From Luteolibacter sp. SL250 (GTDB lineage: Bacteria; Verrucomicrobiota; Verrucomicrobiia; Verrucomicrobiales; Akkermansiaceae): a stretch of DNA of 64,000 nt. Under the pieces are notes generated by a model. That model saw only the letters and a program-made list of their open reading frames with translations. It did no database searches and had not been told where the DNA came from. Shown in pieces: positions 1 to 64,000 of this stretch; within the stretch, counting starts at the first letter, position 1, and each line of letters opens with the position of its first letter. The translations under genes and the position numbers were made by a program. The stretch spans positions 3,534,001-3,598,000 of the forward strand of contig NZ_CP113054.1 in NCBI RefSeq assembly GCF_026625605.1, written 5' to 3'.

Positions 1-504
1 CGCGTGGTTGAAGTTCGGGTTCATCCTGGTCCCCGCATCCAGATACCAGACGCGGGCCAGTTCCGCCGCCTTCGCCGCATAGGCTTCCTTTCCGCTGAAA
101 AAATAGGCCAGTCCCAAGGTCAACACCGCATGGTTCGTGCGCCCGAACGGGACGGAGTCGATCCCTTCGCGTGATGCGGGGTTCACCACCCCGTCCTTGC
201 GGATGTAGGGCAGTCCATCCGGCTTCTCCGGATCCGGCCACCAGTAGATGCCGAAGCTGTAGTAGTCATGCCTGTCTCCGCCGGGAGGCAGGAGCTTCTT
301 GTCCATCACGGAGGACGGGAGCATCCCCAGCGCCTTGTCCGCGGACCGGATCAGTTGGTTGACCGCCGGCTTCACCGACGGATCGCCCGCTTTCCACGCA
401 CTGAGCCTCGCTTCCAGCAGTGTGGGCGGGATGCTGAACGTGGTGGGGGCGCCGGAAACTGCCGCCATCAGGGAAATAAGAGCGGCAAAGGTGGCCTTGA
501 ACAT
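1..504 (-). CDS. Alginate lyase family protein, N-terminal part (runs off the window)
   Basis: The reading frame stays open from an ATG at 504 to the window edge, giving 168 codons of N-terminal sequence. The first 19 residues look like a signal peptide ending near VSGAP, so the protein is probably exported. The motif YYSFGIYWWPDPEKPDGLPY followed by NP, and a later NPNFNH, match the N-terminal half of the alginate lyase (PF05426-type) alpha/alpha-barrel family, which cleaves uronic-acid polysaccharides by beta-elimination. The catalytic C-terminal part lies outside the window, so substrate cannot be judged. The gene lies 49 bases downstream of the giant STAND gene on the same strand. Confidence 0.8.
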   Translation of the reverse strand, partial: MFKATFAALISLMAAVSGAPTTFSIPPTLLEARLSAWKAGDPSVKPAVNQLIRSADKALGMLPSSVMDKKLLPPGGDRHDYYSFGIYWWPDPEKPDGLPYIRKDGVVNPASREGIDSVPFGRTNHAVLTLGLAYFFSGKEAYAAKAAELARVWYLDAGTRMNPNFNHA

Positions 505-510
505 CGGATG

Positions 511-540
511 AAGAGGAAACGTCCGGAGCGCGCTCCTCTT
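511..540. promoter_or_regulatory. Inverted repeat between the STAND and alginate-lyase genes
   Basis: AAGAGGA (511-517) pairs with TCCTCTT (534-540) and encloses the palindrome GGAGCGCGCTCC (524-535). It sits just upstream of the alginate-lyase start and just downstream of the STAND stop. It could be an attenuator, an operator or a weak terminator; no T-run follows it on the minus strand. Confidence 0.3.
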
Positions 541-553
541 ATCACCCGGCCCA

Positions 554-3500
554 TCAAAGGGCGTTGCGGACCGCAGAGGAACGGTCGGGTGGTCCGCCGT
601 CTTCCCGGGCTGTCACCGCTCTTTGGAAAAGCGCGGGCCAGTTTTTCTGGTCCGCCCGCAGACGGCCTTCCGACTCCAGACGTTTCACAAGCTGCAAGGC
701 TTCGGTCAATCCGTCCGGCTCACCCCGCAGGTAAAGCGCCACGCAGAGATCCGCCTGCCACAACGCGTTGTCAGCGGACGTCGCGGCCAAGTCCCTGCTG
801 ATCGCCAGCGATTCATCCAGATAGGCGCCAGCCTGGGGATCCTTCAGGCGCGGGTCCGCCAGATGGTTCAAAATGACCGACAGATCCCGTTTCCAATTTT
901 TGTCCGAAGGCTCGGCTGCGGTCAGGTGCCGCTGGATCTGCAGCGCCTCTGTCAGACACTTCACCGCCTCAGGATATTTCCCCCGCTCAAGCAGCAACCA
1001 TCCTTCGCCCACCAATGACAGGGAAAGTGACGCGGAGGCAGGGAGATTCGCCGGATCCGCAAGCAGCCGCTTGCGTGCGATCGCGACCGATTCCGAATAA
1101 CGGGCGGCGGCCTCCGTGAACCGCCGCGATGCCATCGCCAGATGGCCCGCATGGCGATGGCAATCCGCCAGACCGCCGACGCCCCTCTGGTTCGTGGGAT
1201 CTTTCGCCAGCAGCTTTTTCCCCGATGCCATCGCATCCGTGAAAAGTTTGCGGGCATCCTTCACATCCCCCTTGGCCAGCAATGTGGTTCCGGCGTAGGT
1301 CTGGTAGTCCGCCAAGGTCTGCAGGAACTTCGGATTGGCCGCATCCGCCGTTGCCGCTTTCCTGGCGAGCTGGACCACTTCCTTGGAAAGCTCCGCGGCC
1401 TCCGTGTAGCGGCCCCGCATGTTGGAAAGGTTCGCCATCCGGTGGATCGCGATGGCGGCATTCCTCGTTACGCCGGGATTGTCCGGCTGCTCGGCCAGCT
1501 CCTTCCGCTGGAGATCCGCCGATTCACGGAACACCGCATCCGCGCCAGCCAGATCCCCCTGCGTCTGGTGATGGAGCCCCACGCGGTCCAGCGAGACACG
1601 GAACTTCGACGACCATGTGTCGTCGTCGGGCTTCGCCGCGATCATCCCGCGGACGATCTCCATCGCCTCCAGGTAATGCGTGCCGGCCTCCGCGCTCCGC
1701 CCTGTTTTGTCCAGATCATCCCCAAGCTGGTTGAGCGAATCCACCAACCCCTCCGCGAAGTCATCGTTGAAAATCCCCGACACCCGCAAGGCCCGCGCCG
1801 CTTCCAGACCCTCGCGGTCGAACTCGACCGCACGGCCGAAATCCGATGCGGACCGGTGGAACCGGGACAACTGCGAAAGCGTGCGCCAGAGCTGGATCTT
1901 CAGGAAGTCCTCCTTCGGCGCGGCCTGCACGATGCCCCTGCTGAGGGCGAGCGACTCGTCCAGCAGCTTCTCCACCTCCTCCTTCTTCCCGTTCTCAACG
2001 AGAAACCGGGCGAGATCCGCCAGTGCCTTCGCAAGCTTGTCTTTCAAGGAAGCGTCGCCCGCTTCCCTGCCCGCCATATCGCGGTAGATCGCAAGCACCT
2101 CGCGGAACAGCTTCTCAGCCTTGCCCGGTTGGCCCTTCGACTCCCAGATCGCCGCAATCTCGCTGACGGACTGCGCATAGCCATCCCTGGCCGAAACACT
2201 TTCCGGATCGGCTTCCATCAACCTCCGGCCGATGGCCATGGCCTCATTGAACGCCGCCTCCATCTCCGTCTCCCGGGACGTCTGCATGCGGATGTTGCCG
2301 AGCTGGTTGAGCGCATCGATCAGGTTCCGCTGGTCCGCGTCACCTGTCCCCTCCATCGACAGGATGTTCCGGCGCACGGCCACTCCTTCCTCCGCCACGA
2401 CGACCATCTCCTCATGGCGTTCCAGGATGCTGAGCAAGGAGACGACCATCTTCAGGCTGTCCGCCAGTTCACGCGAGGGTGCGGGATCTTCCGGCGCGCG
2501 GGCCGCCAGCTTCCGCGACAGTTCCAGCCGCCTCATGTAGGTGAGGCGGGCATCCTCGTGCCTGCCCGAAAGCCACAGCAGATCCCCCTTGTGGATGAGC
2601 TGTGTCAGGGCGATACCCGGCCACTCCTTGTCCTCCGGCTCGGTCTCCAGCAGCTTTTCAAGAAAGGCGATCTGTTCTTCACGCAGCACGAGCGCGGCCT
2701 CCTTCTGGCCCAGCTCTTCCTTCATCGACGCGTTGTGATCCAGGACATTCACCAGATCGACCCGCGACTGCCGCTTCGACGGATCGAGGGCGAGTATCGC
2801 CCGCACCGCATCCAGCGCCTCCAGATAGATCCTGCCGGACTGCTCCGCATCACCGAGACGGAAGCGGACATCAGCGACCCGATCCAGCGCCATCGCCACG
2901 TCCCGCTGCTTCTCAGCATCATCCGGCTTCGCTGCGAAAGCCTCGCGCCGCAGGGCCAGGTATTCCTCCAGCGTGTCCGCGCAGCGTTTGTAATCCGGAA
3001 CCCCGTAGAGCGACCTGGCAAGCTGGTCCAGTTGGCCCGCCAGATCCCCACGCCATCTCAGATCATCGGGCCTGTCCCGCAGCACCCGCCTCGCCACCGC
3101 CACCGCCGCATCATGGGCCTCGACCGATTCCTTGAAATTTTTGCGATTGTTGAGGGTCTTGCCGATATCCGCATAGGCGAGCATCAGATCCCGCTGCCAG
3201 GTGAGGTTCGATGGCGCTCCCTCCGCCAGGGATTTTGAGATCCCCAACGACTCCAGATAGACGGTGCGTGCTTCTTCGATTTTGCCTTCCGCCAGCAGGA
3301 GGTTCCCCAGATCGCTCACCAACACGGCGAGATCCCGCAGCAAGGTGGATTCCAGGGGACTCCGTTTGACGTGCTTCCGCTGGATACCGATCGCCTCATC
3401 CAAGGTGGCCCTACCATGCGGAAAGTCCTTCGTCTCCGTGCAGGCCCTGCCGACAGAGGACAGCGCGATGACCAGCTTCCTGTCCACCCGTGGATCACCC

Positions 3501-6500
3501 TGGGATGCGGAGGCCAGCCGCCTGCCCTCCGCCAGACATTCCTCGTAAATCTCCAGCGCATCCTCCGAAGTCCCGTGGTAATATTCCACATCCCCCCGCT
3601 GGGTGAGGGAACTCATGAGGTTCATCCCGCAGTTCACATCCAGCGGCACATCCACGACTAGCTTCCGTGCGACCAGGACAGCCTCATCCAAGGTCGCCCG
3701 GGCGGCGCCGGCCTCGCCCGCACGGCTTTGCATCGCGCCAACTTCGTTGAGCGTGTCCACCAACCCGCTGCGCCAGTTTGCCTGCGTGGGGCTGGCGGCC
3801 ACCAGTTTCCTGCGGCCCGCCAGTGACTCCATGTAGAGCCGGAGGGCCTCCGCGTTCTCGGATTTCAACCTCAGGGCGGACGCCAGTTCATCGAGAGCGA
3901 TGCAGACCAACCGCTGGTAGTCCAGTTGCTCCGGGGCGGCGGCCAGATTGCCACGGACGATGGCCAAGGATTCCTCATAAAAGGTGATCGCCTCATCGAG
4001 CCTGCCGGTCTTTTTCTGGAAAGCGGCATTCATGCTCAGCGCATTTCCCAGATCAGACTGCCACAGCAGGTTTCCCGGATCCGCCGCCACCAATACCCGG
4101 CAATGACCGACAAGTTCCTCCAGCAGCGGCTTCGCCTCTTCCAGCCTGCCCATGGCGGAAAGCGCGCCACTCGCTTTCACGAGGGCGGCGGTGAGGTCAC
4201 GGAGCGCGCTCTTGGAGCTGGTGTCCTTTTCCGACTGTTCCCTGGCGAGCATGAGTTCTTCCGTGAAATATCCGGAGGCGGCCTCCACCTCCCCGGAGAG
4301 CATCCGGATGGAACCACACCGTTCCAACGCGACTTTCACGAGCCGCTCGATGTCCAGGTTCCCCGGATCCGCCTGCATCAGCTTCCTGGCCAGCGCGAGC
4401 GCCTTGTCATACTGTTCCCGCGCCTCCGCCAGCTTTCCCGCGGTGCTCTGGATATCCGCCAGATTCGACATGCCTCCGGCATGATCCCTCTGCCATACGG
4501 CGTGGTCCGGATAGGCTTCCACCAGTTTCCCGAAGATGTTCACCGCCTCCCTGCCGAGGGCCTCAGCCTCCTCCAGCTTCCCGGTGGGAACGATGGCGGT
4601 GGAAAGATAGACCAGTGACCAGGCGAGTTCATTGTGCCGCGGGTTGTTCAGCGGGTTCGCCTCCACCATCGAGCGGCTGGTTTCCAGCGCCTCGCGCAGC
4701 AACCGCTCCCCTTCCGGCTGGTTGCCCATTCCGATGAGGATCCGGGAGCACAGGTTGAGGCATTCGCGGTAGTTGCTGCGGATCGCTTCGTTGCCGGATT
4801 TCCCCTCCACCTGCTTCCGGGCGATCTCCAGTGCCTCCCTGGCCGAGCGCAGCGCTTCTTCAGAACGCCCCATCGCCTGCTCTGAGCCGCTGACCAACCG
4901 CAGCGAATCCACGAGGTTCGTCGTCCAGGTGCTGTCCTCCGGGTTCAACGCGACGAGCTCCCGCGACAGCGCGAGCGATTCCTCATAGACCGCCTTCCCT
5001 TCCCGCAGCTTCCCCTGCAGATCATAGACCAGGCCCAGACGGGTCAGGGATTCGAGCAGGTCTTTCTTCCAGTTCGAGTTGGAGGGATCCTGCGCCACCA
5101 GCACCCTGATGATCCCATGGGCTTCCTGATAGAGGCCGAGCGACTCCTGCAGGTTTCCGCGGGACTTCCGCAGGAACGCCAGCTTGCCCAGCGAAAACCA
5201 GACATCCCGCTGCAGGCTCGCGTTCAATGGATCATCCTTCAGAAGCTCCCGCCGATATTTCAGAGCATCCGCCAGATGATGGTCCGCCTCTTCCATCATC
5301 CCTTGGACGACGTAAGCATCCCCGAGGTTGCCGAGAGCCATCGCATAGTCCGACTTCCGGCTGGGTATGCTTTCGTAGTTGAAGAGCTTCTCCCGGAGGA
5401 ACAGTGCCTCCTCATAGAGTGAGGTTGCCTCGACGATGCCACCCTGCGACTCCCGGGCATTCGCGAGCGAATTCAGTGAGATGGCCAGGCGTGAATGCGC
5501 TTCGAAGTGGGTGGGATTCTCCTTCGTCAGACGCCGGTCCAGCGCGAGCGCCTCCTCATAGGAAGCGATGGCGAGGGGCAGCCGGCCGCTCCGCTCCAGC
5601 ACGCCGCCGAGCTTCGCCAGCGAGACACTGAGGAACAACTTCGCACTGAGGCTTTCCGGCTCCAGCTCGATCAGCTTGTGGTTCAGCTCAAGCGCCTGCC
5701 GGAGCAACGCCTCGGATGCCTCCGTGTCACCGCGGGCCAGCAACAGGTCACCACGGCTGTGGAGCGCGGCCATGAAATTTTCGAGCTGCTTGGGATTCGA
5801 GTCATCCACCCCCAGCTCGGCATAGTAGTCGGTCACCATCTGCTGCACGTCCGCGACGATGTCGAGGCGGCCGATGGGAGCCAGCTTGTCGCGCAGGCCG
5901 AACACCATGAGGCCCATGACATCCTCCGCCTTGTTCCGGCTGAGGATCGCCGTTTGCTCCTGCTTCCGCGCATACCAACCCGCGAAACCGGCCCCGACGG
6001 CCAGCAACGCGAACACGACGGCGGCCCCTTGGAAAAACCGCAGCTTGCCCTTCGCCCGGCGGCTGGAGAGACGGAGGAAATCACGCTCTTCATCCTCCAG
6101 CGGGAAGATGCTCCGTTCCCCCACGCGCTGGGCTTCGGCGAGGCGGGCCTCGCTGAGGAGATAGCTCTTCTGCTTTCCGTTCTCCGTCCAGAGCTGGGCC
6201 TGTTCGCGGAGGCGCTGCCGTGCAAGGAGATCCCCACGGTGCGCGTCCACCCAGCCGGAGAGTTCATCCCAATGGCTGATGAGGGATTCGTGGACCAGCG
6301 TGACAACCGCGCGTCCCTGTTCCTCATCCGTGACGAGGAGATGGGCGGAAAGGAAAGCGTCGATGAAGGCGGCTCCCGCGGGTTCCCCGCGCAGCGCATC
6401 GAGCGGAGCCCGCTGGCGGACGACGGTGCCGCGGGCGATGTCCACCCGCACCAGCGACGCGAACATGAGGTGGCGCGTCTCCCGCGCGGCGGCGTCCAGC

Positions 6501-8110
6501 GAGGCATAGACATCATTCGCACGGTGGGCGATCGCGCCTTTCAGGCCACCGAAGGAGGCGTAGGAATCCCAGACCAGCAGTGATCCACTACGTTCATCGT
6601 AGAGACGCTGGAGGGTGAACTCCAGCAGCGGCAGCGCGTCCGCGCTGGCCTCCGCGTCCGCGAGGATCTGCTCGTCCAGGTATTCGGACTTCGCCCGTTC
6701 GCCGGAGACGGTGACCTCGCCCAGCCGCCGCTGGTAGTCCAGCCGTGCGGCCAGCGCGGGAAAGCGGATGATCTCGCGCAGCGACTGGCGGTCCGGCGGG
6801 GACAGGATGTAGCCGCCGTCCTTCCCCACCAGGGCACGCAGCGCGGGTTCCTCCGCGATGCGCGGGAAATACTCGCTGCGCATGGTGGCCACCACCCATA
6901 CCCGGCCCGTGGCCGTCCACTCCGCCAGCGTGCGGAAGAACGCGTCCCGTTCCTCCGCGGTGATCCCCGGCGTGGTGAACGCTTCCTCAAGCTGGTCGAT
7001 CTGCACCAGCAGGTGGCGGTCCAGCCTTTCCAGCAGGGCCGCCAGCTTTCCGGCGGCAGCTTCCCTCGTGTCCTCCCCACTGAGGTCCGCGACCATGTCC
7101 TCCGGCGCGGGCCAGACCTCCGCTGCCTCCGCCAGCCGTGCGAGCGGCAGCTCCGGATTCCGACGGATCGTCTCCGCCTCCTCCGTGGTGGGCGGTTTGA
7201 AAAGGATCTCCGCCAGCCGCAGCAGCAGTGATCCCTCACCCAGCGCGGGCTGCATGGACACGCTGCGCCAGCCCTGCATGTCATCCAGCGCGCCACCCGG
7301 ACGGGTGAGCACGGGAGCCAGTCCGGCCCGCATCAGCGAGCTTTTACCATAGCCGCTCGCCCCGTAGATGAGCACAAAGGGCAGGCCGCGCTCCGCACGG
7401 GTCCGGAGGATGTCCTGCAGTTCCAGGATCTCCCGGTTCCGCCCGAAGTAACGGTCGCTGTCCTCGAAAGCGAACGGTTGCAGGCCCTTGAACGGAGAGC
7501 CGGAGATCGGCGGCGGCTCGAAGCCCGGCTTGAGCGACGGGATCTTCCGCAGGATCAGCTCCTCCAGATTCGCCGCCAGCTTCGCCTCGAAATCCTCCAC
7601 GGTGCCGTAAAGGGAGACCGGCCGCTTGATGGTGCCGTCGGGAAAGAAATAGTTCTCCGTCAGATAAGCGTCCAATTTCCGGCCCTGGTCCAGCGCCACG
7701 GCCGCCTGCTCCGGGTTCTCCGGCACCGGTCGCGGGCGGGTGCCACGGTAGATGATGATGTCCGGCTTCGGGTCCGCGGGATCAGACGCATCGAAGGCGG
7801 AAAACGCCTCTTCCAGTTCCCAGCTCGTGCCGGTCAGCGGCTCACCGCCACCGGGCCGCTGGAACTTCGCCGGCAACGGGCTGCCGATGCGCGACCATAG
7901 GATGCCGATGAGGATGTCGCAGTTCCCCGGGTTCACCAGCTCGTCCTGGTAGTGGGCGGTGGAGCGCACCACCTTCTCCTCCCAGAACACGTCGTCCAGC
8001 CGGACGAACGACCAATACTTCCCCTGCAGCCGCTCGATCACCCGTCCCGCCGCCTGGCGTTCCTCACCCACATCCCCCGGGCTGCTGACAAAGATGCGGA
8101 TCGTCTGCAT
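554..8110 (-). CDS. Giant DUF4062 - STAND NTPase - TM - TPR repeat protein (2518 aa)
   Basis: Residues 1 to about 190 form a DUF4062-type domain with the typical opening IRIFVSSPGDVGEER. A short SPFKGLQPF linker and YFGR motif introduce an nSTAND1-type P-loop NTPase, with Walker A GASGYGKSS at about 250-258 and Walker B-like LLVQIDQLEE at about 367-376. A hydrophobic segment at about 691-713 looks membrane-spanning. From about 770 to the C-terminus there are roughly 35 TPR-like units of about 48 residues, each with a YEEALALxRxL-like helix and a DPxxxxWxxDL-like turn. STAND proteins act as switches in which sensor repeats trigger NTP-dependent oligomerisation and release an N-terminal effector; many serve in antiphage or programmed-death systems. 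That role here is inference. No partner gene is adjacent except the partial alginate lyase gene. Confidence 0.85.
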   Translation of the reverse strand: MQTIRIFVSSPGDVGEERQAAGRVIERLQGKYWSFVRLDDVFWEEKVVRSTAHYQDELVNPGNCDILIGILWSRIGSPLPAKFQRPGGGEPLTGTSWELEEAFSAFDASDPADPKPDIIIYRGTRPRPVPENPEQAAVALDQGRKLDAYLTENYFFPDGTIKRPVSLYGTVEDFEAKLAANLEELILRKIPSLKPGFEPPPISGSPFKGLQPFAFEDSDRYFGRNREILELQDILRTRAERGLPFVLIYGASGYGKSSLMRAGLAPVLTRPGGALDDMQGWRSVSMQPALGEGSLLLRLAEILFKPPTTEEAETIRRNPELPLARLAEAAEVWPAPEDMVADLSGEDTREAAAGKLAALLERLDRHLLVQIDQLEEAFTTPGITAEERDAFFRTLAEWTATGRVWVVATMRSEYFPRIAEEPALRALVGKDGGYILSPPDRQSLREIIRFPALAARLDYQRRLGEVTVSGERAKSEYLDEQILADAEASADALPLLEFTLQRLYDERSGSLLVWDSYASFGGLKGAIAHRANDVYASLDAAARETRHLMFASLVRVDIARGTVVRQRAPLDALRGEPAGAAFIDAFLSAHLLVTDEEQGRAVVTLVHESLISHWDELSGWVDAHRGDLLARQRLREQAQLWTENGKQKSYLLSEARLAEAQRVGERSIFPLEDEERDFLRLSSRRAKGKLRFFQGAAVVFALLAVGAGFAGWYARKQEQTAILSRNKAEDVMGLMVFGLRDKLAPIGRLDIVADVQQMVTDYYAELGVDDSNPKQLENFMAALHSRGDLLLARGDTEASEALLRQALELNHKLIELEPESLSAKLFLSVSLAKLGGVLERSGRLPLAIASYEEALALDRRLTKENPTHFEAHSRLAISLNSLANARESQGGIVEATSLYEEALFLREKLFNYESIPSRKSDYAMALGNLGDAYVVQGMMEEADHHLADALKYRRELLKDDPLNASLQRDVWFSLGKLAFLRKSRGNLQESLGLYQEAHGIIRVLVAQDPSNSNWKKDLLESLTRLGLVYDLQGKLREGKAVYEESLALSRELVALNPEDSTWTTNLVDSLRLVSGSEQAMGRSEEALRSAREALEIARKQVEGKSGNEAIRSNYRECLNLCSRILIGMGNQPEGERLLREALETSRSMVEANPLNNPRHNELAWSLVYLSTAIVPTGKLEEAEALGREAVNIFGKLVEAYPDHAVWQRDHAGGMSNLADIQSTAGKLAEAREQYDKALALARKLMQADPGNLDIERLVKVALERCGSIRMLSGEVEAASGYFTEELMLAREQSEKDTSSKSALRDLTAALVKASGALSAMGRLEEAKPLLEELVGHCRVLVAADPGNLLWQSDLGNALSMNAAFQKKTGRLDEAITFYEESLAIVRGNLAAAPEQLDYQRLVCIALDELASALRLKSENAEALRLYMESLAGRRKLVAASPTQANWRSGLVDTLNEVGAMQSRAGEAGAARATLDEAVLVARKLVVDVPLDVNCGMNLMSSLTQRGDVEYYHGTSEDALEIYEECLAEGRRLASASQGDPRVDRKLVIALSSVGRACTETKDFPHGRATLDEAIGIQRKHVKRSPLESTLLRDLAVLVSDLGNLLLAEGKIEEARTVYLESLGISKSLAEGAPSNLTWQRDLMLAYADIGKTLNNRKNFKESVEAHDAAVAVARRVLRDRPDDLRWRGDLAGQLDQLARSLYGVPDYKRCADTLEEYLALRREAFAAKPDDAEKQRDVAMALDRVADVRFRLGDAEQSGRIYLEALDAVRAILALDPSKRQSRVDLVNVLDHNASMKEELGQKEAALVLREEQIAFLEKLLETEPEDKEWPGIALTQLIHKGDLLWLSGRHEDARLTYMRRLELSRKLAARAPEDPAPSRELADSLKMVVSLLSILERHEEMVVVAEEGVAVRRNILSMEGTGDADQRNLIDALNQLGNIRMQTSRETEMEAAFNEAMAIGRRLMEADPESVSARDGYAQSVSEIAAIWESKGQPGKAEKLFREVLAIYRDMAGREAGDASLKDKLAKALADLARFLVENGKKEEVEKLLDESLALSRGIVQAAPKEDFLKIQLWRTLSQLSRFHRSASDFGRAVEFDREGLEAARALRVSGIFNDDFAEGLVDSLNQLGDDLDKTGRSAEAGTHYLEAMEIVRGMIAAKPDDDTWSSKFRVSLDRVGLHHQTQGDLAGADAVFRESADLQRKELAEQPDNPGVTRNAAIAIHRMANLSNMRGRYTEAAELSKEVVQLARKAATADAANPKFLQTLADYQTYAGTTLLAKGDVKDARKLFTDAMASGKKLLAKDPTNQRGVGGLADCHRHAGHLAMASRRFTEAAARYSESVAIARKRLLADPANLPASASLSLSLVGEGWLLLERGKYPEAVKCLTEALQIQRHLTAAEPSDKNWKRDLSVILNHLADPRLKDPQAGAYLDESLAISRDLAATSADNALWQADLCVALYLRGEPDGLTEALQLVKRLESEGRLRADQKNWPALFQRAVTAREDGGPPDRSSAVRNAL

Positions 8111-8240
8111 GGGGCGGGCGCGCCCCTCATACCGGGGGACGCGCTTTCATACTATGCTGGCGCGTATTGCACAATGATTTCGCTGATGCCATGAAAGTGG
8201 AAATCAAAGGAAAGGAACCGCGAATCCAACGAATCCTTTC

Positions 8241-8534
8241 CTATTCGCCGGACTCGCTGGATTGGTGATTCCAATATCTTTGACCGAAGCATCTGAACGA
8301 GGAAGGCGGAAGTTCAAACCAAGCACAACAGAACGCGAAGGCTTTCGGTTGGAGGCTGCGGATGTTTTTCACCAACTCGGCGAGTGCGGGCTTCCCGTAG
8401 TGGGCAACCAGCGTCTTCCAGTCGCTCCATCGCCCGTATTCGAGAACGCGCTGCGCGAGCCACACTCCATGCTTGGATGGATCGACCGTGTTGCGATCGA
8501 CATCCCAGAATAAATGGTCCGACAGCGATTCCAT
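8241..8534 (-). CDS. DUF6922-type small protein
   Basis: This 97-residue protein carries the pattern FWDVD, VD-x2-KH, WLAQRVLEYG, DW, YG and WFELPPSSFRC seen in the DUF6922 family of small bacterial proteins. Members often sit upstream of a nucleotidyltransferase AbiEii-like toxin gene, where an antitoxin role has been suggested. Here no such partner is present: downstream on this strand is the promoter-side of the STAND gene, and upstream is lysA, 39 bases away. It may be an orphan left from a toxin-antitoxin pair. The function is unproven. Confidence 0.65.
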   Translation of the reverse strand: MESLSDHLFWDVDRNTVDPSKHGVWLAQRVLEYGRWSDWKTLVAHYGKPALAELVKNIRSLQPKAFAFCCAWFELPPSSFRCFGQRYWNHQSSESGE

Positions 8535-8573
8535 CAGAGCCTACTCTATTTGCGGTGCCCCCCGGACGGAAGC

Positions 8574-9872
8574 TCAAAGCTCCCCGGCGATGACATCCTC
8601 CAGCGTCTGGCGCTTGCGGATGACGGTGGCGGTGCCGCCTTCGACGAGGATCTCCGCAGGCAGCGGGCGGGAATTGTAGTTCGACGCCATGGCGAAGCCG
8701 TAGGCACCGGCGGACATCAGGGCGATGTGGTCGCCGGGGTTGAAGTCCGGCAGCTCCCGGTCCTGGCAGAAGAAGTCGCCGCTCTCGCAAATGGGGCCGA
8801 CGACATCGACCTTCACGCGCTCCGCGGAGGCGGGCTCGTTGAGTGGGACGATCTCGTGGTGGCCTTCATACAGCGCGGGGCGGATGAGGTCGTTCATGCC
8901 GGCATCGACGATCTTGAAGGTCTTCGCGGAACCTTTCTTCTCGTAGAGGCACTTCGTGATGAGCACGCCGGCGTTGCCGACGATGTAGCGGCCCGGCTCG
9001 AGCAGGATCTTGAGGCCCAGGTCCTTCAGGCGCGGGACGAGCTCCTTGCCGTAGCGCTCGATGGTGAGCGGACGCTCCTCCTCCGGCTGGGCGGCCCACC
9101 AGTCAACGGAGCCGGATTCCAGCGAGTCCTTGTAGATGATGCCGATGCCACCGCCGATGGACCAGAACTCGATGCCGTACTTGGCCTTCAGTTCCAGAAC
9201 GAGCGGGATGACCTTTTCCACGGCCTCGATGAAAGGCGCGATGGAGGTGAGCTGGGAGCCGATGTGCATCTGCAGGCCGCGCAGCTTGATGTTCGGCAGT
9301 TCCGCGGCGGCGCGGGCGTAGAGGCCGGAGATGGCCTCGAAATCGACGCCGAACTTGTTCTCCGACTTGCCGGTGGAAATGTATTTGTGGGTCTTCGCGT
9401 CCACGTTCGGGTTCACGCGGACCGCCGCGGGGGCGATGAGGTTCAGCTCGCCAGCCACCTGGTTGAGGTAGCGCAGCTCTTCCTCACTCTCGACGTTGAA
9501 GGAGTAGATGCCCTGCTCCAGCGCGTAGACGATCTCCTCGCGGGTCTTGCCGACACCGGCGAAGGTGCAGTGGGCCGGGTCACCGCCCGCCTTGATCACA
9601 CGGAAAAGCTCACCGCCGGAGACGATGTCGAAGCCCGCCCCGTGGGTGGCGAGCAGGCGCAGCACGGAAAGGTTCGAGTTCGCCTTCACGGCGTATGCCA
9701 CCTCGTGGTCCACGCCTTCCATGGCCTTGTCCAGGCGCTGGAAGTGATCGACGATGGTGCCCGCGGAATAGACGTAGAGCGGGGTGCCGTATTCCTCCGC
9801 AAGGGCGGAAAGTTGGACGTCTTCGCAGGAAAGGGAACCGTTTTTGTAGGAAAAGCCGTGCATGGCGGGCAT
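8574..9872 (-). CDS. lysA: Diaminopimelate decarboxylase
   Basis: PLP-dependent enzyme that decarboxylates meso-diaminopimelate to L-lysine, the last step of lysine synthesis. The PLP-lysine motif AYAVKANSN lies about 60 residues in, followed by FDIVSGGEL. The glycine-rich SIGGGIGI and EPGRYIVGNAG motifs and the C-terminal CESGDFF segment are all present, as expected for the alanine-racemase-like fold III family. The start at 9872 (MPAMHGF) gives 432 residues; an ATG at 9863 gives 429, and both fit the family. The frame continues to 10169 but would then overlap the divergent fdhD gene, so that extension is rejected. The gene stands alone; dapF and dapB are elsewhere in the window. Confidence 0.95.
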   Translation of the reverse strand: MPAMHGFSYKNGSLSCEDVQLSALAEEYGTPLYVYSAGTIVDHFQRLDKAMEGVDHEVAYAVKANSNLSVLRLLATHGAGFDIVSGGELFRVIKAGGDPAHCTFAGVGKTREEIVYALEQGIYSFNVESEEELRYLNQVAGELNLIAPAAVRVNPNVDAKTHKYISTGKSENKFGVDFEAISGLYARAAAELPNIKLRGLQMHIGSQLTSIAPFIEAVEKVIPLVLELKAKYGIEFWSIGGGIGIIYKDSLESGSVDWWAAQPEEERPLTIERYGKELVPRLKDLGLKILLEPGRYIVGNAGVLITKCLYEKKGSAKTFKIVDAGMNDLIRPALYEGHHEIVPLNEPASAERVKVDVVGPICESGDFFCQDRELPDFNPGDHIALMSAGAYGFAMASNYNSRPLPAEILVEGGTATVIRKRQTLEDVIAGEL

Positions 9873-10030
9873 GGAGGTAGCCGCACCCGCCCCTTGCGTA
9901 AAGCCAAGAATGACCACCGGAAGACGACCTCCATGGATCCCGCCACCCTTGACAGACATCCGTTCGAAACTCCGGAACATCCTGTTTGTAAGCCCTTGCC
10001 CACATACTGCCGCCATTGCACGCTCCGGTG

Positions 10031-10801
10031 ATGACGGAATCCGTGAGCCATATCCCTCTCCTGCGCCAAGGGCCGGATGGTTCCCGCCAGGCGACCGATG
10101 CGCTGGCGGTGGAGGAACCGCTGGAGTTGCGGCTGGACGGGCACGCCGTCTCCGTCCTGATGCGGACACCGGGCCACGACGAAGAACTCGCCGCCGGATT
10201 TCTGATCACCGAGGGCATTGTCCATGCGATGTCCCAAGTCAGGAGAATCGAAGCCAGGCGGGATGAGAACCGCGTGCTGGTGTTCCTGGAGGACGGGGTG
10301 GAGGTGGATCTGGCACGGCTCACCCGGCACCTGTTCACCGGCTCCTCCTGCGGACTGTGCGGAAAGGCGACGCTGGAGGCCATCCTGACCCATTCCCCGC
10401 CCATCCCCACCGTGCCGGAGATCGCGGATGAAGTGATCCTTTCCGCGCCGGAAAGGCTGAGGGCATCCCAATCCATCTTCGACACCACCGGCGGCCTCCA
10501 CGCGGCGGGCATCTTTTCCATCACCGGAGAACTGCTGGCCTCGCGCGAGGACATCGGCAGGCACAACGCCGTGGACAAGGTCATCGGGCGCGCGACCATG
10601 GATGGCATGGATCTGGCGGAGACCTTCCTGCTCGTTTCCGGCAGGGCTTCGTTCGAGATCATGCAGAAGGCGCTCGCCGCGCGGATCCCGCTGGTGGCCG
10701 CCGTCTCCGCCCCCAGTTCCCTGGCGGTCGAGTTCGCGAAAGAATCCGGTCAGGGATTGATCGGTTTTCTCAGGCCACCCGGGTTCAACCGCTATGCGTG
10801 A
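10031..10801 (+). CDS. fdhD: Formate dehydrogenase accessory sulfurtransferase FdhD
   Basis: FdhD transfers sulfur from the IscS cysteine desulfurase to the molybdenum cofactor and is needed for active formate dehydrogenase. The protein (256 residues) has the family pattern: EEPLELRL near the N-terminus, GHDEELAAGFLITEGI, the CGLCGK cysteine loop, FDTTGGLHAAG, the REDIGRHNAVDKVIG block and SGRASFEIMQKA. The start is set at ATG 10031; an upstream TTG at 10016 would add five residues. No formate dehydrogenase gene is in the window, so the client enzyme is encoded elsewhere. It is divergent from lysA and convergent with the OsmC gene. Confidence 0.93.
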   Translation: MTESVSHIPLLRQGPDGSRQATDALAVEEPLELRLDGHAVSVLMRTPGHDEELAAGFLITEGIVHAMSQVRRIEARRDENRVLVFLEDGVEVDLARLTRHLFTGSSCGLCGKATLEAILTHSPPIPTVPEIADEVILSAPERLRASQSIFDTTGGLHAAGIFSITGELLASREDIGRHNAVDKVIGRATMDGMDLAETFLLVSGRASFEIMQKALAARIPLVAAVSAPSSLAVEFAKESGQGLIGFLRPPGFNRYA

Positions 10802-10805
10802 ACCA

Positions 10806-10824
10806 GGTGCGGCCGGAGCGCACC
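10806..10824. terminator. Small hairpin between convergent fdhD and OsmC genes
   Basis: GGTGCG (10806-10811) pairs with CGCACC (10819-10824) around a 7-base loop, filling the 24-base gap between two convergent genes. The position suggests a bidirectional terminator, but there is no T-run. Confidence 0.35.
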
Positions 10825-10825
10825 C

Positions 10826-11233
10826 TCACTTCCATGTCCACTGCATGACCACCTCGATGTCCGGGTGGAGGCTGTGGTGGACGGGGCAGCCACGGGCGGC
10901 GGCTTCGAAGACTTTCCGCTCCGGATGGTCCGCAGGCAGGGGCATGTCCAGATCCACCTCCAGCTTCGCGATGCGGCGCGGCAGATCCTCCGACATGTGC
11001 TTGCGGACGGCAACCTTCAGACCCTCCAGGGAGATCTCCTTGCGGCGTGCCATGATGCCCATGACGGTGGCCATGCAAGCACCCAGCGCCGTGGCAACAA
11101 GGTCTGTTGGCGAGAAGGATTCCCCACGGCCGTTGTTATCCACGGGCGCATCCGTGGCGAGCGTGGTGCCGGATGGGCCATGGACCGCGCTGCAGTGTAG
11201 GTCCCCTTCGTAGTCGAGCTTGATTTCAACCAT
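10826..11233 (-). CDS. OsmC family protein
   Basis: This 135-residue protein has the OsmC/Ohr fold signature: a GESFSPTDLVATALGACMA helix with a reactive cysteine, a second half with a GCPVHHSL cysteine, and a C-terminal beta strand. Family members reduce organic hydroperoxides through the two cysteines. The order GAC-M and GCPVHHSL is closer to the general OsmC/YhfA type than to Ohr. The start at 11233 (MVEIKLDYEG) is five bases downstream of the kinase stop, so it is probably co-transcribed as the last gene of the sigma-kinase operon. An upstream in-frame extension to 11464 lies inside the kinase gene and is rejected. Confidence 0.88.
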   Translation of the reverse strand: MVEIKLDYEGDLHCSAVHGPSGTTLATDAPVDNNGRGESFSPTDLVATALGACMATVMGIMARRKEISLEGLKVAVRKHMSEDLPRRIAKLEVDLDMPLPADHPERKVFEAAARGCPVHHSLHPDIEVVMQWTWK

Positions 11234-11238
11234 GATGA

Positions 11239-14031
11239 TCAGTTTCCAGGGATGGGAGGGGCCGGGACCGGAGCAGGCACCGGTGGGACCGTGGAACCGG
11301 GGATCACGGGCGGAACGGGCGGGGCCGGATCCAGCGGATTGATCTCCTTGCCATTGCCGACCCTGACGAGGACGACACGGAAGCCGGTGGAGGCATCCCC
11401 CTTCGACGGTGGGATCCAGTTGCGGAAACCGGTGTACAACGCTTCCTCGCGGTAGGTGTCCCAACCGCCACCACGGAGGACACCCATCTGGATATCCCCA
11501 TTTGCGACACGGATCGGGCGGCCGTCCGCGCTCATGACGGGGATGTCATCGGCGTCCTTCCAGTCCGTATAGACCCACTCCTGCGCGTTCCCGCTGAGGT
11601 CGTAGATGCCGTAGCGGTTCGGCGGGAAGATCCCCACGGTGGAGGTGTACGGATTGTCGTCGGAGTAACCCGGGATCGACAGGTCGGAGGATTTCCCCGG
11701 AGCGAGCGCGGCGCTGGTGTCCGCGAAGTTCCCCGCCCCTTTGGGAGGCGGCCACACGGTGCCCCATGGAAAGCTGGGAGCCTTGTCACTGTCCCGGGCG
11801 AGCGGGGATTTGCCGGCCTGATCCTCGATGCCGGCCATCCGGCTCCATTCCAGGTCCGTCGGCAGACGGTAAACATGGCTTTCCCGGATCAGGCCTTCCT
11901 CGCGCTCCTTCCGCGTCAGCCAGACGCAGAACTTCTCCGCGTCGTCCCTGGAGACATACACGACGGGGTGGTCATCCGCCTGGGAGAAATCCGTCGCCAG
12001 CGGCATGGTGAGCGGCATGAGCGCACCGGTGATGTCGTCGGCAGCCTCCGGTCCGGCGGCTTCCTGCTCGCGGGCGAGGTTCGCATTGTAGCCGGTGACG
12101 AACGCACGGTAGTCCGCCACGCGGCTCTCCCATTTCGCCACCATCATATCCGGTCCCAGCGGCACGAACTCCATGCCCAGGGTGTTCTTCCAGTCCTTGC
12201 CGAAGATGATGCCTTTGTTCTCCTCCAGCTTGCGGGTGATCTCCGCGGTCTGGCTGGCGGTCACCTCCATCTCGAACTCCAGCGGCTTGAAGCCTTCCTT
12301 CAGCAGCGTGAACTTCGTATGCGGGCCGGGTTTCACCCGCTCCAGCAGGACGGTGCCGTCCTTGTCCGTCATCCCCCGGCGCATGCCGTCGATGAAGATC
12401 TCCACCTCCGGCGGGTCCGTCTTCAGGCGGACCATGCCGAAGTCGATCCTGCGGACGACGACGTAGAACGGACGCAGGTCATCCTTCCGCTGCGCGTCCG
12501 TCATCTTCGGATCCTTGAACGAAAGGTCGCGGTCCGGGACCATCTCGAAATCCCGGGTGAGCAGGCCGTTGCGCAGCGCCTCACCCTCCAGCCAACTGCA
12601 GAAAGCGCGGGCCGCCTCGTCATTCGCCAGCGTGATCTCCGTCTCGATGCCGTTCTGGGAAACCGTCAGGAAATCCTCCGTCTTGCGCGCGCTGGCCGCA
12701 TTGAACATGAGCCAGTCCCTCTTTTTCATGTAGCCCTCGCTGATGTGGGCTTTCCGGCTGTCGAGCGGCTTGTAGCGGTTGCGCAGGTGGTCCATCCACA
12801 CCACGCCGCCTTCCGGGGGCTGGTCCGGCTGGAGGTTTTCAATGACCGCCATGACGCCCTCCCCGTCCACCACCGTCACCTTGATGTCCTTCGGCTGGTA
12901 CTTCGCCAGCTCGATGCGGAACTCCAGGGTCTGCCCCAGCTTGGCGTTGATCTCACGCGTGGGCGTGAGGTCAACGTAGGTTCCCTTCCCGTCATAGACC
13001 GTCGCATTTCCCGGGATGGTGATGAGCTTCACCTGCCGGAACTTCTCCACCGGACGATTCACCGGCGGAGGCTTCACGATGTTGACCAGGCTCTGGATCC
13101 TGCCCCGTTTCGTCACCTCATAGCCCGCCCAGCCAGCCAGGCCGAGCAGCAGCAGGGAGACGACCCATACCATGGAAAAACTGCGCTTCCGTTTCGCCCG
13201 CTTGCCGCGCTGGAGCCGCCGCAGGGCCTCCGCAAGCTCCGCCGCGGAGGTGATCATCCGCTTGGAAAGCCGTGGCTCGCAGATGTCACAGATGATCCGG
13301 TTCAGCTCCAGCCAGCGCTTCCGCTGGGAGCCCGCAGGCAGCGTGTCCGGAAGTTCCGGGAACTCCAGGCGGTCCTTTCCCGTGGCGATCTCATAGAGCA
13401 CCTTGCCCAGGCTGTAGACGTCCGCCTGCGCGGAACCGGGGCCTTCCGGCGGGACGAAGCCCTCCGTGCCGACGAAGGTCCGCTGGTCGCGCGCCGCCAC
13501 CAGGCCGATGTCCGCCAGCTTCGCCTTCCCATTGAGGAAGATGACGTTCGACGGCTTCACGTCGCGGTGCGCGAGCCCGCGCTCATGCAGGTGGTGCAGC
13601 GCTTCCGCAAGCCGCAGGCCCACATCGATGCAGGTGTCCGTGTCGAGCTGCGGGTGCAATGCCTGCTTCGCGTCCGCACGCAGCGTCCGCGGTTCATACT
13701 CGATGGGGTTGATGTTCTGGCCGGAGCGGACGTCGTCCCCCAGCTCCATCACGTAATAGTAGAACGAAACGCCGTCCGGACTGCGGCCGACGTGCAGGAT
13801 GTGGACCAGTCCGGGGTGGTCCCGCGACATCGGCTCGAACTTCAGGATCCCCTCGAACTCGCGCTCGAAACCGCGGGCGTCCTCGAAGTCCTCCCGCCAT
13901 ACCACCTTGACCGCCCGCAGCGCACCGGTCACCCCCCGGCCCAGCCACACCTCGCCGTAAGCGCCCCCCCCGATCTTGCGGAGGATCTCATGGTCGGGGA
14001 TGACAGGATCAGGTCGGGATTTACTCGGCAT
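11239..14031 (-). CDS. Transmembrane Ser/Thr protein kinase with PEGA and FGE-like domains
   Basis: Residues 15-275 are a Hanks-type kinase: glycine loop GGGAYGEV at 21-28, catalytic lysine in AVKVV near 42, catalytic loop HRDVKPSNV at 155-163, and DIG instead of DFG at 174-176. A transmembrane helix spans about 286-304 after a basic stretch. The outside part has PEGA-like beta repeats (about 530-605) and a formylglycine-generating-enzyme/SUMF-like module (about 615-905) with NTLGMEFV, YRLPTDLEW, GNAQEWVYT, LRGGGW and STGFRVV. The usual active-site cysteines of true FGE near RGGSW are absent, so this is more likely a binding module. The start overlaps the sigma-factor stop by 11 bases and has a GGAGG site, indicating translational coupling. 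Phosphorylation of the sigma factor is a reasonable inference. Confidence 0.9.
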   Translation of the reverse strand: MPSKSRPDPVIPDHEILRKIGGGAYGEVWLGRGVTGALRAVKVVWREDFEDARGFEREFEGILKFEPMSRDHPGLVHILHVGRSPDGVSFYYYVMELGDDVRSGQNINPIEYEPRTLRADAKQALHPQLDTDTCIDVGLRLAEALHHLHERGLAHRDVKPSNVIFLNGKAKLADIGLVAARDQRTFVGTEGFVPPEGPGSAQADVYSLGKVLYEIATGKDRLEFPELPDTLPAGSQRKRWLELNRIICDICEPRLSKRMITSAAELAEALRRLQRGKRAKRKRSFSMVWVVSLLLLGLAGWAGYEVTKRGRIQSLVNIVKPPPVNRPVEKFRQVKLITIPGNATVYDGKGTYVDLTPTREINAKLGQTLEFRIELAKYQPKDIKVTVVDGEGVMAVIENLQPDQPPEGGVVWMDHLRNRYKPLDSRKAHISEGYMKKRDWLMFNAASARKTEDFLTVSQNGIETEITLANDEAARAFCSWLEGEALRNGLLTRDFEMVPDRDLSFKDPKMTDAQRKDDLRPFYVVVRRIDFGMVRLKTDPPEVEIFIDGMRRGMTDKDGTVLLERVKPGPHTKFTLLKEGFKPLEFEMEVTASQTAEITRKLEENKGIIFGKDWKNTLGMEFVPLGPDMMVAKWESRVADYRAFVTGYNANLAREQEAAGPEAADDITGALMPLTMPLATDFSQADDHPVVYVSRDDAEKFCVWLTRKEREEGLIRESHVYRLPTDLEWSRMAGIEDQAGKSPLARDSDKAPSFPWGTVWPPPKGAGNFADTSAALAPGKSSDLSIPGYSDDNPYTSTVGIFPPNRYGIYDLSGNAQEWVYTDWKDADDIPVMSADGRPIRVANGDIQMGVLRGGGWDTYREEALYTGFRNWIPPSKGDASTGFRVVLVRVGNGKEINPLDPAPPVPPVIPGSTVPPVPAPVPAPPIPGN

Positions 14032-14686
14032 CTTCCTCCAGTTTCGCGAGTTCGCGCTTCAGCACGGAGCCGACGCGATGCTTCGCCAGATATACCTGCG
14101 CCATACTGACGTTCAAGTGGTCCTGCACTTTTTTCGCGTCCCACTGCTTGATGACGTAATAGTGGAAAATCTGGTACTGCTTCGGTGAAACCTGCGCCTT
14201 CACCCTGGAAAGAGCGGCGTCGGCGACGTTCTTTTTCCACTCCACATCCCACAGGCGCGAAAGGAGGTCCCCGTTCGGGTCCTCCACCCGGTCGATCACG
14301 GCGGTCTTCCGGTCGTTGTCCCACTCCCCACCAGCCATCGCGGTGTCTTTCTTCCGCTTCCGGAACTGGTCGTTGATCCGCCAGCGGGTCATGTTCATCA
14401 GCCAGGTCTTGAAGGATCCCTGCTCCGGATCATAGAGCTTCCGTTTGCTCTGCTTGGCGATGGAAAGGATGGTTTCCTGCACGCAGTCGAAGGCTTCGTC
14501 CGCCCGCAGCCCGGCCTTCACGGCGACAGAGTAGATCAGCCGCCAGTAGGTTTGGTAAAATTCGTCCCAAGTCCGTTGGTCTTCCCAGTTGTCCAGACGG
14601 GCGATGAGGCTCTTGCGCGTTTTCGCATAGGCCTCCGCCATGATCACATCGTCCTTGTTTTCCTTCTCTACATCGTCCTCGGACAT
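14021..14686 (-). CDS. ECF-type RNA polymerase sigma factor
   Basis: This 221-residue protein has sigma region 2 (WDEFYQTYWRLIYSVAVKAG, then EAFDCVQETILSI and FKTWLMNMTRWRINDQFRKRK, which matches the -10-recognising helix) and region 4 (VSPKQYQIFHYYVIKQW, then a helix-turn-helix in DHLNVSMAQVYLAKHRV). The start at 14686 has a very strong Shine-Dalgarno sequence AAAGGAGG (minus strand, 14690-14697). It overlaps the kinase gene by 11 bases. Sigma factors paired with Ser/Thr kinases, such as the ECF43 group of Xanthomonas and Vibrio, are switched on by phosphorylation instead of by release from an anti-sigma factor. No anti-sigma gene is seen here, which fits that model. Confidence 0.9.
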   Translation of the reverse strand: MSEDDVEKENKDDVIMAEAYAKTRKSLIARLDNWEDQRTWDEFYQTYWRLIYSVAVKAGLRADEAFDCVQETILSIAKQSKRKLYDPEQGSFKTWLMNMTRWRINDQFRKRKKDTAMAGGEWDNDRKTAVIDRVEDPNGDLLSRLWDVEWKKNVADAALSRVKAQVSPKQYQIFHYYVIKQWDAKKVQDHLNVSMAQVYLAKHRVGSVLKRELAKLEEDAE

Positions 14687-14917
14687 CGGCCCTCCTTTAC
14701 CCGAACAACCCTGCGCTGTCTTTCATTCATTGCGGAATTTCGCAAGTCACTGATAAAGAGGCATGAATTTTATGCTACTGAAAGCAAAATAGTCAGGAAA
14801 AACGAAGGATCACCGAACTTATTTACAACCCCACGCTTTTTGCACTATCTAACGGTCCTATCACTCAGCCCGTGTTCCGGATTCACCCCCCGGATACTCC
14901 CCCCACGGAGAGATGAC

Positions 14918-15538
14918 ATGTCACCCGAAACAACACCATTGAACGCTTCCCAGGCGGTCGAGAGGATCCGTGAGATCATCGTAGGCCGTCATCTGGAAAG
15001 GCTTGAGCAGCGCGTGGCACGTTTGGAAGCGTCCGACGTGCCGGAGGCCTCGTATCCCAAGCTGGATGAACGGGTTCTGCTGGCGGAGGCACGTGTGGAA
15101 GCGCTCCAGCACAGCGTGACGAGGCTGTCCGACAACACCCGTGACGAGCTTGAACGCCGGAACTACCTCCAGCGGGAGGAGATCCAGCGGCTGGCCCAGC
15201 AGATCCAGCAGGTGGCCGCCGCCCGGCCCGCCACTGCGGACGCCCTGCCCGCCGTCCAGCAACTGGAGCAGCGGCTGGGATCATGGCTGGGAGCGTGGAA
15301 AAACTCTTTCCAGGACCACCTGAACTCACGGGACCAACAGATTTCCAACCATATCCGGACGGAGATCGATACCTTGAAAAGCGCGATCGAAGGACGTTTG
15401 GCGGATGTCGAAAGCCGGCTACCGGACAGCGCGCGGCTTGAGCAGAGGTTCCAGAAAATCGCCGAAGCGGCGCGCGCCCTGGCGGATTCCATTTCCCAAC
15501 TCCCACCCCTCCCTCTCGCCGACGCATCCCCCCCATGA
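14918..15538 (+). CDS. Coiled-coil protein of unknown function
   Basis: The 206-residue product is nearly all heptad-like helix (for example ERLEQRVARLEASD, REEIQRLAQQIQQVAAA, EIDTLKSAIEGRLADVESR) and ends in a proline-rich tail. It has no signal peptide or membrane segment. The start at ATG 14918 is preceded by GGAG with correct spacing. Its stop overlaps the start of the next gene in ATGA, so the two products are translationally coupled and probably interact. It is divergent from the sigma-factor gene across an AT-rich 230-base region. The family was not recognised. Confidence 0.7.
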   Translation: MSPETTPLNASQAVERIREIIVGRHLERLEQRVARLEASDVPEASYPKLDERVLLAEARVEALQHSVTRLSDNTRDELERRNYLQREEIQRLAQQIQQVAAARPATADALPAVQQLEQRLGSWLGAWKNSFQDHLNSRDQQISNHIRTEIDTLKSAIEGRLADVESRLPDSARLEQRFQKIAEAARALADSISQLPPLPLADASPP

Positions 15539-16647
15539 TGTCCGCGCATCCGCTGCAACCACTCCCAACCGCCCATCCCAGCTCTGCCACCGGCCATTCC
15601 ACACGGCCAGTCGCATCGCCATGGGGTGGCTCTCCTGTTCCCGCCGCGCAGCCAGCGATCCCGGTGGGGAAGCTGGTCCTGCCTGCCTGGCCGGAAATGC
15701 CCCAGCCCCCCCAAGCCACGGCGGCGGTCCCGCAGTCCTCCCCCCTCCGTCCCCTGCCGGCTCCGGAAGCAGCGGCACCCGCCGCCCCCGCATTCCAGCC
15801 CCTCCCCCCGTTCCAGCCGGTGGCCCCGGCTCCGGAGGTCTCCGCCACCTTCGTTCCTCCCCAGGAGTTCCACGAACCGACGACGCCCACCTTCGCCGCC
15901 CCAACGGTCACGCCGTCCCCCGCAGCCGGACCGGCGGCAGTCCCCGAGCCCATCCCATCACCAGCTCCGATCTCACGGGACATTCCGGACGAGCCGGACT
16001 TCACCGACGATGACCTGCGGGAGGCCTTCGCACCGATCTTCAAGGGCATCACCGTCCAGGCATCCCCCATCGACCTGCATCTGGAACCGATGCTGCGGGC
16101 GACCATCCGCCGTGCCCTGGCGGAGTATTCCCCCACCACTGGCAGGCCGTTCACCAATCCCGGCATGTGGGACCGCTTCAAATGGCGGATGCGCGCGCTG
16201 TTCACCAGCCGTACCTACGAGGACATCCTGTTCGAGAAGACGAACCGGTTCCAGGTGGACGAGGTTTTCCTGCTGGATTCCCACAATCTTTCGCTGGTCT
16301 CCTATGCCAGCACCAACCCGGGCCGCCACGCTTCCGCGAAGCGGGTGGAAGGCACGGTCCACCGGCTGGCGCTCCAACTCCGGGAAACGGACGGCACGCT
16401 CCGCCGCTACTTCAAGCTGCCGGACGACCGCAACGTCATCGTCCGCGAAGGCGCGTTCATCTCGCTGGTGGCGGTCTTCCACGGCATGCCGAATGAAATG
16501 GCGATCAATGATCTGGGTTACACGCTCGGCAGCATCGAGGAGCGGTTCGAGGAACGCTACCGCATCCCCGGCTCCCCTCTCCTGAAGCTTCTCCAGCCCT
16601 TCCTGGAGGACTGCCTGCTCATCCAGGCGCCTGCAACGGCAGCCTAA
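15535..16647 (+). CDS. Proline-rich protein with conserved C-terminal domain, unknown function
   Basis: Residues 1 to about 150 are a low-complexity proline/alanine linker. Residues 150-370 form a compact domain with IDLHLEPMLRATIRRALAEY, MWDRFKWRMRALFTSRTYED, FQVDEVFLLDSHNLSLVSY and MAINDLGYTLGSIEERFEER. The phrase VDEVFLLDSHNLSLVSYAS followed by NPGRHASAKRVEGT reads like a PAS- or Roadblock-like sensing strand pattern, but the family was not recognised. It is coupled by a 4-base overlap (ATGA) to the coiled-coil gene. The pair may form a cytoplasmic scaffold or sensor. Confidence 0.7.
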   Translation: MMSAHPLQPLPTAHPSSATGHSTRPVASPWGGSPVPAAQPAIPVGKLVLPAWPEMPQPPQATAAVPQSSPLRPLPAPEAAAPAAPAFQPLPPFQPVAPAPEVSATFVPPQEFHEPTTPTFAAPTVTPSPAAGPAAVPEPIPSPAPISRDIPDEPDFTDDDLREAFAPIFKGITVQASPIDLHLEPMLRATIRRALAEYSPTTGRPFTNPGMWDRFKWRMRALFTSRTYEDILFEKTNRFQVDEVFLLDSHNLSLVSYASTNPGRHASAKRVEGTVHRLALQLRETDGTLRRYFKLPDDRNVIVREGAFISLVAVFHGMPNEMAINDLGYTLGSIEERFEERYRIPGSPLLKLLQPFLEDCLLIQAPATAA

Positions 16648-16694
16648 TCCCCCCTTGACCCCGGGGGTTCCGCCCCCTAAAGACCTCCCCACAC

Positions 16695-17888
16695 ATGGGA
16701 TTTGACACATTAGGACTCTCCGAAACCGTACTCCAAGCCATCGGCGAATCCGGTTACACCACGCCAACGCCCATCCAAGCCCAGGCCATTCCCATCATCC
16801 TTTCCGGGAAAGACGTCATCGGCGCATCCCAGACCGGCACGGGAAAGACCGCCGCCTTCGCCCTGCCCTCCCTTTCCAAGCTGGAGAAGATCGGCAAGCC
16901 GCAGATCCTGGTTCTCGAGCCTACCCGCGAGCTGGCCCACCAGGTGGCGGAACAGTTTGAAAAGTACGGCAAGCACACCGGCATGAAGGTGGCGCTGCTC
17001 TACGGCGGCGTGGGCCTCGGCGCCCAGTCGGAGGCCCTGGCCGCCGGCGCTGACATCGTCGTCGCCACCCCCGGCCGTCTGGTGGACCATTTCTACCGCG
17101 CGACGATGCGCTTCGGTGAGCTGAAGATCCTCATCCTGGACGAGGTGGACCGCATGCTGGACATGGGTTTCCTGCCGCAAGTGCGCAAGATCGTGAACCT
17201 CTGCCCGTGGGAAGGCCGCCAGACGCTGTTCTTCTCCGCCACCATGCCTCCGGCGATCCAGACCTTCGCCCAATGGTGCCTCACCGACCCGGTTTCCATC
17301 GAGATCGCCCGCACGTCGGTGCCGAAGAGCGTGACCCACGCCTTCTACCCGGTGGCCATGGACCAGCGTGACGAGCTGCTGCTCGCCCTGCTGAAGGAGA
17401 CCGAATACCACTCCGTGATGATCTTCACCCGCACCCGCAAGGAAGCGGACGAAGTCACCGCCATGATCAAGGCCGGCGGCGAGCCGAAGGTGGCCGCCAT
17501 GCACTCCGACATCAACCAGGCGGACCGCATGAAGGCCCTGGCCGGATTCAAGGAAGGCAAATACGAGATCCTGGTCGCCACGGACGTCGCCGCGCGCGGC
17601 ATCGACATCTCCAGCGTCTCCCACGTCATCAACTACCGTGTTCCGGAAAACGCGGAGGACTATGTCCACCGCATCGGCCGGACCGGCCGTGCCGCCGCCG
17701 AAGGCGACGCATTCACCATCCTCACCGCGGACGAGCTGGACTATGCGAAGTCCGTGGAGGTCTTCATCGACCAGACCATCCCGCGCCGGAAGCTGGACAA
17801 TTTCGAGTACGTCTACACCGCCCTGCTCGACACCGACCCGATCAAGCCGGTCCGCCGGAAGAAGGTCGGCGGGAAGAAGCGGCGTTGA
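16695..17888 (+). CDS. rhlE: DEAD-box RNA helicase, RhlE type
   Basis: ATP-dependent RNA helicase of 397 residues with the full motif set: Q motif TPTPIQAQAIP, Walker A SQTGTGKT, PTRELAHQ, TPGRL, SAT, ARGIDI and HRIGRTGR. Motif II reads DEVD instead of DEAD, a variant seen in RhlE-like proteins. The C-terminus ends in a short basic tail (RRKKVGGKKRR), likely for RNA contact. Such enzymes remodel ribosome precursors and act in cold adaptation and mRNA decay. The gene appears monocistronic, 47 bases after the proline-rich gene. Confidence 0.93.
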   Translation: MGFDTLGLSETVLQAIGESGYTTPTPIQAQAIPIILSGKDVIGASQTGTGKTAAFALPSLSKLEKIGKPQILVLEPTRELAHQVAEQFEKYGKHTGMKVALLYGGVGLGAQSEALAAGADIVVATPGRLVDHFYRATMRFGELKILILDEVDRMLDMGFLPQVRKIVNLCPWEGRQTLFFSATMPPAIQTFAQWCLTDPVSIEIARTSVPKSVTHAFYPVAMDQRDELLLALLKETEYHSVMIFTRTRKEADEVTAMIKAGGEPKVAAMHSDINQADRMKALAGFKEGKYEILVATDVAARGIDISSVSHVINYRVPENAEDYVHRIGRTGRAAAEGDAFTILTADELDYAKSVEVFIDQTIPRRKLDNFEYVYTALLDTDPIKPVRRKKVGGKKRR

Positions 17889-17960
17889 TTCCGCCCCGCC
17901 GCCATCTGATGCGGGTTCTTCCCCTGATGGATGTCTCAAAGCCACCATTTTTGCGTTTTT

Positions 17961-17978
17961 ATAAGAGAATCCTCTTAT
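17961..17978. repeat. Short AT-rich inverted repeat
   Basis: ATAAGAG (17961-17967) pairs with CTCTTAT (17972-17978) around a 4-base loop. A T-run lies before it on the plus strand, not after it, so it is not a typical terminator of rhlE. It may be an operator for the small gene starting at 17996. Confidence 0.35.
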
Positions 17979-17995
17979 AGCCAGACCCAGGAGCC

Positions 17996-18427
17996 ATGGT
18001 TACTTCATTTCATCAACTCAATCGAGGATGGAATGCCGAACCTAATAGCCCAGATCCCCGTGCCGAACGGCGAGGTGATGACTTGCTCCTGACTTTCCGG
18101 ATGAACGCATTCCAGTTCTCCGATTACGACGAAGATGACATTGGCGAGATTGCTTTTACCGATTGCGTGCGCTACCGGTTCGGGACGTTGAATGACGAAG
18201 GATGGCATCGGGGCCAAAGCCGCTTCCGGGATATTAAACATTCTTGGGGCGAGTTTTTTGAGGTTCGTGGCGATCTTCGGCTCGGTAACTGCCCTAGTGA
18301 TTGGAGTGGCCGACCTCCATTGACGATGGAGGGATTGGCTCATTTCCTGTTTTACTTCCGGGATCAGGATTTTGAATGTGATGCTCGGCAGTGGAGCTTT
18401 AGAATACGAGGATCTCAGCCTAATTGA
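17996..18427 (+). CDS. Hypothetical protein, possibly immunity-like
   Basis: A 143-residue soluble acidic protein with no signal peptide or membrane segment and no recognised domain. It is rich in aromatic residues (LLLTFRMNAFQFSDYDEDD, HFLFYFRDQDFECDARQW). Its base composition is clearly lower in GC than the flanking rhlE and ruvC genes, which suggests recent acquisition. Small acidic orphans of this style are common among immunity proteins of polymorphic toxins, but no toxin gene is adjacent. AGGAG lies very close to the ATG. Confidence 0.6.
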   Translation: MVTSFHQLNRGWNAEPNSPDPRAERRGDDLLLTFRMNAFQFSDYDEDDIGEIAFTDCVRYRFGTLNDEGWHRGQSRFRDIKHSWGEFFEVRGDLRLGNCPSDWSGRPPLTMEGLAHFLFYFRDQDFECDARQWSFRIRGSQPN

Positions 18428-18481
18428 ACAATCGAAGTTCCAACATCGGTGGCAGCCCTGAAATGATTTATCACAATTCCC

Positions 18482-18985
18482 GTGCGCGTCCTTTCCATCG
18501 ACCCTGCCGTCCGTAACACAGGCTACGCCGTGCTAGAGGGCGATCCGCGCAAGCCGGTGGTGCTTTCCTTCGACGTGATCTCCATTCCAAAGAGCATCCC
18601 GCAGAGTGCGGCGCTCGCGGCGGTGCGGACGCATCTGGTGAATGTCATCCAGAAGTTCCAGCCGGAGGAGGTGGCGGTGGAGGGCATCATCTACGTGCAG
18701 TCCCACAAGACCGCCATCGCCATGGGGGCGGCCCGCGCCTGCGCCATGATCGCCGCCGCGGACCACGGGCTGAAGATCTACGAATACTCGCCGAAGAAGG
18801 TGAAGATGGCCGTCGTGGGCAAAGGGACCGCGGACAAGCAGCAGGTCGCCTTCATGGTGCGCGCGCTGCTCGGTCTGGCGGAGAATCCCCCGTCGGACGC
18901 GGCGGATGCCCTTGCCATCGGCATGGCGCACCTCCAGGCTTCCGATCCGCTCAAGGCGAAACTCCTCGACCGCAGGCAGATCTGA
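18482..18985 (+). CDS. ruvC: Holliday junction endonuclease RuvC
   Basis: RuvC resolves Holliday junctions by symmetric cuts during recombinational repair, working with RuvAB. The 167-residue protein has the RNase-H-like fold with acidic catalytic residues: D in SIDPAVRNTGYA, E in VAVEGIIY, and the D-x2-D pair in PPSDAADALAIG. The start is GTG at 18482, directly upstream of the conserved first strand. ruvA and ruvB are not in the window. The lipB start follows the stop by one base, so the two genes are probably co-transcribed. Confidence 0.92.
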   Translation: MRVLSIDPAVRNTGYAVLEGDPRKPVVLSFDVISIPKSIPQSAALAAVRTHLVNVIQKFQPEEVAVEGIIYVQSHKTAIAMGAARACAMIAAADHGLKIYEYSPKKVKMAVVGKGTADKQQVAFMVRALLGLAENPPSDAADALAIGMAHLQASDPLKAKLLDRRQI

Positions 18986-18986
18986 C

Positions 18987-19607
18987 ATGATGGACATCCG
19001 ACATCTCCCCGGTTTCATCCCCTATGAGGACGGTCTCCGTCTCCAGGAGGAAACCGTGGCCGCCGTGCTGGCGGAGGAAGCACCGGACACGCTCTTTCTC
19101 CTGGAGCACCAACCGGTCTACACCATCGGCCGGCTGAGGGACCAGTCGTCGCTGCGGGATCCCTCGATGCTCCCCCACCCGGTCCACGATACGAACCGTG
19201 GTGGGCAGGCGACCTACCATGGACCCGGCCAGATCACGGGCTATCCCATCCTGGACCTGACCACCCGGGGAAAGGACCTGCACGAGCACCTGCGGAAGAT
19301 CGAGGAAGCGCTCATCCTGGCCTGCGCCCGCTTCGGCGTGCGGGCCGGACGGCGGGAGGGACTCACCGGTGTGTGGGTGGAAAACCGGAAGCTGGCGTCC
19401 ATCGGCGTCGGCGTGCGGAAATGGATCTCCATGCACGGCTTCGCCATCAACATCACCAACGAAAGCCTGCCGCCATTCTTCGCCATCACCCCGTGCGGGC
19501 TGGATGGAGTGAGCATGACCAGCCTGGAGATGGAGGCGGGCCGCCCCATCACCGTCGCAGAGGCGGCCGTCGTGATCGGGGAGGAGATGCGCCGGCTGTT
19601 GGAATGA
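18987..19607 (+). CDS. lipB: Octanoyl-[ACP]:protein octanoyltransferase LipB
   Basis: LipB moves octanoate from acyl carrier protein to lipoyl domains, the first step of lipoate attachment to 2-oxoacid dehydrogenases and the glycine cleavage system. Family motifs are present: FLLEHQPVYTIGR, RGGQATYHGPGQI, GVWVENRKLASIGVGVRKW, HGFAINI, and the catalytic cysteine in ITPCGLDGVSMTSL with its partner lysine in RKLASIG. The product of 206 residues starts at ATG 18987, with a second ATG at once downstream. lipA is not in the window. The gene converges on hmp with a 10-base gap. Confidence 0.94.
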   Translation: MMDIRHLPGFIPYEDGLRLQEETVAAVLAEEAPDTLFLLEHQPVYTIGRLRDQSSLRDPSMLPHPVHDTNRGGQATYHGPGQITGYPILDLTTRGKDLHEHLRKIEEALILACARFGVRAGRREGLTGVWVENRKLASIGVGVRKWISMHGFAINITNESLPPFFAITPCGLDGVSMTSLEMEAGRPITVAEAAVVIGEEMRRLLE

Positions 19608-19617
19608 GTTCCCGCCC

Positions 19618-20832
19618 TCAAGCCACCAGCGCTTCCTTCGGCCCGAAAAACTCGAAGTGGACCTGCGAGCCGGGCACGCCCCATTCCAGGAGTTGCTGGT
19701 AGATGCCGACCATGAACGGCTTCGGCCCGCAGAAATAGAACTCGCAGTCTTTTTCGGGGATGAGGCTTTCGATCAGCTCCGCATTGATGAAACCTTCGCT
19801 GTCATGGCCATCGTCACCGGATTGCGGGTCGCTGTAGCGGAAGTGGGTGGAGACATTGGGATGGGCCTGCGCCAGCCTCCGGACGGCGTGCCCGAAGGCA
19901 TGGGTGCGGGCGTTCAACGCACCGTGGATGAAGACCACCTGCCGTCCCGGCTGTGACTTCACGACCGACTCCAGCATGGCCAAGACCGGGGTGATGCCCA
20001 CGCCCGCGGACAGCAGGACCAGCGGCTTCGTGCTCGTCACCTCCGGATCGAGGAAGAACTCCCCGCACGGCGGGCCGATCTCCAGCTCCGTCCCCTCCGG
20101 GGAGCCATGCAGATAGTTGGAGACGTAACCATTTTCCTCCGCCTTCACGCTGATGCGGAACTCCTGCTGCCGGGGCGCACCGGAGAGGCTGTAGTTCCTC
20201 ATGGTGGTGGCACCGCTCCCGTCCGGCACACGGACGGTCAGATACTGCCCCGGTTTGTAGGGCGGGACTCCCCCACCATCGGCCGGACGCAGGTAGAACG
20301 ACGTGATGACGCCACTTTCCTCTCTCTTGTGATGGATCACAAACTTGCGGAAGCCGCTCCAACCATTCGGCGCGTTTTCCTGTTCGTCATAGATCGACCG
20401 CTCGCGGCCGATGAGGATGTGGGCGAGAAATCCATAAGCTTCCGCCCAGGCGCGGATCACCTCATGGTCCTCCGGGATGCCCAGCACCTCCTGGATGGAT
20501 GCCAGCAGGTTCGAGCCGACGATGGGATAGTGTTCCGGCTTGATGCCCAGGCCGGCGTGCTTCTGGGCGATGCCCTCGACCGCCGCGCCCAGCACCTCCA
20601 GACGGTCCACATTCGCCGCGAACGCACAGATCGCCCCCGCCAGCGCGCGCTGCTGGGTGCCGCCGTGCTGGTTCCTCGCGTTGAACAACGGGGCGACCTC
20701 CGGGTTCTCACGGAACATCCGCTGGTAGAAATGGCGGGTCAGTGTTTCGCCGTGTTCCTGCAGCACCGGTGCGGTGCTTTTCACGATGCGGATGGTCTCT
20801 TCGCTCAGGCCGGGTTCGTTGCTCGCGTTCAT
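19618..20832 (-). CDS. hmp: Flavohaemoglobin (nitric oxide dioxygenase)
   Basis: Converts nitric oxide and O2 to nitrate using NAD(P)H, protecting against nitrosative stress. The N-terminal globin domain has HFYQRMFRENPE and the proximal histidine in IAQKHAGLGI with HYPIVG. The reductase part has the FAD motif RNYSLS, the NAD-binding SAGVGITPVL and the C-terminal FYFCGPKPFM. The start at 20832 gives 404 residues, the usual family length; an extension to 20910 would run through the FNR-type box at 20888-20901 and is less likely. It is divergent from a Crp/Fnr-family regulator, and the shared box suggests control by that protein. Confidence 0.94.
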   Translation of the reverse strand: MNASNEPGLSEETIRIVKSTAPVLQEHGETLTRHFYQRMFRENPEVAPLFNARNQHGGTQQRALAGAICAFAANVDRLEVLGAAVEGIAQKHAGLGIKPEHYPIVGSNLLASIQEVLGIPEDHEVIRAWAEAYGFLAHILIGRERSIYDEQENAPNGWSGFRKFVIHHKREESGVITSFYLRPADGGGVPPYKPGQYLTVRVPDGSGATTMRNYSLSGAPRQQEFRISVKAEENGYVSNYLHGSPEGTELEIGPPCGEFFLDPEVTSTKPLVLLSAGVGITPVLAMLESVVKSQPGRQVVFIHGALNARTHAFGHAVRRLAQAHPNVSTHFRYSDPQSGDDGHDSEGFINAELIESLIPEKDCEFYFCGPKPFMVGIYQQLLEWGVPGSQVHFEFFGPKEALVA

Positions 20833-20887
20833 CGGTGCCATCGGACAATCCGGGGGAAGCGCCAGCAACCATGGGACAAGCGTCTTC

Positions 20888-20901
20888 TTGATCCATGTCA
20901 A
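20888..20901. promoter_or_regulatory. FNR/NNR-type operator between hmp and the Crp/Fnr gene
   Basis: The sequence TTGATCCATGTCAA matches the FNR/DNR consensus TTGAT-N4-ATCAA at 9 of 10 positions. Its centre is about 62 bases upstream of the hmp start, leaving room for a class II promoter, and about 27 bases upstream of the regulator start. That arrangement suggests activation of hmp and possibly repression of the regulator's own gene. Confidence 0.65.
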
Positions 20902-20921
20902 GAAACCCACAGAATCACCCC

Positions 20922-21644
20922 ATGAAACCCTCCGGCATCCGCCGCGCCGCGCTCGCCTCCGCCCTGCACCAGGCCACCATCTTCAACGGACTGCCGGAAG
21001 ATGTGTTGCTGCGGATCGCCGGGTACTGCTCCGTGCGGAAGCTGAAGAAGAACGACATCCTTTTCCGCGAGGGGGAAAAGGTCGTCGGCTTCTTCGTCGT
21101 CACGAAAGGGATCATCGAGGCGTTCCGCGCGGATGAGTCCGGACGGGAACAACTGATCCACCTCATCCACGCGGGGGAGTCGTTCGCGGAGCCTGCGGTG
21201 GCCGGGCTGCCGGGCTACCCCGCGCACACCCGCGCGCTGGAGCCGACGGAGGTCATCCTCATCTCCGGGGAGGAATTCCTCGCCCACCTGCGGGAGCGCT
21301 CGGACCTCGCGATGCGCATGCTCGGCTCGCTCAGCCGCCACCTCCATGAACTGGTGTCCACCATCGAAAGCTACAAGCTGCGCGATGCGGAAACCCGGTT
21401 GCTCCACTGGCTGCTCCAGCGCTGCCCGGCCGGCGACAAGCCCGCCAGCGTCCAGCTCCACGTCTCGAAGCTGGTGCTGGCGGCGGAGCTGGGCACACGG
21501 CAGGAAACCCTCTCCCGCATCCTGGCGAAGCTGAAGAAATCCGGCCACCTGTCCGTGACCGGCAGGCAGATCGGCATCCCGTCCCCACGCGCGCTGAGGG
21601 AGCTGTTCGAGAGCCAGCTCACGCCGAAAGTTTCCCTTCCATAG
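20922..21644 (+). CDS. Crp/Fnr family transcription regulator, NnrR/DNR-like
   Basis: The N-terminal cyclic-nucleotide-binding-type beta barrel (ILFREGEKVVGFFVVTKGIIEAFRADESGREQ, read in parts) is followed by a long dimer helix and a winged helix-turn-helix LVLAAELGTRQETLSRILAKL. It lacks the N-terminal cysteine cluster of oxygen-sensing FNR, so it resembles the NO-sensing NnrR/DNR group. The start at 20922 (MKPSGIRR) lies downstream of the operator; an earlier ATG at 20895 would overlap it. Its neighbour hmp on the other strand is the likely target. Confidence 0.88.
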   Translation: MKPSGIRRAALASALHQATIFNGLPEDVLLRIAGYCSVRKLKKNDILFREGEKVVGFFVVTKGIIEAFRADESGREQLIHLIHAGESFAEPAVAGLPGYPAHTRALEPTEVILISGEEFLAHLRERSDLAMRMLGSLSRHLHELVSTIESYKLRDAETRLLHWLLQRCPAGDKPASVQLHVSKLVLAAELGTRQETLSRILAKLKKSGHLSVTGRQIGIPSPRALRELFESQLTPKVSLP

Positions 21645-21684
21645 CCACCGGGGATTTCGCAGGCTGGGAGAAACCCACCTTCGT

Positions 21685-24600
21685 TTGAAGATCCCGCCGC
21701 CCCCATTCCTGGCGATCATCCTCGGCCTCCCCGGACTGCAGGCACAGCTTGTGAATCCGGGTTTCGAATCGACGCCCCTCACGTCTGGATGGACCGCCAC
21801 CGGGGTGATCGCCGAGCAGCCGGGACTGGACGGCAGCGCGAATGCGGCGCGGCTGCCCTACAACACGACGGCCACGCTTTCGCAGGCGTTCACCGCGCGG
21901 GGTGACTTCACCTTTGACGTCCACCTGGCCGTCGCGGGCACCACCACCGCGCGGTCGTTCCGGGTGTTGCTGGACACCGGAGCCGGGAATGCCATCGAGC
22001 TGCAGGGAGCACTGGGAAACGCGGTGCAACTGAACGCGGGTGGCACCTTCCACAACGTCACCTCGATCACCGGCGGCACCACGTTCACCTTTCCGACCGC
22101 GGCGATCATGCGCTTCCGCATCATCGGGCGTGGGTTCGGGACGCCATCCGCGAACTATGACTTGGTCTGGTCCGATCATGGCTCGACGGCCCCCAGGCAC
22201 GCGGCGGTGAACCTCACCGCCTTCAGCAACGCCGCCGCGGCAACTTCATCCGGGATCTCCGTCATCCGCTTCGACCGTCCGGACAAGGCGGCCCACTCCT
22301 ACTGGGTGGACAACGTCTCGATCACCACGACGGCGGAGGCCCCGCCCGCCGCGGACCACCAGCTCACGCTGCCCCCTCCGCCGGAACCTCCGAAGATCGT
22401 CAACATTTCCGGAGTCTATCCCCACCTGGCGGTCACCAACAGCGAGAACGAATGCGGCATCGGCGCGGTGGTGCCATGGCAGGGCGACCTGTGGGCCGTC
22501 ACCTACGCCCCCCACCGGCCGGACGGCAGCGACGACAAGCTATACCAGATCTCCCCCGCCCTGTCCCTGGGCATCCGTCCGGAGTCCATCGGCGGCACCC
22601 CGGCGAACCGTTTCATCCACACCACGTCGAACCAGCTCATCATCGGCCCGCATTTCATCGACGCCGCGAAGAACGTGCGGACCATCCCCTACACCCGCGC
22701 GCCGGGCCGCATCACCGCCACCGCGGCGCACCTGTCCGATCCCAACCGCGTCTATATGTTCACCATGGAAGACGGCGTCTATGATGTGGACACCGGGGAC
22801 CTCAGCGTGATCACGCGCTACCCCGACAAGCAGAGCGGCGGGGATGACTTCCTTTTCGGCTACCACGGCAAGGGGGCCTACACGGGCGGGGGAAGGTTCA
22901 TCGCCGCGAACAACGGCCGCCACGACTATTCGAGCGACCCGGCGCAGGAATCCGGCGTCCTCGCCTCATGGGACGGTTCCGTCCGCGGCGCGGGGAATGC
23001 GAACCCGGAGTGGATGACCGCATGGACGGAACATCACCGCGTCCAGACCTGCGAGGTGACCGGCCCCGGCGGCATCTACGGGAATCCCAGTAGCACCGAC
23101 CCGGTGTGGACGACCGGCTTCGACCCGAACTCCGTGATCCTCCGGACCTTTGAAGGCGGGGTGTGGCACACCTGGCGGCTGCCCAAAGGGTCCCGCACCC
23201 ACGACGGCGCCCACGGCTGGCACACCGAATGGCCGCGCATCCGCGAGGTGCTGCCCGGCCGCCTGCTCATGCACATGCACGGCATGTTCTATGATTTCCC
23301 GAAAACGTTCTCCGCCGCCAACTTCTCCGGCCTCACGCCGATCTGTTCCCACTACAAGATGCCGGTGGACTACTGCACCTGGGAAGGCCGCCTGGTGATG
23401 GCGAAGAACGACACCTCGAAGTTCAGCAACGCGCTGGTGCCCCGCGCCCAGTCGAACTTCTGGTTCGGCCAGCTCTCCGACCTGCGCCAGTGGGGCGCGC
23501 CGCAAGGCCATGGCACCCTGTGGCGCGCGGCGGCGGTCGCCACCGGACAGTCCAGCGATCCGTTCCTGGTGGCGGGATTCCGCGACGGGACGCTCCATGT
23601 CCGCAACACCGGCCCCTCGCCGCTCATGCTGGACCTCACCACCACAGACGGCGCAGGTGGCTGGCAGGCATGGAAAAGCATCACGGTCCCTGCCGGGAGC
23701 TACCTGCATGAACCGCTGGAGGACATGCCCGGCTCCTGGCTGAAGCTCACCTCCAGCACGGCCGCCACCGGCATCACCGCCACCGTCTTCCTCTCCAATC
23801 CGCATCCGCACGTCACGCCCGCCTCCGCGGGGACGGACCGGTTCGCCGCGCTGGCGGACATCCGCGAAACGGGTGCCTCCAGCGACGGGCTCATCCGGGT
23901 GATGTCCGGCACCGATCTGAAGCTGGAATTCGCCTCCAGGCACCAGCCCGCATCCGGTGCCGCCACCACCGGCTACCACCAGATCGGCGGCGGGATGCAG
24001 CTCGTGCCGGTCGCGTCCTCCTCCGCGGAATCCACCATGCGGACCGCTGCCGCGACCACGAAGGAATTCGGATCGGACGCGGCGTCCGCATGGGTCGTCC
24101 TCAGTGACACGAACCCGGCCAAGCTGCGCCTGCCGAAAACCGACCCGCTCTACGACGCGGAGTTCCTTTCCGGATGGGCGCGCGGTTTCCGCGAAGCGGT
24201 CACGGAACGGGTGCTGCTGAACTGCCACGGCACCTTCTACGAGGTCCCGCGTGACAACTCCGGCGGGAGGCGGAAGCTCCAGCCCATCTCCACCCATGGC
24301 AAGCGCATCACCGACTTCGCCTCCTGGCGTGGCTTGCTGGTCCTCACCGGAGTGCTCGACTCCGCCCCGGTGTCGGATTCATTGGTGAAATCCACCGATG
24401 GTTCCGCGCTCTGGCTGGGCGAGATCGACGACATCTGGCGCATGGGCGAGCCGCGCGGCACCGGCGGCCCATGGCTGGACACCCCCGTCACCGCCAACAC
24501 GCCATCCGATCCCTACCTGATGTACGGCTACCGCAGTAAATCGCTGGAAATCTCCCACCAGTCGGCTGGGCCCATCACCTTCACCGTCGAGGTGGATTTC

Positions 24601-25158
24601 CTGGCGGACAACACCTGGTCCACCTACGGCACCTTCACCGTCCAGCCGGGCGAAAGGTTCACCCACGCCTTTCCGGATGCGTTCCAGGCCCACTGGGTGC
24701 GGGTGAAAGCGAACGCCGCCACCACCGCCAGCGCCCAGTTCACCTACGGTCCCGCCGCCGTCCGCGACCGCTTCCTGGACTGGGCGCGGGACGCGGGCCT
24801 CACCACCGGCGCGGGACGCCCCGCCGTCGCCATGGACGATTCCGACCACGACGGCCACCCGGCCATCCTCGAGTATCTCTTGGGGACGGATCCCGGAAGC
24901 AATCAACCCCTCCCCCTCTCCGCCAGACAGGGACGGTTCGAGACCCTCATCCGCAGCGACACCGCCGGCGACCGGCTGGGTTGCTCGCTGGAAGTCTCCG
25001 ACACCCTGGAGGCATGGACTCCCCGGCCGGATCTCCTCCAACCGTCCGACGACCAGAATGGAGTTCCCGCGGGATTCGTCCGGATGCACGCGGAGATCCC
25101 CACCGGATGGGACAGGTGTTTCTTCCGGCTGAGGGCCGGACTCACCGCGGCTCCTTGA
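21685..25158 (+). CDS. Large secreted protein with internal duplication, unknown function
   Basis: The 1157-residue protein starts at TTG 21685 and has a signal peptide with predicted cleavage after LPGLQA. Residues 20-230 look like a carbohydrate-binding-type beta sandwich (LVNPGFE opening and YWVDNVSI end). Two similar blocks follow: near 525-715 (LLMHMHGMFYDFP, SNFWFGQLSDLRQWGAPQG, SDPFLVAGF) and near 840-1030 (VLLNCHGTFYEVP, SALWLGEIDDIWRMGEPRG, SDPYLMYGY). The C-terminus has a DSDHDGHPAILEYLLGTDP motif typical of the end of many verrucomicrobial exported proteins. It is probably a surface or extracellular polysaccharide-associated protein. The catalytic function, if any, is not recognised. 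Confidence 0.75.
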   Translation: MKIPPPPFLAIILGLPGLQAQLVNPGFESTPLTSGWTATGVIAEQPGLDGSANAARLPYNTTATLSQAFTARGDFTFDVHLAVAGTTTARSFRVLLDTGAGNAIELQGALGNAVQLNAGGTFHNVTSITGGTTFTFPTAAIMRFRIIGRGFGTPSANYDLVWSDHGSTAPRHAAVNLTAFSNAAAATSSGISVIRFDRPDKAAHSYWVDNVSITTTAEAPPAADHQLTLPPPPEPPKIVNISGVYPHLAVTNSENECGIGAVVPWQGDLWAVTYAPHRPDGSDDKLYQISPALSLGIRPESIGGTPANRFIHTTSNQLIIGPHFIDAAKNVRTIPYTRAPGRITATAAHLSDPNRVYMFTMEDGVYDVDTGDLSVITRYPDKQSGGDDFLFGYHGKGAYTGGGRFIAANNGRHDYSSDPAQESGVLASWDGSVRGAGNANPEWMTAWTEHHRVQTCEVTGPGGIYGNPSSTDPVWTTGFDPNSVILRTFEGGVWHTWRLPKGSRTHDGAHGWHTEWPRIREVLPGRLLMHMHGMFYDFPKTFSAANFSGLTPICSHYKMPVDYCTWEGRLVMAKNDTSKFSNALVPRAQSNFWFGQLSDLRQWGAPQGHGTLWRAAAVATGQSSDPFLVAGFRDGTLHVRNTGPSPLMLDLTTTDGAGGWQAWKSITVPAGSYLHEPLEDMPGSWLKLTSSTAATGITATVFLSNPHPHVTPASAGTDRFAALADIRETGASSDGLIRVMSGTDLKLEFASRHQPASGAATTGYHQIGGGMQLVPVASSSAESTMRTAAATTKEFGSDAASAWVVLSDTNPAKLRLPKTDPLYDAEFLSGWARGFREAVTERVLLNCHGTFYEVPRDNSGGRRKLQPISTHGKRITDFASWRGLLVLTGVLDSAPVSDSLVKSTDGSALWLGEIDDIWRMGEPRGTGGPWLDTPVTANTPSDPYLMYGYRSKSLEISHQSAGPITFTVEVDFLADNTWSTYGTFTVQPGERFTHAFPDAFQAHWVRVKANAATTASAQFTYGPAAVRDRFLDWARDAGLTTGAGRPAVAMDDSDHDGHPAILEYLLGTDPGSNQPLPLSARQGRFETLIRSDTAGDRLGCSLEVSDTLEAWTPRPDLLQPSDDQNGVPAGFVRMHAEIPTGWDRCFFRLRAGLTAAP

Positions 25159-25231
25159 GAACGCCGTATTTCCGGCGAAGATTTCCGTCAAAAAAACCGT
25201 GTCACCGAGGGTAAAATCCGCGTGAATTGCC

Positions 25232-25254
25232 GTGGAACAGATTCATTGTTCCAC
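25232..25254. promoter_or_regulatory. Perfect 8-bp inverted repeat upstream of the AMP-ligase gene
   Basis: GTGGAACA (25232-25239) and TGTTCCAC (25247-25254) form a perfect inverted repeat around 7 bases, ending 16 bases before the ATG at 25271. The spacing is typical of a repressor operator that blocks transcription or translation start. Which regulator binds is unknown. Confidence 0.5.
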
Positions 25255-25270
25255 CTCAGTCACTTTCACG

Positions 25271-27412
25271 ATGTCCTCCATCCAGATCCTCAACCAATCG
25301 CGCCTCCCGCAATCAGGCGCCCTCGTTATTTCGGGTCGCCTTGATTCCCAGCATCTTGCACCGATCGAAAAACTCTTTTCCGGCCGGAAGATCACCTGGC
25401 TGATCGAGGAGCACGCCACCTTGGAACCGGCGATCCGCTCCCATCTCGAGAAATCCGGGTCCGGTGCCATGTATTCCGCCGCGGACACCGCCCCGGCGGC
25501 GGCAGGCAACCAGCTCAAGTGCTTCCTCGACAACGGCGGCGTGCTGATCCACGTCCCGGGCAAGGCGAAGGTGCGGGTGGGCAGCGCATGCCACATCCCG
25601 TCCGCGCACCTGAAGGCCCTGGCCGCCTTTGGACTGCCCATCGTTCCCATCGCCATCGACACGCCCCGGGACTCCCACCTTTCCATCGAGAGCAGCTCCT
25701 CCCTGCCGCAGGCGGTGATCTCCATCGGCGAGCCGATCCCCGCGGAAAAAGCGAGTGTGGCGGCCTACCAGCAGAGCCTCCTGACCGCGTTCGAGGCCGC
25801 CTATTCCTCCCGGTCGCTTTTCAAGAAGTCGCTGGCGATGGTCCTGCTCCAGGGACTGAAGAAGCACGCCACGAAGCACAAGGTGCTGGATGGTTCCGAC
25901 GATTCCGAGCTGGGCTTCGACAAGATCCTCGGCGCAGCCATCGCCTTCTCGAAGCATATCCAGGAAGAAACGGACAAGCCGCGGGTGGCGATCGTCCTGC
26001 CGCCCGGAAAGGCGGGCCTCATCGCCAACCTCGCCGTCATCTTCGCCGGAAAGACACCGGTGAACCTCAATTTCACCGCGGGGCATGAGGCGATCAAGTC
26101 GTCCATCCGCCAGGCAGGTGTGGACCGTTTCATCACCGCGGATCCCTTTGTCCGGAAGGTCTCCAGTTTCCCCTGGCCGCCGAACCGCGACCTGATCTTC
26201 ATCGAGCGGACGCTGCCCACCCTCAAGAAGCAGATCGTGAAATGGGTGCTGCTTTCCAAGGTGCTGCCCGCATCCGTGCTGGGTGGCATGCTGGGCCTCA
26301 ACAAGCGCCGCGACAATGACGAGGCGCTCCTCCTTTTCACCTCCGGTTCCTCCGGAGAGCCGAAGGGCGTGGTGCTGACCCAGCGCAACGTGCTGGGCAA
26401 CGTCTGCCAGTTCGCCACCCGCCTGAACCTGCCGCCGAAGTCGTCCATCCTCGGTTCCCTGCCCCTCTTCCATTCGTTCGGCTGCACGGTGACGCTGTGG
26501 TTCCCGTGCATTGAGGGGATCAACCTGGTGACCTACCCCAGCCCGCTGGAGACGAAGCGGCTGGCGGAACTCATCGGCCTGCACGGGGTGGACCTGCTGC
26601 TGGCGACGCCGACGTTCCTGCGGGGCTACATGAAGCGCATCGAACCGGCCCAGCTTGCCTCCCTCAAGATGGTGGTCACCGGGGCTGAGAAGCTGCCGCA
26701 GTCCCTGGCCGATGCGTTCGAGTCGAAGTTCGGCATCCGCCCGCAGGAGGGCTACGGCCTCACCGAAACGTCCCCCGCCACCAACGTCAACCTGCCGGAC
26801 CTCCAGGGTGCTTCCGGCGTTCCCGCACTGCCATCCACCCGCAACGGATCCGTCGGCCAGATGCTGCCCGGCCTGGCCGTGAAGCTAACCGACGCCGCCA
26901 CCGGCGATGACATACCGCTCAACAAACAGGGCATCATCTGGTTCCGCGGCGTGAATATTTTCCCCGGCTACCTCGACCAGCCGAAGAAGTCCGCCGAGGT
27001 GCTGGTGGACGGCTGGTTCCGCACCGGCGACGTCGGCCGCGTGGACGAGGACGGATTCCTCTACATCGAGGGCCGCCTTTCCCGCTTCTCGAAGATCGCC
27101 GGGGAGATGGTCCCCCACGAAACGGTGGAAGGCGCCATCGCCAAGGTGCTGGGCCTCGACTCCGAAGCGGAGCGGAAGATCGCCATCGTCGGCGTGCCGG
27201 ACGAGCAGAAGGGCGAGGCGATCCTGCTGCTCTCCACCATCTCCGGACCGGCGCTGGAGCAGGAGTGCATCGACCTCCGCTACAAGCTGTTGGATCAGGG
27301 CCTCTCCTCCCTGTGGTGCCCGAAGGCGATCATCCCGGTGAAGGAGATCCCGGTGCTGGCCTCCGGCAAGCTCGACATCAAGGGCTGCGAGGAACTCGCC
27401 AACAACCGCTGA
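25271..27412 (+). CDS. Acyl-AMP ligase with a degenerate acyltransferase-like N-terminus
   Basis: Residues from about 200 on form an ANL-superfamily acyl-CoA/acyl-ACP synthetase: P-loop LLFTSGSSGEPKGVVLTQRN, GYGLTETSP, WFRTGDVGRVDEDGFLYIEGR and the C-terminal ASGKLDIKG lysine loop. Residues 1-200 resemble the acyltransferase part of Aas (2-acylglycerophosphoethanolamine acyltransferase/acyl-ACP synthetase) in position, with GKAKVRVGSACHIPSA and AVISIGEPIPAE, but the HxxxxD catalytic motif is not seen. The product (713 residues) may recycle fatty acids onto ACP for phospholipid repair without the acyltransfer step. The start at ATG 25271 is preferred to the upstream GTG at 25232, which lies in an inverted repeat. 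Confidence 0.85.
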   Translation: MSSIQILNQSRLPQSGALVISGRLDSQHLAPIEKLFSGRKITWLIEEHATLEPAIRSHLEKSGSGAMYSAADTAPAAAGNQLKCFLDNGGVLIHVPGKAKVRVGSACHIPSAHLKALAAFGLPIVPIAIDTPRDSHLSIESSSSLPQAVISIGEPIPAEKASVAAYQQSLLTAFEAAYSSRSLFKKSLAMVLLQGLKKHATKHKVLDGSDDSELGFDKILGAAIAFSKHIQEETDKPRVAIVLPPGKAGLIANLAVIFAGKTPVNLNFTAGHEAIKSSIRQAGVDRFITADPFVRKVSSFPWPPNRDLIFIERTLPTLKKQIVKWVLLSKVLPASVLGGMLGLNKRRDNDEALLLFTSGSSGEPKGVVLTQRNVLGNVCQFATRLNLPPKSSILGSLPLFHSFGCTVTLWFPCIEGINLVTYPSPLETKRLAELIGLHGVDLLLATPTFLRGYMKRIEPAQLASLKMVVTGAEKLPQSLADAFESKFGIRPQEGYGLTETSPATNVNLPDLQGASGVPALPSTRNGSVGQMLPGLAVKLTDAATGDDIPLNKQGIIWFRGVNIFPGYLDQPKKSAEVLVDGWFRTGDVGRVDEDGFLYIEGRLSRFSKIAGEMVPHETVEGAIAKVLGLDSEAERKIAIVGVPDEQKGEAILLLSTISGPALEQECIDLRYKLLDQGLSSLWCPKAIIPVKEIPVLASGKLDIKGCEELANNR

Positions 27413-27515
27413 GGCTCCGCCCGCAAAGGGTTCCCTGACAAAAACGCAAGCTAACAGGGTTTGACCACGGCAGGGATGCCGGGGTTTAATCCCGCGTCGC
27501 TGGAAGACCGCTTTC

Positions 27516-30500
27516 ATGTTCGGAGGAACCTACCCGCATCCCAAGGCCGCCCTGCCGATCCTGTGCCTGGCTTTCGTCTCGACGGGTTGGGGAAAGATCG
27601 ATGCGGATGGCGACGGGATGAGCGACGTCTGGCAGGCGGCCTTCGGCAAATCCCTCATCCCTTCCGAAGATCCGGACCACGATGGTTTCAGCAACCTGCT
27701 GGAATCCATCGCGGGAACGGATCCGCTCGATGGCAACAGCCATCCGAAAGTCGAACGGTTCGAGGTCCAGCCGGACACCCTCAAGCAGGTCTGGAACAGT
27801 GTGGCCGGGGTCAGATACCAGCCGCTCTTCTCCACCGACCTCAGCGCGTGGGCTCCCTTCGGCCCGGTGGTGGTCGGCACAGGAGAGGAGATGGAACTCA
27901 CGATCGACCGGGCGACGGCATTCACCTCCGGGGGCGTGGAGCATCTGGTATGGGAGCAACTCCCCGGCTGGGGGCTGTCCCAGATCAAGGACCGGGTGGC
28001 GAACCAGACCCCGCCATCCACCCGCGGCAGGCTGACCGCGCTCGATATCCCGCAGACTTCCCCGGACAAGGCGTTTTTCGGCCAGTGGATCCATGGCTGG
28101 ATCATCCCACCGGAGACCGGAACGTACCAGTTTTTCATCGCCAGCGACGACCAGTCCGAGCTGTGGCTTTCCACTGACAAGAGTGTGGCCAACAAGAGGC
28201 AGATCGCGTCCGTGTCCGAGTGGACGTCCCACCAGCAGTGGGACAAATTCCCGTCGCAGACATCGGCCGCCATCACGCTGACGGCGAACACACCTTACTA
28301 CTTCGAAGTCTATCAGGTGGAGGGGGATGGTGGTGACAATCTTTCGGTCGCATGGCAGCGGCCGTCGATGGCGGCGGGCGGAAAGGAGATCATCGCCGGC
28401 AGCGTGTTGTCATCGACCGGCCAATCCCTCGCGGAGATGGGAGCCGACAGGTTGTTCTCGCGGATGGAGGTTTCCGATGCGGACAGCGACGGCGACGGTC
28501 TGACCGACTACGAGGAACGCGTGCTGGGCCTCGATCCATCCAATGCCACCACCACTCCACGGGTCGCAGACCTGGACGCGGCGAAGAAGACGCTCGCCAG
28601 CCCCAGCAGCGTCAACCTCGGCGTGTCCGTCGCGCGCGGCTATGAAAGCACCGCCAGCCCGGCGGAGTTCATCATCTTCCGCGCGGGTGGGATCGAGCCG
28701 CTGACAGTCCACTACACCGTCTCCGGCACAGCGCAGGCCGCCACGGACTACCTCAGCCTCTCCGGCAGCGTGACCATTCCTGCGGGAGCGCGTTCGGTGA
28801 AGATCCCTGTCACCCCAGTTGCCGACGGCGAGGTGGAGCCCCAGGAGAACGTGACCATCACCCTGCAGCCGGGAACGGGATTCACGCTCGGCGTCCCGGC
28901 CAGCGCGACCGTGCAGATCGACGACAGTCCGGATGTGCTTTTCATCGCCCAACTGAGAGGGACTGGTTCCACTCCATCCGCAGGGACCGGCGTGGCGGCG
29001 GTGACCCGCAGCGGCAATGCCCTCACCGGGCAGACCAGCCTGGGCTTCGGCGGGCTTGGCAATGTGCAGAGCGGTGCGGAGATTTTCATTTCCGATGACG
29101 GGGTTTCCGGCCCGGCGGTGTTCACCTTCCCGCTCGCCCAGGTGCCGGGCCTGCCGTGGGACTTTCCGCCCGCAGGGGAATTCACCCGCCAGCAGATCAT
29201 CGGCGCGCTGGATGCCAACCGCCTGTGGGTCCGGGTCCTCAGTGGCACACCCGGCACGGTGGAACTGGTGGGCCGCCTGCTGCCCGCACCCGGCTGGGAT
29301 CTGATGCCGCAACCGGCCACGCCGCCCGCCGCGCCGGAGATGGCGGCGGATGTCGCGGAGGCCGCCCGCTTCCTCACCCAGGCAACTTTCGGCCCGAATG
29401 CGGCGGCTCTCACCACGCTGGAGACGCAGTCGTTCCCGCAGTGGATCGATGCGCAGATCGCACTCCCGCCGACCTGGCACCTGCCGCTCATGCGCCAGCG
29501 CCGTGATGAATGGCTGGCGCGCGGCAGCACCGGCGGTGGCTGGCAGGGTCCGCGGCTGGAGGCATGGTGGCAGACCGCGGTGGATGCACCGGACCAGCTC
29601 CGCCAGCGGGTGGCATTCGCCCTCAGCGAGATCTTCGTCATCTCCCAGAACAGCGCGCTGGACATCGAATACGAAGGCACCGCGATGTACTATGACATCC
29701 TGGTGAAACACGCCCTCGGCAACTACCGCGAGCTGCTGGATGAGGTGACGAAAAGCCCGATGATGGGCACCTACCTCAGCATGGCCCGCAACAAGAAGCC
29801 GGATCCCGTCACCGGCCACCAGCCGGATGAAAACTACGCCCGGGAGGTGATGCAGCTTTTCTCCGTGGGCCTCAGCATGCGCCACACGGACGGCTCGCTG
29901 AAGCTGGATTCACGCGGCCTGCCCATCCCCACCTACACCCAGGAGGACACCGTGGGCCTCGCGCACGTCTTCACCGGCTGGGGCGCCCACTATGACCCGG
30001 AGGACCCGCCGCACTGGGACTGGGATGGCGCACTTGCCGGGCGGCTCGATTGGTTCCAGTGGGGCAGCGATCCCCTGCGACCGATGAGCTTCTATCCGGA
30101 GTTCCACGACCGGCAGGACCGCCGCATCCTCGGTGGCGTCACCATCCCAGGCTCACTCGACGGCGAACAGCGCATGACCATGGCGCTCGATACGATCTTC
30201 AATCACCCGAACGTCGGGCCGTTCATGGCGCGGCACCTGATCCAGAAGTTCGTCACCAGCAATCCCAGCCCCGGCTACATCCACCGCGTGGCCAGCGTCT
30301 TCAACGACAACGGCAGCGGCGTGCGCGGCGATCTGGGCGCGACGATCAAGGCGGTGCTGCTCGACCATGAAGCCCGCGCTCCGGAAGCACGGAACTCCTT
30401 CAGCTACGGCAAGCCGTCCGAACCACTGATGCGCGCCACCCGTCTGCTGCGGCTGGTCCCCATCGACCGTCCGCGCGCCGCGCAGGGCGACAACCGCCTG

Positions 30501-30998
30501 TTCCTGAACCTGGATTACCACTTCCCGGAGCAGTCCCCGCTCAACGCGCCGTCCGTCTTCAACTTCTACTCGCCCGGCTATTCCAGCTCCGGCCCCATCG
30601 GGGAGGCGGGCCTGATTTCGCCGGAGTTCCAGATCTTTTCCGAAACCACCGCCATCCGCCAGGCGAACTTCTTCCTCGGTGCGATGGAATGGGGGCTGTG
30701 GGTTTCCGAGCCGGAGGATGAGGACTCCAACATCGTCCTCCACTTCAACTTCTCCGAACTGGTCGCCATCCTCAACACGCCGGGTAAGACGCCGGTGGAA
30801 GCGCAGGGCCTCCTGCTCGACCACCTGAACGACCGCATGCTTTTCGGCAAGATGAGCCCCGCCCTGCGTGCGGAGATCCTCGCCGCTTACGCCGCCCTGC
30901 CCGGCTGGATCGACCACTCCGCCTCCCGGCAGGGAGAGCGCGCGCGGATGGCCATCTACCTCATCGCGAATTCACCTGAGTTCTTCGTCCAGAAATGA
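27516..30998 (+). CDS. DUF1800 family protein with PA14 and Calx-beta domains
   Basis: A 1160-residue exported protein. It opens with a signal peptide (cleavage near STGWGK) and two EF-hand/TSP3-like calcium motifs (DADGDGMSD, DPDHDGFSN). A PA14-like domain follows at about 170-300 (GQWIHGWIIPPETGTYQFF), then another DSDGDGLTDYEE repeat, a Calx-beta domain at about 360-470 and a DUF1800 domain from about 610 to the end (RFLTQATFGPN, NYAREVMQLFSVGL, FTGWGAHYD). DUF1800 proteins are nearly always paired with DUF1501 proteins, as here, with a 4-base ATGA overlap. The pair is thought to act in the cell envelope or on extracellular polymers; the biochemistry is not established. Confidence 0.9.
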   Translation: MFGGTYPHPKAALPILCLAFVSTGWGKIDADGDGMSDVWQAAFGKSLIPSEDPDHDGFSNLLESIAGTDPLDGNSHPKVERFEVQPDTLKQVWNSVAGVRYQPLFSTDLSAWAPFGPVVVGTGEEMELTIDRATAFTSGGVEHLVWEQLPGWGLSQIKDRVANQTPPSTRGRLTALDIPQTSPDKAFFGQWIHGWIIPPETGTYQFFIASDDQSELWLSTDKSVANKRQIASVSEWTSHQQWDKFPSQTSAAITLTANTPYYFEVYQVEGDGGDNLSVAWQRPSMAAGGKEIIAGSVLSSTGQSLAEMGADRLFSRMEVSDADSDGDGLTDYEERVLGLDPSNATTTPRVADLDAAKKTLASPSSVNLGVSVARGYESTASPAEFIIFRAGGIEPLTVHYTVSGTAQAATDYLSLSGSVTIPAGARSVKIPVTPVADGEVEPQENVTITLQPGTGFTLGVPASATVQIDDSPDVLFIAQLRGTGSTPSAGTGVAAVTRSGNALTGQTSLGFGGLGNVQSGAEIFISDDGVSGPAVFTFPLAQVPGLPWDFPPAGEFTRQQIIGALDANRLWVRVLSGTPGTVELVGRLLPAPGWDLMPQPATPPAAPEMAADVAEAARFLTQATFGPNAAALTTLETQSFPQWIDAQIALPPTWHLPLMRQRRDEWLARGSTGGGWQGPRLEAWWQTAVDAPDQLRQRVAFALSEIFVISQNSALDIEYEGTAMYYDILVKHALGNYRELLDEVTKSPMMGTYLSMARNKKPDPVTGHQPDENYAREVMQLFSVGLSMRHTDGSLKLDSRGLPIPTYTQEDTVGLAHVFTGWGAHYDPEDPPHWDWDGALAGRLDWFQWGSDPLRPMSFYPEFHDRQDRRILGGVTIPGSLDGEQRMTMALDTIFNHPNVGPFMARHLIQKFVTSNPSPGYIHRVASVFNDNGSGVRGDLGATIKAVLLDHEARAPEARNSFSYGKPSEPLMRATRLLRLVPIDRPRAAQGDNRLFLNLDYHFPEQSPLNAPSVFNFYSPGYSSSGPIGEAGLISPEFQIFSETTAIRQANFFLGAMEWGLWVSEPEDEDSNIVLHFNFSELVAILNTPGKTPVEAQGLLLDHLNDRMLFGKMSPALRAEILAAYAALPGWIDHSASRQGERARMAIYLIANSPEFFVQK

Positions 30999-32428
30999 AA
31001 GACACCCCACCCCATCCCGGACGCCGCCAGTTCATCGGCCAGGCTGCTTGCGCGGGGCTCGGCCTCACGGGGGTGATGTCCACGCTCGGCACGCTGCGCC
31101 TTTTCAATGCCTCCCTGCAGGCACAGGGCATCCCACCCACCCTGGATGACCACAAGAGCCTCATCTGCCTGTTCCTCTACGGCGGCAATGACGCGAACAA
31201 CCTGCTGGTCCCACGCGATACCACCGCCTACGCCGCCTACCAGCGGGACCGCGGCGTGCTGGCGCTCAACCGGGACGACCTGCTGCCCCTCAGCATCCCG
31301 AACGACGATGGCCGCCAGTTCGGCCTGCACCCGGCGATGGGTGCCCTCCACTCCGTCTTCAGTGAGCAGAAGATGGCGATGGTCTGCAACGTCGGCACAC
31401 TCGTCGGTCCGATCACCAAGGCGGAGTATCTCTCCGGCGGCGCGGCCATCCCGCCCTATCTCTTTTCCCACAACGACCAGCAGATGCAGTGGCAGACGTC
31501 CGTGCCGGACTCCCCGCGCACGGTCGGCTGGGGTGGCAGGCTGCAGGATCTGCTGCACGCCGGCAACGGGGACTCCCAGATCTCGATGAACGTCTCCATC
31601 GCCGGCTCGAACTACTTCCAGGTCGGCGAAAAATTCTCCCAATACCACGTCACCCCCGGCGGCAGCATCGGTCTGGCCAACTACCGGGACGACTGGTCGC
31701 CGCGGAAGGAGATGTACCAGTCCTTCGACCAGATGATCGCCCGCAGCTACGGGCACATCTTCGAGCAGGAACACTCGAAGATCGTGAGACGGGCGATTTC
31801 CAATGACACGCTGCTCAAGACGGCGCTGGCGGCCAATCCCCTCCCGGCGGAGGACGCCGCCTTTCCGCTGAGCCAGACGGAGGAAGAGGGTGCCGTCACC
31901 TACCTGGCCGCCCAGCTCCGCATGATCCTCAGGATGATTCATGCCCGCCAGGCGCTGGGCATGAAGCGGCAGATCTTCTTCGCCGCCATTGGTGGCTTCG
32001 ACACCCACGACGCGCAGCTCCCGGACCACCACGCGCTGCTGAAGGAACTGAGCGACGGCATCGCGGACTTCTACAACGCGACGAAGACCCTGGGCATCAG
32101 CGACAACGTCACTCTGTACACGGCGTCCGATTTCAACCGCACCTACAACAGCAATGGCAAAGGCTCCGACCATGCGTGGGGCAGCCACCAAATGATCGTG
32201 GGCGGCGCGGTGAACGGCGGCCGCCTCTACGGCCACATCCCGCTGCTGGAGATCGACGGCCCGGACGATACCGGCAGCCGCGGAAGCTGGATCCCGAAAG
32301 TCTCCACGGATGAGATGGCCGCCACGCTGGCGCTCTGGTTCGGCGTGCCGGTCGGGGACCTACCGCAGGTGCTGCCGAACATCGGCCGCTTCGCGAATCC
32401 GGACATGGGCTTCATGAACCTCGCGTGA
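30995..32428 (+). CDS. DUF1501 family exported protein
   Basis: This 477-residue protein begins with a twin-arginine-like leader (GRRQFIGQAACAGLGLTG) and has the DUF1501/sulfatase-like core: LICLFLYGGNDANNLLVP, GLHPAMGALHSVF, GGFDTHDAQLPDHHALL, YTASDFNRTYNSNG and DHAWGSHQMIVGG. The conserved histidines and aspartates match the alkaline-phosphatase-like fold of the family, which keeps metal-ligand-type residues. It is coupled to the DUF1800 gene upstream by a 4-base overlap and to the next gene by a shared base. Tat export in a folded state, with metal bound, is likely. Confidence 0.92.
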   Translation: MKDTPPHPGRRQFIGQAACAGLGLTGVMSTLGTLRLFNASLQAQGIPPTLDDHKSLICLFLYGGNDANNLLVPRDTTAYAAYQRDRGVLALNRDDLLPLSIPNDDGRQFGLHPAMGALHSVFSEQKMAMVCNVGTLVGPITKAEYLSGGAAIPPYLFSHNDQQMQWQTSVPDSPRTVGWGGRLQDLLHAGNGDSQISMNVSIAGSNYFQVGEKFSQYHVTPGGSIGLANYRDDWSPRKEMYQSFDQMIARSYGHIFEQEHSKIVRRAISNDTLLKTALAANPLPAEDAAFPLSQTEEEGAVTYLAAQLRMILRMIHARQALGMKRQIFFAAIGGFDTHDAQLPDHHALLKELSDGIADFYNATKTLGISDNVTLYTASDFNRTYNSNGKGSDHAWGSHQMIVGGAVNGGRLYGHIPLLEIDGPDDTGSRGSWIPKVSTDEMAATLALWFGVPVGDLPQVLPNIGRFANPDMGFMNLA

Positions 32429-32988
32429 TGAGCCGTCCGCGCCTGCTCATTGCCGGGATCCTGACGGCAGTCATCCTGGCTGTGGCGTTCTTGCTTCTCC
32501 GGAAAACGGACGTTCCGCCCGCTCCGGCCCCACCCGCGGCGGATGCCCCTGCTTCCCCGAAGGCGGCCACTCCTCCCCCGGTGGCGCATTCTCCCCAGCG
32601 GATTGCCCTTCATCCACCACAGCCGGATGAACTCGCCCAGGTGCCTCCGAATCCCATGACCGCCGGTATCGGCTCCGCCAAAGTACCGCCGGAGAAGGAG
32701 ATCGCGATGGTGCTGGAGCTTTTCCAAATTTACCGCCGGGAGTTCGGCGCATTCCCCGCCGGGGAAACCAACGCCCACTTCATGAATGCCCTGCGCGGCG
32801 CGAATCCCGGCAAGCTCCCGGTGTTCCCGCTGCAACACCCCCGGCTCGATCCCGAGGGGAACCTGACCGATCGCTGGGGGCATCCCTACGTGTTCCACGC
32901 CGTCTCCCGTGACCGGCTGGAGATCCGCAGCAAGGGACCGGATGGCGAAATCCACACGCCGGACGATCTGGTGGCCCCGGGGAAGTGA
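32428..32988 (+). CDS. Membrane-anchored protein with a type II secretion G-like C-terminus
   Basis: The 186-residue product has one N-terminal transmembrane helix (LLIAGILTAVILAVAFLLL), a proline/alanine-rich linker, and a C-terminal domain reading LTDRWGHPYVFHAVSRDRLE followed by IRSKGPDGEIHTPDDL. This last block is the usual calcium-binding end of major pseudopilin GspG (DxWGxPY... SxGPDGxxGTxDD). The N-terminal helix is not a canonical prepilin leader, so it is more likely a membrane-tethered domain than a pilin. It is the third gene of the DUF1800-DUF1501 operon, with start and stop sharing one base. A GTG at 32425 could also serve as the start. Confidence 0.8.
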   Translation: MSRPRLLIAGILTAVILAVAFLLLRKTDVPPAPAPPAADAPASPKAATPPPVAHSPQRIALHPPQPDELAQVPPNPMTAGIGSAKVPPEKEIAMVLELFQIYRREFGAFPAGETNAHFMNALRGANPGKLPVFPLQHPRLDPEGNLTDRWGHPYVFHAVSRDRLEIRSKGPDGEIHTPDDLVAPGK

Positions 32989-33054
32989 GGAGCGGACGAT
33001 TTCCCGAGATCCGTGTTGGACGTTCCCGCCCGGACCGGTCACGCTCCGCGGCGC

Positions 33055-33852
33055 ATGCCGAACCGCATCGACACCACCTTCGCCGCCCTCCGGGAAAAGA
33101 ACCAGAAAGCCTTCATCGCCTACATCGCCGCGGGTGATCCGGATTTCGATGGCAGCCTGGAGATCATCCGTGGACTTGCGGACGAAGGTGCGGACATCAT
33201 CGAGTTCGGCCTGCCGTTCTCCGACCCGCTGGCGGATGGCATCGTCAACCAGATGGCGGCCGACCGCGCGCTGAAGTCCGGCATGACCACCGCCCGCTCG
33301 CTGGAACTGATCCGGAAATTCCGTGAGACGCACCAGACGCCCATCGTTCTTTTCACCTACCTGAACCCGATTTTCACCTACGGCTTCGAGAAATTCCACA
33401 AGGACGCGGCGGAAGCCGGTGCCGACGGCATCCTCCTGCTGGACCTGCCACCGGACGAGGCGAAGCTGAGCGACGAATTTGCGAACATGCACGGCCTGAA
33501 GGCGATCCGCCTGATCGCACCGACCACCCCGCAGGAGCGGATCAAGATGCTGGCGGAATCCTCCGAAGGCTTCATCTACGCGCTCTCCCGCACCGGTGTG
33601 ACCGGTGCGCACGTCGCCCCGTCCGCAAACATTTCCGCCCAGGTGGAGAACATCAAACAGTTCACCGACACCCCCGTCTGCGTCGGCTTCGGCATCACGA
33701 CCCCGGACCAGGCCGCGATGGTCGCCGCCACCGCGGACGGCGTCATCGTCGGCTCCGCGATCGTGAAGCAGGTGGAACTGAACCCCATGGACGCCGCCCG
33801 CGCGGTCTGCGGGTTCACCGCCCCGCTCATTGCGGCTACGAAGGGTGCCTGA
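33055..33852 (+). CDS. trpA: Tryptophan synthase alpha subunit
   Basis: TrpA cleaves indole-3-glycerol phosphate to indole and glyceraldehyde 3-phosphate; indole is channelled to TrpB. The 265-residue TIM barrel has the catalytic glutamate in IIEFGLPFSDPLADG, the aspartate in LLLDLPPDE, the loop SRTGVTGAH and the phosphate-binding GFGI and GVIVGSAIV. The start is ATG 33055, 66 bases after the previous gene. trpB is not in the window, so the operon is split. The toxin-antitoxin pair follows 45 bases later. Confidence 0.96.
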   Translation: MPNRIDTTFAALREKNQKAFIAYIAAGDPDFDGSLEIIRGLADEGADIIEFGLPFSDPLADGIVNQMAADRALKSGMTTARSLELIRKFRETHQTPIVLFTYLNPIFTYGFEKFHKDAAEAGADGILLLDLPPDEAKLSDEFANMHGLKAIRLIAPTTPQERIKMLAESSEGFIYALSRTGVTGAHVAPSANISAQVENIKQFTDTPVCVGFGITTPDQAAMVAATADGVIVGSAIVKQVELNPMDAARAVCGFTAPLIAATKGA

Positions 33853-33862
33853 ACCACGGGAT

Positions 33863-33898
33863 TTGACCTGCCTGCATTTTCCGCCTACCATGCAGGCA
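33863..33898 (+). promoter_or_regulatory. Promoter and autoregulatory operator of the toxin-antitoxin pair
   Basis: A -35-like TTGACC (33863-33868) and -10-like TACCAT (33886-33891) are 17 bases apart. A perfect 9-bp inverted repeat, TGCCTGCAT (33869-33877) and ATGCAGGCA (33890-33898), fills the spacer and the -10 box. An antitoxin dimer bound there would block the promoter. Predicted transcription start coincides with the ATG at 33898, so the mRNA may be leaderless. Confidence 0.6.
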
Positions 33899-34146
33899 TG
33901 AAAGGCATGCAATACACCATCCGAGGCATTCCGGAAGAGGTCGATGCGGCACTTCGCAAGGAAGCCGCCTCCACCGGAAAATCCCTCAACGCGCTGGTCA
34001 TCGAGAAGCTGTCGGAGGACTCCGTCAAAAAAAACGCATCCGTCAATACGGACTTCCGGGAGTTCGTCGGCACATGGATCGAAGATCCCGCCTTCGATGA
34101 AGCGATGAAGGATTTCGACCGCATCGATCCGGAGGATTGGCAATGA
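33898..34146 (+). CDS. vapB: Ribbon-helix-helix antitoxin, FitA/VapB-like
   Basis: The 82-residue product begins with a ribbon-helix-helix fold (MQYTIRGIPEEVDAALRKEA, then STGKSLNALVIEKLSE) typical of Arc/MetJ antitoxins such as FitA. The acidic C-terminal tail (WIEDPAFDEAMKDFDRIDPE) would thread into the toxin active site. It overlaps the PIN-domain toxin gene by 4 bases (ATGA) and has a perfect inverted repeat in its promoter, as expected for autoregulation. A second ATG lies at 33907. It sits downstream of trpA, which is not functionally related. Confidence 0.88.
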   Translation: MKGMQYTIRGIPEEVDAALRKEAASTGKSLNALVIEKLSEDSVKKNASVNTDFREFVGTWIEDPAFDEAMKDFDRIDPEDWQ

Positions 34147-34535
34147 ACCGCAGCATCCTTCTGGACACCAACGCCTATTCCGATCTACGGCGTTCCGGGA
34201 AATGGCTTTCCGCCACGGAATCCGCCTCCGAGGTCTATCTGTCCGTCATCGTGATCGGTGAACTTCGCGCCGGCTTTATGAGTGGCGGCAAGAGGGAGAG
34301 GAACGAACTCGATCTCCAGCGTTTCCTCTCGAAACCCACTGCTCGCGTGGTGGCCCCGAACCTGCAGACCACCCTTTACTATTCCCAACTTCATCTCCAA
34401 CTCCGGCTCCAGGGCACTCCGATCCCGGCCAATGATCTGTGGATCGCCGCCATCGCCCTCCAGCATCAGTTCTGGCTCTGCACCTCAGACGCGCATTTCG
34501 ACCACATCCCGCAGTTGCTTCGCGCCCAACCCTGA
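34143..34535 (+). CDS. vapC: PIN-domain ribonuclease toxin, VapC-like
   Basis: The 130-residue protein has the PIN fold acidic residues: D in ILLDTNAYSDL, E in VIVIGELRAGF, D in IPANDLWIAAIAL, and D in LCTSDAHFDHI. These bind Mg2+ and cut RNA, usually tRNA or rRNA. The order and the adjoining ribbon-helix-helix antitoxin make it a type II toxin. The start at ATG 34143 overlaps the antitoxin stop. All four catalytic acidic positions are kept, so it is probably active. Confidence 0.92.
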   Translation: MNRSILLDTNAYSDLRRSGKWLSATESASEVYLSVIVIGELRAGFMSGGKRERNELDLQRFLSKPTARVVAPNLQTTLYYSQLHLQLRLQGTPIPANDLWIAAIALQHQFWLCTSDAHFDHIPQLLRAQP

Positions 34536-34557
34536 TCTTTAATTCCACCACTTCCGC

Positions 34558-35370
34558 ATGCTCCTCCACTTCTACAAAATGAACGGCGCCGGCAATGACT
34601 TCATCGTCATCGACAACCGCGACCTGCAAACGAACCTGGACACCGAAACCATCGAGGCCCTCTGCGACCGCCACCGTGGCATCGGTGCGGACGGTCTGCT
34701 GGCCGTGGAACCGGCTGAAAAGGGTGCGGACTACAAGTTCCGCTATTACAACGCCGATGGTGGCGAAGCGGAGATGTGCGGAAACGGTGCCCGTTGCTTC
34801 GGCCGCTTCACCGCCCACCTCACCGAAGAAGTGCCGGACAAGGTGACCTTCGAAACCATCGCCGGAACGCTCGCCGCGGAAATGATCGGTGACGATGTCC
34901 GCATCGCCATGTCCGAACCGAAGGACCTGCGCCTCAACACCCCCACCCGCGTCTCCGGCCTGGATGCGGACGTTCATTTCGTGAATACGGGCGTTCCCCA
35001 TGCGGTTGCGTTCGTGGACGACCTCGACAACCTCGACGTCTTCAACCACGGCCGCGACATCCGCCGCCATGCCGACTTTTCTCCTGCCGGTACCAACGCG
35101 AACTTCGCCAAGGCGCTGGAGCCGGGGCACATCGCCATCCGCACCTATGAGCGCGGCGTGGACGATGAGACCCTGGCCTGCGGCACCGGCATGGTCGCCT
35201 GCGCGCTGATCCACCACCTGCTCTCCGGCGACCCGTCCCCCATCAAGGTGGATGTGGAAGGCGGCGACACCTTGGAGATCGGCTTCGAGAAAACCGGCGA
35301 CCGGACCTTCACCAACGTGACCCTCACCGGTCCGGCGGATTTCGTCTTCGAAGGCGAGATCGAGATCTGA
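34558..35370 (+). CDS. dapF: Diaminopimelate epimerase
   Basis: DapF converts LL- to meso-diaminopimelate, needed for lysine and for peptidoglycan cross-links. The 270-residue protein has both active-site cysteines in the family motifs: AEMCGNGARC and DETLACGTGM. It also has the N-terminal FYKMNGAGNDFIVID and the substrate-binding GTNANFAKAL-like block. The start is ATG 34558, 22 bases after vapC. It belongs to the same pathway as lysA and dapB in this window, though all three are scattered. Confidence 0.96.
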   Translation: MLLHFYKMNGAGNDFIVIDNRDLQTNLDTETIEALCDRHRGIGADGLLAVEPAEKGADYKFRYYNADGGEAEMCGNGARCFGRFTAHLTEEVPDKVTFETIAGTLAAEMIGDDVRIAMSEPKDLRLNTPTRVSGLDADVHFVNTGVPHAVAFVDDLDNLDVFNHGRDIRRHADFSPAGTNANFAKALEPGHIAIRTYERGVDDETLACGTGMVACALIHHLLSGDPSPIKVDVEGGDTLEIGFEKTGDRTFTNVTLTGPADFVFEGEIEI

Positions 35371-35397
35371 GCCCGCAGCCTGGAATCCACCACTCCG

Positions 35398-35421
35398 TCC
35401 GCACCGGGCATCCGGTGCGGA
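35398..35421. terminator. Terminator-like hairpin between dapF and the PEP-CTERM gene
   Basis: TCCGCACCGG and CCGGTGCGGA form a perfect 10-bp stem with a GCAT loop, 28 bases after the dapF stop and 23 bases after (minus-strand sense) the PEP-CTERM stop. It lies between convergent genes. No clear T-run follows, so termination efficiency is uncertain. Confidence 0.5.
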
Positions 35422-35443
35422 GAAACGTCACCGTCTCCGGTTT

Positions 35444-36178
35444 TCAGCGTCTCCTCGCGCGGCGGGCCAGCATACAGCCCGCTCCCAGCAGCCCCAGCAT
35501 CGCTGACCCCGGCTCCGGGATCGGGGAAACCACTCCATGGATCGAAAGGTCATCGATCCTCACCCAGCTCGACCATCCGGAAGGAAGCGGATCGGCCACC
35601 GCGTTGTAGAAGACCATCTGGAAGGTGACCGTTCCCGTCAGATTTGACAGGGCACCGGGGGTGGTTTCCGAAAACGCCAGATCAAACGCATTGAAAGGGC
35701 TGCCTGACGATCCGCTTTCCGCGGTCACCAGGCCGGTCGCCACGGTGTTGAATCCACTCCCCGTGTCCAACCGCAGCGAGAAGTTCGGCGCGGTGTTCTG
35801 GCCTCCGATGTTCGCGTTCATCGTGAGCTTTTCCAAGGTAAGCATCTGCCCGGACCCGGGAGTGAGGGTGAAGGAAAAATAACGTCCGGCCCCGATGGCA
35901 AATGCCTCGGTCGAGTTCAGCCCGCTGCCGGATACTCCCAGTGCGCTGGGACTGGATGTACCAAGGGTTACCCCGCTCCGCTGCAGGGTGATCGCACCGC
36001 TTGCGGCCGCCAATGCGGAGGCGGACACTCCGCCGACCGTCATGGTGGGATCAAGGACCACATCGGTCCCTGATGTTCCGAACCCATAGGTCACCAGCGA
36101 AGCTCCATCCGCGGCCGGGGCCAGCAATCCCAATACGGTGGCGAATGCACAAAAAAGAAACGAGGTACCTGGTTTCAT
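35444..36178 (-). CDS. PEP-CTERM exported protein
   Basis: The 244-residue protein has a signal peptide (cleavage after PAADGA) and a C-terminal PEP-CTERM sorting signal: the motif PIPEPG, a hydrophobic run AMLGLLGAGCMLA and a final basic cluster RRARRR. Exosortase would remove this tail and pass the protein to the outer envelope or exopolysaccharide. The middle is a low-complexity serine/glycine-rich beta sheet (TGVTVTLGTSSPS-like) with no recognised enzyme domain. No exosortase gene is in the window. It converges with dapF. Confidence 0.9.
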   Translation of the reverse strand: MKPGTSFLFCAFATVLGLLAPAADGASLVTYGFGTSGTDVVLDPTMTVGGVSASALAAASGAITLQRSGVTLGTSSPSALGVSGSGLNSTEAFAIGAGRYFSFTLTPGSGQMLTLEKLTMNANIGGQNTAPNFSLRLDTGSGFNTVATGLVTAESGSSGSPFNAFDLAFSETTPGALSNLTGTVTFQMVFYNAVADPLPSGWSSWVRIDDLSIHGVVSPIPEPGSAMLGLLGAGCMLARRARRR

Positions 36179-36304
36179 GCCTCCACCCTACCCCCCATCC
36201 GGCGGGCCGCAAGGGATTTGCCCCGCTGAAACCCGCACTTTATCCACCGTCCCCTGAGGTTCAGTATTGAACCCCGGCCCCCGAGCATCCAATTTCCGCC
36301 CGCC

Positions 36305-38179
36305 ATGTCCGAACGCAAGACTCTCGACGAACGCAACCAGATGACCGACCTGGAACGGCTCCGCCATTCCGCAGCGCACGTCATGGCCACCGCCATCCTC
36401 CGCATCTGGCCGGACGCCCAGTTTGCCTACGGTCCGCCGATCGAGAGCGGATTCTACTACGACTTCGAGATGAAGCACCGTGTCACGCCGGATGACTTCG
36501 AGAAGATCGAGGCGGAGATGAAAAAGATCGCGAAGGAGAACCAGAAGTTCGAGCGCAAGGTCATTTCACGCGAGGAAGCGAAGGCGATGGCCGAAAGCGG
36601 ACGCCTCGGCGGCCTGTCGGAGCGCCCGGGGAATCCGTCCCGCTTCAAGCTGGACCTCATCGACAAGATCCCGGAAGGCGAGGAAATCTCCTGCTTCCAG
36701 AACGGGGAATTCATCGACCTCTGCGCCGGCCCGCACGTGGGCTACACGGCGAAGTGCAAGAACACGAAGCTGATGTCCGTCTCCTCGTCCTTCTACATGG
36801 GCGATGAGTCGAAGGGCCAGCTCCAGCGGCTCTACGGCACCGCCTTCGAAAGCAAGGAACTGCTCGAGGAACACCTCAACCGTCTGGAGGAAGCGAAGAA
36901 GCGCGACCACCGCCGCCTGGGCAAGGAGCTGGGGCTATTCCACATCGACGAAGCCGTCGGCCAGGGCCTCATCCTCTGGAAGCCGAAGGGCGCGCTCGTC
37001 CGCCGTTCCCTGCAGGAGTTCATCACCCAGGAGCTGGACAAGCAGGGCTACTCCCAGGTCTTCACCCCGCACATCGGCAAGCTGGACCTCTACCGCACCT
37101 CCGGCCACTTCCCCTACTACCAGGAAAGCCAGTATCCGGCCATCCCGGAGCGGGACGTGCTGGAAAAGCTGGCCGATGAGGACGCCACCTGCGCCACGCT
37201 CATCAACGGCCTCAACGAGGGAACCTACGAAGGTTACCTGCTGAAGCCGATGAACTGCCCGCACCACATCAAGATCTTCGCCAGCGACCACCACTCCTAC
37301 CGCGACCTGCCGGTGCGTCTGGCGGAGTTCGGCACGGTCTATCGCTGGGAGCAGTCCGGCGAGCTGGGCGGCATGACCCGCGTCCGCGGCTTCACCCAGG
37401 ATGACGCCCACCTTTTCTGCACGCCGGACCAGGTGGCGGAGGAAGTGAAAGGCTGCCTGGACCTGGTGAAGAAAGTCCTCAATACCCTGGGCATGCACGA
37501 ATACCGCGTGCGCCTCTCCCTCCGTGATCCGTCGTCCGACAAATACGTCGGCTCCCCGGAGAACTGGGACAAGGCGGAGGCCGCCCTGCGCGATGCCGTG
37601 CAGACCCTGGGCGTGGACTACACCGAGGAACTCGGCGAGGCCGCCTTCTACGGACCGAAGATCGACTTCGTGGTGAAGGACGTCATCGGCCGCGACTGGC
37701 AGCTCGGCACCGTGCAGGTGGACTACAACCTGCCCGTGCGCTTCAAGCTTTCCTACATCGGCCCGGACAACCAGCCGCACACCCCGGTGATGATCCACCG
37801 CGCGCCGTTCGGCTCGCTGGAGCGCTTCACCGGCCTGCTCATCGAGCACTTCGAGGGCAAGTTCCCGGCATGGCTCGCCCCGGAGCAGGTCCGCGTCCTC
37901 CCGATTTCCGACAAGACGCTGGAAGCCGCGGAAGAACTCACCGCAAAGCTGGCGGACGCCGGCGTGCGCGTGACCATCGACCGCAGTTCCGACAAGATCG
38001 GCGCGAAGATCCGCAACACCCGTCTGGAGCGCGTGCCCTACATGCTCGTCCTCGGTGCGCGTGAGGTGGAGGAAGGCACCGTCTCCGTCCGCCACCGCGA
38101 CAAGGACGACCTCGGCACCAAGCCGGTGGACGAGGTCATCGCGTCCATCGTGGAGGAGATCCGTGCGCGGTCGCTGTAA
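36305..38179 (+). CDS. thrS: Threonyl-tRNA synthetase lacking the TGS domain
   Basis: Class II synthetase that charges tRNA-Thr. The 624-residue protein begins at the N2 editing domain (HSAAHVMATAIL, with the zinc-type HSAAH and later LCAGPHV) and lacks the 60-residue TGS domain of the E. coli enzyme. The catalytic core has MNCPHHIKIF, RWEQSGELGGMTRVRGFTQD, HLFC and the C-terminal anticodon domain VRVLPISDKTLEAAEEL. There is an extra insertion of about 30 residues around ERDVLEKLADEDATCATLIN before the MNCP motif, not found in E. coli ThrRS. The start at ATG 36305 gives a protein in the normal size range. It is separated from infC by about 4 kb, unlike the usual thrS-infC cluster. Confidence 0.95.
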   Translation: MSERKTLDERNQMTDLERLRHSAAHVMATAILRIWPDAQFAYGPPIESGFYYDFEMKHRVTPDDFEKIEAEMKKIAKENQKFERKVISREEAKAMAESGRLGGLSERPGNPSRFKLDLIDKIPEGEEISCFQNGEFIDLCAGPHVGYTAKCKNTKLMSVSSSFYMGDESKGQLQRLYGTAFESKELLEEHLNRLEEAKKRDHRRLGKELGLFHIDEAVGQGLILWKPKGALVRRSLQEFITQELDKQGYSQVFTPHIGKLDLYRTSGHFPYYQESQYPAIPERDVLEKLADEDATCATLINGLNEGTYEGYLLKPMNCPHHIKIFASDHHSYRDLPVRLAEFGTVYRWEQSGELGGMTRVRGFTQDDAHLFCTPDQVAEEVKGCLDLVKKVLNTLGMHEYRVRLSLRDPSSDKYVGSPENWDKAEAALRDAVQTLGVDYTEELGEAAFYGPKIDFVVKDVIGRDWQLGTVQVDYNLPVRFKLSYIGPDNQPHTPVMIHRAPFGSLERFTGLLIEHFEGKFPAWLAPEQVRVLPISDKTLEAAEELTAKLADAGVRVTIDRSSDKIGAKIRNTRLERVPYMLVLGAREVEEGTVSVRHRDKDDLGTKPVDEVIASIVEEIRARSL

Positions 38180-38234
38180 AAAGAACGCCCTCGTATCCTT
38201 CTGAACGCGCTCGGTCCCACGCGGCCAAGCGTTG

Positions 38235-38343
38235 GGGTAGCGGAAGTCGTGAGACTTCCGGCTGGGGGGAAGTCTGTCCACGCCCGGAGCTTGTTTCTTG
38301 ATGGACGTCTTCCCAGCCGAATCTCTCACGAGGTTCGCTACCC
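38235..38343. repeat. REP-like inverted pair downstream of thrS
   Basis: Left arm: GTAG-CG followed by the hairpin GGAAGTC-GTGA-GACTTCC (38242-38259). Right arm: the reverse-oriented hairpin GAATCTC-TCAC-GAGGTTC (38319-38336) then CGCTAC. The two arms are inverted copies about 33 bases long with a spacer of about 45. One arm has a G-T wobble, so pairing is kept while sequence has drifted. It is the same family as the array at 53.2-54.2 kb. Confidence 0.75.
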
Positions 38344-38444
38344 ATCGACAGCGGCCATCAAGTCCCTACCTGCTTATCAGGAAGCTGTGCCTTCATCCCC
38401 TTCTCGTTGCTTGATTCCCACCGACCTATCCCCGAGCATGGGAG

Positions 38445-38690
38445 ATGGATTTCACCAATTTCCTCCTGCTGGACGACAACGGCGATCAGGCGGACGCCGA
38501 CGCATGCGGTCCGCATGTCGCGTTCAACTGCATGGATTGCGGATACGCGGTATTGGCCAGTGCCATCGAAAACAAGCGTGGCTTCGACAGATACCATCCG
38601 GCCGAATGCCGGGGATGTGGGGAACAATACTTCCTCGATGTGCGCGACCACGCGGAGAAGCTCTATATTCTCAGGCTCATGGAATATTGA
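38445..38690 (+). CDS. Small zinc-ribbon-like hypothetical protein
   Basis: The 81-residue product has two CxxC pairs (NCMDCGYA and ECRGCGEQ) about 27 residues apart, suggesting a zinc ribbon. No family was recognised. It starts a patch of small genes of lower GC content (38445 to 41786) between thrS and infC. The stop is 54 bases before the next start. No regulatory signal stands out. Confidence 0.65.
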   Translation: MDFTNFLLLDDNGDQADADACGPHVAFNCMDCGYAVLASAIENKRGFDRYHPAECRGCGEQYFLDVRDHAEKLYILRLMEY

Positions 38691-38744
38691 CGGAACATGA
38701 ATCTTCCCTTCACGGCTCATCCTTCCCCCAGAACACCGACAACC

Positions 38745-39257
38745 ATGAAAGCCCTGCTCGCCATAGCCGCCGCCATCAGCCTCACAGCACTCCCGGCTCA
38801 CGCGATTTTCTCACAGTTCATGGTGCTCCATGAAGATAGCTATAGGGGAGAACACGCGAAGTACCGGCCCACTCTCAGAGTGAATGAAAAGGATCCGGAT
38901 TTCATCGATGTGAGAATCCCATACGTGGATGACGGACTATCCTACTGGCTGGTTGTCGCTAACGAGAGCATTGAAACCAAAAAACTGGAATTCCGATCCA
39001 TTGTGTGGGGCGAAGCGCCCCCGAAATATGTTCAATCCGTTGCCCGGTTGGGCGAATCAACCTACCTTTGGGAATCCCCTCCCAAGCGACGGGGCTTCAT
39101 CGATTTCACGATCCGAAAGGAGATCCTGGACCGATGCTACGTCTATCACGACTACGATTTCCCACTTGATGACGGAGGCTTCTATTACACCTATCACCTC
39201 TCGAAGCACAAAATCCAACCAGCGGGGACAGACACCTTGAAAAAGCCGGAAAACTGA
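38745..39257 (+). CDS. Exported hypothetical protein
   Basis: The start at ATG 38745 gives 170 residues with a clear signal peptide (MKALLAIAAAISLTALPAHA, cleavage after AHA). The mature part is rich in aromatic and charged residues (VRIPYVDDGLSYWLVVANES, CYVYHDYDFPLDDGGFYYTY) and is probably a compact beta protein in the periplasm. No family was recognised. It sits in the small-gene patch between thrS and infC. Confidence 0.7.
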   Translation: MKALLAIAAAISLTALPAHAIFSQFMVLHEDSYRGEHAKYRPTLRVNEKDPDFIDVRIPYVDDGLSYWLVVANESIETKKLEFRSIVWGEAPPKYVQSVARLGESTYLWESPPKRRGFIDFTIRKEILDRCYVYHDYDFPLDDGGFYYTYHLSKHKIQPAGTDTLKKPEN

Positions 39258-39284
39258 TTCTTCCCGCACGACAATCACCCGCAC

Positions 39285-39923
39285 ATGACCGATTCCCCAT
39301 ACGATCCTCCCCGAACCAATCCGCCGGATCTCCCGCCCGCTCCAAGCCCCTCTGGAGGTTTCCGAAAGTCATCCGACGGACTTCTCAGGTTCATTTCGCC
39401 ATCAGGCAGCTTTTCCAGATGCGAATTGTTCATCGCCACCTTGGCATTGTTCTTACTGGCGGTCGCTATTTCGTTCGTCGCGCGGATCTCCCAAACGCCG
39501 GCCATTTCACTATTCATCTATTGTCTATATCCCGTGTGGGGAATGGCGCTCGGAAAACGATCACGGGATCTCGGAACGACTTTCACCTACGGCATGATCA
39601 TCGGGATGTTATTTCCCATCATGGGTCTGGTCTTTCTGTTCCAACCGGGGGGCCAAAGCCAGGATCTGCCCATCCAACGCCGCAGCGAAGGCGGGAAACC
39701 GCCCCGAACCGACAGCCTGATTCACCCTTGCCACAAGCCCCAACCATCATGTCCCGTGAGTACTATGATTGCCTTTTCCGGTTTCGCGGAGCGGAGCGCC
39801 ATCTCATCTGGTTCAGCGATGACCGTGATGGGGTATTTGCCGACGAGCACTACAAGGTCCCTACTTTCGCATCCACCGAATCCCTCGAATCGGCATTCCC
39901 GAGATTGGTTCATGGCCAACTGA
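39285..39923 (+). CDS. DUF805-like membrane protein with an abnormal overlap
   Basis: Three transmembrane helices are visible (ELFIATLALFLLAVAISFVA, FIYCLYPVWGMALG, YGMIIGMLFPIMGLVFLF), with FSRCELF before the first and KRSRDLG after the second. This resembles DUF805, a small membrane family often with a GR..R-F and RxHD pattern. The C-terminal 60 residues after 39749 overlap the next gene by 175 bases in another frame and have no domain character. The true end was probably nearer 39750; a lost stop codon or frameshift is likely. Homology is only weak. Confidence 0.55.
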   Translation: MTDSPYDPPRTNPPDLPPAPSPSGGFRKSSDGLLRFISPSGSFSRCELFIATLALFLLAVAISFVARISQTPAISLFIYCLYPVWGMALGKRSRDLGTTFTYGMIIGMLFPIMGLVFLFQPGGQSQDLPIQRRSEGGKPPRTDSLIHPCHKPQPSCPVSTMIAFSGFAERSAISSGSAMTVMGYLPTSTTRSLLSHPPNPSNRHSRDWFMAN

Positions 39924-40279
39924 AAATCGAGTCACCCATCCTGCAAGATCTTGATTCCGTTGAGGCTTCCTGCCGATCATCCGGAAAACTGGAGATCGAC
40001 TGCGGAAGTTTCCTTACGGCATGGAATCTTTACGTTGATGTGGCGCGGAGTGTCGGCGACAGAGGTTCTGCTTATCTCGATAGCGATTCCTCGCTGGACG
40101 CCGAGTATGACAAACTTTTTCATGGTAACAATTTTCCAGCCATGACGCCTCCGGGACAGCACTACATCCCATCTTGGAGCGACAGCGAGCGGGACAACAT
40201 CAGGAAGCACCTCATTCTGGGTTCCGAGCTTTTCGGGGAGTCGATTTTCAGGCACGAGTTGATTGGAGGATTGGAATGA
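39749..40279 (+). CDS. Hypothetical protein, possibly immunity-like
   Basis: The 176-residue product starts at ATG 39749 (MSREYYDCLFRFRGAERHLI). It is soluble, acidic, has no signal peptide and no recognised domain. Its sequence is rich in aromatics with IWFSDDRDGVFADEHYK near the start. Its GC content is lower than that of the flanking housekeeping genes. The style suits a small adaptor or toxin-immunity protein, but no toxin is nearby. Its first 175 bases overlap the membrane-protein reading frame. Confidence 0.6.
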   Translation: MSREYYDCLFRFRGAERHLIWFSDDRDGVFADEHYKVPTFASTESLESAFPRLVHGQLKIESPILQDLDSVEASCRSSGKLEIDCGSFLTAWNLYVDVARSVGDRGSAYLDSDSSLDAEYDKLFHGNNFPAMTPPGQHYIPSWSDSERDNIRKHLILGSELFGESIFRHELIGGLE

Positions 40280-40280
40280 C

Positions 40281-40766
40281 ATGAGGCGTAGAAAGATCAT
40301 CTCCCTCACAGCATTCGCACTGGTGGTGCTCGGCGGCATGATCTGGTGCTTCAGACCCTACCCGGAAATTGATCAGCGCCAGGCTCATCCTTCATTGAGG
40401 TATCTGGATGACTCCGCGACCTGCGCATGGACGTCCTTTGGAGATGGAGGGAGCATGGCCATCGAAGTGCATCGACCAAACAAGACGGTGGTCACCCTTT
40501 GCCTTTCCAATGGCTTGGACCAACCCTTCGGTGATCGAGGCCAACTTTACGTTGGAGCCTCCCACCACACCCTGCCGGGTGCGGCCAGGATCACCGGGTT
40601 CGCCCACACGAAATACGTGGTGGCAAACCTGCTCGCCCGGGACCTTCCCGGCCATTCCTATCTACGGGAACCCATCGCCCTCTTGACCGGGCGGATTCCC
40701 GACTGGATCATGTTTTTCATGGAAGACCCTTCACACGCTTCCACATTGCTCCGATCCGCTTTCTGA
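40281..40766 (+). CDS. Small membrane-anchored hypothetical protein
   Basis: The start at ATG 40281 follows the previous stop by one base. The first residues MRRRKIISLTAFALVVLGGMIWCF form a signal anchor with a basic N-terminus. The rest (HPSLRYLDDSATCAWTSFGD, EVHRPNKTVVTLCLSNGLDQ) is a globular extracytoplasmic domain of about 130 residues with no recognised family. A GGAGG sequence precedes the upstream stop codon, near the start. It belongs to the small-gene patch. Confidence 0.65.
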   Translation: MRRRKIISLTAFALVVLGGMIWCFRPYPEIDQRQAHPSLRYLDDSATCAWTSFGDGGSMAIEVHRPNKTVVTLCLSNGLDQPFGDRGQLYVGASHHTLPGAARITGFAHTKYVVANLLARDLPGHSYLREPIALLTGRIPDWIMFFMEDPSHASTLLRSAF

Positions 40767-40800
40767 GCGGTGAACGACTGAAACCCAACAGAAACAACCC

Positions 40801-41277
40801 ATGCAAAAGGTAACGCCATTTCTGTCCTTCGACGGCTGCGCCGAGGAAGCCGCCCGGTATTATGTTTCCCTGCTGCCGGATTCGAGGATCGACCGGATCA
40901 CGCATTCTCCGATGGAGACGGAGGGCGGAGCGCCCGGAACCGTCCTGATGGTGGAGTTCACGCTGGCGGGCACGAAATACCTCGCGCTCAACACCCCGGG
41001 CTTCCAGTTCACGGAGGCGGTTTCCTTCCTGATCGCCTGCGAGACGCAGGAGGAAACCGACCGCCTGTGGACCGCCCTGACCGCGGATGGCGGAAAGGAA
41101 ATCGCCTGCGGCTGGCTGAAGGACCGCTGGGGCGTCTTCTGGCAGGTGACGCCCACCCGACTGATGGAACTCATCGGCGACTCCGACCGCGACCGCGCGC
41201 GGCGGGCGATGGAGGCGATGTGCGAGATGGTGAAGATCGACATCGCCGGGGTGGAGCGGGCGGCGGATGGGAAGTGA
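40801..41277 (+). CDS. VOC/PhnB-like protein (3-dimethylubiquinone-9 3-methyltransferase fold)
   Basis: The 158-residue protein has the PF06983-type paired beta-alpha-beta3 fold, with FLSFDGCAEEAARYYVSLLP, then EFTLAGTKYLALNTPGF, and CGWLKDRWGVFWQVTP. Proteins of this group are often annotated as PhnB or as ubiquinone methyltransferase-like, but most have no proven activity. The final 84 bases (41194-41277) are copied at 41755-41838. It is otherwise a normal single gene in the small-gene patch. Confidence 0.85.
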   Translation: MQKVTPFLSFDGCAEEAARYYVSLLPDSRIDRITHSPMETEGGAPGTVLMVEFTLAGTKYLALNTPGFQFTEAVSFLIACETQEETDRLWTALTADGGKEIACGWLKDRWGVFWQVTPTRLMELIGDSDRDRARRAMEAMCEMVKIDIAGVERAADGK

Positions 41278-41405
41278 GGAATGGTTCCCTCCACCGATGG
41301 TTCCCAGTCCCTCCCGAGATCCAGCCAAGACCTATGAGTTCCACCCTCCAACGGGACCAGGCATGCGCCCTGGCGAATATACCATCCATGTAACTATTGC
41401 CCCCG

Positions 41406-41786
41406 ATGTTCCTTTACCTGACAACCGCTTTCCTCGCGGCCGTCGTCCTCTTCACGACAATTCCCGCAGCGATCCACGAAGCAAACCGTGTTCATATTCT
41501 TCACGGGAGAAAGCCGAATGCTGGAATAGCCTTTGTCCCGGACTTGCTGATTTTCATCGCTATCGGATGCCTCGGAGTCTGCATTCTCGACCAGTTTCTC
41601 GGAAGGACGATCGCATGGGTGGGACTGGCTGGTTCATCAACCGCGATCCTCACACTTTCCATCACGAAGTCCGTTCGCTCTCTCCGGAGCTATAACAAAT
41701 TTCTGGAAGAGCATTATCGCAACCTGCAGGAATCAAGCGCATCGCCCCAGTTACCGCGCCCGCCGGGCGATGGAAGCCATGTGTGA
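41406..41786 (+). CDS. Small membrane protein
   Basis: The start at ATG 41406 gives 126 residues with three likely transmembrane helices (FLYLTTAFLAAVVLFTTIPA, FVPDLLIFIAIGCLGVCILD, TIAWVGLAGSSTAILTLS) and a soluble C-terminal tail (NKFLEEHYRNLQESS). The last ten residues (PRPPGDGSHV) come from reading through the copied VOC-gene fragment in a shifted frame. No family was recognised. Confidence 0.65.
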   Translation: MFLYLTTAFLAAVVLFTTIPAAIHEANRVHILHGRKPNAGIAFVPDLLIFIAIGCLGVCILDQFLGRTIAWVGLAGSSTAILTLSITKSVRSLRSYNKFLEEHYRNLQESSASPQLPRPPGDGSHV

Positions 41787-41838
41787 AATGGTGGAAATCG
41801 ACATCGCCGGGGTGGAGCGCGCAGCAGAGGACGGGTAA
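41755..41838 (+). pseudogene. Duplicate 3-prime fragment of the VOC/PhnB-like gene
   Basis: These 84 bases encode RARRAMEAMCEMVEIDIAGV, then ERAAEDG and stop. They match the last 28 codons of the intact gene at 41194-41277 (RARRAMEAMCEMVKIDIAGV, then ERAADGK) with only a few changes. The rest of the second copy is absent, replaced upstream by the small membrane gene. This is a relic of a tandem duplication. The match is full-frame and ends at an equivalent stop. Confidence 0.85.
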
Positions 41839-41903
41839 GGCCGGGATGGGCTTTTTGAAAGAAATGGCACCCGGGGGTGAGAGGCATCACCACTCTCGGG
41901 AAT

Positions 41904-42062
41904 GTAGCGGCGTGGCTGCGCCACGACGGTTGTGTGGACCAGCCTTCTTCCTGCAGCGCCAGATTACAGAGCGGATGGCAAAGACGGGTCGAAAGAAGAA
42001 ACCGGACCCGGAAGGAGAGAGGCAAGTCCACCCGGCCGGAATGGCGCAGCCATTCCGCTACC
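41904..42062. repeat. REP-like inverted pair upstream of infC
   Basis: Left arm: GTAGCG followed by the hairpin CGTGGC-TGC-GCCACG (41911-41925). Right arm: the hairpin GGAATGGCGCAGCCATTCC (42038-42056) followed by CGCTAC, in reverse orientation. The loop TGC and the stem-closing GGC/GCC match the other class of hairpins in the 53-kb array, while the stem sequence differs. The rest of the 41839-42376 stretch shows nothing else except the infC ribosome-binding site. Confidence 0.75.
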
Positions 42063-42363
42063 GAAATGCCATTGTCCCCAGAAATTTCCGGCTTGCGGGG
42101 CGGGTGATTCTCCCGTATTTACATCGATCAAGATGCGCTGCCGGATCTCCGGATGACGGAAAGACGCGTCAAACGGCCTCACGCCGCCCCATGATTTTCC
42201 AGGAACGCCCCATCATCAACCTGAACACCGGTTCCAGCAACCGGCGTGTTTCCGTCGCGCGTCATCTATGACCGGACATCAGGACCGTTCCCTGCCACTC
42301 TTCGTCCCGGCCCCGTGCATCGGCCACGCCAAGGCGCGCTCCGGAACGTCGCATCTACCCACC

Positions 42364-42379
42364 GGAGGACAAAGCCATC
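42364..42379 (+). promoter_or_regulatory. Shine-Dalgarno site and AUC start of infC
   Basis: GGAGG (42364-42368) lies 8 bases before ATC at 42377, which opens the frame as IAKPNRDQNRGRYRD before the internal ATG at 42422. Non-AUG starts (AUU, AUC, AUA) are conserved in infC and let IF3 inhibit its own translation. Confidence 0.75.
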
Positions 42380-43081
42380 GCTAAGCCAAACAGAGACCAA
42401 AACAGGGGTCGTTACCGCGACATGACGCGGGTCAACGACCGAATCCGCGCCCCACGCGTCCGCGTCGTGCTCGCCAACGGCGACCAGCTCGGCGTGATGA
42501 GTTCACGCGACGCCCTCTACAAAGCCCAGTCGCTGGGTCTCGACCTGGTCGAGATCGCCGGTCAGGCGGACCCGCCGGTCTGCAAGATCATCGACTACGG
42601 GAAGTACAAGTATGAGCAGGCGAAGCTGAAGAAGCAGAAGTCGAAGGCCTCCACCCGGATGAAGGAAGTGAAATTCCGCGTCGGCACCGGCCAGCACGAC
42701 TACAACATCAAGCTGGGCCGTGCGGAGGGATTCCTGGACACGAACCACAAGTGCCGCTTCGTCCTCCAGTTCCGTGGCCGTGAGAACGCCCACAAGGACC
42801 TTGGTTTCGTCGTGCTCAACCGGATCATCGAGGACCTGAAGACGATGGCCCAGGTGGACCAACCGCCGAAGCTGAACGGCCGCGCCGTCGCCATGATCCT
42901 CTCCCCTCTCCCGCAACACCAGCGGAAGAGGAAGTTCCACCTCTTCCACGGCGAGCTGATGGAGGAAGACGACTTTGAGGATGAAGAAGGCGGCCACGCC
43001 GAGGATGACTTCGACGACATCCCGGACGAATCCCCGGATGACGCTCCCTCCGCGGAAGCAGCCGAGGAAGCGAAGAACTGA
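42377..43081 (+). CDS. infC: Translation initiation factor IF-3
   Basis: IF3 prevents early joining of 50S subunits and selects the correct start codon. The protein has the expected N-domain (VNDRIRAPRVRVVLANGDQL, then GLDLVEIAGQADPPVCKI), the linker KYEQAKLKKQKSKAS and the C-domain (KEVKFRVGTGQHDYNIKLGR, then KCRFVLQFRGRE). Starting at AUC 42377 it has 234 residues. The last 40 residues are a strongly acidic tail (EEDDFEDEEGGHAEDDFDD) not found in E. coli IF3. The usual partners rpmI and rplT do not follow; a HAD hydrolase does. Confidence 0.95.
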   Translation: MAKPNRDQNRGRYRDMTRVNDRIRAPRVRVVLANGDQLGVMSSRDALYKAQSLGLDLVEIAGQADPPVCKIIDYGKYKYEQAKLKKQKSKASTRMKEVKFRVGTGQHDYNIKLGRAEGFLDTNHKCRFVLQFRGRENAHKDLGFVVLNRIIEDLKTMAQVDQPPKLNGRAVAMILSPLPQHQRKRKFHLFHGELMEEDDFEDEEGGHAEDDFDDIPDESPDDAPSAEAAEEAKN

Positions 43082-43098
43082 GTCCGGAAGCGGGCCTG

Positions 43099-43761
43099 AT
43101 GCTCTACCTTTTCGACATTGACGGCACCCTTGTGGATACAAGCGGTGCCGGCATGAAGGCGCTCCAGGAAGCGAGCCTGCGGCTTTTCGGCCACGAAGGT
43201 CCGCCGCTGGATCTGGCGGGAAGCACGGATCTGGGCGTTGTCGCGCTGATCCATGCCCACTTCGGCGTGGAGTCGACCGCCGAGCGGATCGAGTGTTATT
43301 TCAGCACCTATCTGGAGTGCCTGGACCGCAATCTGGCGGGCGCGGAACTACCCGGCAGGGTGCTGGATGGGGTGCCGGAGATCCTGACGGAGCTTTCCTC
43401 CCGGCCGGACTGCACCCTCGGGCTGCTGACGGGGAATATCTCCGGTGGCGCCGCCTCGAAGATGCGCCACTTCGGACTGGACCACTACTTTCCGTTCGGG
43501 GCCTACGGGTGCGACCACGCGGACCGCAACCAGCTTGGTCCCATCGCGCTTGAGCGGGCATCCCGGCATGCGTCGCGCGCCTTTCTCCCAGCGGAGACCT
43601 GGGTGATCGGCGACACGCCGAAGGACATCGCCTGCGCGCACGCCATCGGCGCCCGCTGCCTCGCGGTCGCCACCGGCCGCTACTCTGTCACGGAGCTTTC
43701 CGCCGCAGGAGCGGATGTGACCGTCCCTTCGATGAAGGAGGCGCTCCAGCATCTGGCTTGA
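43099..43761 (+). CDS. HAD-superfamily phosphatase
   Basis: Phosphatase of the haloacid dehalogenase superfamily, subfamily I (PGP-like). Motif I is FDIDGTLVDT, the cap domain follows (CYFSTYLECLDRNLAG), motif II is LLTGN, motif III is K in ASKMRHFGLDHYF-like spacing, and motif IV is VIGDTPKDIACAHAIG. The nucleophile and the acid-base aspartates are kept. Substrates could be phosphoglycolate or small sugar phosphates; the sequence alone does not decide. It starts 18 bases after infC and is probably co-transcribed. Confidence 0.85.
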   Translation: MLYLFDIDGTLVDTSGAGMKALQEASLRLFGHEGPPLDLAGSTDLGVVALIHAHFGVESTAERIECYFSTYLECLDRNLAGAELPGRVLDGVPEILTELSSRPDCTLGLLTGNISGGAASKMRHFGLDHYFPFGAYGCDHADRNQLGPIALERASRHASRAFLPAETWVIGDTPKDIACAHAIGARCLAVATGRYSVTELSAAGADVTVPSMKEALQHLA

Positions 43762-43806
43762 GAGAGCCATCACGCGGGGCCGCCGTCGTCAGACAGGCAC
43801 ACGGAA

Positions 43807-43838
43807 AAGCCCGCCACGGGAGGTGGCGGGCTTCCTTT
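43807..43838. terminator. Strong terminator hairpin after the HAD gene
   Basis: AAGCCCGCCAC (43807-43817) pairs with GTGGCGGGCTT (43823-43833), an 11-bp stem with a 5-base GGGAG loop, followed by CCTTT. It lies between convergent genes (43762-43866) and could end transcription from both sides. Confidence 0.75.
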
Positions 43839-43866
43839 GATCCTTCAATGAACCGGTCGTCCCTTC

Positions 43867-44589
43867 TCAGGGAGCGGTGCCAGCCGCAGCCGGAGCGGCG
43901 CGCGGCGGCTCGACATTCATGCATATGATGCCGATGCCCTCACCCTTGTGCTTGGGGTCGAACAGGAACATCACCCAGCGCTTCGTGCTGAAATGCTCCC
44001 ACAGTGTCTGCTTCACGGGGGTGGGGTTGCGCACCGTTCCGTCGTAGCGGTAGATGATCAGTTCCATCCCCCTGTTTGTGGGGTCCTGGTAACTGCTGTC
44101 GGACATGATCTCGTTCTGTGCAGGCCTGAGCGTGAGCTTTTTCTTGCCCAGGTTCATCTCGATGGGGGTCCTGCAGAAGTTGAAGATCTTGTAGTCCCCT
44201 CCCTTGAGGGCTTTGGCGGACACATCATAGGCCAGCAACCGGATCTTCCCCTGACCGGCGTCAGCGGCGATGAGCAGGATGTTGTCCACCCCCTGGGGCA
44301 GCTCAACGACAGCCAGTGGCGGAGGCGCCTGTTGCCCGGCGGGAGGCGGGGCAAAGGCCTCCTCCGAAGCCCTGATCTCAAATTTCCGCGAACCCGTGTA
44401 GCGGATGGGAGCGCCCAGTCCGGAGCCGTTGGCTCCGAACGGCTGGATCTCCTCTCCATTCCTGAAGAACGCCTTGAATCCGCCGGGCGGTCCACCCAGC
44501 GCATAGGTGATGAGGGTGGTCTGGAACTTCTCCTGGGCGACTGCGGTGCAGGTCAGAAGACCCAGCAGGATCAAGAATTTACGGATCAT
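43867..44589 (-). CDS. Secreted protein paired with the pilin-like giant
   Basis: The 240-residue protein has a signal peptide (MIRKFLILLGLLTCTAVAQE, cleavage after VAQ or AVA). The mature part (TTLITYALGGPPGGFKAFFR, NEIMSDSSYQDPTNRGMELI, RWVMFLFDPKH) is a soluble globular domain and ends in an alanine/proline tail. No family was recognised. The start is 11 bases after the stop of the pilin-like gene, so the two are probably in one operon and the protein may assist its assembly or localisation. Confidence 0.65.
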   Translation of the reverse strand: MIRKFLILLGLLTCTAVAQEKFQTTLITYALGGPPGGFKAFFRNGEEIQPFGANGSGLGAPIRYTGSRKFEIRASEEAFAPPPAGQQAPPPLAVVELPQGVDNILLIAADAGQGKIRLLAYDVSAKALKGGDYKIFNFCRTPIEMNLGKKKLTLRPAQNEIMSDSSYQDPTNRGMELIIYRYDGTVRNPTPVKQTLWEHFSTKRWVMFLFDPKHKGEGIGIICMNVEPPRAAPAAAGTAP

Positions 44590-44600
44590 GGAGGTTTTTA

Positions 44601-47600
44601 TTAGATTTCGTTCGGGTTCAGCCAGCGGAACGAGATCATTTTCATCCTGCGGCCGAATTCAACGTTGATATCGCTGCGGAGGTCATCCTTGGCAAATGGA
44701 TTGGACGGAGTTGGATCGTCGAAGGGAGCCTCAGGGGCGTCCGCAGGGTCCACGTAGTCCGGCATCCGCTGGATGAACGCCTCACACCATACCCGGGCGA
44801 CCACCTTGCCCGTCTTGTCCAGGGCTTCACCGCAAGTACGGATCCGGAAGTAGTCGGAGCGCACCTGCATGACAGGGGCGAGGCACTGGAGGATATCCCC
44901 CTGCATGAGGTAGGCGGCGTGTCCCGCGGTCTGGTTTTCACCGGTGACCACGTTGCTCGCGAAGTTCGATCCCTGCGGGTTGGCGGCGGTCAGACCGACC
45001 GAGCCGTCGATGGATTTGTTGACCGAGCTGTCGATGGCGGCCTGAAGCGCACCCTTGACCTGGTGGTCCCTGTCGGAGGAATACGGGTTGCGGTTGACGA
45101 ACTCCGCCATGCTGCGGAACGGGCCGCGGCTCTTGACTTCCTTGACGATCTCCTCGGCAAGCAGGTCGAGTTCGTCATCAGTGATCTCCCTCCAGCCCTG
45201 CCAGAAGGCGGTCTTGCGCGCTCCCCCGGTGTATCCGCTCGGGTCCACCACGTGGTTGAAGCGGCTGAACCGGATGCCCTTCGGATCCACATACTTCGGA
45301 TCCGCCGGCGCCCCCAGGTCAATCACGGGGATCTCGGAACCGTCCATGGTGGAAAGGATCGCCTTCCAGGCCAGTTTCGAGGTGGAGTTCACGTTGAACG
45401 CGCCTTCGATCATGATCCGGGTGGAAATGGTCTGCGGTGCGTTGTCACCGGCATCGGAAATGATCTTGTCGATGGATTCGTCACCCGGAAGCTCGGTGTA
45501 GACCATCCGCGGGTTCGGCAGCGACTTGGTGCGGAGGAGGAGGGCGTTCCTGTCGAAGGCACGGTCGAAGGAACTTCCACCACCCTTGTAGTCAGGGGCG
45601 AGGGTCGAGAAGAAGACGGTGTCCCACAGCTTGTTGTTCGCCTCATAGGAGATATCAACGACATTGAAGCCCATGTTCCCGAAGTTGGTCTTGACGATGT
45701 TGTTGAGGGGAATGCGGGTGTTGGCGTAGGAGTTGCCGACCACGAATCCCGGCTCAAAGCCATAGCGGGAAAGGTTCGCATGCTGGAACTGGCCGATGGA
45801 GGTCAGGGGTGCCTGGGGCACGTCATAGACCACGACGTTTGGCAGGCCGCCTTCCGTGGAGGTGGAAGCAGGGCCGGTCAGACCGCGCCACCTTTTTCCA
45901 TCCCGTCCGCCTTCGGAATCCGGCATCTGGCCACCCCTCTGGTCAAACTGGGCGACGAGGCCGCGGCTGCCGCCCTGGCCATCCCCCATCGAGGAAGAGC
46001 TGCGTCCACCGAGAAGGTTGGAGGAGAAGTTCCATCCCTGCATGTTGCCCTGCTCGTTCCTGGAACCGTCGAACCGGAAGTTGTTCGTCATCACGCGTGG
46101 ATTCGCGTCGATCCAGCCGCGCAGGCCTTGGGAGCCTTCCGCTTCGGTCGAGTTGCGGGTGTAGAACCTCCAGGTCGCGATGTGCTGGGGAAAGGTCAAC
46201 TGATCCACCGAGAAGCTGGGCATGTCATCCGCGAGCTTGGTCACCGGCTCCGGGATGGCGATCTGGGCCGTGCCATTCTTGCCACCGTTCCAGATATCCG
46301 TGTAACGGTTGAGGTGGGTTTCGATCTTCGGACCAGCCTTCAGGGTATACCAGGTGCTGGCCGCCTTCAGGTCGATGTTCGGGAAGCGCGCCGCCGTCAT
46401 CACGACCACCGCGGGATGGGTATCCTGGAGGGTCATGTACTCCACGGTAAGGCGGGTGCCCGAAGGATATTGCAGGCGCTTGCTGTCATGGATACGGACG
46501 GGATTCGAGCCCGGGTTGTCGATCCGGAGAGGGATGGAGTAGCCACCATCCGCATCCCATTGGTCGCTCAACGTGCTGGATGTCTGGATCGGTGGATTCC
46601 CCGCGACGGAGAACAGCCGGAACTCACCGGGCTGGAAAGTCGCCGAAGGAGTGCGGACGCGGAAGTAGGAACCACCACCATTTCCATCGATCGGGAACAT
46701 GCCGTCACTCTGGACGTGCCAGTACTCACGCAGGCAGATGGTGATCTCCTGCGGGGAGACATTGACCCCATCCGGGTCGATGTAGGGCGTGACGACATCG
46801 GATTTCAGCCTGACGAACGGACCGCTCGCCCATTCCAACTGGTAGATCGAAGCCTGGATGTGGACGTTATATGGATTCCAGAGGCCGACCAGCGGCTTGT
46901 ACATCATGGTCACACCATAGACCGGCGTCCGGGCGGGCGGAGGCATCGAGCCGATGATGTCGGTCTTGAGGGAGAATCCGAGCTGGGACATGGCCATCAC
47001 GGGGCTCAGACCGCTGTTCGTGTGCTGGATGTCTTCCTGGAAACCCTGGCCCTTGTAGAACTCACGGTATGGCAGCCAGTTCGGCTGGCGGAGGTTGGAG
47101 TCAACCCGCGGGTTGAGGCCGATCATCGGGGAGGTGCTGCCCTGCACGGTTTCCCACAGACGCGCATAGTTGTAGAGGATGCCCCAGTTCGGACCGACGA
47201 AGCCGTTCGAGTAGCTGTTGGTGATGGTCGGGCTGAGGGTGAACTTGGTGCGGTCCGGATTCGTCCCGAAATTATACACCACCGTTCCCGAGACGTGGCC
47301 GAGGGTACCGTTGGGAACCAGCGTCGGTTTGCCTCCGAAGAAATCCGAAACGAAATTCTGGTTCTGCTGGGACCTGTCCAGAAGGAGGGAGAGGTCCTTC
47401 TTCATCCCGCCGTCCCGTACGTTCACCGGCAGGCCGAATCCCCCGGTGGTGAGGTCATTGAAGTAGTATTTCGGGATCTCATCGCGATCGAGGTCCCCGG
47501 AGTCCTTCGCGGCCAGGGCAACGGTTCCCATGGAGACCAGCGTCCGGCGGTCCACGGAGTCATTGTAGTCCGAATCGAAGCCCGCCCACATGTTGCGGTG

Positions 47601-48209
47601 CTTGCGGTCGAAAGCCGCGAAACCGGGCTCGCGCGGGGATTGGGAACGCCCCACCCGCTCATAGCCCGTCACCTTCTCCGGGTTTCCGAGGTCGATCCTG
47701 ACCTTGGTGCCCTCATCCCCCACCCAGTAGGCATACCGGCCATCCAGTTGCTTGCCTTGGACGGTCACGTATTCAGCGCGCAGTTCCTTGCGGCCTGGCT
47801 CGCTGGACGGAGGCCTCGCCAGAACCGCCGAGTTCGCGTCATCCAGCGTGTTCTCCGGATCCGGATTCGAACCGCTGACCAACCAGGTCGGTTGGGAGTT
47901 CTTGTTCTCGATCCCTGCTCTCCAAACTCCGGTCCAATAGGGATTGGCTTCGGAACCGATGATTTCGGCAGTACCGGTGACCCGTTGGTCGGGTCCGGCT
48001 TCCTTCTGGAGGTGGCCGATCGCCAGCATCAGGGCCATCCGGGCATTCGCGCGGGCGATCGCCTGGGCGGAGTCCCGGTCAACACTGCGCAGGGTGACGG
48101 TGCTCAGCGACAGCGTGGCGACCACGACGACGACCAAAAGGACCATCATCGAGATCGTCACCACAAGCGCGAAACCATCGCGTCTCTGGAGATTGGAAGT
48201 GGGTTTCAT
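44601..48209 (-). CDS. Verru_Chthon cassette protein A-like giant with prepilin-type N-terminus
   Basis: The 1202-residue product starts with a short basic leader and G-FALVVTISMMVLLVVVVVA, a type IV prepilin-like helix (the peptidase site would be before FALVV). A conserved SVDRDSAQAIARANARMALM segment and LAIGHLQKEAGPDQRVTGTA follow, as in Verru_Chthon cassette protein A (TIGR02600-like). The rest is a large extracellular part of about 1100 residues. In typical cassettes proteins B, C and D (further pilin-like proteins) lie next door; here only one small secreted partner gene follows, so the cassette is reduced. It probably takes part in a pseudopilus or surface structure. The start at ATG 48209 is chosen because the next 33 bases upstream would add a non-leader sequence. 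Confidence 0.82.
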   Translation of the reverse strand: MKPTSNLQRRDGFALVVTISMMVLLVVVVVATLSLSTVTLRSVDRDSAQAIARANARMALMLAIGHLQKEAGPDQRVTGTAEIIGSEANPYWTGVWRAGIENKNSQPTWLVSGSNPDPENTLDDANSAVLARPPSSEPGRKELRAEYVTVQGKQLDGRYAYWVGDEGTKVRIDLGNPEKVTGYERVGRSQSPREPGFAAFDRKHRNMWAGFDSDYNDSVDRRTLVSMGTVALAAKDSGDLDRDEIPKYYFNDLTTGGFGLPVNVRDGGMKKDLSLLLDRSQQNQNFVSDFFGGKPTLVPNGTLGHVSGTVVYNFGTNPDRTKFTLSPTITNSYSNGFVGPNWGILYNYARLWETVQGSTSPMIGLNPRVDSNLRQPNWLPYREFYKGQGFQEDIQHTNSGLSPVMAMSQLGFSLKTDIIGSMPPPARTPVYGVTMMYKPLVGLWNPYNVHIQASIYQLEWASGPFVRLKSDVVTPYIDPDGVNVSPQEITICLREYWHVQSDGMFPIDGNGGGSYFRVRTPSATFQPGEFRLFSVAGNPPIQTSSTLSDQWDADGGYSIPLRIDNPGSNPVRIHDSKRLQYPSGTRLTVEYMTLQDTHPAVVVMTAARFPNIDLKAASTWYTLKAGPKIETHLNRYTDIWNGGKNGTAQIAIPEPVTKLADDMPSFSVDQLTFPQHIATWRFYTRNSTEAEGSQGLRGWIDANPRVMTNNFRFDGSRNEQGNMQGWNFSSNLLGGRSSSSMGDGQGGSRGLVAQFDQRGGQMPDSEGGRDGKRWRGLTGPASTSTEGGLPNVVVYDVPQAPLTSIGQFQHANLSRYGFEPGFVVGNSYANTRIPLNNIVKTNFGNMGFNVVDISYEANNKLWDTVFFSTLAPDYKGGGSSFDRAFDRNALLLRTKSLPNPRMVYTELPGDESIDKIISDAGDNAPQTISTRIMIEGAFNVNSTSKLAWKAILSTMDGSEIPVIDLGAPADPKYVDPKGIRFSRFNHVVDPSGYTGGARKTAFWQGWREITDDELDLLAEEIVKEVKSRGPFRSMAEFVNRNPYSSDRDHQVKGALQAAIDSSVNKSIDGSVGLTAANPQGSNFASNVVTGENQTAGHAAYLMQGDILQCLAPVMQVRSDYFRIRTCGEALDKTGKVVARVWCEAFIQRMPDYVDPADAPEAPFDDPTPSNPFAKDDLRSDINVEFGRRMKMISFRWLNPNEI

Positions 48210-48254
48210 AGGGGTTTTTCGGGTTCGGTGGAAGACCAGTAGCACAACCTACAT

Positions 48255-48300
48255 GGTATTTACAATATAAAAGTGCGGGTCAGCCAAGAAATTCCAGGGA
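48255..48300 (-). promoter_or_regulatory. Possible promoter of the pilin-like operon
   Basis: In the 320-base gap 48210-48529, the minus strand holds TTGGCT (-35-like) and TGTAAA (-10-like) 17 bases apart, next to an AT-rich TTTTATATTG stretch. A separate inverted repeat GATTTTT/AAAAATC (48478-48496) lies upstream of the plus-strand dehydrogenase start. Nothing else was seen in the gap. Confidence 0.35.
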
Positions 48301-48529
48301 GGGAGATCCCCCTTCCTCGTCCACATGATGACACACGATGGGCTGCGCATGATGATGTTGGACCAGGTGATGGAAGATCCGCGTCCGGCGGGTTGTATCC
48401 AACCGATCACCGGTGGACAGGTTTCGAAATTTAGTTGCTTCGCCCGCCACGGCAATTTCCAAATGAAAATCCTCGCTGATTTTTAACGGAAAAATCACCT
48501 GTTCAGCCTTGCGCTCCCTTCCCATATCC

Positions 48530-51500
48530 ATGTGCCGCTTCCTCCGCCCCGCCACCGCGCTCGTTCTCCTTCCGCTGCTGACAGCCCTTCCCTGCCCGGC
48601 AGCCCCCTCCATTTACAACAGCGAGCCGGGTGACCCGAGCCCGATCCCCGCTGATGAGGCACTGCGCCAGCTCAAGCTGCCGGAAGGCTTCAACGCCACC
48701 TTGTTCGCCGCGGAGCCGGAGATCCAGAACCCCATCGCGGCGGCGTGGGATCACCGGGGACGTCTCTGGGTGGCGGAAAACTATACCTACGCGGAGCGGC
48801 AGAAGCGCTTTGACCTGGAGCTGGACGACCGGCTCATCGTCTTCGAGGACCGGGACAACGACGGGCGGGCGGATTCGCGGAAAATCTTCACGGACAAGGT
48901 GAAACTGCTCACCAGCGTGGAAACCGGCATGGGCGGCGTGTGGCTGATGTGCCCGCCGCAGCTCCTTTTCATCCCGGACGCGGATGGGGATGCCGTGCCG
49001 GACGGCCCGCCGCAAGTGGTGCTGGATGGCTTCGACGTGGCGAAGGACAACTACCACAACCTCGCCAACGGCCTGCGCTGGGGACCGGACGGCTGGCTCT
49101 ACGGCCGCTGCGGCCACTCCTGCCCGGCCAAGCCCGGAATCCCCGGCACGCCGGAGAAAGAGCGCCCATCCATGAAGGGCGGCATCTGGAGATACCACCC
49201 CGTGCGGAAAACCGTGGAGGTGCTGACCACCGGCGCGGTCAACTCCTGGGGCCACGACTGGGACCGGCACGGCGAGGGATTTTTCATCAACACCGTCATC
49301 GGCCACCTCTGGCACATCATCCCCGGGGCGGACTTCAAGGAAAGCGGCACCTCGGTCAGCCCGCATCCGGACTATTATGAGCGGATGGACATGATCGCGG
49401 ACCACTACCACTTCGACACGAACGGAAAGTGGCAGGACTCCCGCGACGGCGCGGCGAATGACTTCGGCGGTGGGCACGCCCACATCGGGGCCATGATCTA
49501 CCAAGGTGAGGGCTGGCCGGAGAAATACCGCGACCGGCTCTTCACCCTCAACATGCACGGCCGCCGGGCGAATGTGGAGCGGCTGGAACGCACCGGCTCC
49601 GGCTATGTCGGGAAGCATGATCCGGATGTGTTTTTCTGGGAAGATCCATGGTTCCGTGGCATCGAGATCACCCAGGGTCCGGACGGCTCCGCCTTCGTCC
49701 TCGACTGGAGCGACACCGGGGAATGCCATGACCACACCGGCGTCCACCGCACCAGCGGCCGCATCTACAAGATCCGCCACGGCCAGCCGGCGGCACCGGA
49801 TCTTTCCGACCTTGGGAAAATCACACCTGACGGAGCGGAGCGCCTGATTCGGAATCCGAACGTCTGGTATGAGCGGCAGCTCCGAGTCCGGTTGATGACC
49901 CAGCCCCCTGCCCCGGAGGTCAGGGACCGGATCCTGAAATTGGCCACGGGTCCGGAAAACAGCACCATCACCCGCCTGCGCGCGTTGTGGACCTCCCATG
50001 CCATCGGTGCGTTGAAAGAGGACACCATGCTGGGACTGCTCGGCGAAAAGGATGAGCACCTCAGGGTGTGGGGCATCCGCTTCCTCACGGACGCTGTTCC
50101 AATCGACTACATGGGCGTGCCACGGCTTCCGGACACCCCTCAAGCACTACTCTCTGGCACCTTCGGAAAATTCAAGGAACTCGCCCGCACGGACTCCTCC
50201 GGGCTGGTGAAGCTGACGCTGGCCTCTGCCCTGCAACGCCTCGGAAAGGAACAGCGGTCGGAACTGGCGGTACTGCTAGCGGCGGATGCCACCTACGCGG
50301 ATGACCCGCAGATGCCGTTCATGATCTGGTATGGCATCCTGCCCCTCGCCGGAGGATTCGATCCCGGTGTGCTCGATAAGATCGCCGCAGTGACTTCCTC
50401 TCCCAAGCTCGCCAGATGGACCGGACGCTTCCTTGCGAATCCCGCACCGGATCCGTTCAGGCCCGCACAACTCCAGAACCTGCTGGCGGCCCCCATCCCG
50501 GAAAAAATGCGCCCAGCCCTCGTCGCAGGCATTTCGGATGCGCTCAATGGCATCAGCAAGGCGGAGGGACCGCCAAACTGGAGCGAGTTCGCCGCCACCG
50601 TCACTGACCCCGCATCCCAGCCCGCCATCCAACGCATCAGCCTGCTCTACGGTGACCGCCAGGTCGCGGAATCCCTGCAGGCGACGGTCCGCAATGAGGA
50701 TGCACCGATGGGAGAACGGCAGGCCGCGCTCGACATCCTGATCGATGCGAAGATCCCGGGGCTGCGCGAGCTTTGCGAATCCGTGCTGGGAACCCCGAAG
50801 CTCAACGGCAACGCCATCCGTGGGCTGGCGCTGTCCGGGGATCCGGAAGTCGCTAGGTTGCTGGCCGCGAACTTCGGGAAATTCGAGCCCGTCTCGCAAG
50901 GACACCTGATCGATGCCATGACGGGCAGGCCGGACTGGGCGACCGTCCTGCTGGACGAGATTTCCGCCGGGCGGATCCCGAAGACCGCGCTCCCCGCCTT
51001 TTCCGCACGACGGATCGTTGCGCTGAAGAACAATGCGCTCACCAAACGGCTCAATGAGGTGTGGGGCAGCCTTGGCAGTTCCGCGGCGGACAAGACCAAG
51101 GAGATCGCCGCGCTGAAGAAGAAACTCACCCCGCAGACACTCGCCGCGGCGGACCTGAAAAACGGCCGCCAGCTCTACGCCGGCATCTGCGGAGCGTGCC
51201 ACACGCTCTATGGGGAAGGCGGGAAGATCGGCCCGGACCTGACCGGCTCCGGGCGTACGAACCTGGACTACCTTCTGGAAAACATCGTCGATCCCAGCGC
51301 GGTGGTGAGCGCGGACCACCGCATCACCACCGTGACGCTCAATGACGGAAGGGTCATCAGCGGCACCCTCGGTGCGAAGACCGACCGCACCCTCACCGTC
51401 AAATCCCCCGCCGGGGACACCACCGTCGAGATTTCCAACATCACCAAACAGGAAAGCACCACCACCTCCCTGATGCCGGAAGGGCTGCTCACCGCCTTCC

Positions 51501-51559
51501 AGCCGGACCAGGTGCGGGACCTCATCGCCTATCTGATGCACCCGATGCAGGTGGAGTGA
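48530..51559 (+). CDS. PVC-type membrane-bound dehydrogenase with C-terminal cytochrome c
   Basis: The 1009-residue exported protein has a signal peptide (ALPCPAA region) and the N-terminal PVC-type beta-propeller dehydrogenase domain (GFNATLFAAEPEIQNPIAAA, WVAENYTYAERQ, GLRWGPDGWLYGR, ITQGPDGSAFVLDWSDTGEC). A middle HEAT-like helical region follows. The C-terminal haem domain has the CxxCH motif CGACH near residue 886, with GPDLTGSGR and a methionine near the end. Such proteins are thought to oxidise sugar-derived substrates in the periplasm, passing electrons to the haem. The start at ATG 48530 is chosen because it begins the signal peptide. No partner oxidoreductase is beside it. Confidence 0.88.
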   Translation: MCRFLRPATALVLLPLLTALPCPAAPSIYNSEPGDPSPIPADEALRQLKLPEGFNATLFAAEPEIQNPIAAAWDHRGRLWVAENYTYAERQKRFDLELDDRLIVFEDRDNDGRADSRKIFTDKVKLLTSVETGMGGVWLMCPPQLLFIPDADGDAVPDGPPQVVLDGFDVAKDNYHNLANGLRWGPDGWLYGRCGHSCPAKPGIPGTPEKERPSMKGGIWRYHPVRKTVEVLTTGAVNSWGHDWDRHGEGFFINTVIGHLWHIIPGADFKESGTSVSPHPDYYERMDMIADHYHFDTNGKWQDSRDGAANDFGGGHAHIGAMIYQGEGWPEKYRDRLFTLNMHGRRANVERLERTGSGYVGKHDPDVFFWEDPWFRGIEITQGPDGSAFVLDWSDTGECHDHTGVHRTSGRIYKIRHGQPAAPDLSDLGKITPDGAERLIRNPNVWYERQLRVRLMTQPPAPEVRDRILKLATGPENSTITRLRALWTSHAIGALKEDTMLGLLGEKDEHLRVWGIRFLTDAVPIDYMGVPRLPDTPQALLSGTFGKFKELARTDSSGLVKLTLASALQRLGKEQRSELAVLLAADATYADDPQMPFMIWYGILPLAGGFDPGVLDKIAAVTSSPKLARWTGRFLANPAPDPFRPAQLQNLLAAPIPEKMRPALVAGISDALNGISKAEGPPNWSEFAATVTDPASQPAIQRISLLYGDRQVAESLQATVRNEDAPMGERQAALDILIDAKIPGLRELCESVLGTPKLNGNAIRGLALSGDPEVARLLAANFGKFEPVSQGHLIDAMTGRPDWATVLLDEISAGRIPKTALPAFSARRIVALKNNALTKRLNEVWGSLGSSAADKTKEIAALKKKLTPQTLAAADLKNGRQLYAGICGACHTLYGEGGKIGPDLTGSGRTNLDYLLENIVDPSAVVSADHRITTVTLNDGRVISGTLGAKTDRTLTVKSPAGDTTVEISNITKQESTTTSLMPEGLLTAFQPDQVRDLIAYLMHPMQVE

Positions 51560-51568
51560 ATGACTGGA

Positions 51569-51740
51569 GGCCAGGGACGCCATTCCATGGCGTCAGGCGG
51601 GGAGTATCCACGATCATCCCATGACTCCGATCTGACATGGAGCCGGTCCTGCGTTTCCATGGCGTTCGCTTTTCGATTACCACTATCGGAAGGTTCTGCC
51701 AGCCTTCCCCCACCGGACGCCATGGAATGGCATCCCTGCC
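51569..51740. repeat. Inverted hairpin pair in the gap after the dehydrogenase
   Basis: The left arm holds the palindrome GACGCCAT-TCC-ATGGCGTC (51576-51594) and the right arm its reverse-oriented partner (around 51716-51734) with a G-T wobble. The two arms are about 33 bases long and inverted. They lack the GTAG head of the other repeats, so this is a separate repeat family. The element fills most of the 51560-51838 gap. Confidence 0.6.
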
Positions 51741-51838
51741 AGCACGCCGGACTTCCAGGAAGTCCCTGCCCCGCCCGGATATTTTCACGGAAATCCCATC
51801 GTATTTTCACGGGCCGCCGCTATGGTGCCACCAACCGC

Positions 51839-53182
51839 ATGGACACACCTTCCAAGGACAGCAACCGCCAATGGTGGCAGGGACAGGCGAAACGGACCGC
51901 CCGCCGCATCAATCTGGCGTGGTGGCTGGAAACCCTGGCCACCCCTCTGATCGTCGGCGGACTGGCCGGTGCCGCCGGCCTGCTGGTCATCCGCAACCGT
52001 GAGATCGAGCTTCCCCCGGCGATGCTGGCCGGGGTGATCGGCGGTGCGGTCCTGCTGATCGGCCTGATCTGCTGGGTGGTCGCGGCACGGCGGTTCGAAA
52101 AGCCGGAGCGGTCGCTGGTGCGCATCGAGGCGACCATGGAGATGAAGAACGCGCTTTCAGCGGCAACGGCGGGAGTCGCCCCGTGGCCCGCCCCGGTGCC
52201 GGAGGTGGACCCGGGCGTGCGCTGGCACTGGCCGCGGCTGGTCGTTCCGCCACTGGCCGCGCTGGCGCTGCTCGCCGCCGGGCTTTTCATTCCCGTTTCC
52301 TCCGCGAAGACCCCCACCACCCCTCCGGAACAACCACAGGCGTGGAAGCAGCTCGACTCCTCCCTGGAGCACCTGTCGAAGGAGGAACTGGTGGATGAGA
52401 AATACCTGGAGGAAACCCGGAAGAAACTGGAGGAGCTGAAAGCCCAGAAGGAGGAGCAATGGTTCAGCCACTCTTCCCTGGAGGCGACGGACTCCCTGAA
52501 GAAGGAACACCGTTCCGAAATGGACCGGGTGGAGCAGGAACTGGAACGGGCGGAGAAAGCCCTGGAGTCCCTGGAAAAGAACGGTGGCGCCAACCAGGCG
52601 GAGAAGGAACGCCAGCTCAACGAATTCCAGCAGGCCATGCAGGGCCTCCAGAACGGCGCCATGAAGCCGAACCCCGAGTTGCTGGAACAACTGAAGCAAA
52701 TGGACCCGAACAAGCTCGGCCAGCTCAGCAAGGAGCAGATGCAGCAGCTCCGGGAGAACCTGAAAAAGAATGCCAACGGCATGAAAAAGGGCCAGGGCGA
52801 CGGCCAGGGGGATGACTGGTCGGACGAGTTGCTCGCCGACGAGAATGGTGATGGCGAGGGCAAGGGACCCGGTGACAAGCCCGGCAACGGACGCGGCAAA
52901 GGTGGCGTGAACCGCGGCCCCGGCCATGATCCGGGCGTTCTCGGAAATGAGAAGGACGGTCTGGAAACCGGTGATCTCACCGCCGTGGAGTCCAGGGACC
53001 TGTCGAATGCCCTGCCCGGTGACCTCCTCCAGTTGCAGGACGGCGAGCATGACGTGGACAAGAGCGGCTCGAGGATCACCCAAGGGGGCAACACCGACGC
53101 CACGGGAGCCGGTGGTGACCGGGTCTGGAAAGACAGCCTGGATCCCGGCGAGCAGAAGACGCTGAAGAAGTTCTTCGAGTGA
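51839..53182 (+). CDS. Membrane protein with a long charged coiled-coil domain
   Basis: The start at ATG 51839 gives 447 residues. Three transmembrane helices are near the N-terminus (LIVGGLAGAAGLLVI, MLAGVIGGAVLLIGLICWVV, PLAALALLAAGLFIPVS). A long coiled coil follows (LEETRKKLEELKAQKEEQWF, EMDRVEQELERAEKALESLE), then a Q/N-rich and glycine-rich stretch (GQGDGQGDDWSD, GKGPGDKPGNGRGKGG). It resembles membrane proteins found beside MoxR-type ATPase/DUF58 clusters in PVC bacteria, but no such cluster is here. It probably faces the periplasm; the function is unknown. Confidence 0.7.
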   Translation: MDTPSKDSNRQWWQGQAKRTARRINLAWWLETLATPLIVGGLAGAAGLLVIRNREIELPPAMLAGVIGGAVLLIGLICWVVAARRFEKPERSLVRIEATMEMKNALSAATAGVAPWPAPVPEVDPGVRWHWPRLVVPPLAALALLAAGLFIPVSSAKTPTTPPEQPQAWKQLDSSLEHLSKEELVDEKYLEETRKKLEELKAQKEEQWFSHSSLEATDSLKKEHRSEMDRVEQELERAEKALESLEKNGGANQAEKERQLNEFQQAMQGLQNGAMKPNPELLEQLKQMDPNKLGQLSKEQMQQLRENLKKNANGMKKGQGDGQGDDWSDELLADENGDGEGKGPGDKPGNGRGKGGVNRGPGHDPGVLGNEKDGLETGDLTAVESRDLSNALPGDLLQLQDGEHDVDKSGSRITQGGNTDATGAGGDRVWKDSLDPGEQKTLKKFFE

Positions 53183-53189
53183 GGGCAGC

Positions 53190-54200
53190 CGGGGCGTAGC
53201 GAAGCTCATGAGAGCTTCGGCGGGGTGCATGGCTGCCGCCAGCCGGTCCCCGCCACGCTTCCGACGCCATCCTCCCCAAACCGGGACCGTAGGGATGATG
53301 GTGGATTTCCCCAGCCGGAATGGCGCAGCCATTCCGCTACCCCTGCGGGCGGATCCCGGGCGTAGCGAAGTTCGTGAGAGCTTCGGCGGGGTGCATGTCT
53401 GTAGCGTGATGGCTGCGCCATCACGGTGGGGTGGATCTCTGCCGCCAGCCGATCCCCGCCACGCCTCCGACCCCATCCCCCCAAACCGGGACCGTAGGGA
53501 AGATGGTGGATTTCCCCAGCCGGAATGGCGCAGCCATTCCGCTACCCCTGCGGGCGGATCCCGGACGTAGCGAAGCTCGTGAGAGCTTCGGCGGGGTGCA
53601 TGTCTGTAGCGTGATGGCTGCGCCATCACGGCGGGGTGGATCTCTGCCGCCAGCCGATGCCACCACACGTCCGACCCCATCCTCCCCAAACCGGGACCGT
53701 AGGGAAGATGGTGGATTCCCCCAGCCGGAATGGCGCAGCCATTCCCGCTACCCCTGCGGGCTGATCCCGGACGTAGCGAAGCTCGTGAGAGCTTCGGCGG
53801 GGTGGATGTCTGCGAACAATCCGACGGCGGTCCCCGATGGATTTCCCCCAGCCGGAAGGCCTACGGCTTCGCTCCCCGGAGGCGGATTCTCCGTAGCGTG
53901 ATGGCTGCGCCATTACGGTGGGGCGGATCTCTGCCGCCAGCCGGTCCCACTACGCCACCGACCCCATCCTCCCCAAACCGGGACCGTAGGGATGATGGTG
54001 GATTTCCCCAGCCGGAATGGCGCAGCCATTCCGCTACCCCTGCGGGCGGATCCCGGACGTAGCGAAGCTTCGTGAGAGTTCCGGCGGGGTGCATGTCTGC
54101 TGAGAAACCGGCTCCGGCTTCCCCTTGGCCTTCCCCACAGCCGGATCTCTCACGAGATCCGTTACCCGTGCGGGTCCTCCGTAGCCGGAAGTCCCACGGT
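53190..54200. repeat. Tandem array of REP/BIME-like hairpin elements
   Basis: The 1120-base gene-free stretch carries four copies of a unit with near-identical sequence; the anchor CCGGGACCGT recurs at 53281, 53486, 53691 and 53978 (spacing 205, 205 and 287). Each unit contains hairpins headed by GTAGCG: one with a GTGA loop (GAAGCTC-GTGA-GAGCTTC at 53201, 53367, 53572 and 53778), one with a TGC loop (TGATGGC-TGC-GCCATCA at 53407 and 53613, with a wobble version at 53900), and a reverse-oriented GGAATGG...CCATTCC (53317, 53522, 53737 and 54014). The fourth unit has an extra 82 bases, and a GGATCTC-TCAC-GAGATCC hairpin at 54143-54160 closes the array. The pieces read as open frames but contain only repeat sequence. 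Confidence 0.85.
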
Positions 54201-54303
54201 CTCCCCTAAGACAGGAAAAATGCGGAATAGATCGGCATTTCGGTAGATCCACGGCATCGCGTGAACCCTCGAAGCTTTTTTTTTCGTGCCATCCCCGGTC
54301 CTC

Positions 54304-55713
54304 ATGCCAAATTCCGGCGTCCCCGCGATGCCCGAAGGCCCCACCGAAGAAACCCTGCTCCTTGTCGATCCCGATCACGACTTCCTTGATTGGGCCACCA
54401 AACACTTGACCGCCCAGAACCTGCGGATCCTCCGCTGTGACAATGCGGCGAACGCGTTGAAAGTGGTGGAGAAAACCGAGATCAGCGTGGTGGTTGCGGC
54501 CCTTTCCCTGCAACCGTTCGACGGCCTGGACCTCCTCGGCCGCATCATCCAGCACAGCCCGCAGACGCTGGTCATCCTGACCGCGGGATTCCCCACCACC
54601 AGCCAGATCATCGAGGCGACCCAGCATGGCGCGCACGATGTACTGAGAAAGGAGTCCCTGCCCTTCGAACTGCGGCAGGTGGTGGAGTCCGCGCTCCAGA
54701 TCCATGAAGACCGCCGCTCCGTGACGCACCATGAGACGGAAGGTCCGACGGTGGACGGCCGGGTGAAGATCATCGGCGTTTCCCGCGCCCTGCAGGATGT
54801 TTTCAAGCTCGTCGGACGGGTCGCCCGCTCGGACGCACCGGTCCTCATCGCCGGGGAAAGCGGCACCGGCAAGGAACTGGTCGCCAAGTCCGTGCATGAG
54901 TACAGCCCGCGCCGCCAGAAGGAGATGATCACCATCAACTGCGGCGCCATCCCGGAGAACCTGCTGGAGAGCGAGCTGTTCGGCCATGAAAAGGGGTCGT
55001 TTACGGGAGCGATCGCCCGCCGCGCCGGCCGGTTCGAGCAGGCGGACGGCGGCACGCTGTTTCTCGATGAGATCGGCGACATGCCTCTTTCCATCCAGGT
55101 GAAGCTGCTGCGGGTGCTGCAGGACGGCTCGTTTTCGCGGGTGGGTGCGAATGAAACGATCACCACGGATGTGAGGATCGTGGCGGCGACACACAAGAAC
55201 TTGGCGGCGGAAGTGGCCGCCGGAAGGTTCCGCGAAGACCTCTACTACCGGCTCAACGTGGTCGAGCTGCGGATCCCGCCGCTGCGGGAACGTCCGGAAG
55301 ACATCCCCCTGCTGGCGGAGTTCTTCCTCCAGCGGATCACGAAAAAGAACGGCATGGCACGCATCCGGATCTCCCCGGAGGCGGTTTCCACGCTCCAGAA
55401 CCATGTCTGGCCGGGGAATGTCCGGGAACTGGAGAACACGATGGCCCGGGCCTGCGCGCTGGCTTCATCGAACATCCTCCTTCCGGCGGACATCCCGCTT
55501 GCTTCCGCCCCCGGGCGCACCTTCGCCAAGCTGGGGGAGATGCTGGACCACCTCATCAACGCCGCTCCGGGCGGGGACAATGTCATCGAGTGGATCTCCC
55601 GTGAACTCGCGGGCCGCTCGATCGAGCGCTCCAACGGGGATCTGAAGCAGGCGTCGATCTCGCTGGGAATCGAACCTGCGGAGCTGAAGAAACTCCTGGC
55701 CGGAAGAGAGTGA
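54304..55713 (+). CDS. Sigma-54 dependent response regulator with a non-standard receiver
   Basis: Residues 16-135 form a receiver domain (DPDHD at 22-26, T93 and K116 kept), but the phospho-acceptor position is alanine (VVVAALSLQPFDGL, A66), so it is probably not phosphorylated. Residues 155-390 form the AAA+ domain with Walker A GESGTGKE (184-191), the sigma-54 contact loop GSFTGA, Walker B LFLDEIGDM, and RVLQDGSFSRVG. The C-terminal helix-turn-helix (NGDLKQASISLGIEPAELKK) is a Fis-like DNA-binding helix. It would activate sigma-54 promoters by ATP hydrolysis. The start is ATG 54304; the array lies directly upstream. Confidence 0.9.
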   Translation: MPNSGVPAMPEGPTEETLLLVDPDHDFLDWATKHLTAQNLRILRCDNAANALKVVEKTEISVVVAALSLQPFDGLDLLGRIIQHSPQTLVILTAGFPTTSQIIEATQHGAHDVLRKESLPFELRQVVESALQIHEDRRSVTHHETEGPTVDGRVKIIGVSRALQDVFKLVGRVARSDAPVLIAGESGTGKELVAKSVHEYSPRRQKEMITINCGAIPENLLESELFGHEKGSFTGAIARRAGRFEQADGGTLFLDEIGDMPLSIQVKLLRVLQDGSFSRVGANETITTDVRIVAATHKNLAAEVAAGRFREDLYYRLNVVELRIPPLRERPEDIPLLAEFFLQRITKKNGMARIRISPEAVSTLQNHVWPGNVRELENTMARACALASSNILLPADIPLASAPGRTFAKLGEMLDHLINAAPGGDNVIEWISRELAGRSIERSNGDLKQASISLGIEPAELKKLLAGRE

Positions 55714-55820
55714 GATTTCCCCTCCCGCAAGAGGCAAAGGCAAATCCCCCGCCCCCGGGATCCCGTGGGATGTTCCGTGCTGGCGTTCAACGCGGGCAGG
55801 CCTTACCTTGGTCCCGCCGC

Positions 55821-58412
55821 ATGAAGCTGCCGCTGTTTCTCCTGCTGACCATCTCACCCCTGTCCGACGCCGCCGGACAGGAGGGGGATGAGTTCCGCTA
55901 CGGGGAAAGTGCGCTGGCGGACGGCCTGTGGGACGTGGCCGCGCTGCATTTCGAGCGGCTCCTGGCGACCTCGGATCTGGAGCCGGAAGCGAAAATCCGG
56001 GTGGCCTACCGCCTGGCGGAAGCGTGGATCCGCAACGGCGAGCCCGCCAAGGCGATGGACCTCCTCAGCCAATCCTTCGTCGCCGGCGATCCCAGCGTCC
56101 ATTTCTGGAAAGGGCAGGCACTGGCGGGACTGGGCCGGCTGAATGAAGCCGAGGAGGAACTCGCGAAGGCGACGATCCCGGGCCATGCTTTCACGGTGGA
56201 AGCCACGCTCACCCGTGCCGCGCTGATGCTTTCACTGAACCAGCCGGAGGAGGCGCTTGCCGGACTGCGGGAGCTGGCGGCCAGCGCGGATCCGGCGGTT
56301 TCGTTCGAAGCGAAGATCCGCCAGACAGGGATCCTGCTGGACCTCCGGCGCGTGGAGGAGGCCCGGCGGACCATGCCTCCGCTGGACGGCCTCCCGGCCA
56401 GAAAGGCCCAGGAGGCCAGCTATCTGGAAGCACGCCTGCTGCTGGCGGAGAACAAGCCCGCCGAGGCGGCCGAACGCTTTTTCACCCTCATGAACCAGCG
56501 CTCCGGCCAGAGCCTGGTCCATCATCACGCCGCGGTTCTGGGCTACGCGGACTCCCTCGCCGCACGGGACAAGAAGACGGAAGCTTCCGACGCCCTGCTC
56601 GCTTTCATCCAGGCGAACCCCGCCAGCCCACTGCTGCCGGAAGCGTTTTCCCGCCTGATCGCCTGGCTGCCGTCCGAACCACCGGTCACCCATCCGGTGC
56701 TGGTCCGTCTGGAGGAGTGGGCGACCCCCGCCGGGGCCGTCCCGACCACCGCCCGCTCCGGCCTCATCGAAGGACTCATCACTCCGGATCCTGTTGGTTC
56801 CGCCGGTCCGTGGCCCACGGCGGCGGAGGCTCCCCCCTTGCGGATCGAGGCGACGTTTGCCCTGGCGGAGGGCCTGCACCGCGTTTCCGGACCCGTCCAG
56901 AAGGCTCAGGCCGTCCGGCTGATGCGGTGGATCGGCCTGAACCATCCGCTCCATCCACTGGCGGCGAAAGCGTGGCTGCAGTCGGCGAAGTGGCTTCTTG
57001 AGGAAGGGAAAGGCGAGCGCGCCTTCGCCATCCTCGGCTATCTCCGCTCGGGTTCCCCCACCCCTCCGGAGGGCGCGGAGGCAGCCTTCATCCAGGCGGA
57101 GGAAGTCTACCAGCAGGGGGACTTCAAGGCCGCGGGCCGCCTGTTCGAAGAAGCCGCCTCCGAGATGGCGGAGAAGCAGGACGCGGACCGGGCGCGGCTC
57201 AATGCCTCCCTGTCCCGCTTCCGTGAGAGCGGCATCATGACCACCGCCTTCACCGCGCCGGACGGAAAGCCGGCGGAGAATCCGGCCCTGGAGGCGGACC
57301 TGGAACTGGAGCAGGCCCTCGCGGTGAAGCCCCCGGAGGAAGCGCAGGCCGCCATCGAGACCTTCATCCGGAAACATCCCCAACATCCGCGGGTGGCGGA
57401 GGCCCGGCTCGCCGCCGCGGAGGCCGCACTCATCGTCCGCAGGGATGAAACGTATGCGAAGGCCCAGCTTGATACCATCGCGGAGGATCCCGCCGCGCTC
57501 GCATCCATCCCGCAGGAGCGGTATGCCCTGGCCCGGCTGAAACTCACGGAGCTGTCCGGAGACACCGCCGGAACCATCAACGCGGCCAAGGCATTCATCG
57601 CCGCATTCCCCGGCCACCCGGCTGCGGCGGAAGCCGCCCTCACCCTGGGACGAACCCTCTACGACACCGGCAGCTACAATGACGCCCAGCTCATCCTCCA
57701 GCAACTGGCGAAGGACGACACCGACCCGGTGCGCACGCAGGCCGCACTGCTGCTGGCCGCCAGTTCCGCGGCTCGGGTGGGGACCCCGCAGTCACGGGAG
57801 GAAGCCCTCACCCTGTTCGACCGGGCGGGGGGCGTGAAGGGACCGCTCAACGCGCTGGTCATGATGAAAAAGGCGCAGCTCATGATCGAGCTGAACCGCC
57901 TGGATGAAGCCACCGCCTTTCTCCGCAAGTGGTACCAATCCCTGCCTGCGGAGGATTCCCTGCGCCTGCCCGCCGGGTTCCTCTTCGGGGATGCCGCCTA
58001 TGCACAGGGGAACAAGAACCCGGCCGTCCTGGCGGAGTCCCTCGCCATCTACGATGACCTGCTGAAGCACCCGGAGACCAAGCCTGCGGACGTCCACCGC
58101 ATCCAGTACCTCCGCGGCAAGACGCTGGAACAACTGCCGCGCACGGACGACCCCACGCAGAAGCGTGAAAGCGAGGCCCTCGCGGCCTACTACTCCGTGC
58201 TGAAAAACGCGGAAAACCCTCCCGCAGAGTGGCATTTCCTGGAGAGCAGCGGCTTCCGCGCCCTGGAGATCCTGGAACGCGCCGGGGAAAAGAAAGCCCG
58301 GCAGGCCCTGAGCATCGCGCGTGAAATAGCAGCGCTCAAAGGCCCCCGCTCCAAGGAAGCGGCGGACCGCGCCAGGGACATCCAGCTCAAGAACCAGATC
58401 TGGGAGGACTAA
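55821..58412 (+). CDS. Exported TPR protein
   Basis: The start at ATG 55821 (MKLPLFLLLTISPLSDAAGQ) gives 863 residues with a signal peptide. The mature part is made of helix pairs with TPR-like spacing (GEYSALADGLWDVAALHFER-like opening, RLNEAEEELAKATIPGHAFT, AAAEAALTLGRTLYDTGSYN and others). Such repeats bind protein partners, and this one probably acts as a periplasmic or outer-membrane-associated scaffold. It follows the sigma-54 regulator by 107 bases. No specific family was recognised. Confidence 0.8.
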   Translation: MKLPLFLLLTISPLSDAAGQEGDEFRYGESALADGLWDVAALHFERLLATSDLEPEAKIRVAYRLAEAWIRNGEPAKAMDLLSQSFVAGDPSVHFWKGQALAGLGRLNEAEEELAKATIPGHAFTVEATLTRAALMLSLNQPEEALAGLRELAASADPAVSFEAKIRQTGILLDLRRVEEARRTMPPLDGLPARKAQEASYLEARLLLAENKPAEAAERFFTLMNQRSGQSLVHHHAAVLGYADSLAARDKKTEASDALLAFIQANPASPLLPEAFSRLIAWLPSEPPVTHPVLVRLEEWATPAGAVPTTARSGLIEGLITPDPVGSAGPWPTAAEAPPLRIEATFALAEGLHRVSGPVQKAQAVRLMRWIGLNHPLHPLAAKAWLQSAKWLLEEGKGERAFAILGYLRSGSPTPPEGAEAAFIQAEEVYQQGDFKAAGRLFEEAASEMAEKQDADRARLNASLSRFRESGIMTTAFTAPDGKPAENPALEADLELEQALAVKPPEEAQAAIETFIRKHPQHPRVAEARLAAAEAALIVRRDETYAKAQLDTIAEDPAALASIPQERYALARLKLTELSGDTAGTINAAKAFIAAFPGHPAAAEAALTLGRTLYDTGSYNDAQLILQQLAKDDTDPVRTQAALLLAASSAARVGTPQSREEALTLFDRAGGVKGPLNALVMMKKAQLMIELNRLDEATAFLRKWYQSLPAEDSLRLPAGFLFGDAAYAQGNKNPAVLAESLAIYDDLLKHPETKPADVHRIQYLRGKTLEQLPRTDDPTQKRESEALAAYYSVLKNAENPPAEWHFLESSGFRALEILERAGEKKARQALSIAREIAALKGPRSKEAADRARDIQLKNQIWED

Positions 58413-58480
58413 CAGGGGCAGGAAAGAATTCCGATGTTCCGGTTGGACGTCCGGCATCCCGCGTTCATTATTCCGCCCGC

Positions 58481-59230
58481 ATGCTCAACCTTCTCGTCAC
58501 CGGAAAATCAGGCCGCATGGGCCAGGCGATCCTGCAAGCCGCCTCCGATGCCCATTCCCACAACCCGGACATCTCAGTCACCGCCACCCATGACGCGGGC
58601 GAGAACCTGGATGAGGCGATGGCCAAGGCCAACTGCGTGATCGATTTCACCGTCCATTCCTTCACGAAGGAGGTCGTCGCCGCGGCGCTGAAACACGGCA
58701 CCAGTCTGGTCATCGGCACCACAGGCCATTCGGAGGAGGAGCGCGACATCATCCGGGAGGCGGCGAAGACCCTGCCCATCGTCTATGCGCCGAACTACTC
58801 CGTGGGTGTGAACACGCTTTTCTGGCTCACCCGGAAGGCGGCCCAGATCCTGACCCAGGACCGCTTCGACATCGAGGTGACGGAGATGCACCACAAGCAC
58901 AAGATCGACTCCCCCTCCGGGACCGCGCGGCGGCTGCTGGAGATCCTCAACGAGGAGACGGGAACGTCCTACAACGACGACATCGCCCACGGCAGGTTCG
59001 GCAACATCGGCCCGCGCAAGCCGCGCGAGATCGGCATGCACACCCTGCGCGGCGGGGACGTCGTCGGGGACCACACCGTCCTCTTCGCGGCGGACGGGGA
59101 GCGGGTGGAACTCACCCACAAGGCCTCCTCCCGCCTGACCTTCGCCGCCGGAGCGGTGAGGGCGGCCATCTGGCTCCAGGGCCAGCCCGCCGGCCTGTAT
59201 GACATGCAGGACGTGCTCGGACTCCAATAA
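58481..59230 (+). CDS. dapB: 4-hydroxy-tetrahydrodipicolinate reductase
   Basis: DapB reduces 4-hydroxy-tetrahydrodipicolinate to tetrahydrodipicolinate with NAD(P)H in the diaminopimelate/lysine pathway. The 249-residue protein has the Rossmann GKSGRMGQAI at the N-terminus, IDFTVHSF, IGTTGH, YAPNYSVGVN and the substrate-binding EMHHKHKIDSPSGTA. The start at ATG 58481 follows the TPR protein by 68 bases. The HtrA-like gene follows 20 bases later. Confidence 0.95.
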   Translation: MLNLLVTGKSGRMGQAILQAASDAHSHNPDISVTATHDAGENLDEAMAKANCVIDFTVHSFTKEVVAAALKHGTSLVIGTTGHSEEERDIIREAAKTLPIVYAPNYSVGVNTLFWLTRKAAQILTQDRFDIEVTEMHHKHKIDSPSGTARRLLEILNEETGTSYNDDIAHGRFGNIGPRKPREIGMHTLRGGDVVGDHTVLFAADGERVELTHKASSRLTFAAGAVRAAIWLQGQPAGLYDMQDVLGLQ

Positions 59231-59250
59231 CACCCTTCCCCTTCCCACCC

Positions 59251-60792
59251 ATGCGCCCGCTGTACCTTTCCCTTCCCTTCGTGTTCCTGGCCGCGTGCAA
59301 GCCGCCGCAGCCCGCGCAGATCGAGAAAAAGGAAGAAACCCCGGAGATCTCCGTTTCAGCGGGGGATACCCGGCCTGCGCCTGTTGATTTCAAATCCTCC
59401 GTGGTCCGGGTGAACTCCACGCAGCAGTCGTGGAATCCCAGCCAGCCATGGGAGAAGAATGATCCGTCCCAGCGCCGGGCGCTCGCCGCCATCGTGGCGG
59501 AAGGCCAGGTGCTGACCACCGCGGAGATGGTGGCGGATGCGACCTACCTGGAACTGGAGTCCACGGATGGCACCCGCTTCGCCCAGGCGAAGGTCATCGC
59601 CGTGGACTATGAGGTGAACCTCGCGCTGCTGGGAGCGGCTTCGGAAGAGGAAGGGAAGGCGCTTTTCGAAGGCACCACCCCTCTCGCCCTCGCGGAACCA
59701 CCCACCATCGGGCAGGCACTGGAGATCTTCCAGGTGGAGGACAACGGATCACCGCTGCTCACCGCGGGCCTGCTCCAGAGCATCGACGTCACCTCCCACT
59801 TCCTGCCGAACCAGGCCTTCCTCACCTACATGGTGAAGGCCTCCATGCAAAGTGCCGCCAGCAGCTACTCCCTGCCGGTGCTCCAGAACGGGAAGCTGGT
59901 GGGCATCCTCATCAGCTATGATGCGGAGGACCAGATCTCCGACGTGGCCTCATCCGACATCGTCGGGCGTTTCCTCAAACAGGCGCAGGCCGGCGACTAC
60001 AAGGGCTTCCCCAGCCTGGGGGTCTCCATCACCCGCACGGAGGACGCCTCGCTCCGCGCCTGGCTGAAGATCCCGGACACCGAAGGCGGCATCTACGTCA
60101 GCAGCGTCCGCAAGAAGGGAGCCGCCCAGACCGCCGGGATCCAGAAAGGTGACGTGATCCTCGCCGTGGACGGCAGGAAGATCGACCGCCGCGGCTACTA
60201 TGACCACCCGACCTACGGCAACCTGTCATGGGGACACCTGGTGCGTGGTGAGAAGTCCATCGGCGACACCATGACCCTCTCCATCCTCCGCAAGGGCGAG
60301 CCGATGGAGATCAAGGCCACCCTCGCCCGCGAGGAGGAGGAGTCGAAGCTGGTGCCCGGCTACGCCTTCGGCAAGGCGCCGAACTTCCTCGTGAAGGGTG
60401 GCTTCGTGTTCCAGGAACTTTCCCGCCCGCTGCTCGAAGCTTTCGGCGAGGAGTGGACATCCCGCGCCCCGCTCAACCTGCTGGACGCCTACGAGAACCC
60501 GGAGAAATTCGAGGAAAAGGCGGACCGTGTCATCTTCCTCAGCGGCTCCATCCCCACCCCCGCCACCATCGGCTACGAGCGCCTGCGCAACCTCATCGTC
60601 AAGAAGGTGAACGGCAAGGAGATCCGCGACATGAAGGGCCTCATCGAAGCCTTCGACTCGAAGCCCGGCGAGCTCCACTCCATCGAGTTCATGGAGGAGG
60701 ACTTCACCGTCTATCTGGACGACTCCATCTCCACGGCGGTGGACAGCCAGTTGCTCAAGCGCGGCATCTCGAGGCTTTCGCGGGCGGAGTGA
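59251..60792 (+). CDS. HtrA-like lipoprotein with a degenerate protease domain and PDZ domains
   Basis: The 513-residue protein has a lipobox FLAAC with the modified cysteine at residue 16, so it is membrane-tethered. A trypsin-like fold follows, but the catalytic triad is missing: the histidine of VLTxAH is glutamate (VLTTAEMV, E92), and the serine loop reads AASSYSLP instead of GNSGG. Two PDZ-like segments follow (SSVRKKGAAQTAGIQKGDVI, and LIVKKVNGKEIRDMKGLIEA). It probably acts as a scaffold or chaperone instead of a protease. dapB precedes it; the C-terminus ends next to a convergent hairpin. Confidence 0.82.
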   Translation: MRPLYLSLPFVFLAACKPPQPAQIEKKEETPEISVSAGDTRPAPVDFKSSVVRVNSTQQSWNPSQPWEKNDPSQRRALAAIVAEGQVLTTAEMVADATYLELESTDGTRFAQAKVIAVDYEVNLALLGAASEEEGKALFEGTTPLALAEPPTIGQALEIFQVEDNGSPLLTAGLLQSIDVTSHFLPNQAFLTYMVKASMQSAASSYSLPVLQNGKLVGILISYDAEDQISDVASSDIVGRFLKQAQAGDYKGFPSLGVSITRTEDASLRAWLKIPDTEGGIYVSSVRKKGAAQTAGIQKGDVILAVDGRKIDRRGYYDHPTYGNLSWGHLVRGEKSIGDTMTLSILRKGEPMEIKATLAREEEESKLVPGYAFGKAPNFLVKGGFVFQELSRPLLEAFGEEWTSRAPLNLLDAYENPEKFEEKADRVIFLSGSIPTPATIGYERLRNLIVKKVNGKEIRDMKGLIEAFDSKPGELHSIEFMEEDFTVYLDDSISTAVDSQLLKRGISRLSRAE

Positions 60793-60794
60793 CC

Positions 60795-60859
60795 GGAACC
60801 GTGGCCGTGGCGTCCCGCCACAGGCTGTGGCTGCGGCGGGACGCCGCAGCTACGGTTCC
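60795..60859. repeat. Large inverted repeat between the HtrA-like gene and ilvD
   Basis: GGAACCGT (60795-60802) pairs with ACGGTTCC (60852-60859), and GGCGTCCCGCC (60809-60819) pairs with GGCGGGACGCC (60835-60845). The minus strand also reads GTAG directly before CTGCGGC-GTCCC-GCCGCAG, which fits the REP family with another loop. The position between convergent genes suits a bidirectional terminator too. Confidence 0.7.
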
Positions 60860-60864
60860 AGTTG

Positions 60865-62574
60865 CTACGGCACCTGCAGTACCGCTCCCGTGCTGGCGCT
60901 GCCGACCATGGCGGCGTAGCGGGCCAGATACCCTGACCGGGCCTTCGGAGGCGGCGGGGTCCAGTGTTTCCGGCGGTCTTCCAGGGTCGCCTCATCCACC
61001 AGCAGGGTGATGGAGCGTGCGGGGATGTCGATTTCGATGCGGTCCCCCTGCTCCACCAGAGCGATGGGCCCGCCCGCCGCCGCTTCCGGGGAAACGTGGC
61101 CGATGGCGCCGCCGCGGGTCGCCCCGGAAAAGCGGCCGTCCGTGATGAGCGCCACGCTGTCGCCCAGGCCGCGCCCGGCGATGGCCGCGGTGGGGGCCAG
61201 CATTTCCCGCATGCCCGGTCCTCCACGTGGACCTTCATAGCGGATGACCACCACATCCCCCGCCTTCACGGTCCCCAGCAGGATGCCGCGCTGGGCGTCC
61301 TCCTCCGAATCGAAAACCACCGCCGTGCCGGTGAAGCGGTGCATGGCGGGGCTCACCCCCGCCGCCTTCACCACGCAGCCTTCCGGCGCCAGATTCCCGA
61401 ACAACACGGCCAGCCCGCCTTTCTCCGAGTAGGCGTTGTCCAGCGGACGGATCACCTCCGCGTCCTTCACCTCCGCCACGCTGATCCTTTCCCCCAGCGT
61501 GAGGCCGCTCACCGTCATGGCGTCCTCATGGAGGATGCCCGGCTTTCCGGTGAGGGTCTTCAGGATCGCGGAAATGCCGCCCGCGCGGTCGATGTCCTCC
61601 ATGTAGTGCTTTCCGGAAGGAGCCACCTTGCAGAGATGCGGCACGCGGGCGGAGATCGCGTTGAAATCCGCCATCGTCAGGTCCACGCCCGCTTCCTTCG
61701 CCACGGCGATGGTGTGGAGGATGGTGTTCGATGATCCGCCCATCGCCATGTCCAGCGCGAGGGCGTTTTCAAAGGCCTCCCGGGTGAGGATGGAGGACGG
61801 CTTCACCTGGTCCCGCACCAGACGGATGATCGCCTTGCCCGCCTTGCGGAAAAGTTCGTCGCGGGCGGGATCCGTGGCGAGGATCGAGCCGTTGCCCGGC
61901 AGCGCGAGGCCGAGCGCCTCGCACAGGCAGTTCATCGAGTTCGCGGTGAACATGCCGGAGCAGGAGCCGCAGGTGGGGCAGGCGTTTTTCTCGATCTCCT
62001 CCAGTTGGCGGTCATTGATGCTCCCGGAGGACAACCTGCCCACCGCCTCGAACACGGAGGCGAGGTCGAGCGACTCGCCCGTGGAGGGGTTGCGCCCGGA
62101 TTTCATGGGACCGCCGGAAACGAAGATGGCAGGGATGTCCACGCGGGCCGCCCCCATCATCATACCGGGCACGATCTTGTCACAGTTCGGGATGCACACC
62201 ACGCCGTCAAAGCAGTGGGCGCGCAGCATCGTCTCGATGCTGTCCGCGATGATCTCGCGCGATGCGAGGGAGTAGCGCATGCCGCCATGGCCCATGGCGA
62301 TGCCGTCATCCACGCCGATGCAGTTGAACTCGAACGGCACGCCGCCCGCCTCCCGCACGGCTTCGCGGACTTTCCGCCCCACCACGTCCAGGTGGGCGTG
62401 CCCCGGGATGATCTGCACGAACGAGTTCGCGATGGCGATGAAGGGCTTCCCCCAGTCCTCCTCGGACCGGATCATGCCCGTCGCACGGAGGAGGCTGCGG
62501 TGCGGTGCGCGGATGGCACCCTGTTTGATGGTGTCGCTGATGGCCATGCGCCCATCATCCTTTTTTCCAGACAT
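60865..62574 (-). CDS. ilvD: Dihydroxy-acid dehydratase
   Basis: IlvD dehydrates 2,3-dihydroxy-3-isovalerate and its homologue in branched-chain amino acid synthesis, using an iron-sulfur cluster. The 569-residue protein has [20 protein letters not shown], the cluster cysteines in [10 protein letters not shown] and [17 protein letters not shown], and GGSSNTILH. The C-terminal [14 protein letters not shown] is also present. The start at ATG 62574 is supported by the family N-terminus; the frame to 63147 overlaps the LysR gene and is rejected. It is divergent from a LysR regulator that may control it. Confidence 0.95.
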
Positions 62575-62603
62575 GATAAAAATACCACCTTCGTCGCGTT
62601 GAT

Positions 62604-62618
62604 ATACCATATCGGTAT
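62604..62618. promoter_or_regulatory. LysR-type T-N11-A box between ilvD and the LysR gene
   Basis: ATACC (62604-62608) and GGTAT (62614-62618) form an inverted repeat with T at 62605 and A at 62617, exactly 11 bases between, the LysR-type binding core. It overlaps the LysR start codon, so the protein could repress itself and act on ilvD. Confidence 0.55.
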
Positions 62619-63495
62619 GGATTACTCCCTGAGGGAACTGGAATGCTTCATCGCGGTGGCGGAGGAACGGTCGTTCACACGGGCGGCCCGCCGGCTGCAT
62701 CTGGCGCAGCCACCGCTCTCCCGCCACGTGAAGGCGCTGGAGGAAAAGATCGGCGCGGTGCTGTTCATCCGCGAGCCGCGGGGAGTCTCGCTCACGGAAG
62801 CGGCGAACGTTTTTTACGAGGAGACCCGTAACATCCCCCGCCGCCTGCTGCGCGCCGGGGAGGCCGCGCGGCGCTGCGCCTCCGGGGAGATCTCCAGGCT
62901 CCGGCTGGGGTTCGTGAGCGCGGTGATGAGCGATGACCTCGCGGGAGTGTTCCGTTCGTTCCGCGCGGAGCATCCGCAGGTCCACATCACCCTGCACGAC
63001 CTGCCGCCGCAGGACCAGTTGGACGCCATCACCGACGGGCGGCTGGACGGCGGCTTCGTGGGGATCGAGCCGGACGACCCGCCCGCGGGCATCCGCTTCA
63101 TCCCCTGGCGGTCGGAACCGCTGGTCTGCCTGCTGCCCTCCGGTCATCCGCTGGCGGGGAACAAGACGGTGGCCCTTCCCGCGCTCGCGGAGGAATCTTT
63201 CGTCGCCATCTCCCGCAGTTCCGCCCCCGCCTTTGCGGACAAGGTGCGCGACCTGTGCGCCGCCGCAGGCTTCAGGCCGCGCATCATCCTGGAGTCACCG
63301 CGGGCGCAGGCCGTCGCCCTGATGGTCTCCGCCGGGTCCGGGATCGCCCTGCTGCCGGACACGCCCGCCGCGCTGGTGAAGCCGTCCGCCAAGGCCGTTC
63401 CGCTCCGCCCCGGCGTGAAGATCCGCCACGTTTTCGCCTGCCGGGAACGCCGCAGGGACGGGGCGATCACCGACTTCATCCGCCTGCTCCACTGA
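62617..63495 (+). CDS. LysR family transcription regulator
   Basis: The 292-residue protein starts at ATG 62617 with the winged helix-turn-helix ([20 protein letters not shown], then [20 protein letters not shown]) and has a type 2 periplasmic-binding-like effector domain ([41 protein letters not shown]). The resemblance is to BenM/CatM-like regulators with an aromatic or small-acid effector. The 42-base gap to ilvD holds a T-N11-A box, so regulation of ilvD and of its own gene is likely. The effector is unknown. Confidence 0.9.
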
Positions 63496-63537
63496 AAGAG
63501 AAGGCCTTCCCGCCACGTTTCCCTGAACGCTTTTCCC

Positions 63538-64000
63538 ATGCCATTCCATCTTCCAGGCAAATCCCTGATGTTCATCCCCGCGGTGGTCGCCCCCGCCTGG
63601 ATCCTGTCCTCCTGCTCGACGGACAACTACGTCCGCAGCGCCGACGCGGAGGTACGCGGCATCATCGAGCACAACCAGAACCTGGTGCTGGACACCCCGG
63701 CCGCGCCGGTCGTGATCGACACGCCCTACTCGGAACTGAACCCGGACTACATCCAGCCGGAGATCATCGTCCGCGAGCGCCAGAAGGGCGAGCCCATGAG
63801 GATCACCCTGACGGAAGCCATCGACCTGTCCGTCCGCAGCCGCCGGGAATACCAGAACCAGCGGGAGAACCTGTATCTGGCCGCGCTCGATCTGACCCGT
63901 GCCCGGCACGACTACACGCCGCGGCTCACCTCTCTGGGCAGCAGGGCCACCCTGGAGTCCGCCCGTCTGAGGAATGCGAACGGAAACTACGACGAAACCT
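63538..64000 (+). CDS. TolC-like outer membrane protein, N-terminal part (runs off the window)
   Basis: The frame opens at ATG 63538 and is open to the window edge (154 codons). A lipobox-like WILSSC follows the signal segment, suggesting a lipoprotein. The motif MRITLTEAIDLSVRSRREYQ and then DYTPRLTSLGSRATLESARL matches the start of TolC/outer membrane efflux proteins, where LTEAI-type helices open the barrel. Such proteins form the exit duct of multidrug or type I secretion pumps. The partner pump genes would lie beyond the window. Confidence 0.7.
   Translation, partial: MPFHLPGKSLMFIPAVVAPAWILSSCSTDNYVRSADAEVRGIIEHNQNLVLDTPAAPVVIDTPYSELNPDYIQPEIIVRERQKGEPMRITLTEAIDLSVRSRREYQNQRENLYLAALDLTRARHDYTPRLTSLGSRATLESARLRNANGNYDET

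Follow-up and report, generated by a model that had tools for sequence, protein, structure and literature searches.

The array at positions 53196-54165 of the window (the whole stretch of 64,000 nucleotides of the Luteolibacter sp. SL250 chromosome that was analysed) is a tandem array of GTAG-headed hairpins belonging to two loop classes, TGC and GTGA. It is very probably (rough probability 0.87) a hybrid BIME composed of two GTAG REPIN families with paralogous RAYTs, in which class-specific copying by the RAYTs was followed by tandem growth. The analysis gives direct views of the anatomy of the array, the genome-wide families, the RAYT genes with their flanks, the matching of classes in most genomes and the condition of the orthologous site in related species. 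Most of what is known of REP elements and RAYTs comes from Proteobacteria.

Anatomy of the array

The array sits between two ORFs that are both encoded on the plus strand, one ending at 53182 and the next starting at 54286. Its parts, its neighbours and two REPINs found elsewhere in the window are the following:

38237-38341, complete GTGA REPIN apart from the array (covariance model)
41904-42061, TGC REPIN apart from the array (covariance model)
51560-53182, plus strand, upstream neighbour ORF, 540 aa from the first start, the true start probably being later (aligned in the sister species)
53196-53227, plus strand, GTGA-class REP with the loop ATGA, left end of the array, 14 bp past the stop of the upstream ORF (covariance model)
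53308-53340, minus strand, TGC-class REP whose left partner is deleted (covariance model)
53362-53393, plus strand, GTGA-class REP, left arm only (covariance model)
53401-53545, TGC REPIN with REPs at 53401-53433 (plus) and 53513-53545 (minus), heads outward and 144 bp apart (covariance model)
53567-53598, plus strand, GTGA-class REP, left arm only (covariance model)
53606-53751, TGC REPIN with REPs at 53606-53638 (plus) and 53718-53751 (minus, one extra base) (reading and covariance model)
53773-53804, plus strand, GTGA-class REP (covariance model)
53845-53875, minus strand, decayed right-hand partner of the REP at 53773, loop and head changed (reading; under the model thresholds)
53893-54037, TGC REPIN with REPs at 53893-53925 (plus) and 54005-54037 (minus) (covariance model)
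54059-54165, GTGA REPIN with REPs at 54059-54091 (plus, one extra base) and 54134-54165 (minus, head GTAA), orthologous to the lone REPIN in the sister species
54286-55713, plus strand, downstream neighbour ORF, 475 aa (ORF list)
53558-53590 and 53764-53796, minus strand, weak matches to Acido-Lenti-1, RF01687 (Rfam)

The downstream ORF is presumably an NtrC-type response regulator, judging by its motifs. On the plus strand the heads of the array follow the order G+T-G+T+T-G+T+T-G+T+T-G+ and then a mutated G- (G, GTGA class; T, TGC class), and the REPs are regularly spaced, alternate in orientation and are repeated as modules, as is characteristic of BIMEs. The initial annotation had described tandem units of about 205 bp with an anchor sequence at 53281, 53486, 53691 and 53978. 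All four positions proved correct, the anchor falling within the inner spacer of the TGC pair, and Tandem Repeats Finder, run on the whole window, returned a single array at 53218-53812 with a period of 205, 2.9 copies, 94% matches and a score of 1048. A repeat search of the window found a 143-nt family of four copies at spacings of 205, 205 and 287 together with a second family of 183 nt and three copies (97% and 63% similarity to the reference). Also correct in that annotation were the GTAG head and the division into two loop classes; within the array, occurrence in both orientations holds for the TGC class but less cleanly for the GTGA class, which lies on the plus strand except at 54134-54165 and in the decayed copy.

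Each 205-bp unit consists of a TGC REPIN and the left arm of a GTGA REPIN, with a 22-bp junction between them; this arm takes up the 39 bp to the next head, and the units are 97% alike. The 287-bp spacing corresponds to a unit of the same type that retains most of the GTGA REPIN, with its right arm decayed. A fuller composite with a period of 292 bp (144 + 22 + 104 + 22) is located at 3.893 Mb, and a copy there is identical over 41 nt to the leftmost GTGA arm of the array with its unusual ATGA loop.

Hairpin classes and their pairing

The GTAG head is followed by a 9-bp stem with a TGC loop in one class and an 8-bp stem with a GTGA loop in the other, and in both the stem begins with CG, ends with CGG and leads into a G-rich tail. 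Among the distinct aligned sequences, which were chosen for a GTAG-like head, GTAG is found in 21 of 21 TGC and 22 of 23 GTGA sequences, and a G stands two bases ahead of the head in 101 of 123 distinct contexts in the 800 kb read. Stems had been noted to vary between copies while remaining paired. This is borne out by standard pairs in 94.7% of the TGC and 98.4% of the GTGA stem cells (21 and 23 distinct sequences, respectively) and by covariation scores that beat all 500 shuffles in each class, results which are not to be read as probabilities because the aligned sequences are related copies. Cells changed on both sides number 18 for TGC and 31 for GTGA against shuffled means of 6.9 and 10.4; the count of GTGA pairs with a change on both sides did not rise above the shuffles, of which 452 of 500 reach its value. 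Pairing breaks once the partner columns are slid, and the conserved stem pairing by which REPs are recognised is present in both classes.

Covariance models built from these 21 TGC and 23 GTGA sequences were used for a census of the 4.9-Mb genome at E<=0.001, which gave 98 TGC copies (107 at E<=1) and at least 150 GTGA copies, the best matches having E values of about 1e-12 for the whole genome. The genome-wide count proposed by the initial annotation therefore revealed about 250 copies around the chromosome and not a single array. A consensus scan detected 133 hairpins in 400 kb of this genome and 41 in 300 kb of the sister species, and the same scan of the reversed sequences detected 0 and 0; the hairpins are thus no product of chance.

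Among the matches listed, 248 elements form 110 clusters, and 188 of them sit in outward-headed pairs less than 400 bp apart. These 94 neighbours are of a single class in 91 cases, where label shuffles gave a mean of 48.9 and a maximum of 67 in 10,000; in the five clusters of the 110 that mix both classes, 12 of 15 outward-headed pairs are likewise single-class. The head-to-head span is 139-147 bp in 29 of 36 TGC pairs, and in the 55 GTGA pairs it is 100-107 bp (37 pairs), 125-128 bp (10) or 140-142 bp (4). Two inverted REPs at a fixed, class-typical spacing thus recur as a unit, which is the defining arrangement of a REPIN.

In 800 kb annotated with a crude gene caller, 127 of 146 hairpin midpoints lie outside predicted genes, where 14.3% of bases are intergenic, and 37 of 47 clusters are intergenic. 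Divergent spacers are the rarest location: they contain 3 of the 37 intergenic clusters, compared with a share of 61 among the 246 spacers of at least 100 bp. The region 3.74-3.99 Mb, about 5% of the chromosome, holds 87 of the 150 GTGA and 25 of the 98 TGC elements listed and carries both the GTGA and the TGC RAYT. Predicted coding density is lower in this REP-dense region, at 0.75-0.77 in 3.88-3.98 Mb (crude caller), and much of 3.70-3.93 Mb is without alignment to the part of the sister genome read.

Identical 5' stems are absent from the same-class REPINs read (0 of 70, namely 0/54 here and 0/16 in the sister), a value reached in one of 5000 shuffles for both genomes together and in 613 of 5000, not significant, for the sister alone. 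The mean difference between GTGA arms is 2.56 against 1.81 in shuffled pairs, above all shuffles, and that between TGC arms is 1.82 against 1.52, which is not significant (807/5000). One arm ends in CTC and the other in GTC in 40 of 45 distinct GTGA pairs, and the GTGA arm difference beyond CTC/GTC is not significant (391/5000). Inherited left and right arm types account for most of the deficit of identical stems, and a founder effect may lie behind the arm difference. In a DNA model that leaves out the loop cost of inter-arm pairing, pairing between the real arms exceeds the two hairpins by 7.1 (GTGA) and 13.4 (TGC) kcal/mol, and with made-up identical arms the excess is 27.6 and 29.4 kcal/mol. 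Genome-wide, among the matches listed, 12 of 32 pairs of facing heads have a separation of exactly 22 bp; in the 800 kb read, the same separation is found in 11 of the 24 cases that lie within 45 bp, and by eye the junction sequences fall into about five groups. It is conceivable, if doubtful, that the arms are kept different so that each folds on itself into a form that the RAYT can cut and no long hairpin arises, the 22-bp junction being the product of a joining reaction. If true, such an arm rule would offer a physical basis for the preference for heterodimers, which PMC3733652 describes as lacking an obvious explanation.

RAYT genes and their relatives

The NCBIfam model REP_Tyr_transpos (NF047646) matches six places in the genome. 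Two RAYT homologues have cognate flanks, one encoded at 3792127-3792696 on the plus strand (190 aa) with TGC REPs on both sides and one at 3976026-3976604 on the minus strand (193 aa) with GTGA REPs on both sides; the search for a RAYT gene that had been suggested at the outset was therefore productive. The two proteins are paralogues with 56% identity over 183 residues. Both retain the HxH motif (MPDHGH) and the YI..NP motif (LYI..NP), at which they align with 4er8 (TnpArep), the one PDB sequence matched by a profile of the two RAYTs (E 1.3e-4). The HUH motif and tyrosine of IS200/IS605-type transposases are accordingly present, with a putative assignment of the catalytic tyrosine. NF047646 scores the two cognate RAYTs at 52.7 and 47.2, below its 80-bit cut-off, which two other genes of the genome exceed; the TGC RAYT falls just below the Pfam cut-off (21.4 against 23) and the GTGA RAYT is absent from the Pfam search results at E<=0.001. 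Given these scores the term RAYT is used here in the sense of a homologue, on the strength of the motifs, the flanks and the match to 4er8.

Four further RAYT-like genes (566068-566394, 157818-158105, 3700275-3700526 and 3739569-3739967) each adjoin a different palindrome, three with GGAG-type heads and one a long double palindrome, which suggests that the genome contains more REP or TIR families. An ORF upstream of the TGC RAYT (positions 25-816 of the extracted locus) resembles by eye a phage terminase large subunit, and this RAYT may therefore sit at a prophage remnant.

Searching 145 genomes of the family with the two-protein RAYT profile at E<=1e-20 turned up relatives in 7, the present genome included, and 23 further congeners searched at E<=1e-15 added one. 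A named collection contains 14 loci that encode relatives, and every one of these comes from a record whose title names Verrucomicrobia or one of its families. A GTAG scan found hairpins flanking 16 of 23 RAYT loci, with the loop classes GTGA, TGC, GAA, GGA and GCCA; the remaining loci, together with a distant one, were labelled as being without cognate flanks. In a tree of 22 of the 23 rows, from which the distant locus was left out, three TGC-flanked RAYTs group together with moderate support (81/83), the GAA-flanked and GCCA-flanked RAYTs pair with each other, and the GTGA-flanked ones occur in several places.

Class matching was assessed in 37 genomes probed with both the RAYT profile and the REP models, and the REP class agrees with the RAYT class in 33 of them. 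Both classes are found in the present genome (98 TGC, at least 150 GTGA) and in the sister species G141 (65 TGC and 146 GTGA among the matches listed). Two genomes whose RAYTs have GTGA flanks contain GTGA copies only (G127, 0 TGC and 34 GTGA; G076, 0 TGC and 64 GTGA), G125 combines a TGC-flanked RAYT with 41 TGC matches and two weak matches to the GTGA model, and 28 of the 37 genomes, many of them drafts, have neither RAYT nor REP class. Four genomes depart from this agreement. G039 (64 TGC, 9 GTGA model matches) and G079 (40 TGC, 0 GTGA) encode a RAYT relative without adjoining GTAG hairpins, G161 has 0 TGC and 9 GTGA-model matches with no RAYT found in a genome that is 78% complete, and G158 has a RAYT relative but no REPs, nor any perfect hairpin of at least 8 bp in the RAYT flanks. 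On reading, G039 and G079, which belong to another genus, contain dozens of true TGC REPs nearly identical to those of SL250; these are either orphan REPs or served by an undetected RAYT.

The orthologous site and the origin of the array

The downstream protein was found in all nine congeners queried. In the closest species compared, G141, in which this protein is 95% identical, the spacer contains one GTGA REPIN with heads 105 bp apart, whose inside and right arm can be aligned to the array's right end; the comparison of copy number with a relative, as advised in the initial annotation, thus sets a single REPIN against the array. In the eight other congeners, the 1.5 kb in front of the downstream gene was found free of hairpins of either class; BLASTN identifies the upstream gene in four of these but not in the other four, and absence at the very same site is thus established for four. 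By parsimony the site would have passed from empty to one REPIN to the array, with loss elsewhere being possible.

The alignment with the sister shows expansion at the array site. Among the REP clusters mapped by both flanks (17 of 47 here, 9 of 21 in the sister) none exposed an empty site whose ends were clean and exact, nor was there a clean insertion at the four sites besides the array that were aligned in detail with this one species. At 3.505 Mb a complete GTGA REPIN is present here, and the sister (contig C1 of G141, near 391.2 kb) has one fused hairpin and is 78 bp shorter there, a difference consistent with loss of the sequence between the two loops through a deletion from arm to arm. 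A TGC REPIN is present in both genomes at 3.490 Mb, and the junctions at 3.943 and 3.637 Mb are not clean.

Three points are inferred, namely that RAYTs cut and copy the elements, in what order the events took place, and that the array lengthened by recombination. Each RAYT would recognise the hairpins of its own class in single-stranded DNA, and the RAYTs would gradually have copied REPINs into intergenic sites. The common ancestor with the sister species would have carried a single GTGA REPIN at the site, which TGC REPINs would have joined later and in the SL250 lineage only. The 205-bp unit would then have multiplied, probably by unequal recombination between repeats, which best explains multiplication of the unit since its copies are nearly identical. 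With a single REPIN in the sister and none in the other congeners, the hybrid BIME is likely to have grown at one ancestral REPIN. REP mobility and unequal recombination had been offered as alternative origins, and both routes seem to act, the former in the spread of REPINs and the latter in the growth of the tandem unit. TnpAREP enzymes cut single-stranded REP DNA near the hairpin at CT and use GTAG, and those of group 3 read the hairpin loop, according to the portion of PMC8266576 drawn upon. Judging from sequence, the RAYTs belong to the same superfamily as the TnpAREP of E. coli and S. maltophilia (PMC8266576; 4er8), and the short and perfect hairpins resemble the description of group 3 REPs. 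As loop and stem differ between the classes and head and tail are shared, recognition via the loop and upper stem would explain the class-faithful pairing.

It could be argued that the array arose solely by tandem duplication and gene conversion of old repeats, with the RAYTs playing no current part in placing copies. The likeness of the 205-bp units is in keeping with this, the 41-nt identity of the leftmost arm with the copy at 3.893 Mb is what conversion between loci would give, and no clean new insertion was found in the sites aligned with the sister. This account is nevertheless unlikely, as it leaves unexplained the roughly 110 separate clusters, the class-faithful pairing and the agreement of REP and RAYT classes across genomes, and it can stand alongside the hybrid BIME reading as regards the lengthening step only. 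A lower probability still is given to selection for a host role, in which the array would end or shield the upstream transcript or bind a nucleoid protein or gyrase. Such roles have been proposed for enterobacterial REPs (PMC3733652, as far as consulted), the array begins 14 bp behind a stop codon between two genes of the same direction, and most copies are intergenic and rarest in divergent spacers; however, the sister has one REPIN where SL250 has five-fold units and the eight other congeners have none upstream of the same gene, and the array is therefore dispensable for the gene pair.

That the hairpins represent a structured RNA family is highly improbable. In Rfam, GTGA hairpins match Acido-Lenti-1 twice but weakly (22.9 bits, E 0.016), below the gathering score of 37 bits, and the hairpins occur paired and in both orientations in about 110 clusters; RF01687 may itself be REP-like. 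CRISPR arrays and integron attC sites were set aside, the repeats being paired GTAG hairpins near RAYT genes. Neither a lack of RAYT genes, nor confinement to one array, nor a lack of conserved structure was found, and the REP/BIME interpretation first given to this stretch is supported.

The hybrid BIME of SL250 shares many traits with known systems, each of which is compared here through parts of the published accounts. A GTAG REP super-family has been described that includes the verrucomicrobium Opitutus terrae, with family GTAG-20 and others (PMC3733652, Di Nocera et al. 2013). Like the present elements, it has a GTAG head, a perfect stem of 8-9 bp and a loop of 3-4 nt, sub-families set apart by complementary stem changes, mainly head-head dimers and tandem groups, RAYT genes with REP flanks and a preference for heterodimers. 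The GTAG-20 family of O. terrae mostly has a GTGG head, whereas GTAG dominates here; the comparison with the 24 GTAG families was made by text and not by consensus sequences, and the SL250 REPs could be one of them. Hybrid BIMEs containing REPs of two different RAYTs, palindromes kept by complementary changes and, there, agreement of RAYT and REP trees are reported for Stenotrophomonas (PMC2817692, Nunvar et al. 2010). In the part of that report consulted, RAYTs meeting its criteria are confined to Gammaproteobacteria, whereas two close paralogues are found here in a verrucomicrobium. The REPINs of Pseudomonas fluorescens SBW25 are likewise doublets of a fixed, class-specific span, with one class beside each RAYT, alternating tandem arrays of two classes (GI-GIII) and doublets that collapse into a single long palindrome (PMC3116915, Bertels and Rainey 2011), but the sequences differ, as do the spans (105 and 145 bp here) and the period (205, 287 or 292 bp here against 184 bp).

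The suggestion that the family was undescribed holds in that literature searches for it in verrucomicrobia returned only PMC3733652 as relevant and not the family itself; it does not hold for GTAG REPs in the phylum, given those of O. terrae in the part of that paper seen. GTAG REPs in Verrucomicrobia, heterodimer preference, hybrid BIMEs, coevolution of RAYTs and REPs and two-class tandem arrays are all already in print, and it is the example itself that is new. A single verrucomicrobial genome combines two paralogous RAYTs, an abundant REPIN class for each, mixed arrays and a sister species with an earlier state of the site, and so offers a compact natural case for the questions of which part of the hairpin a RAYT recognises and how BIMEs grow.
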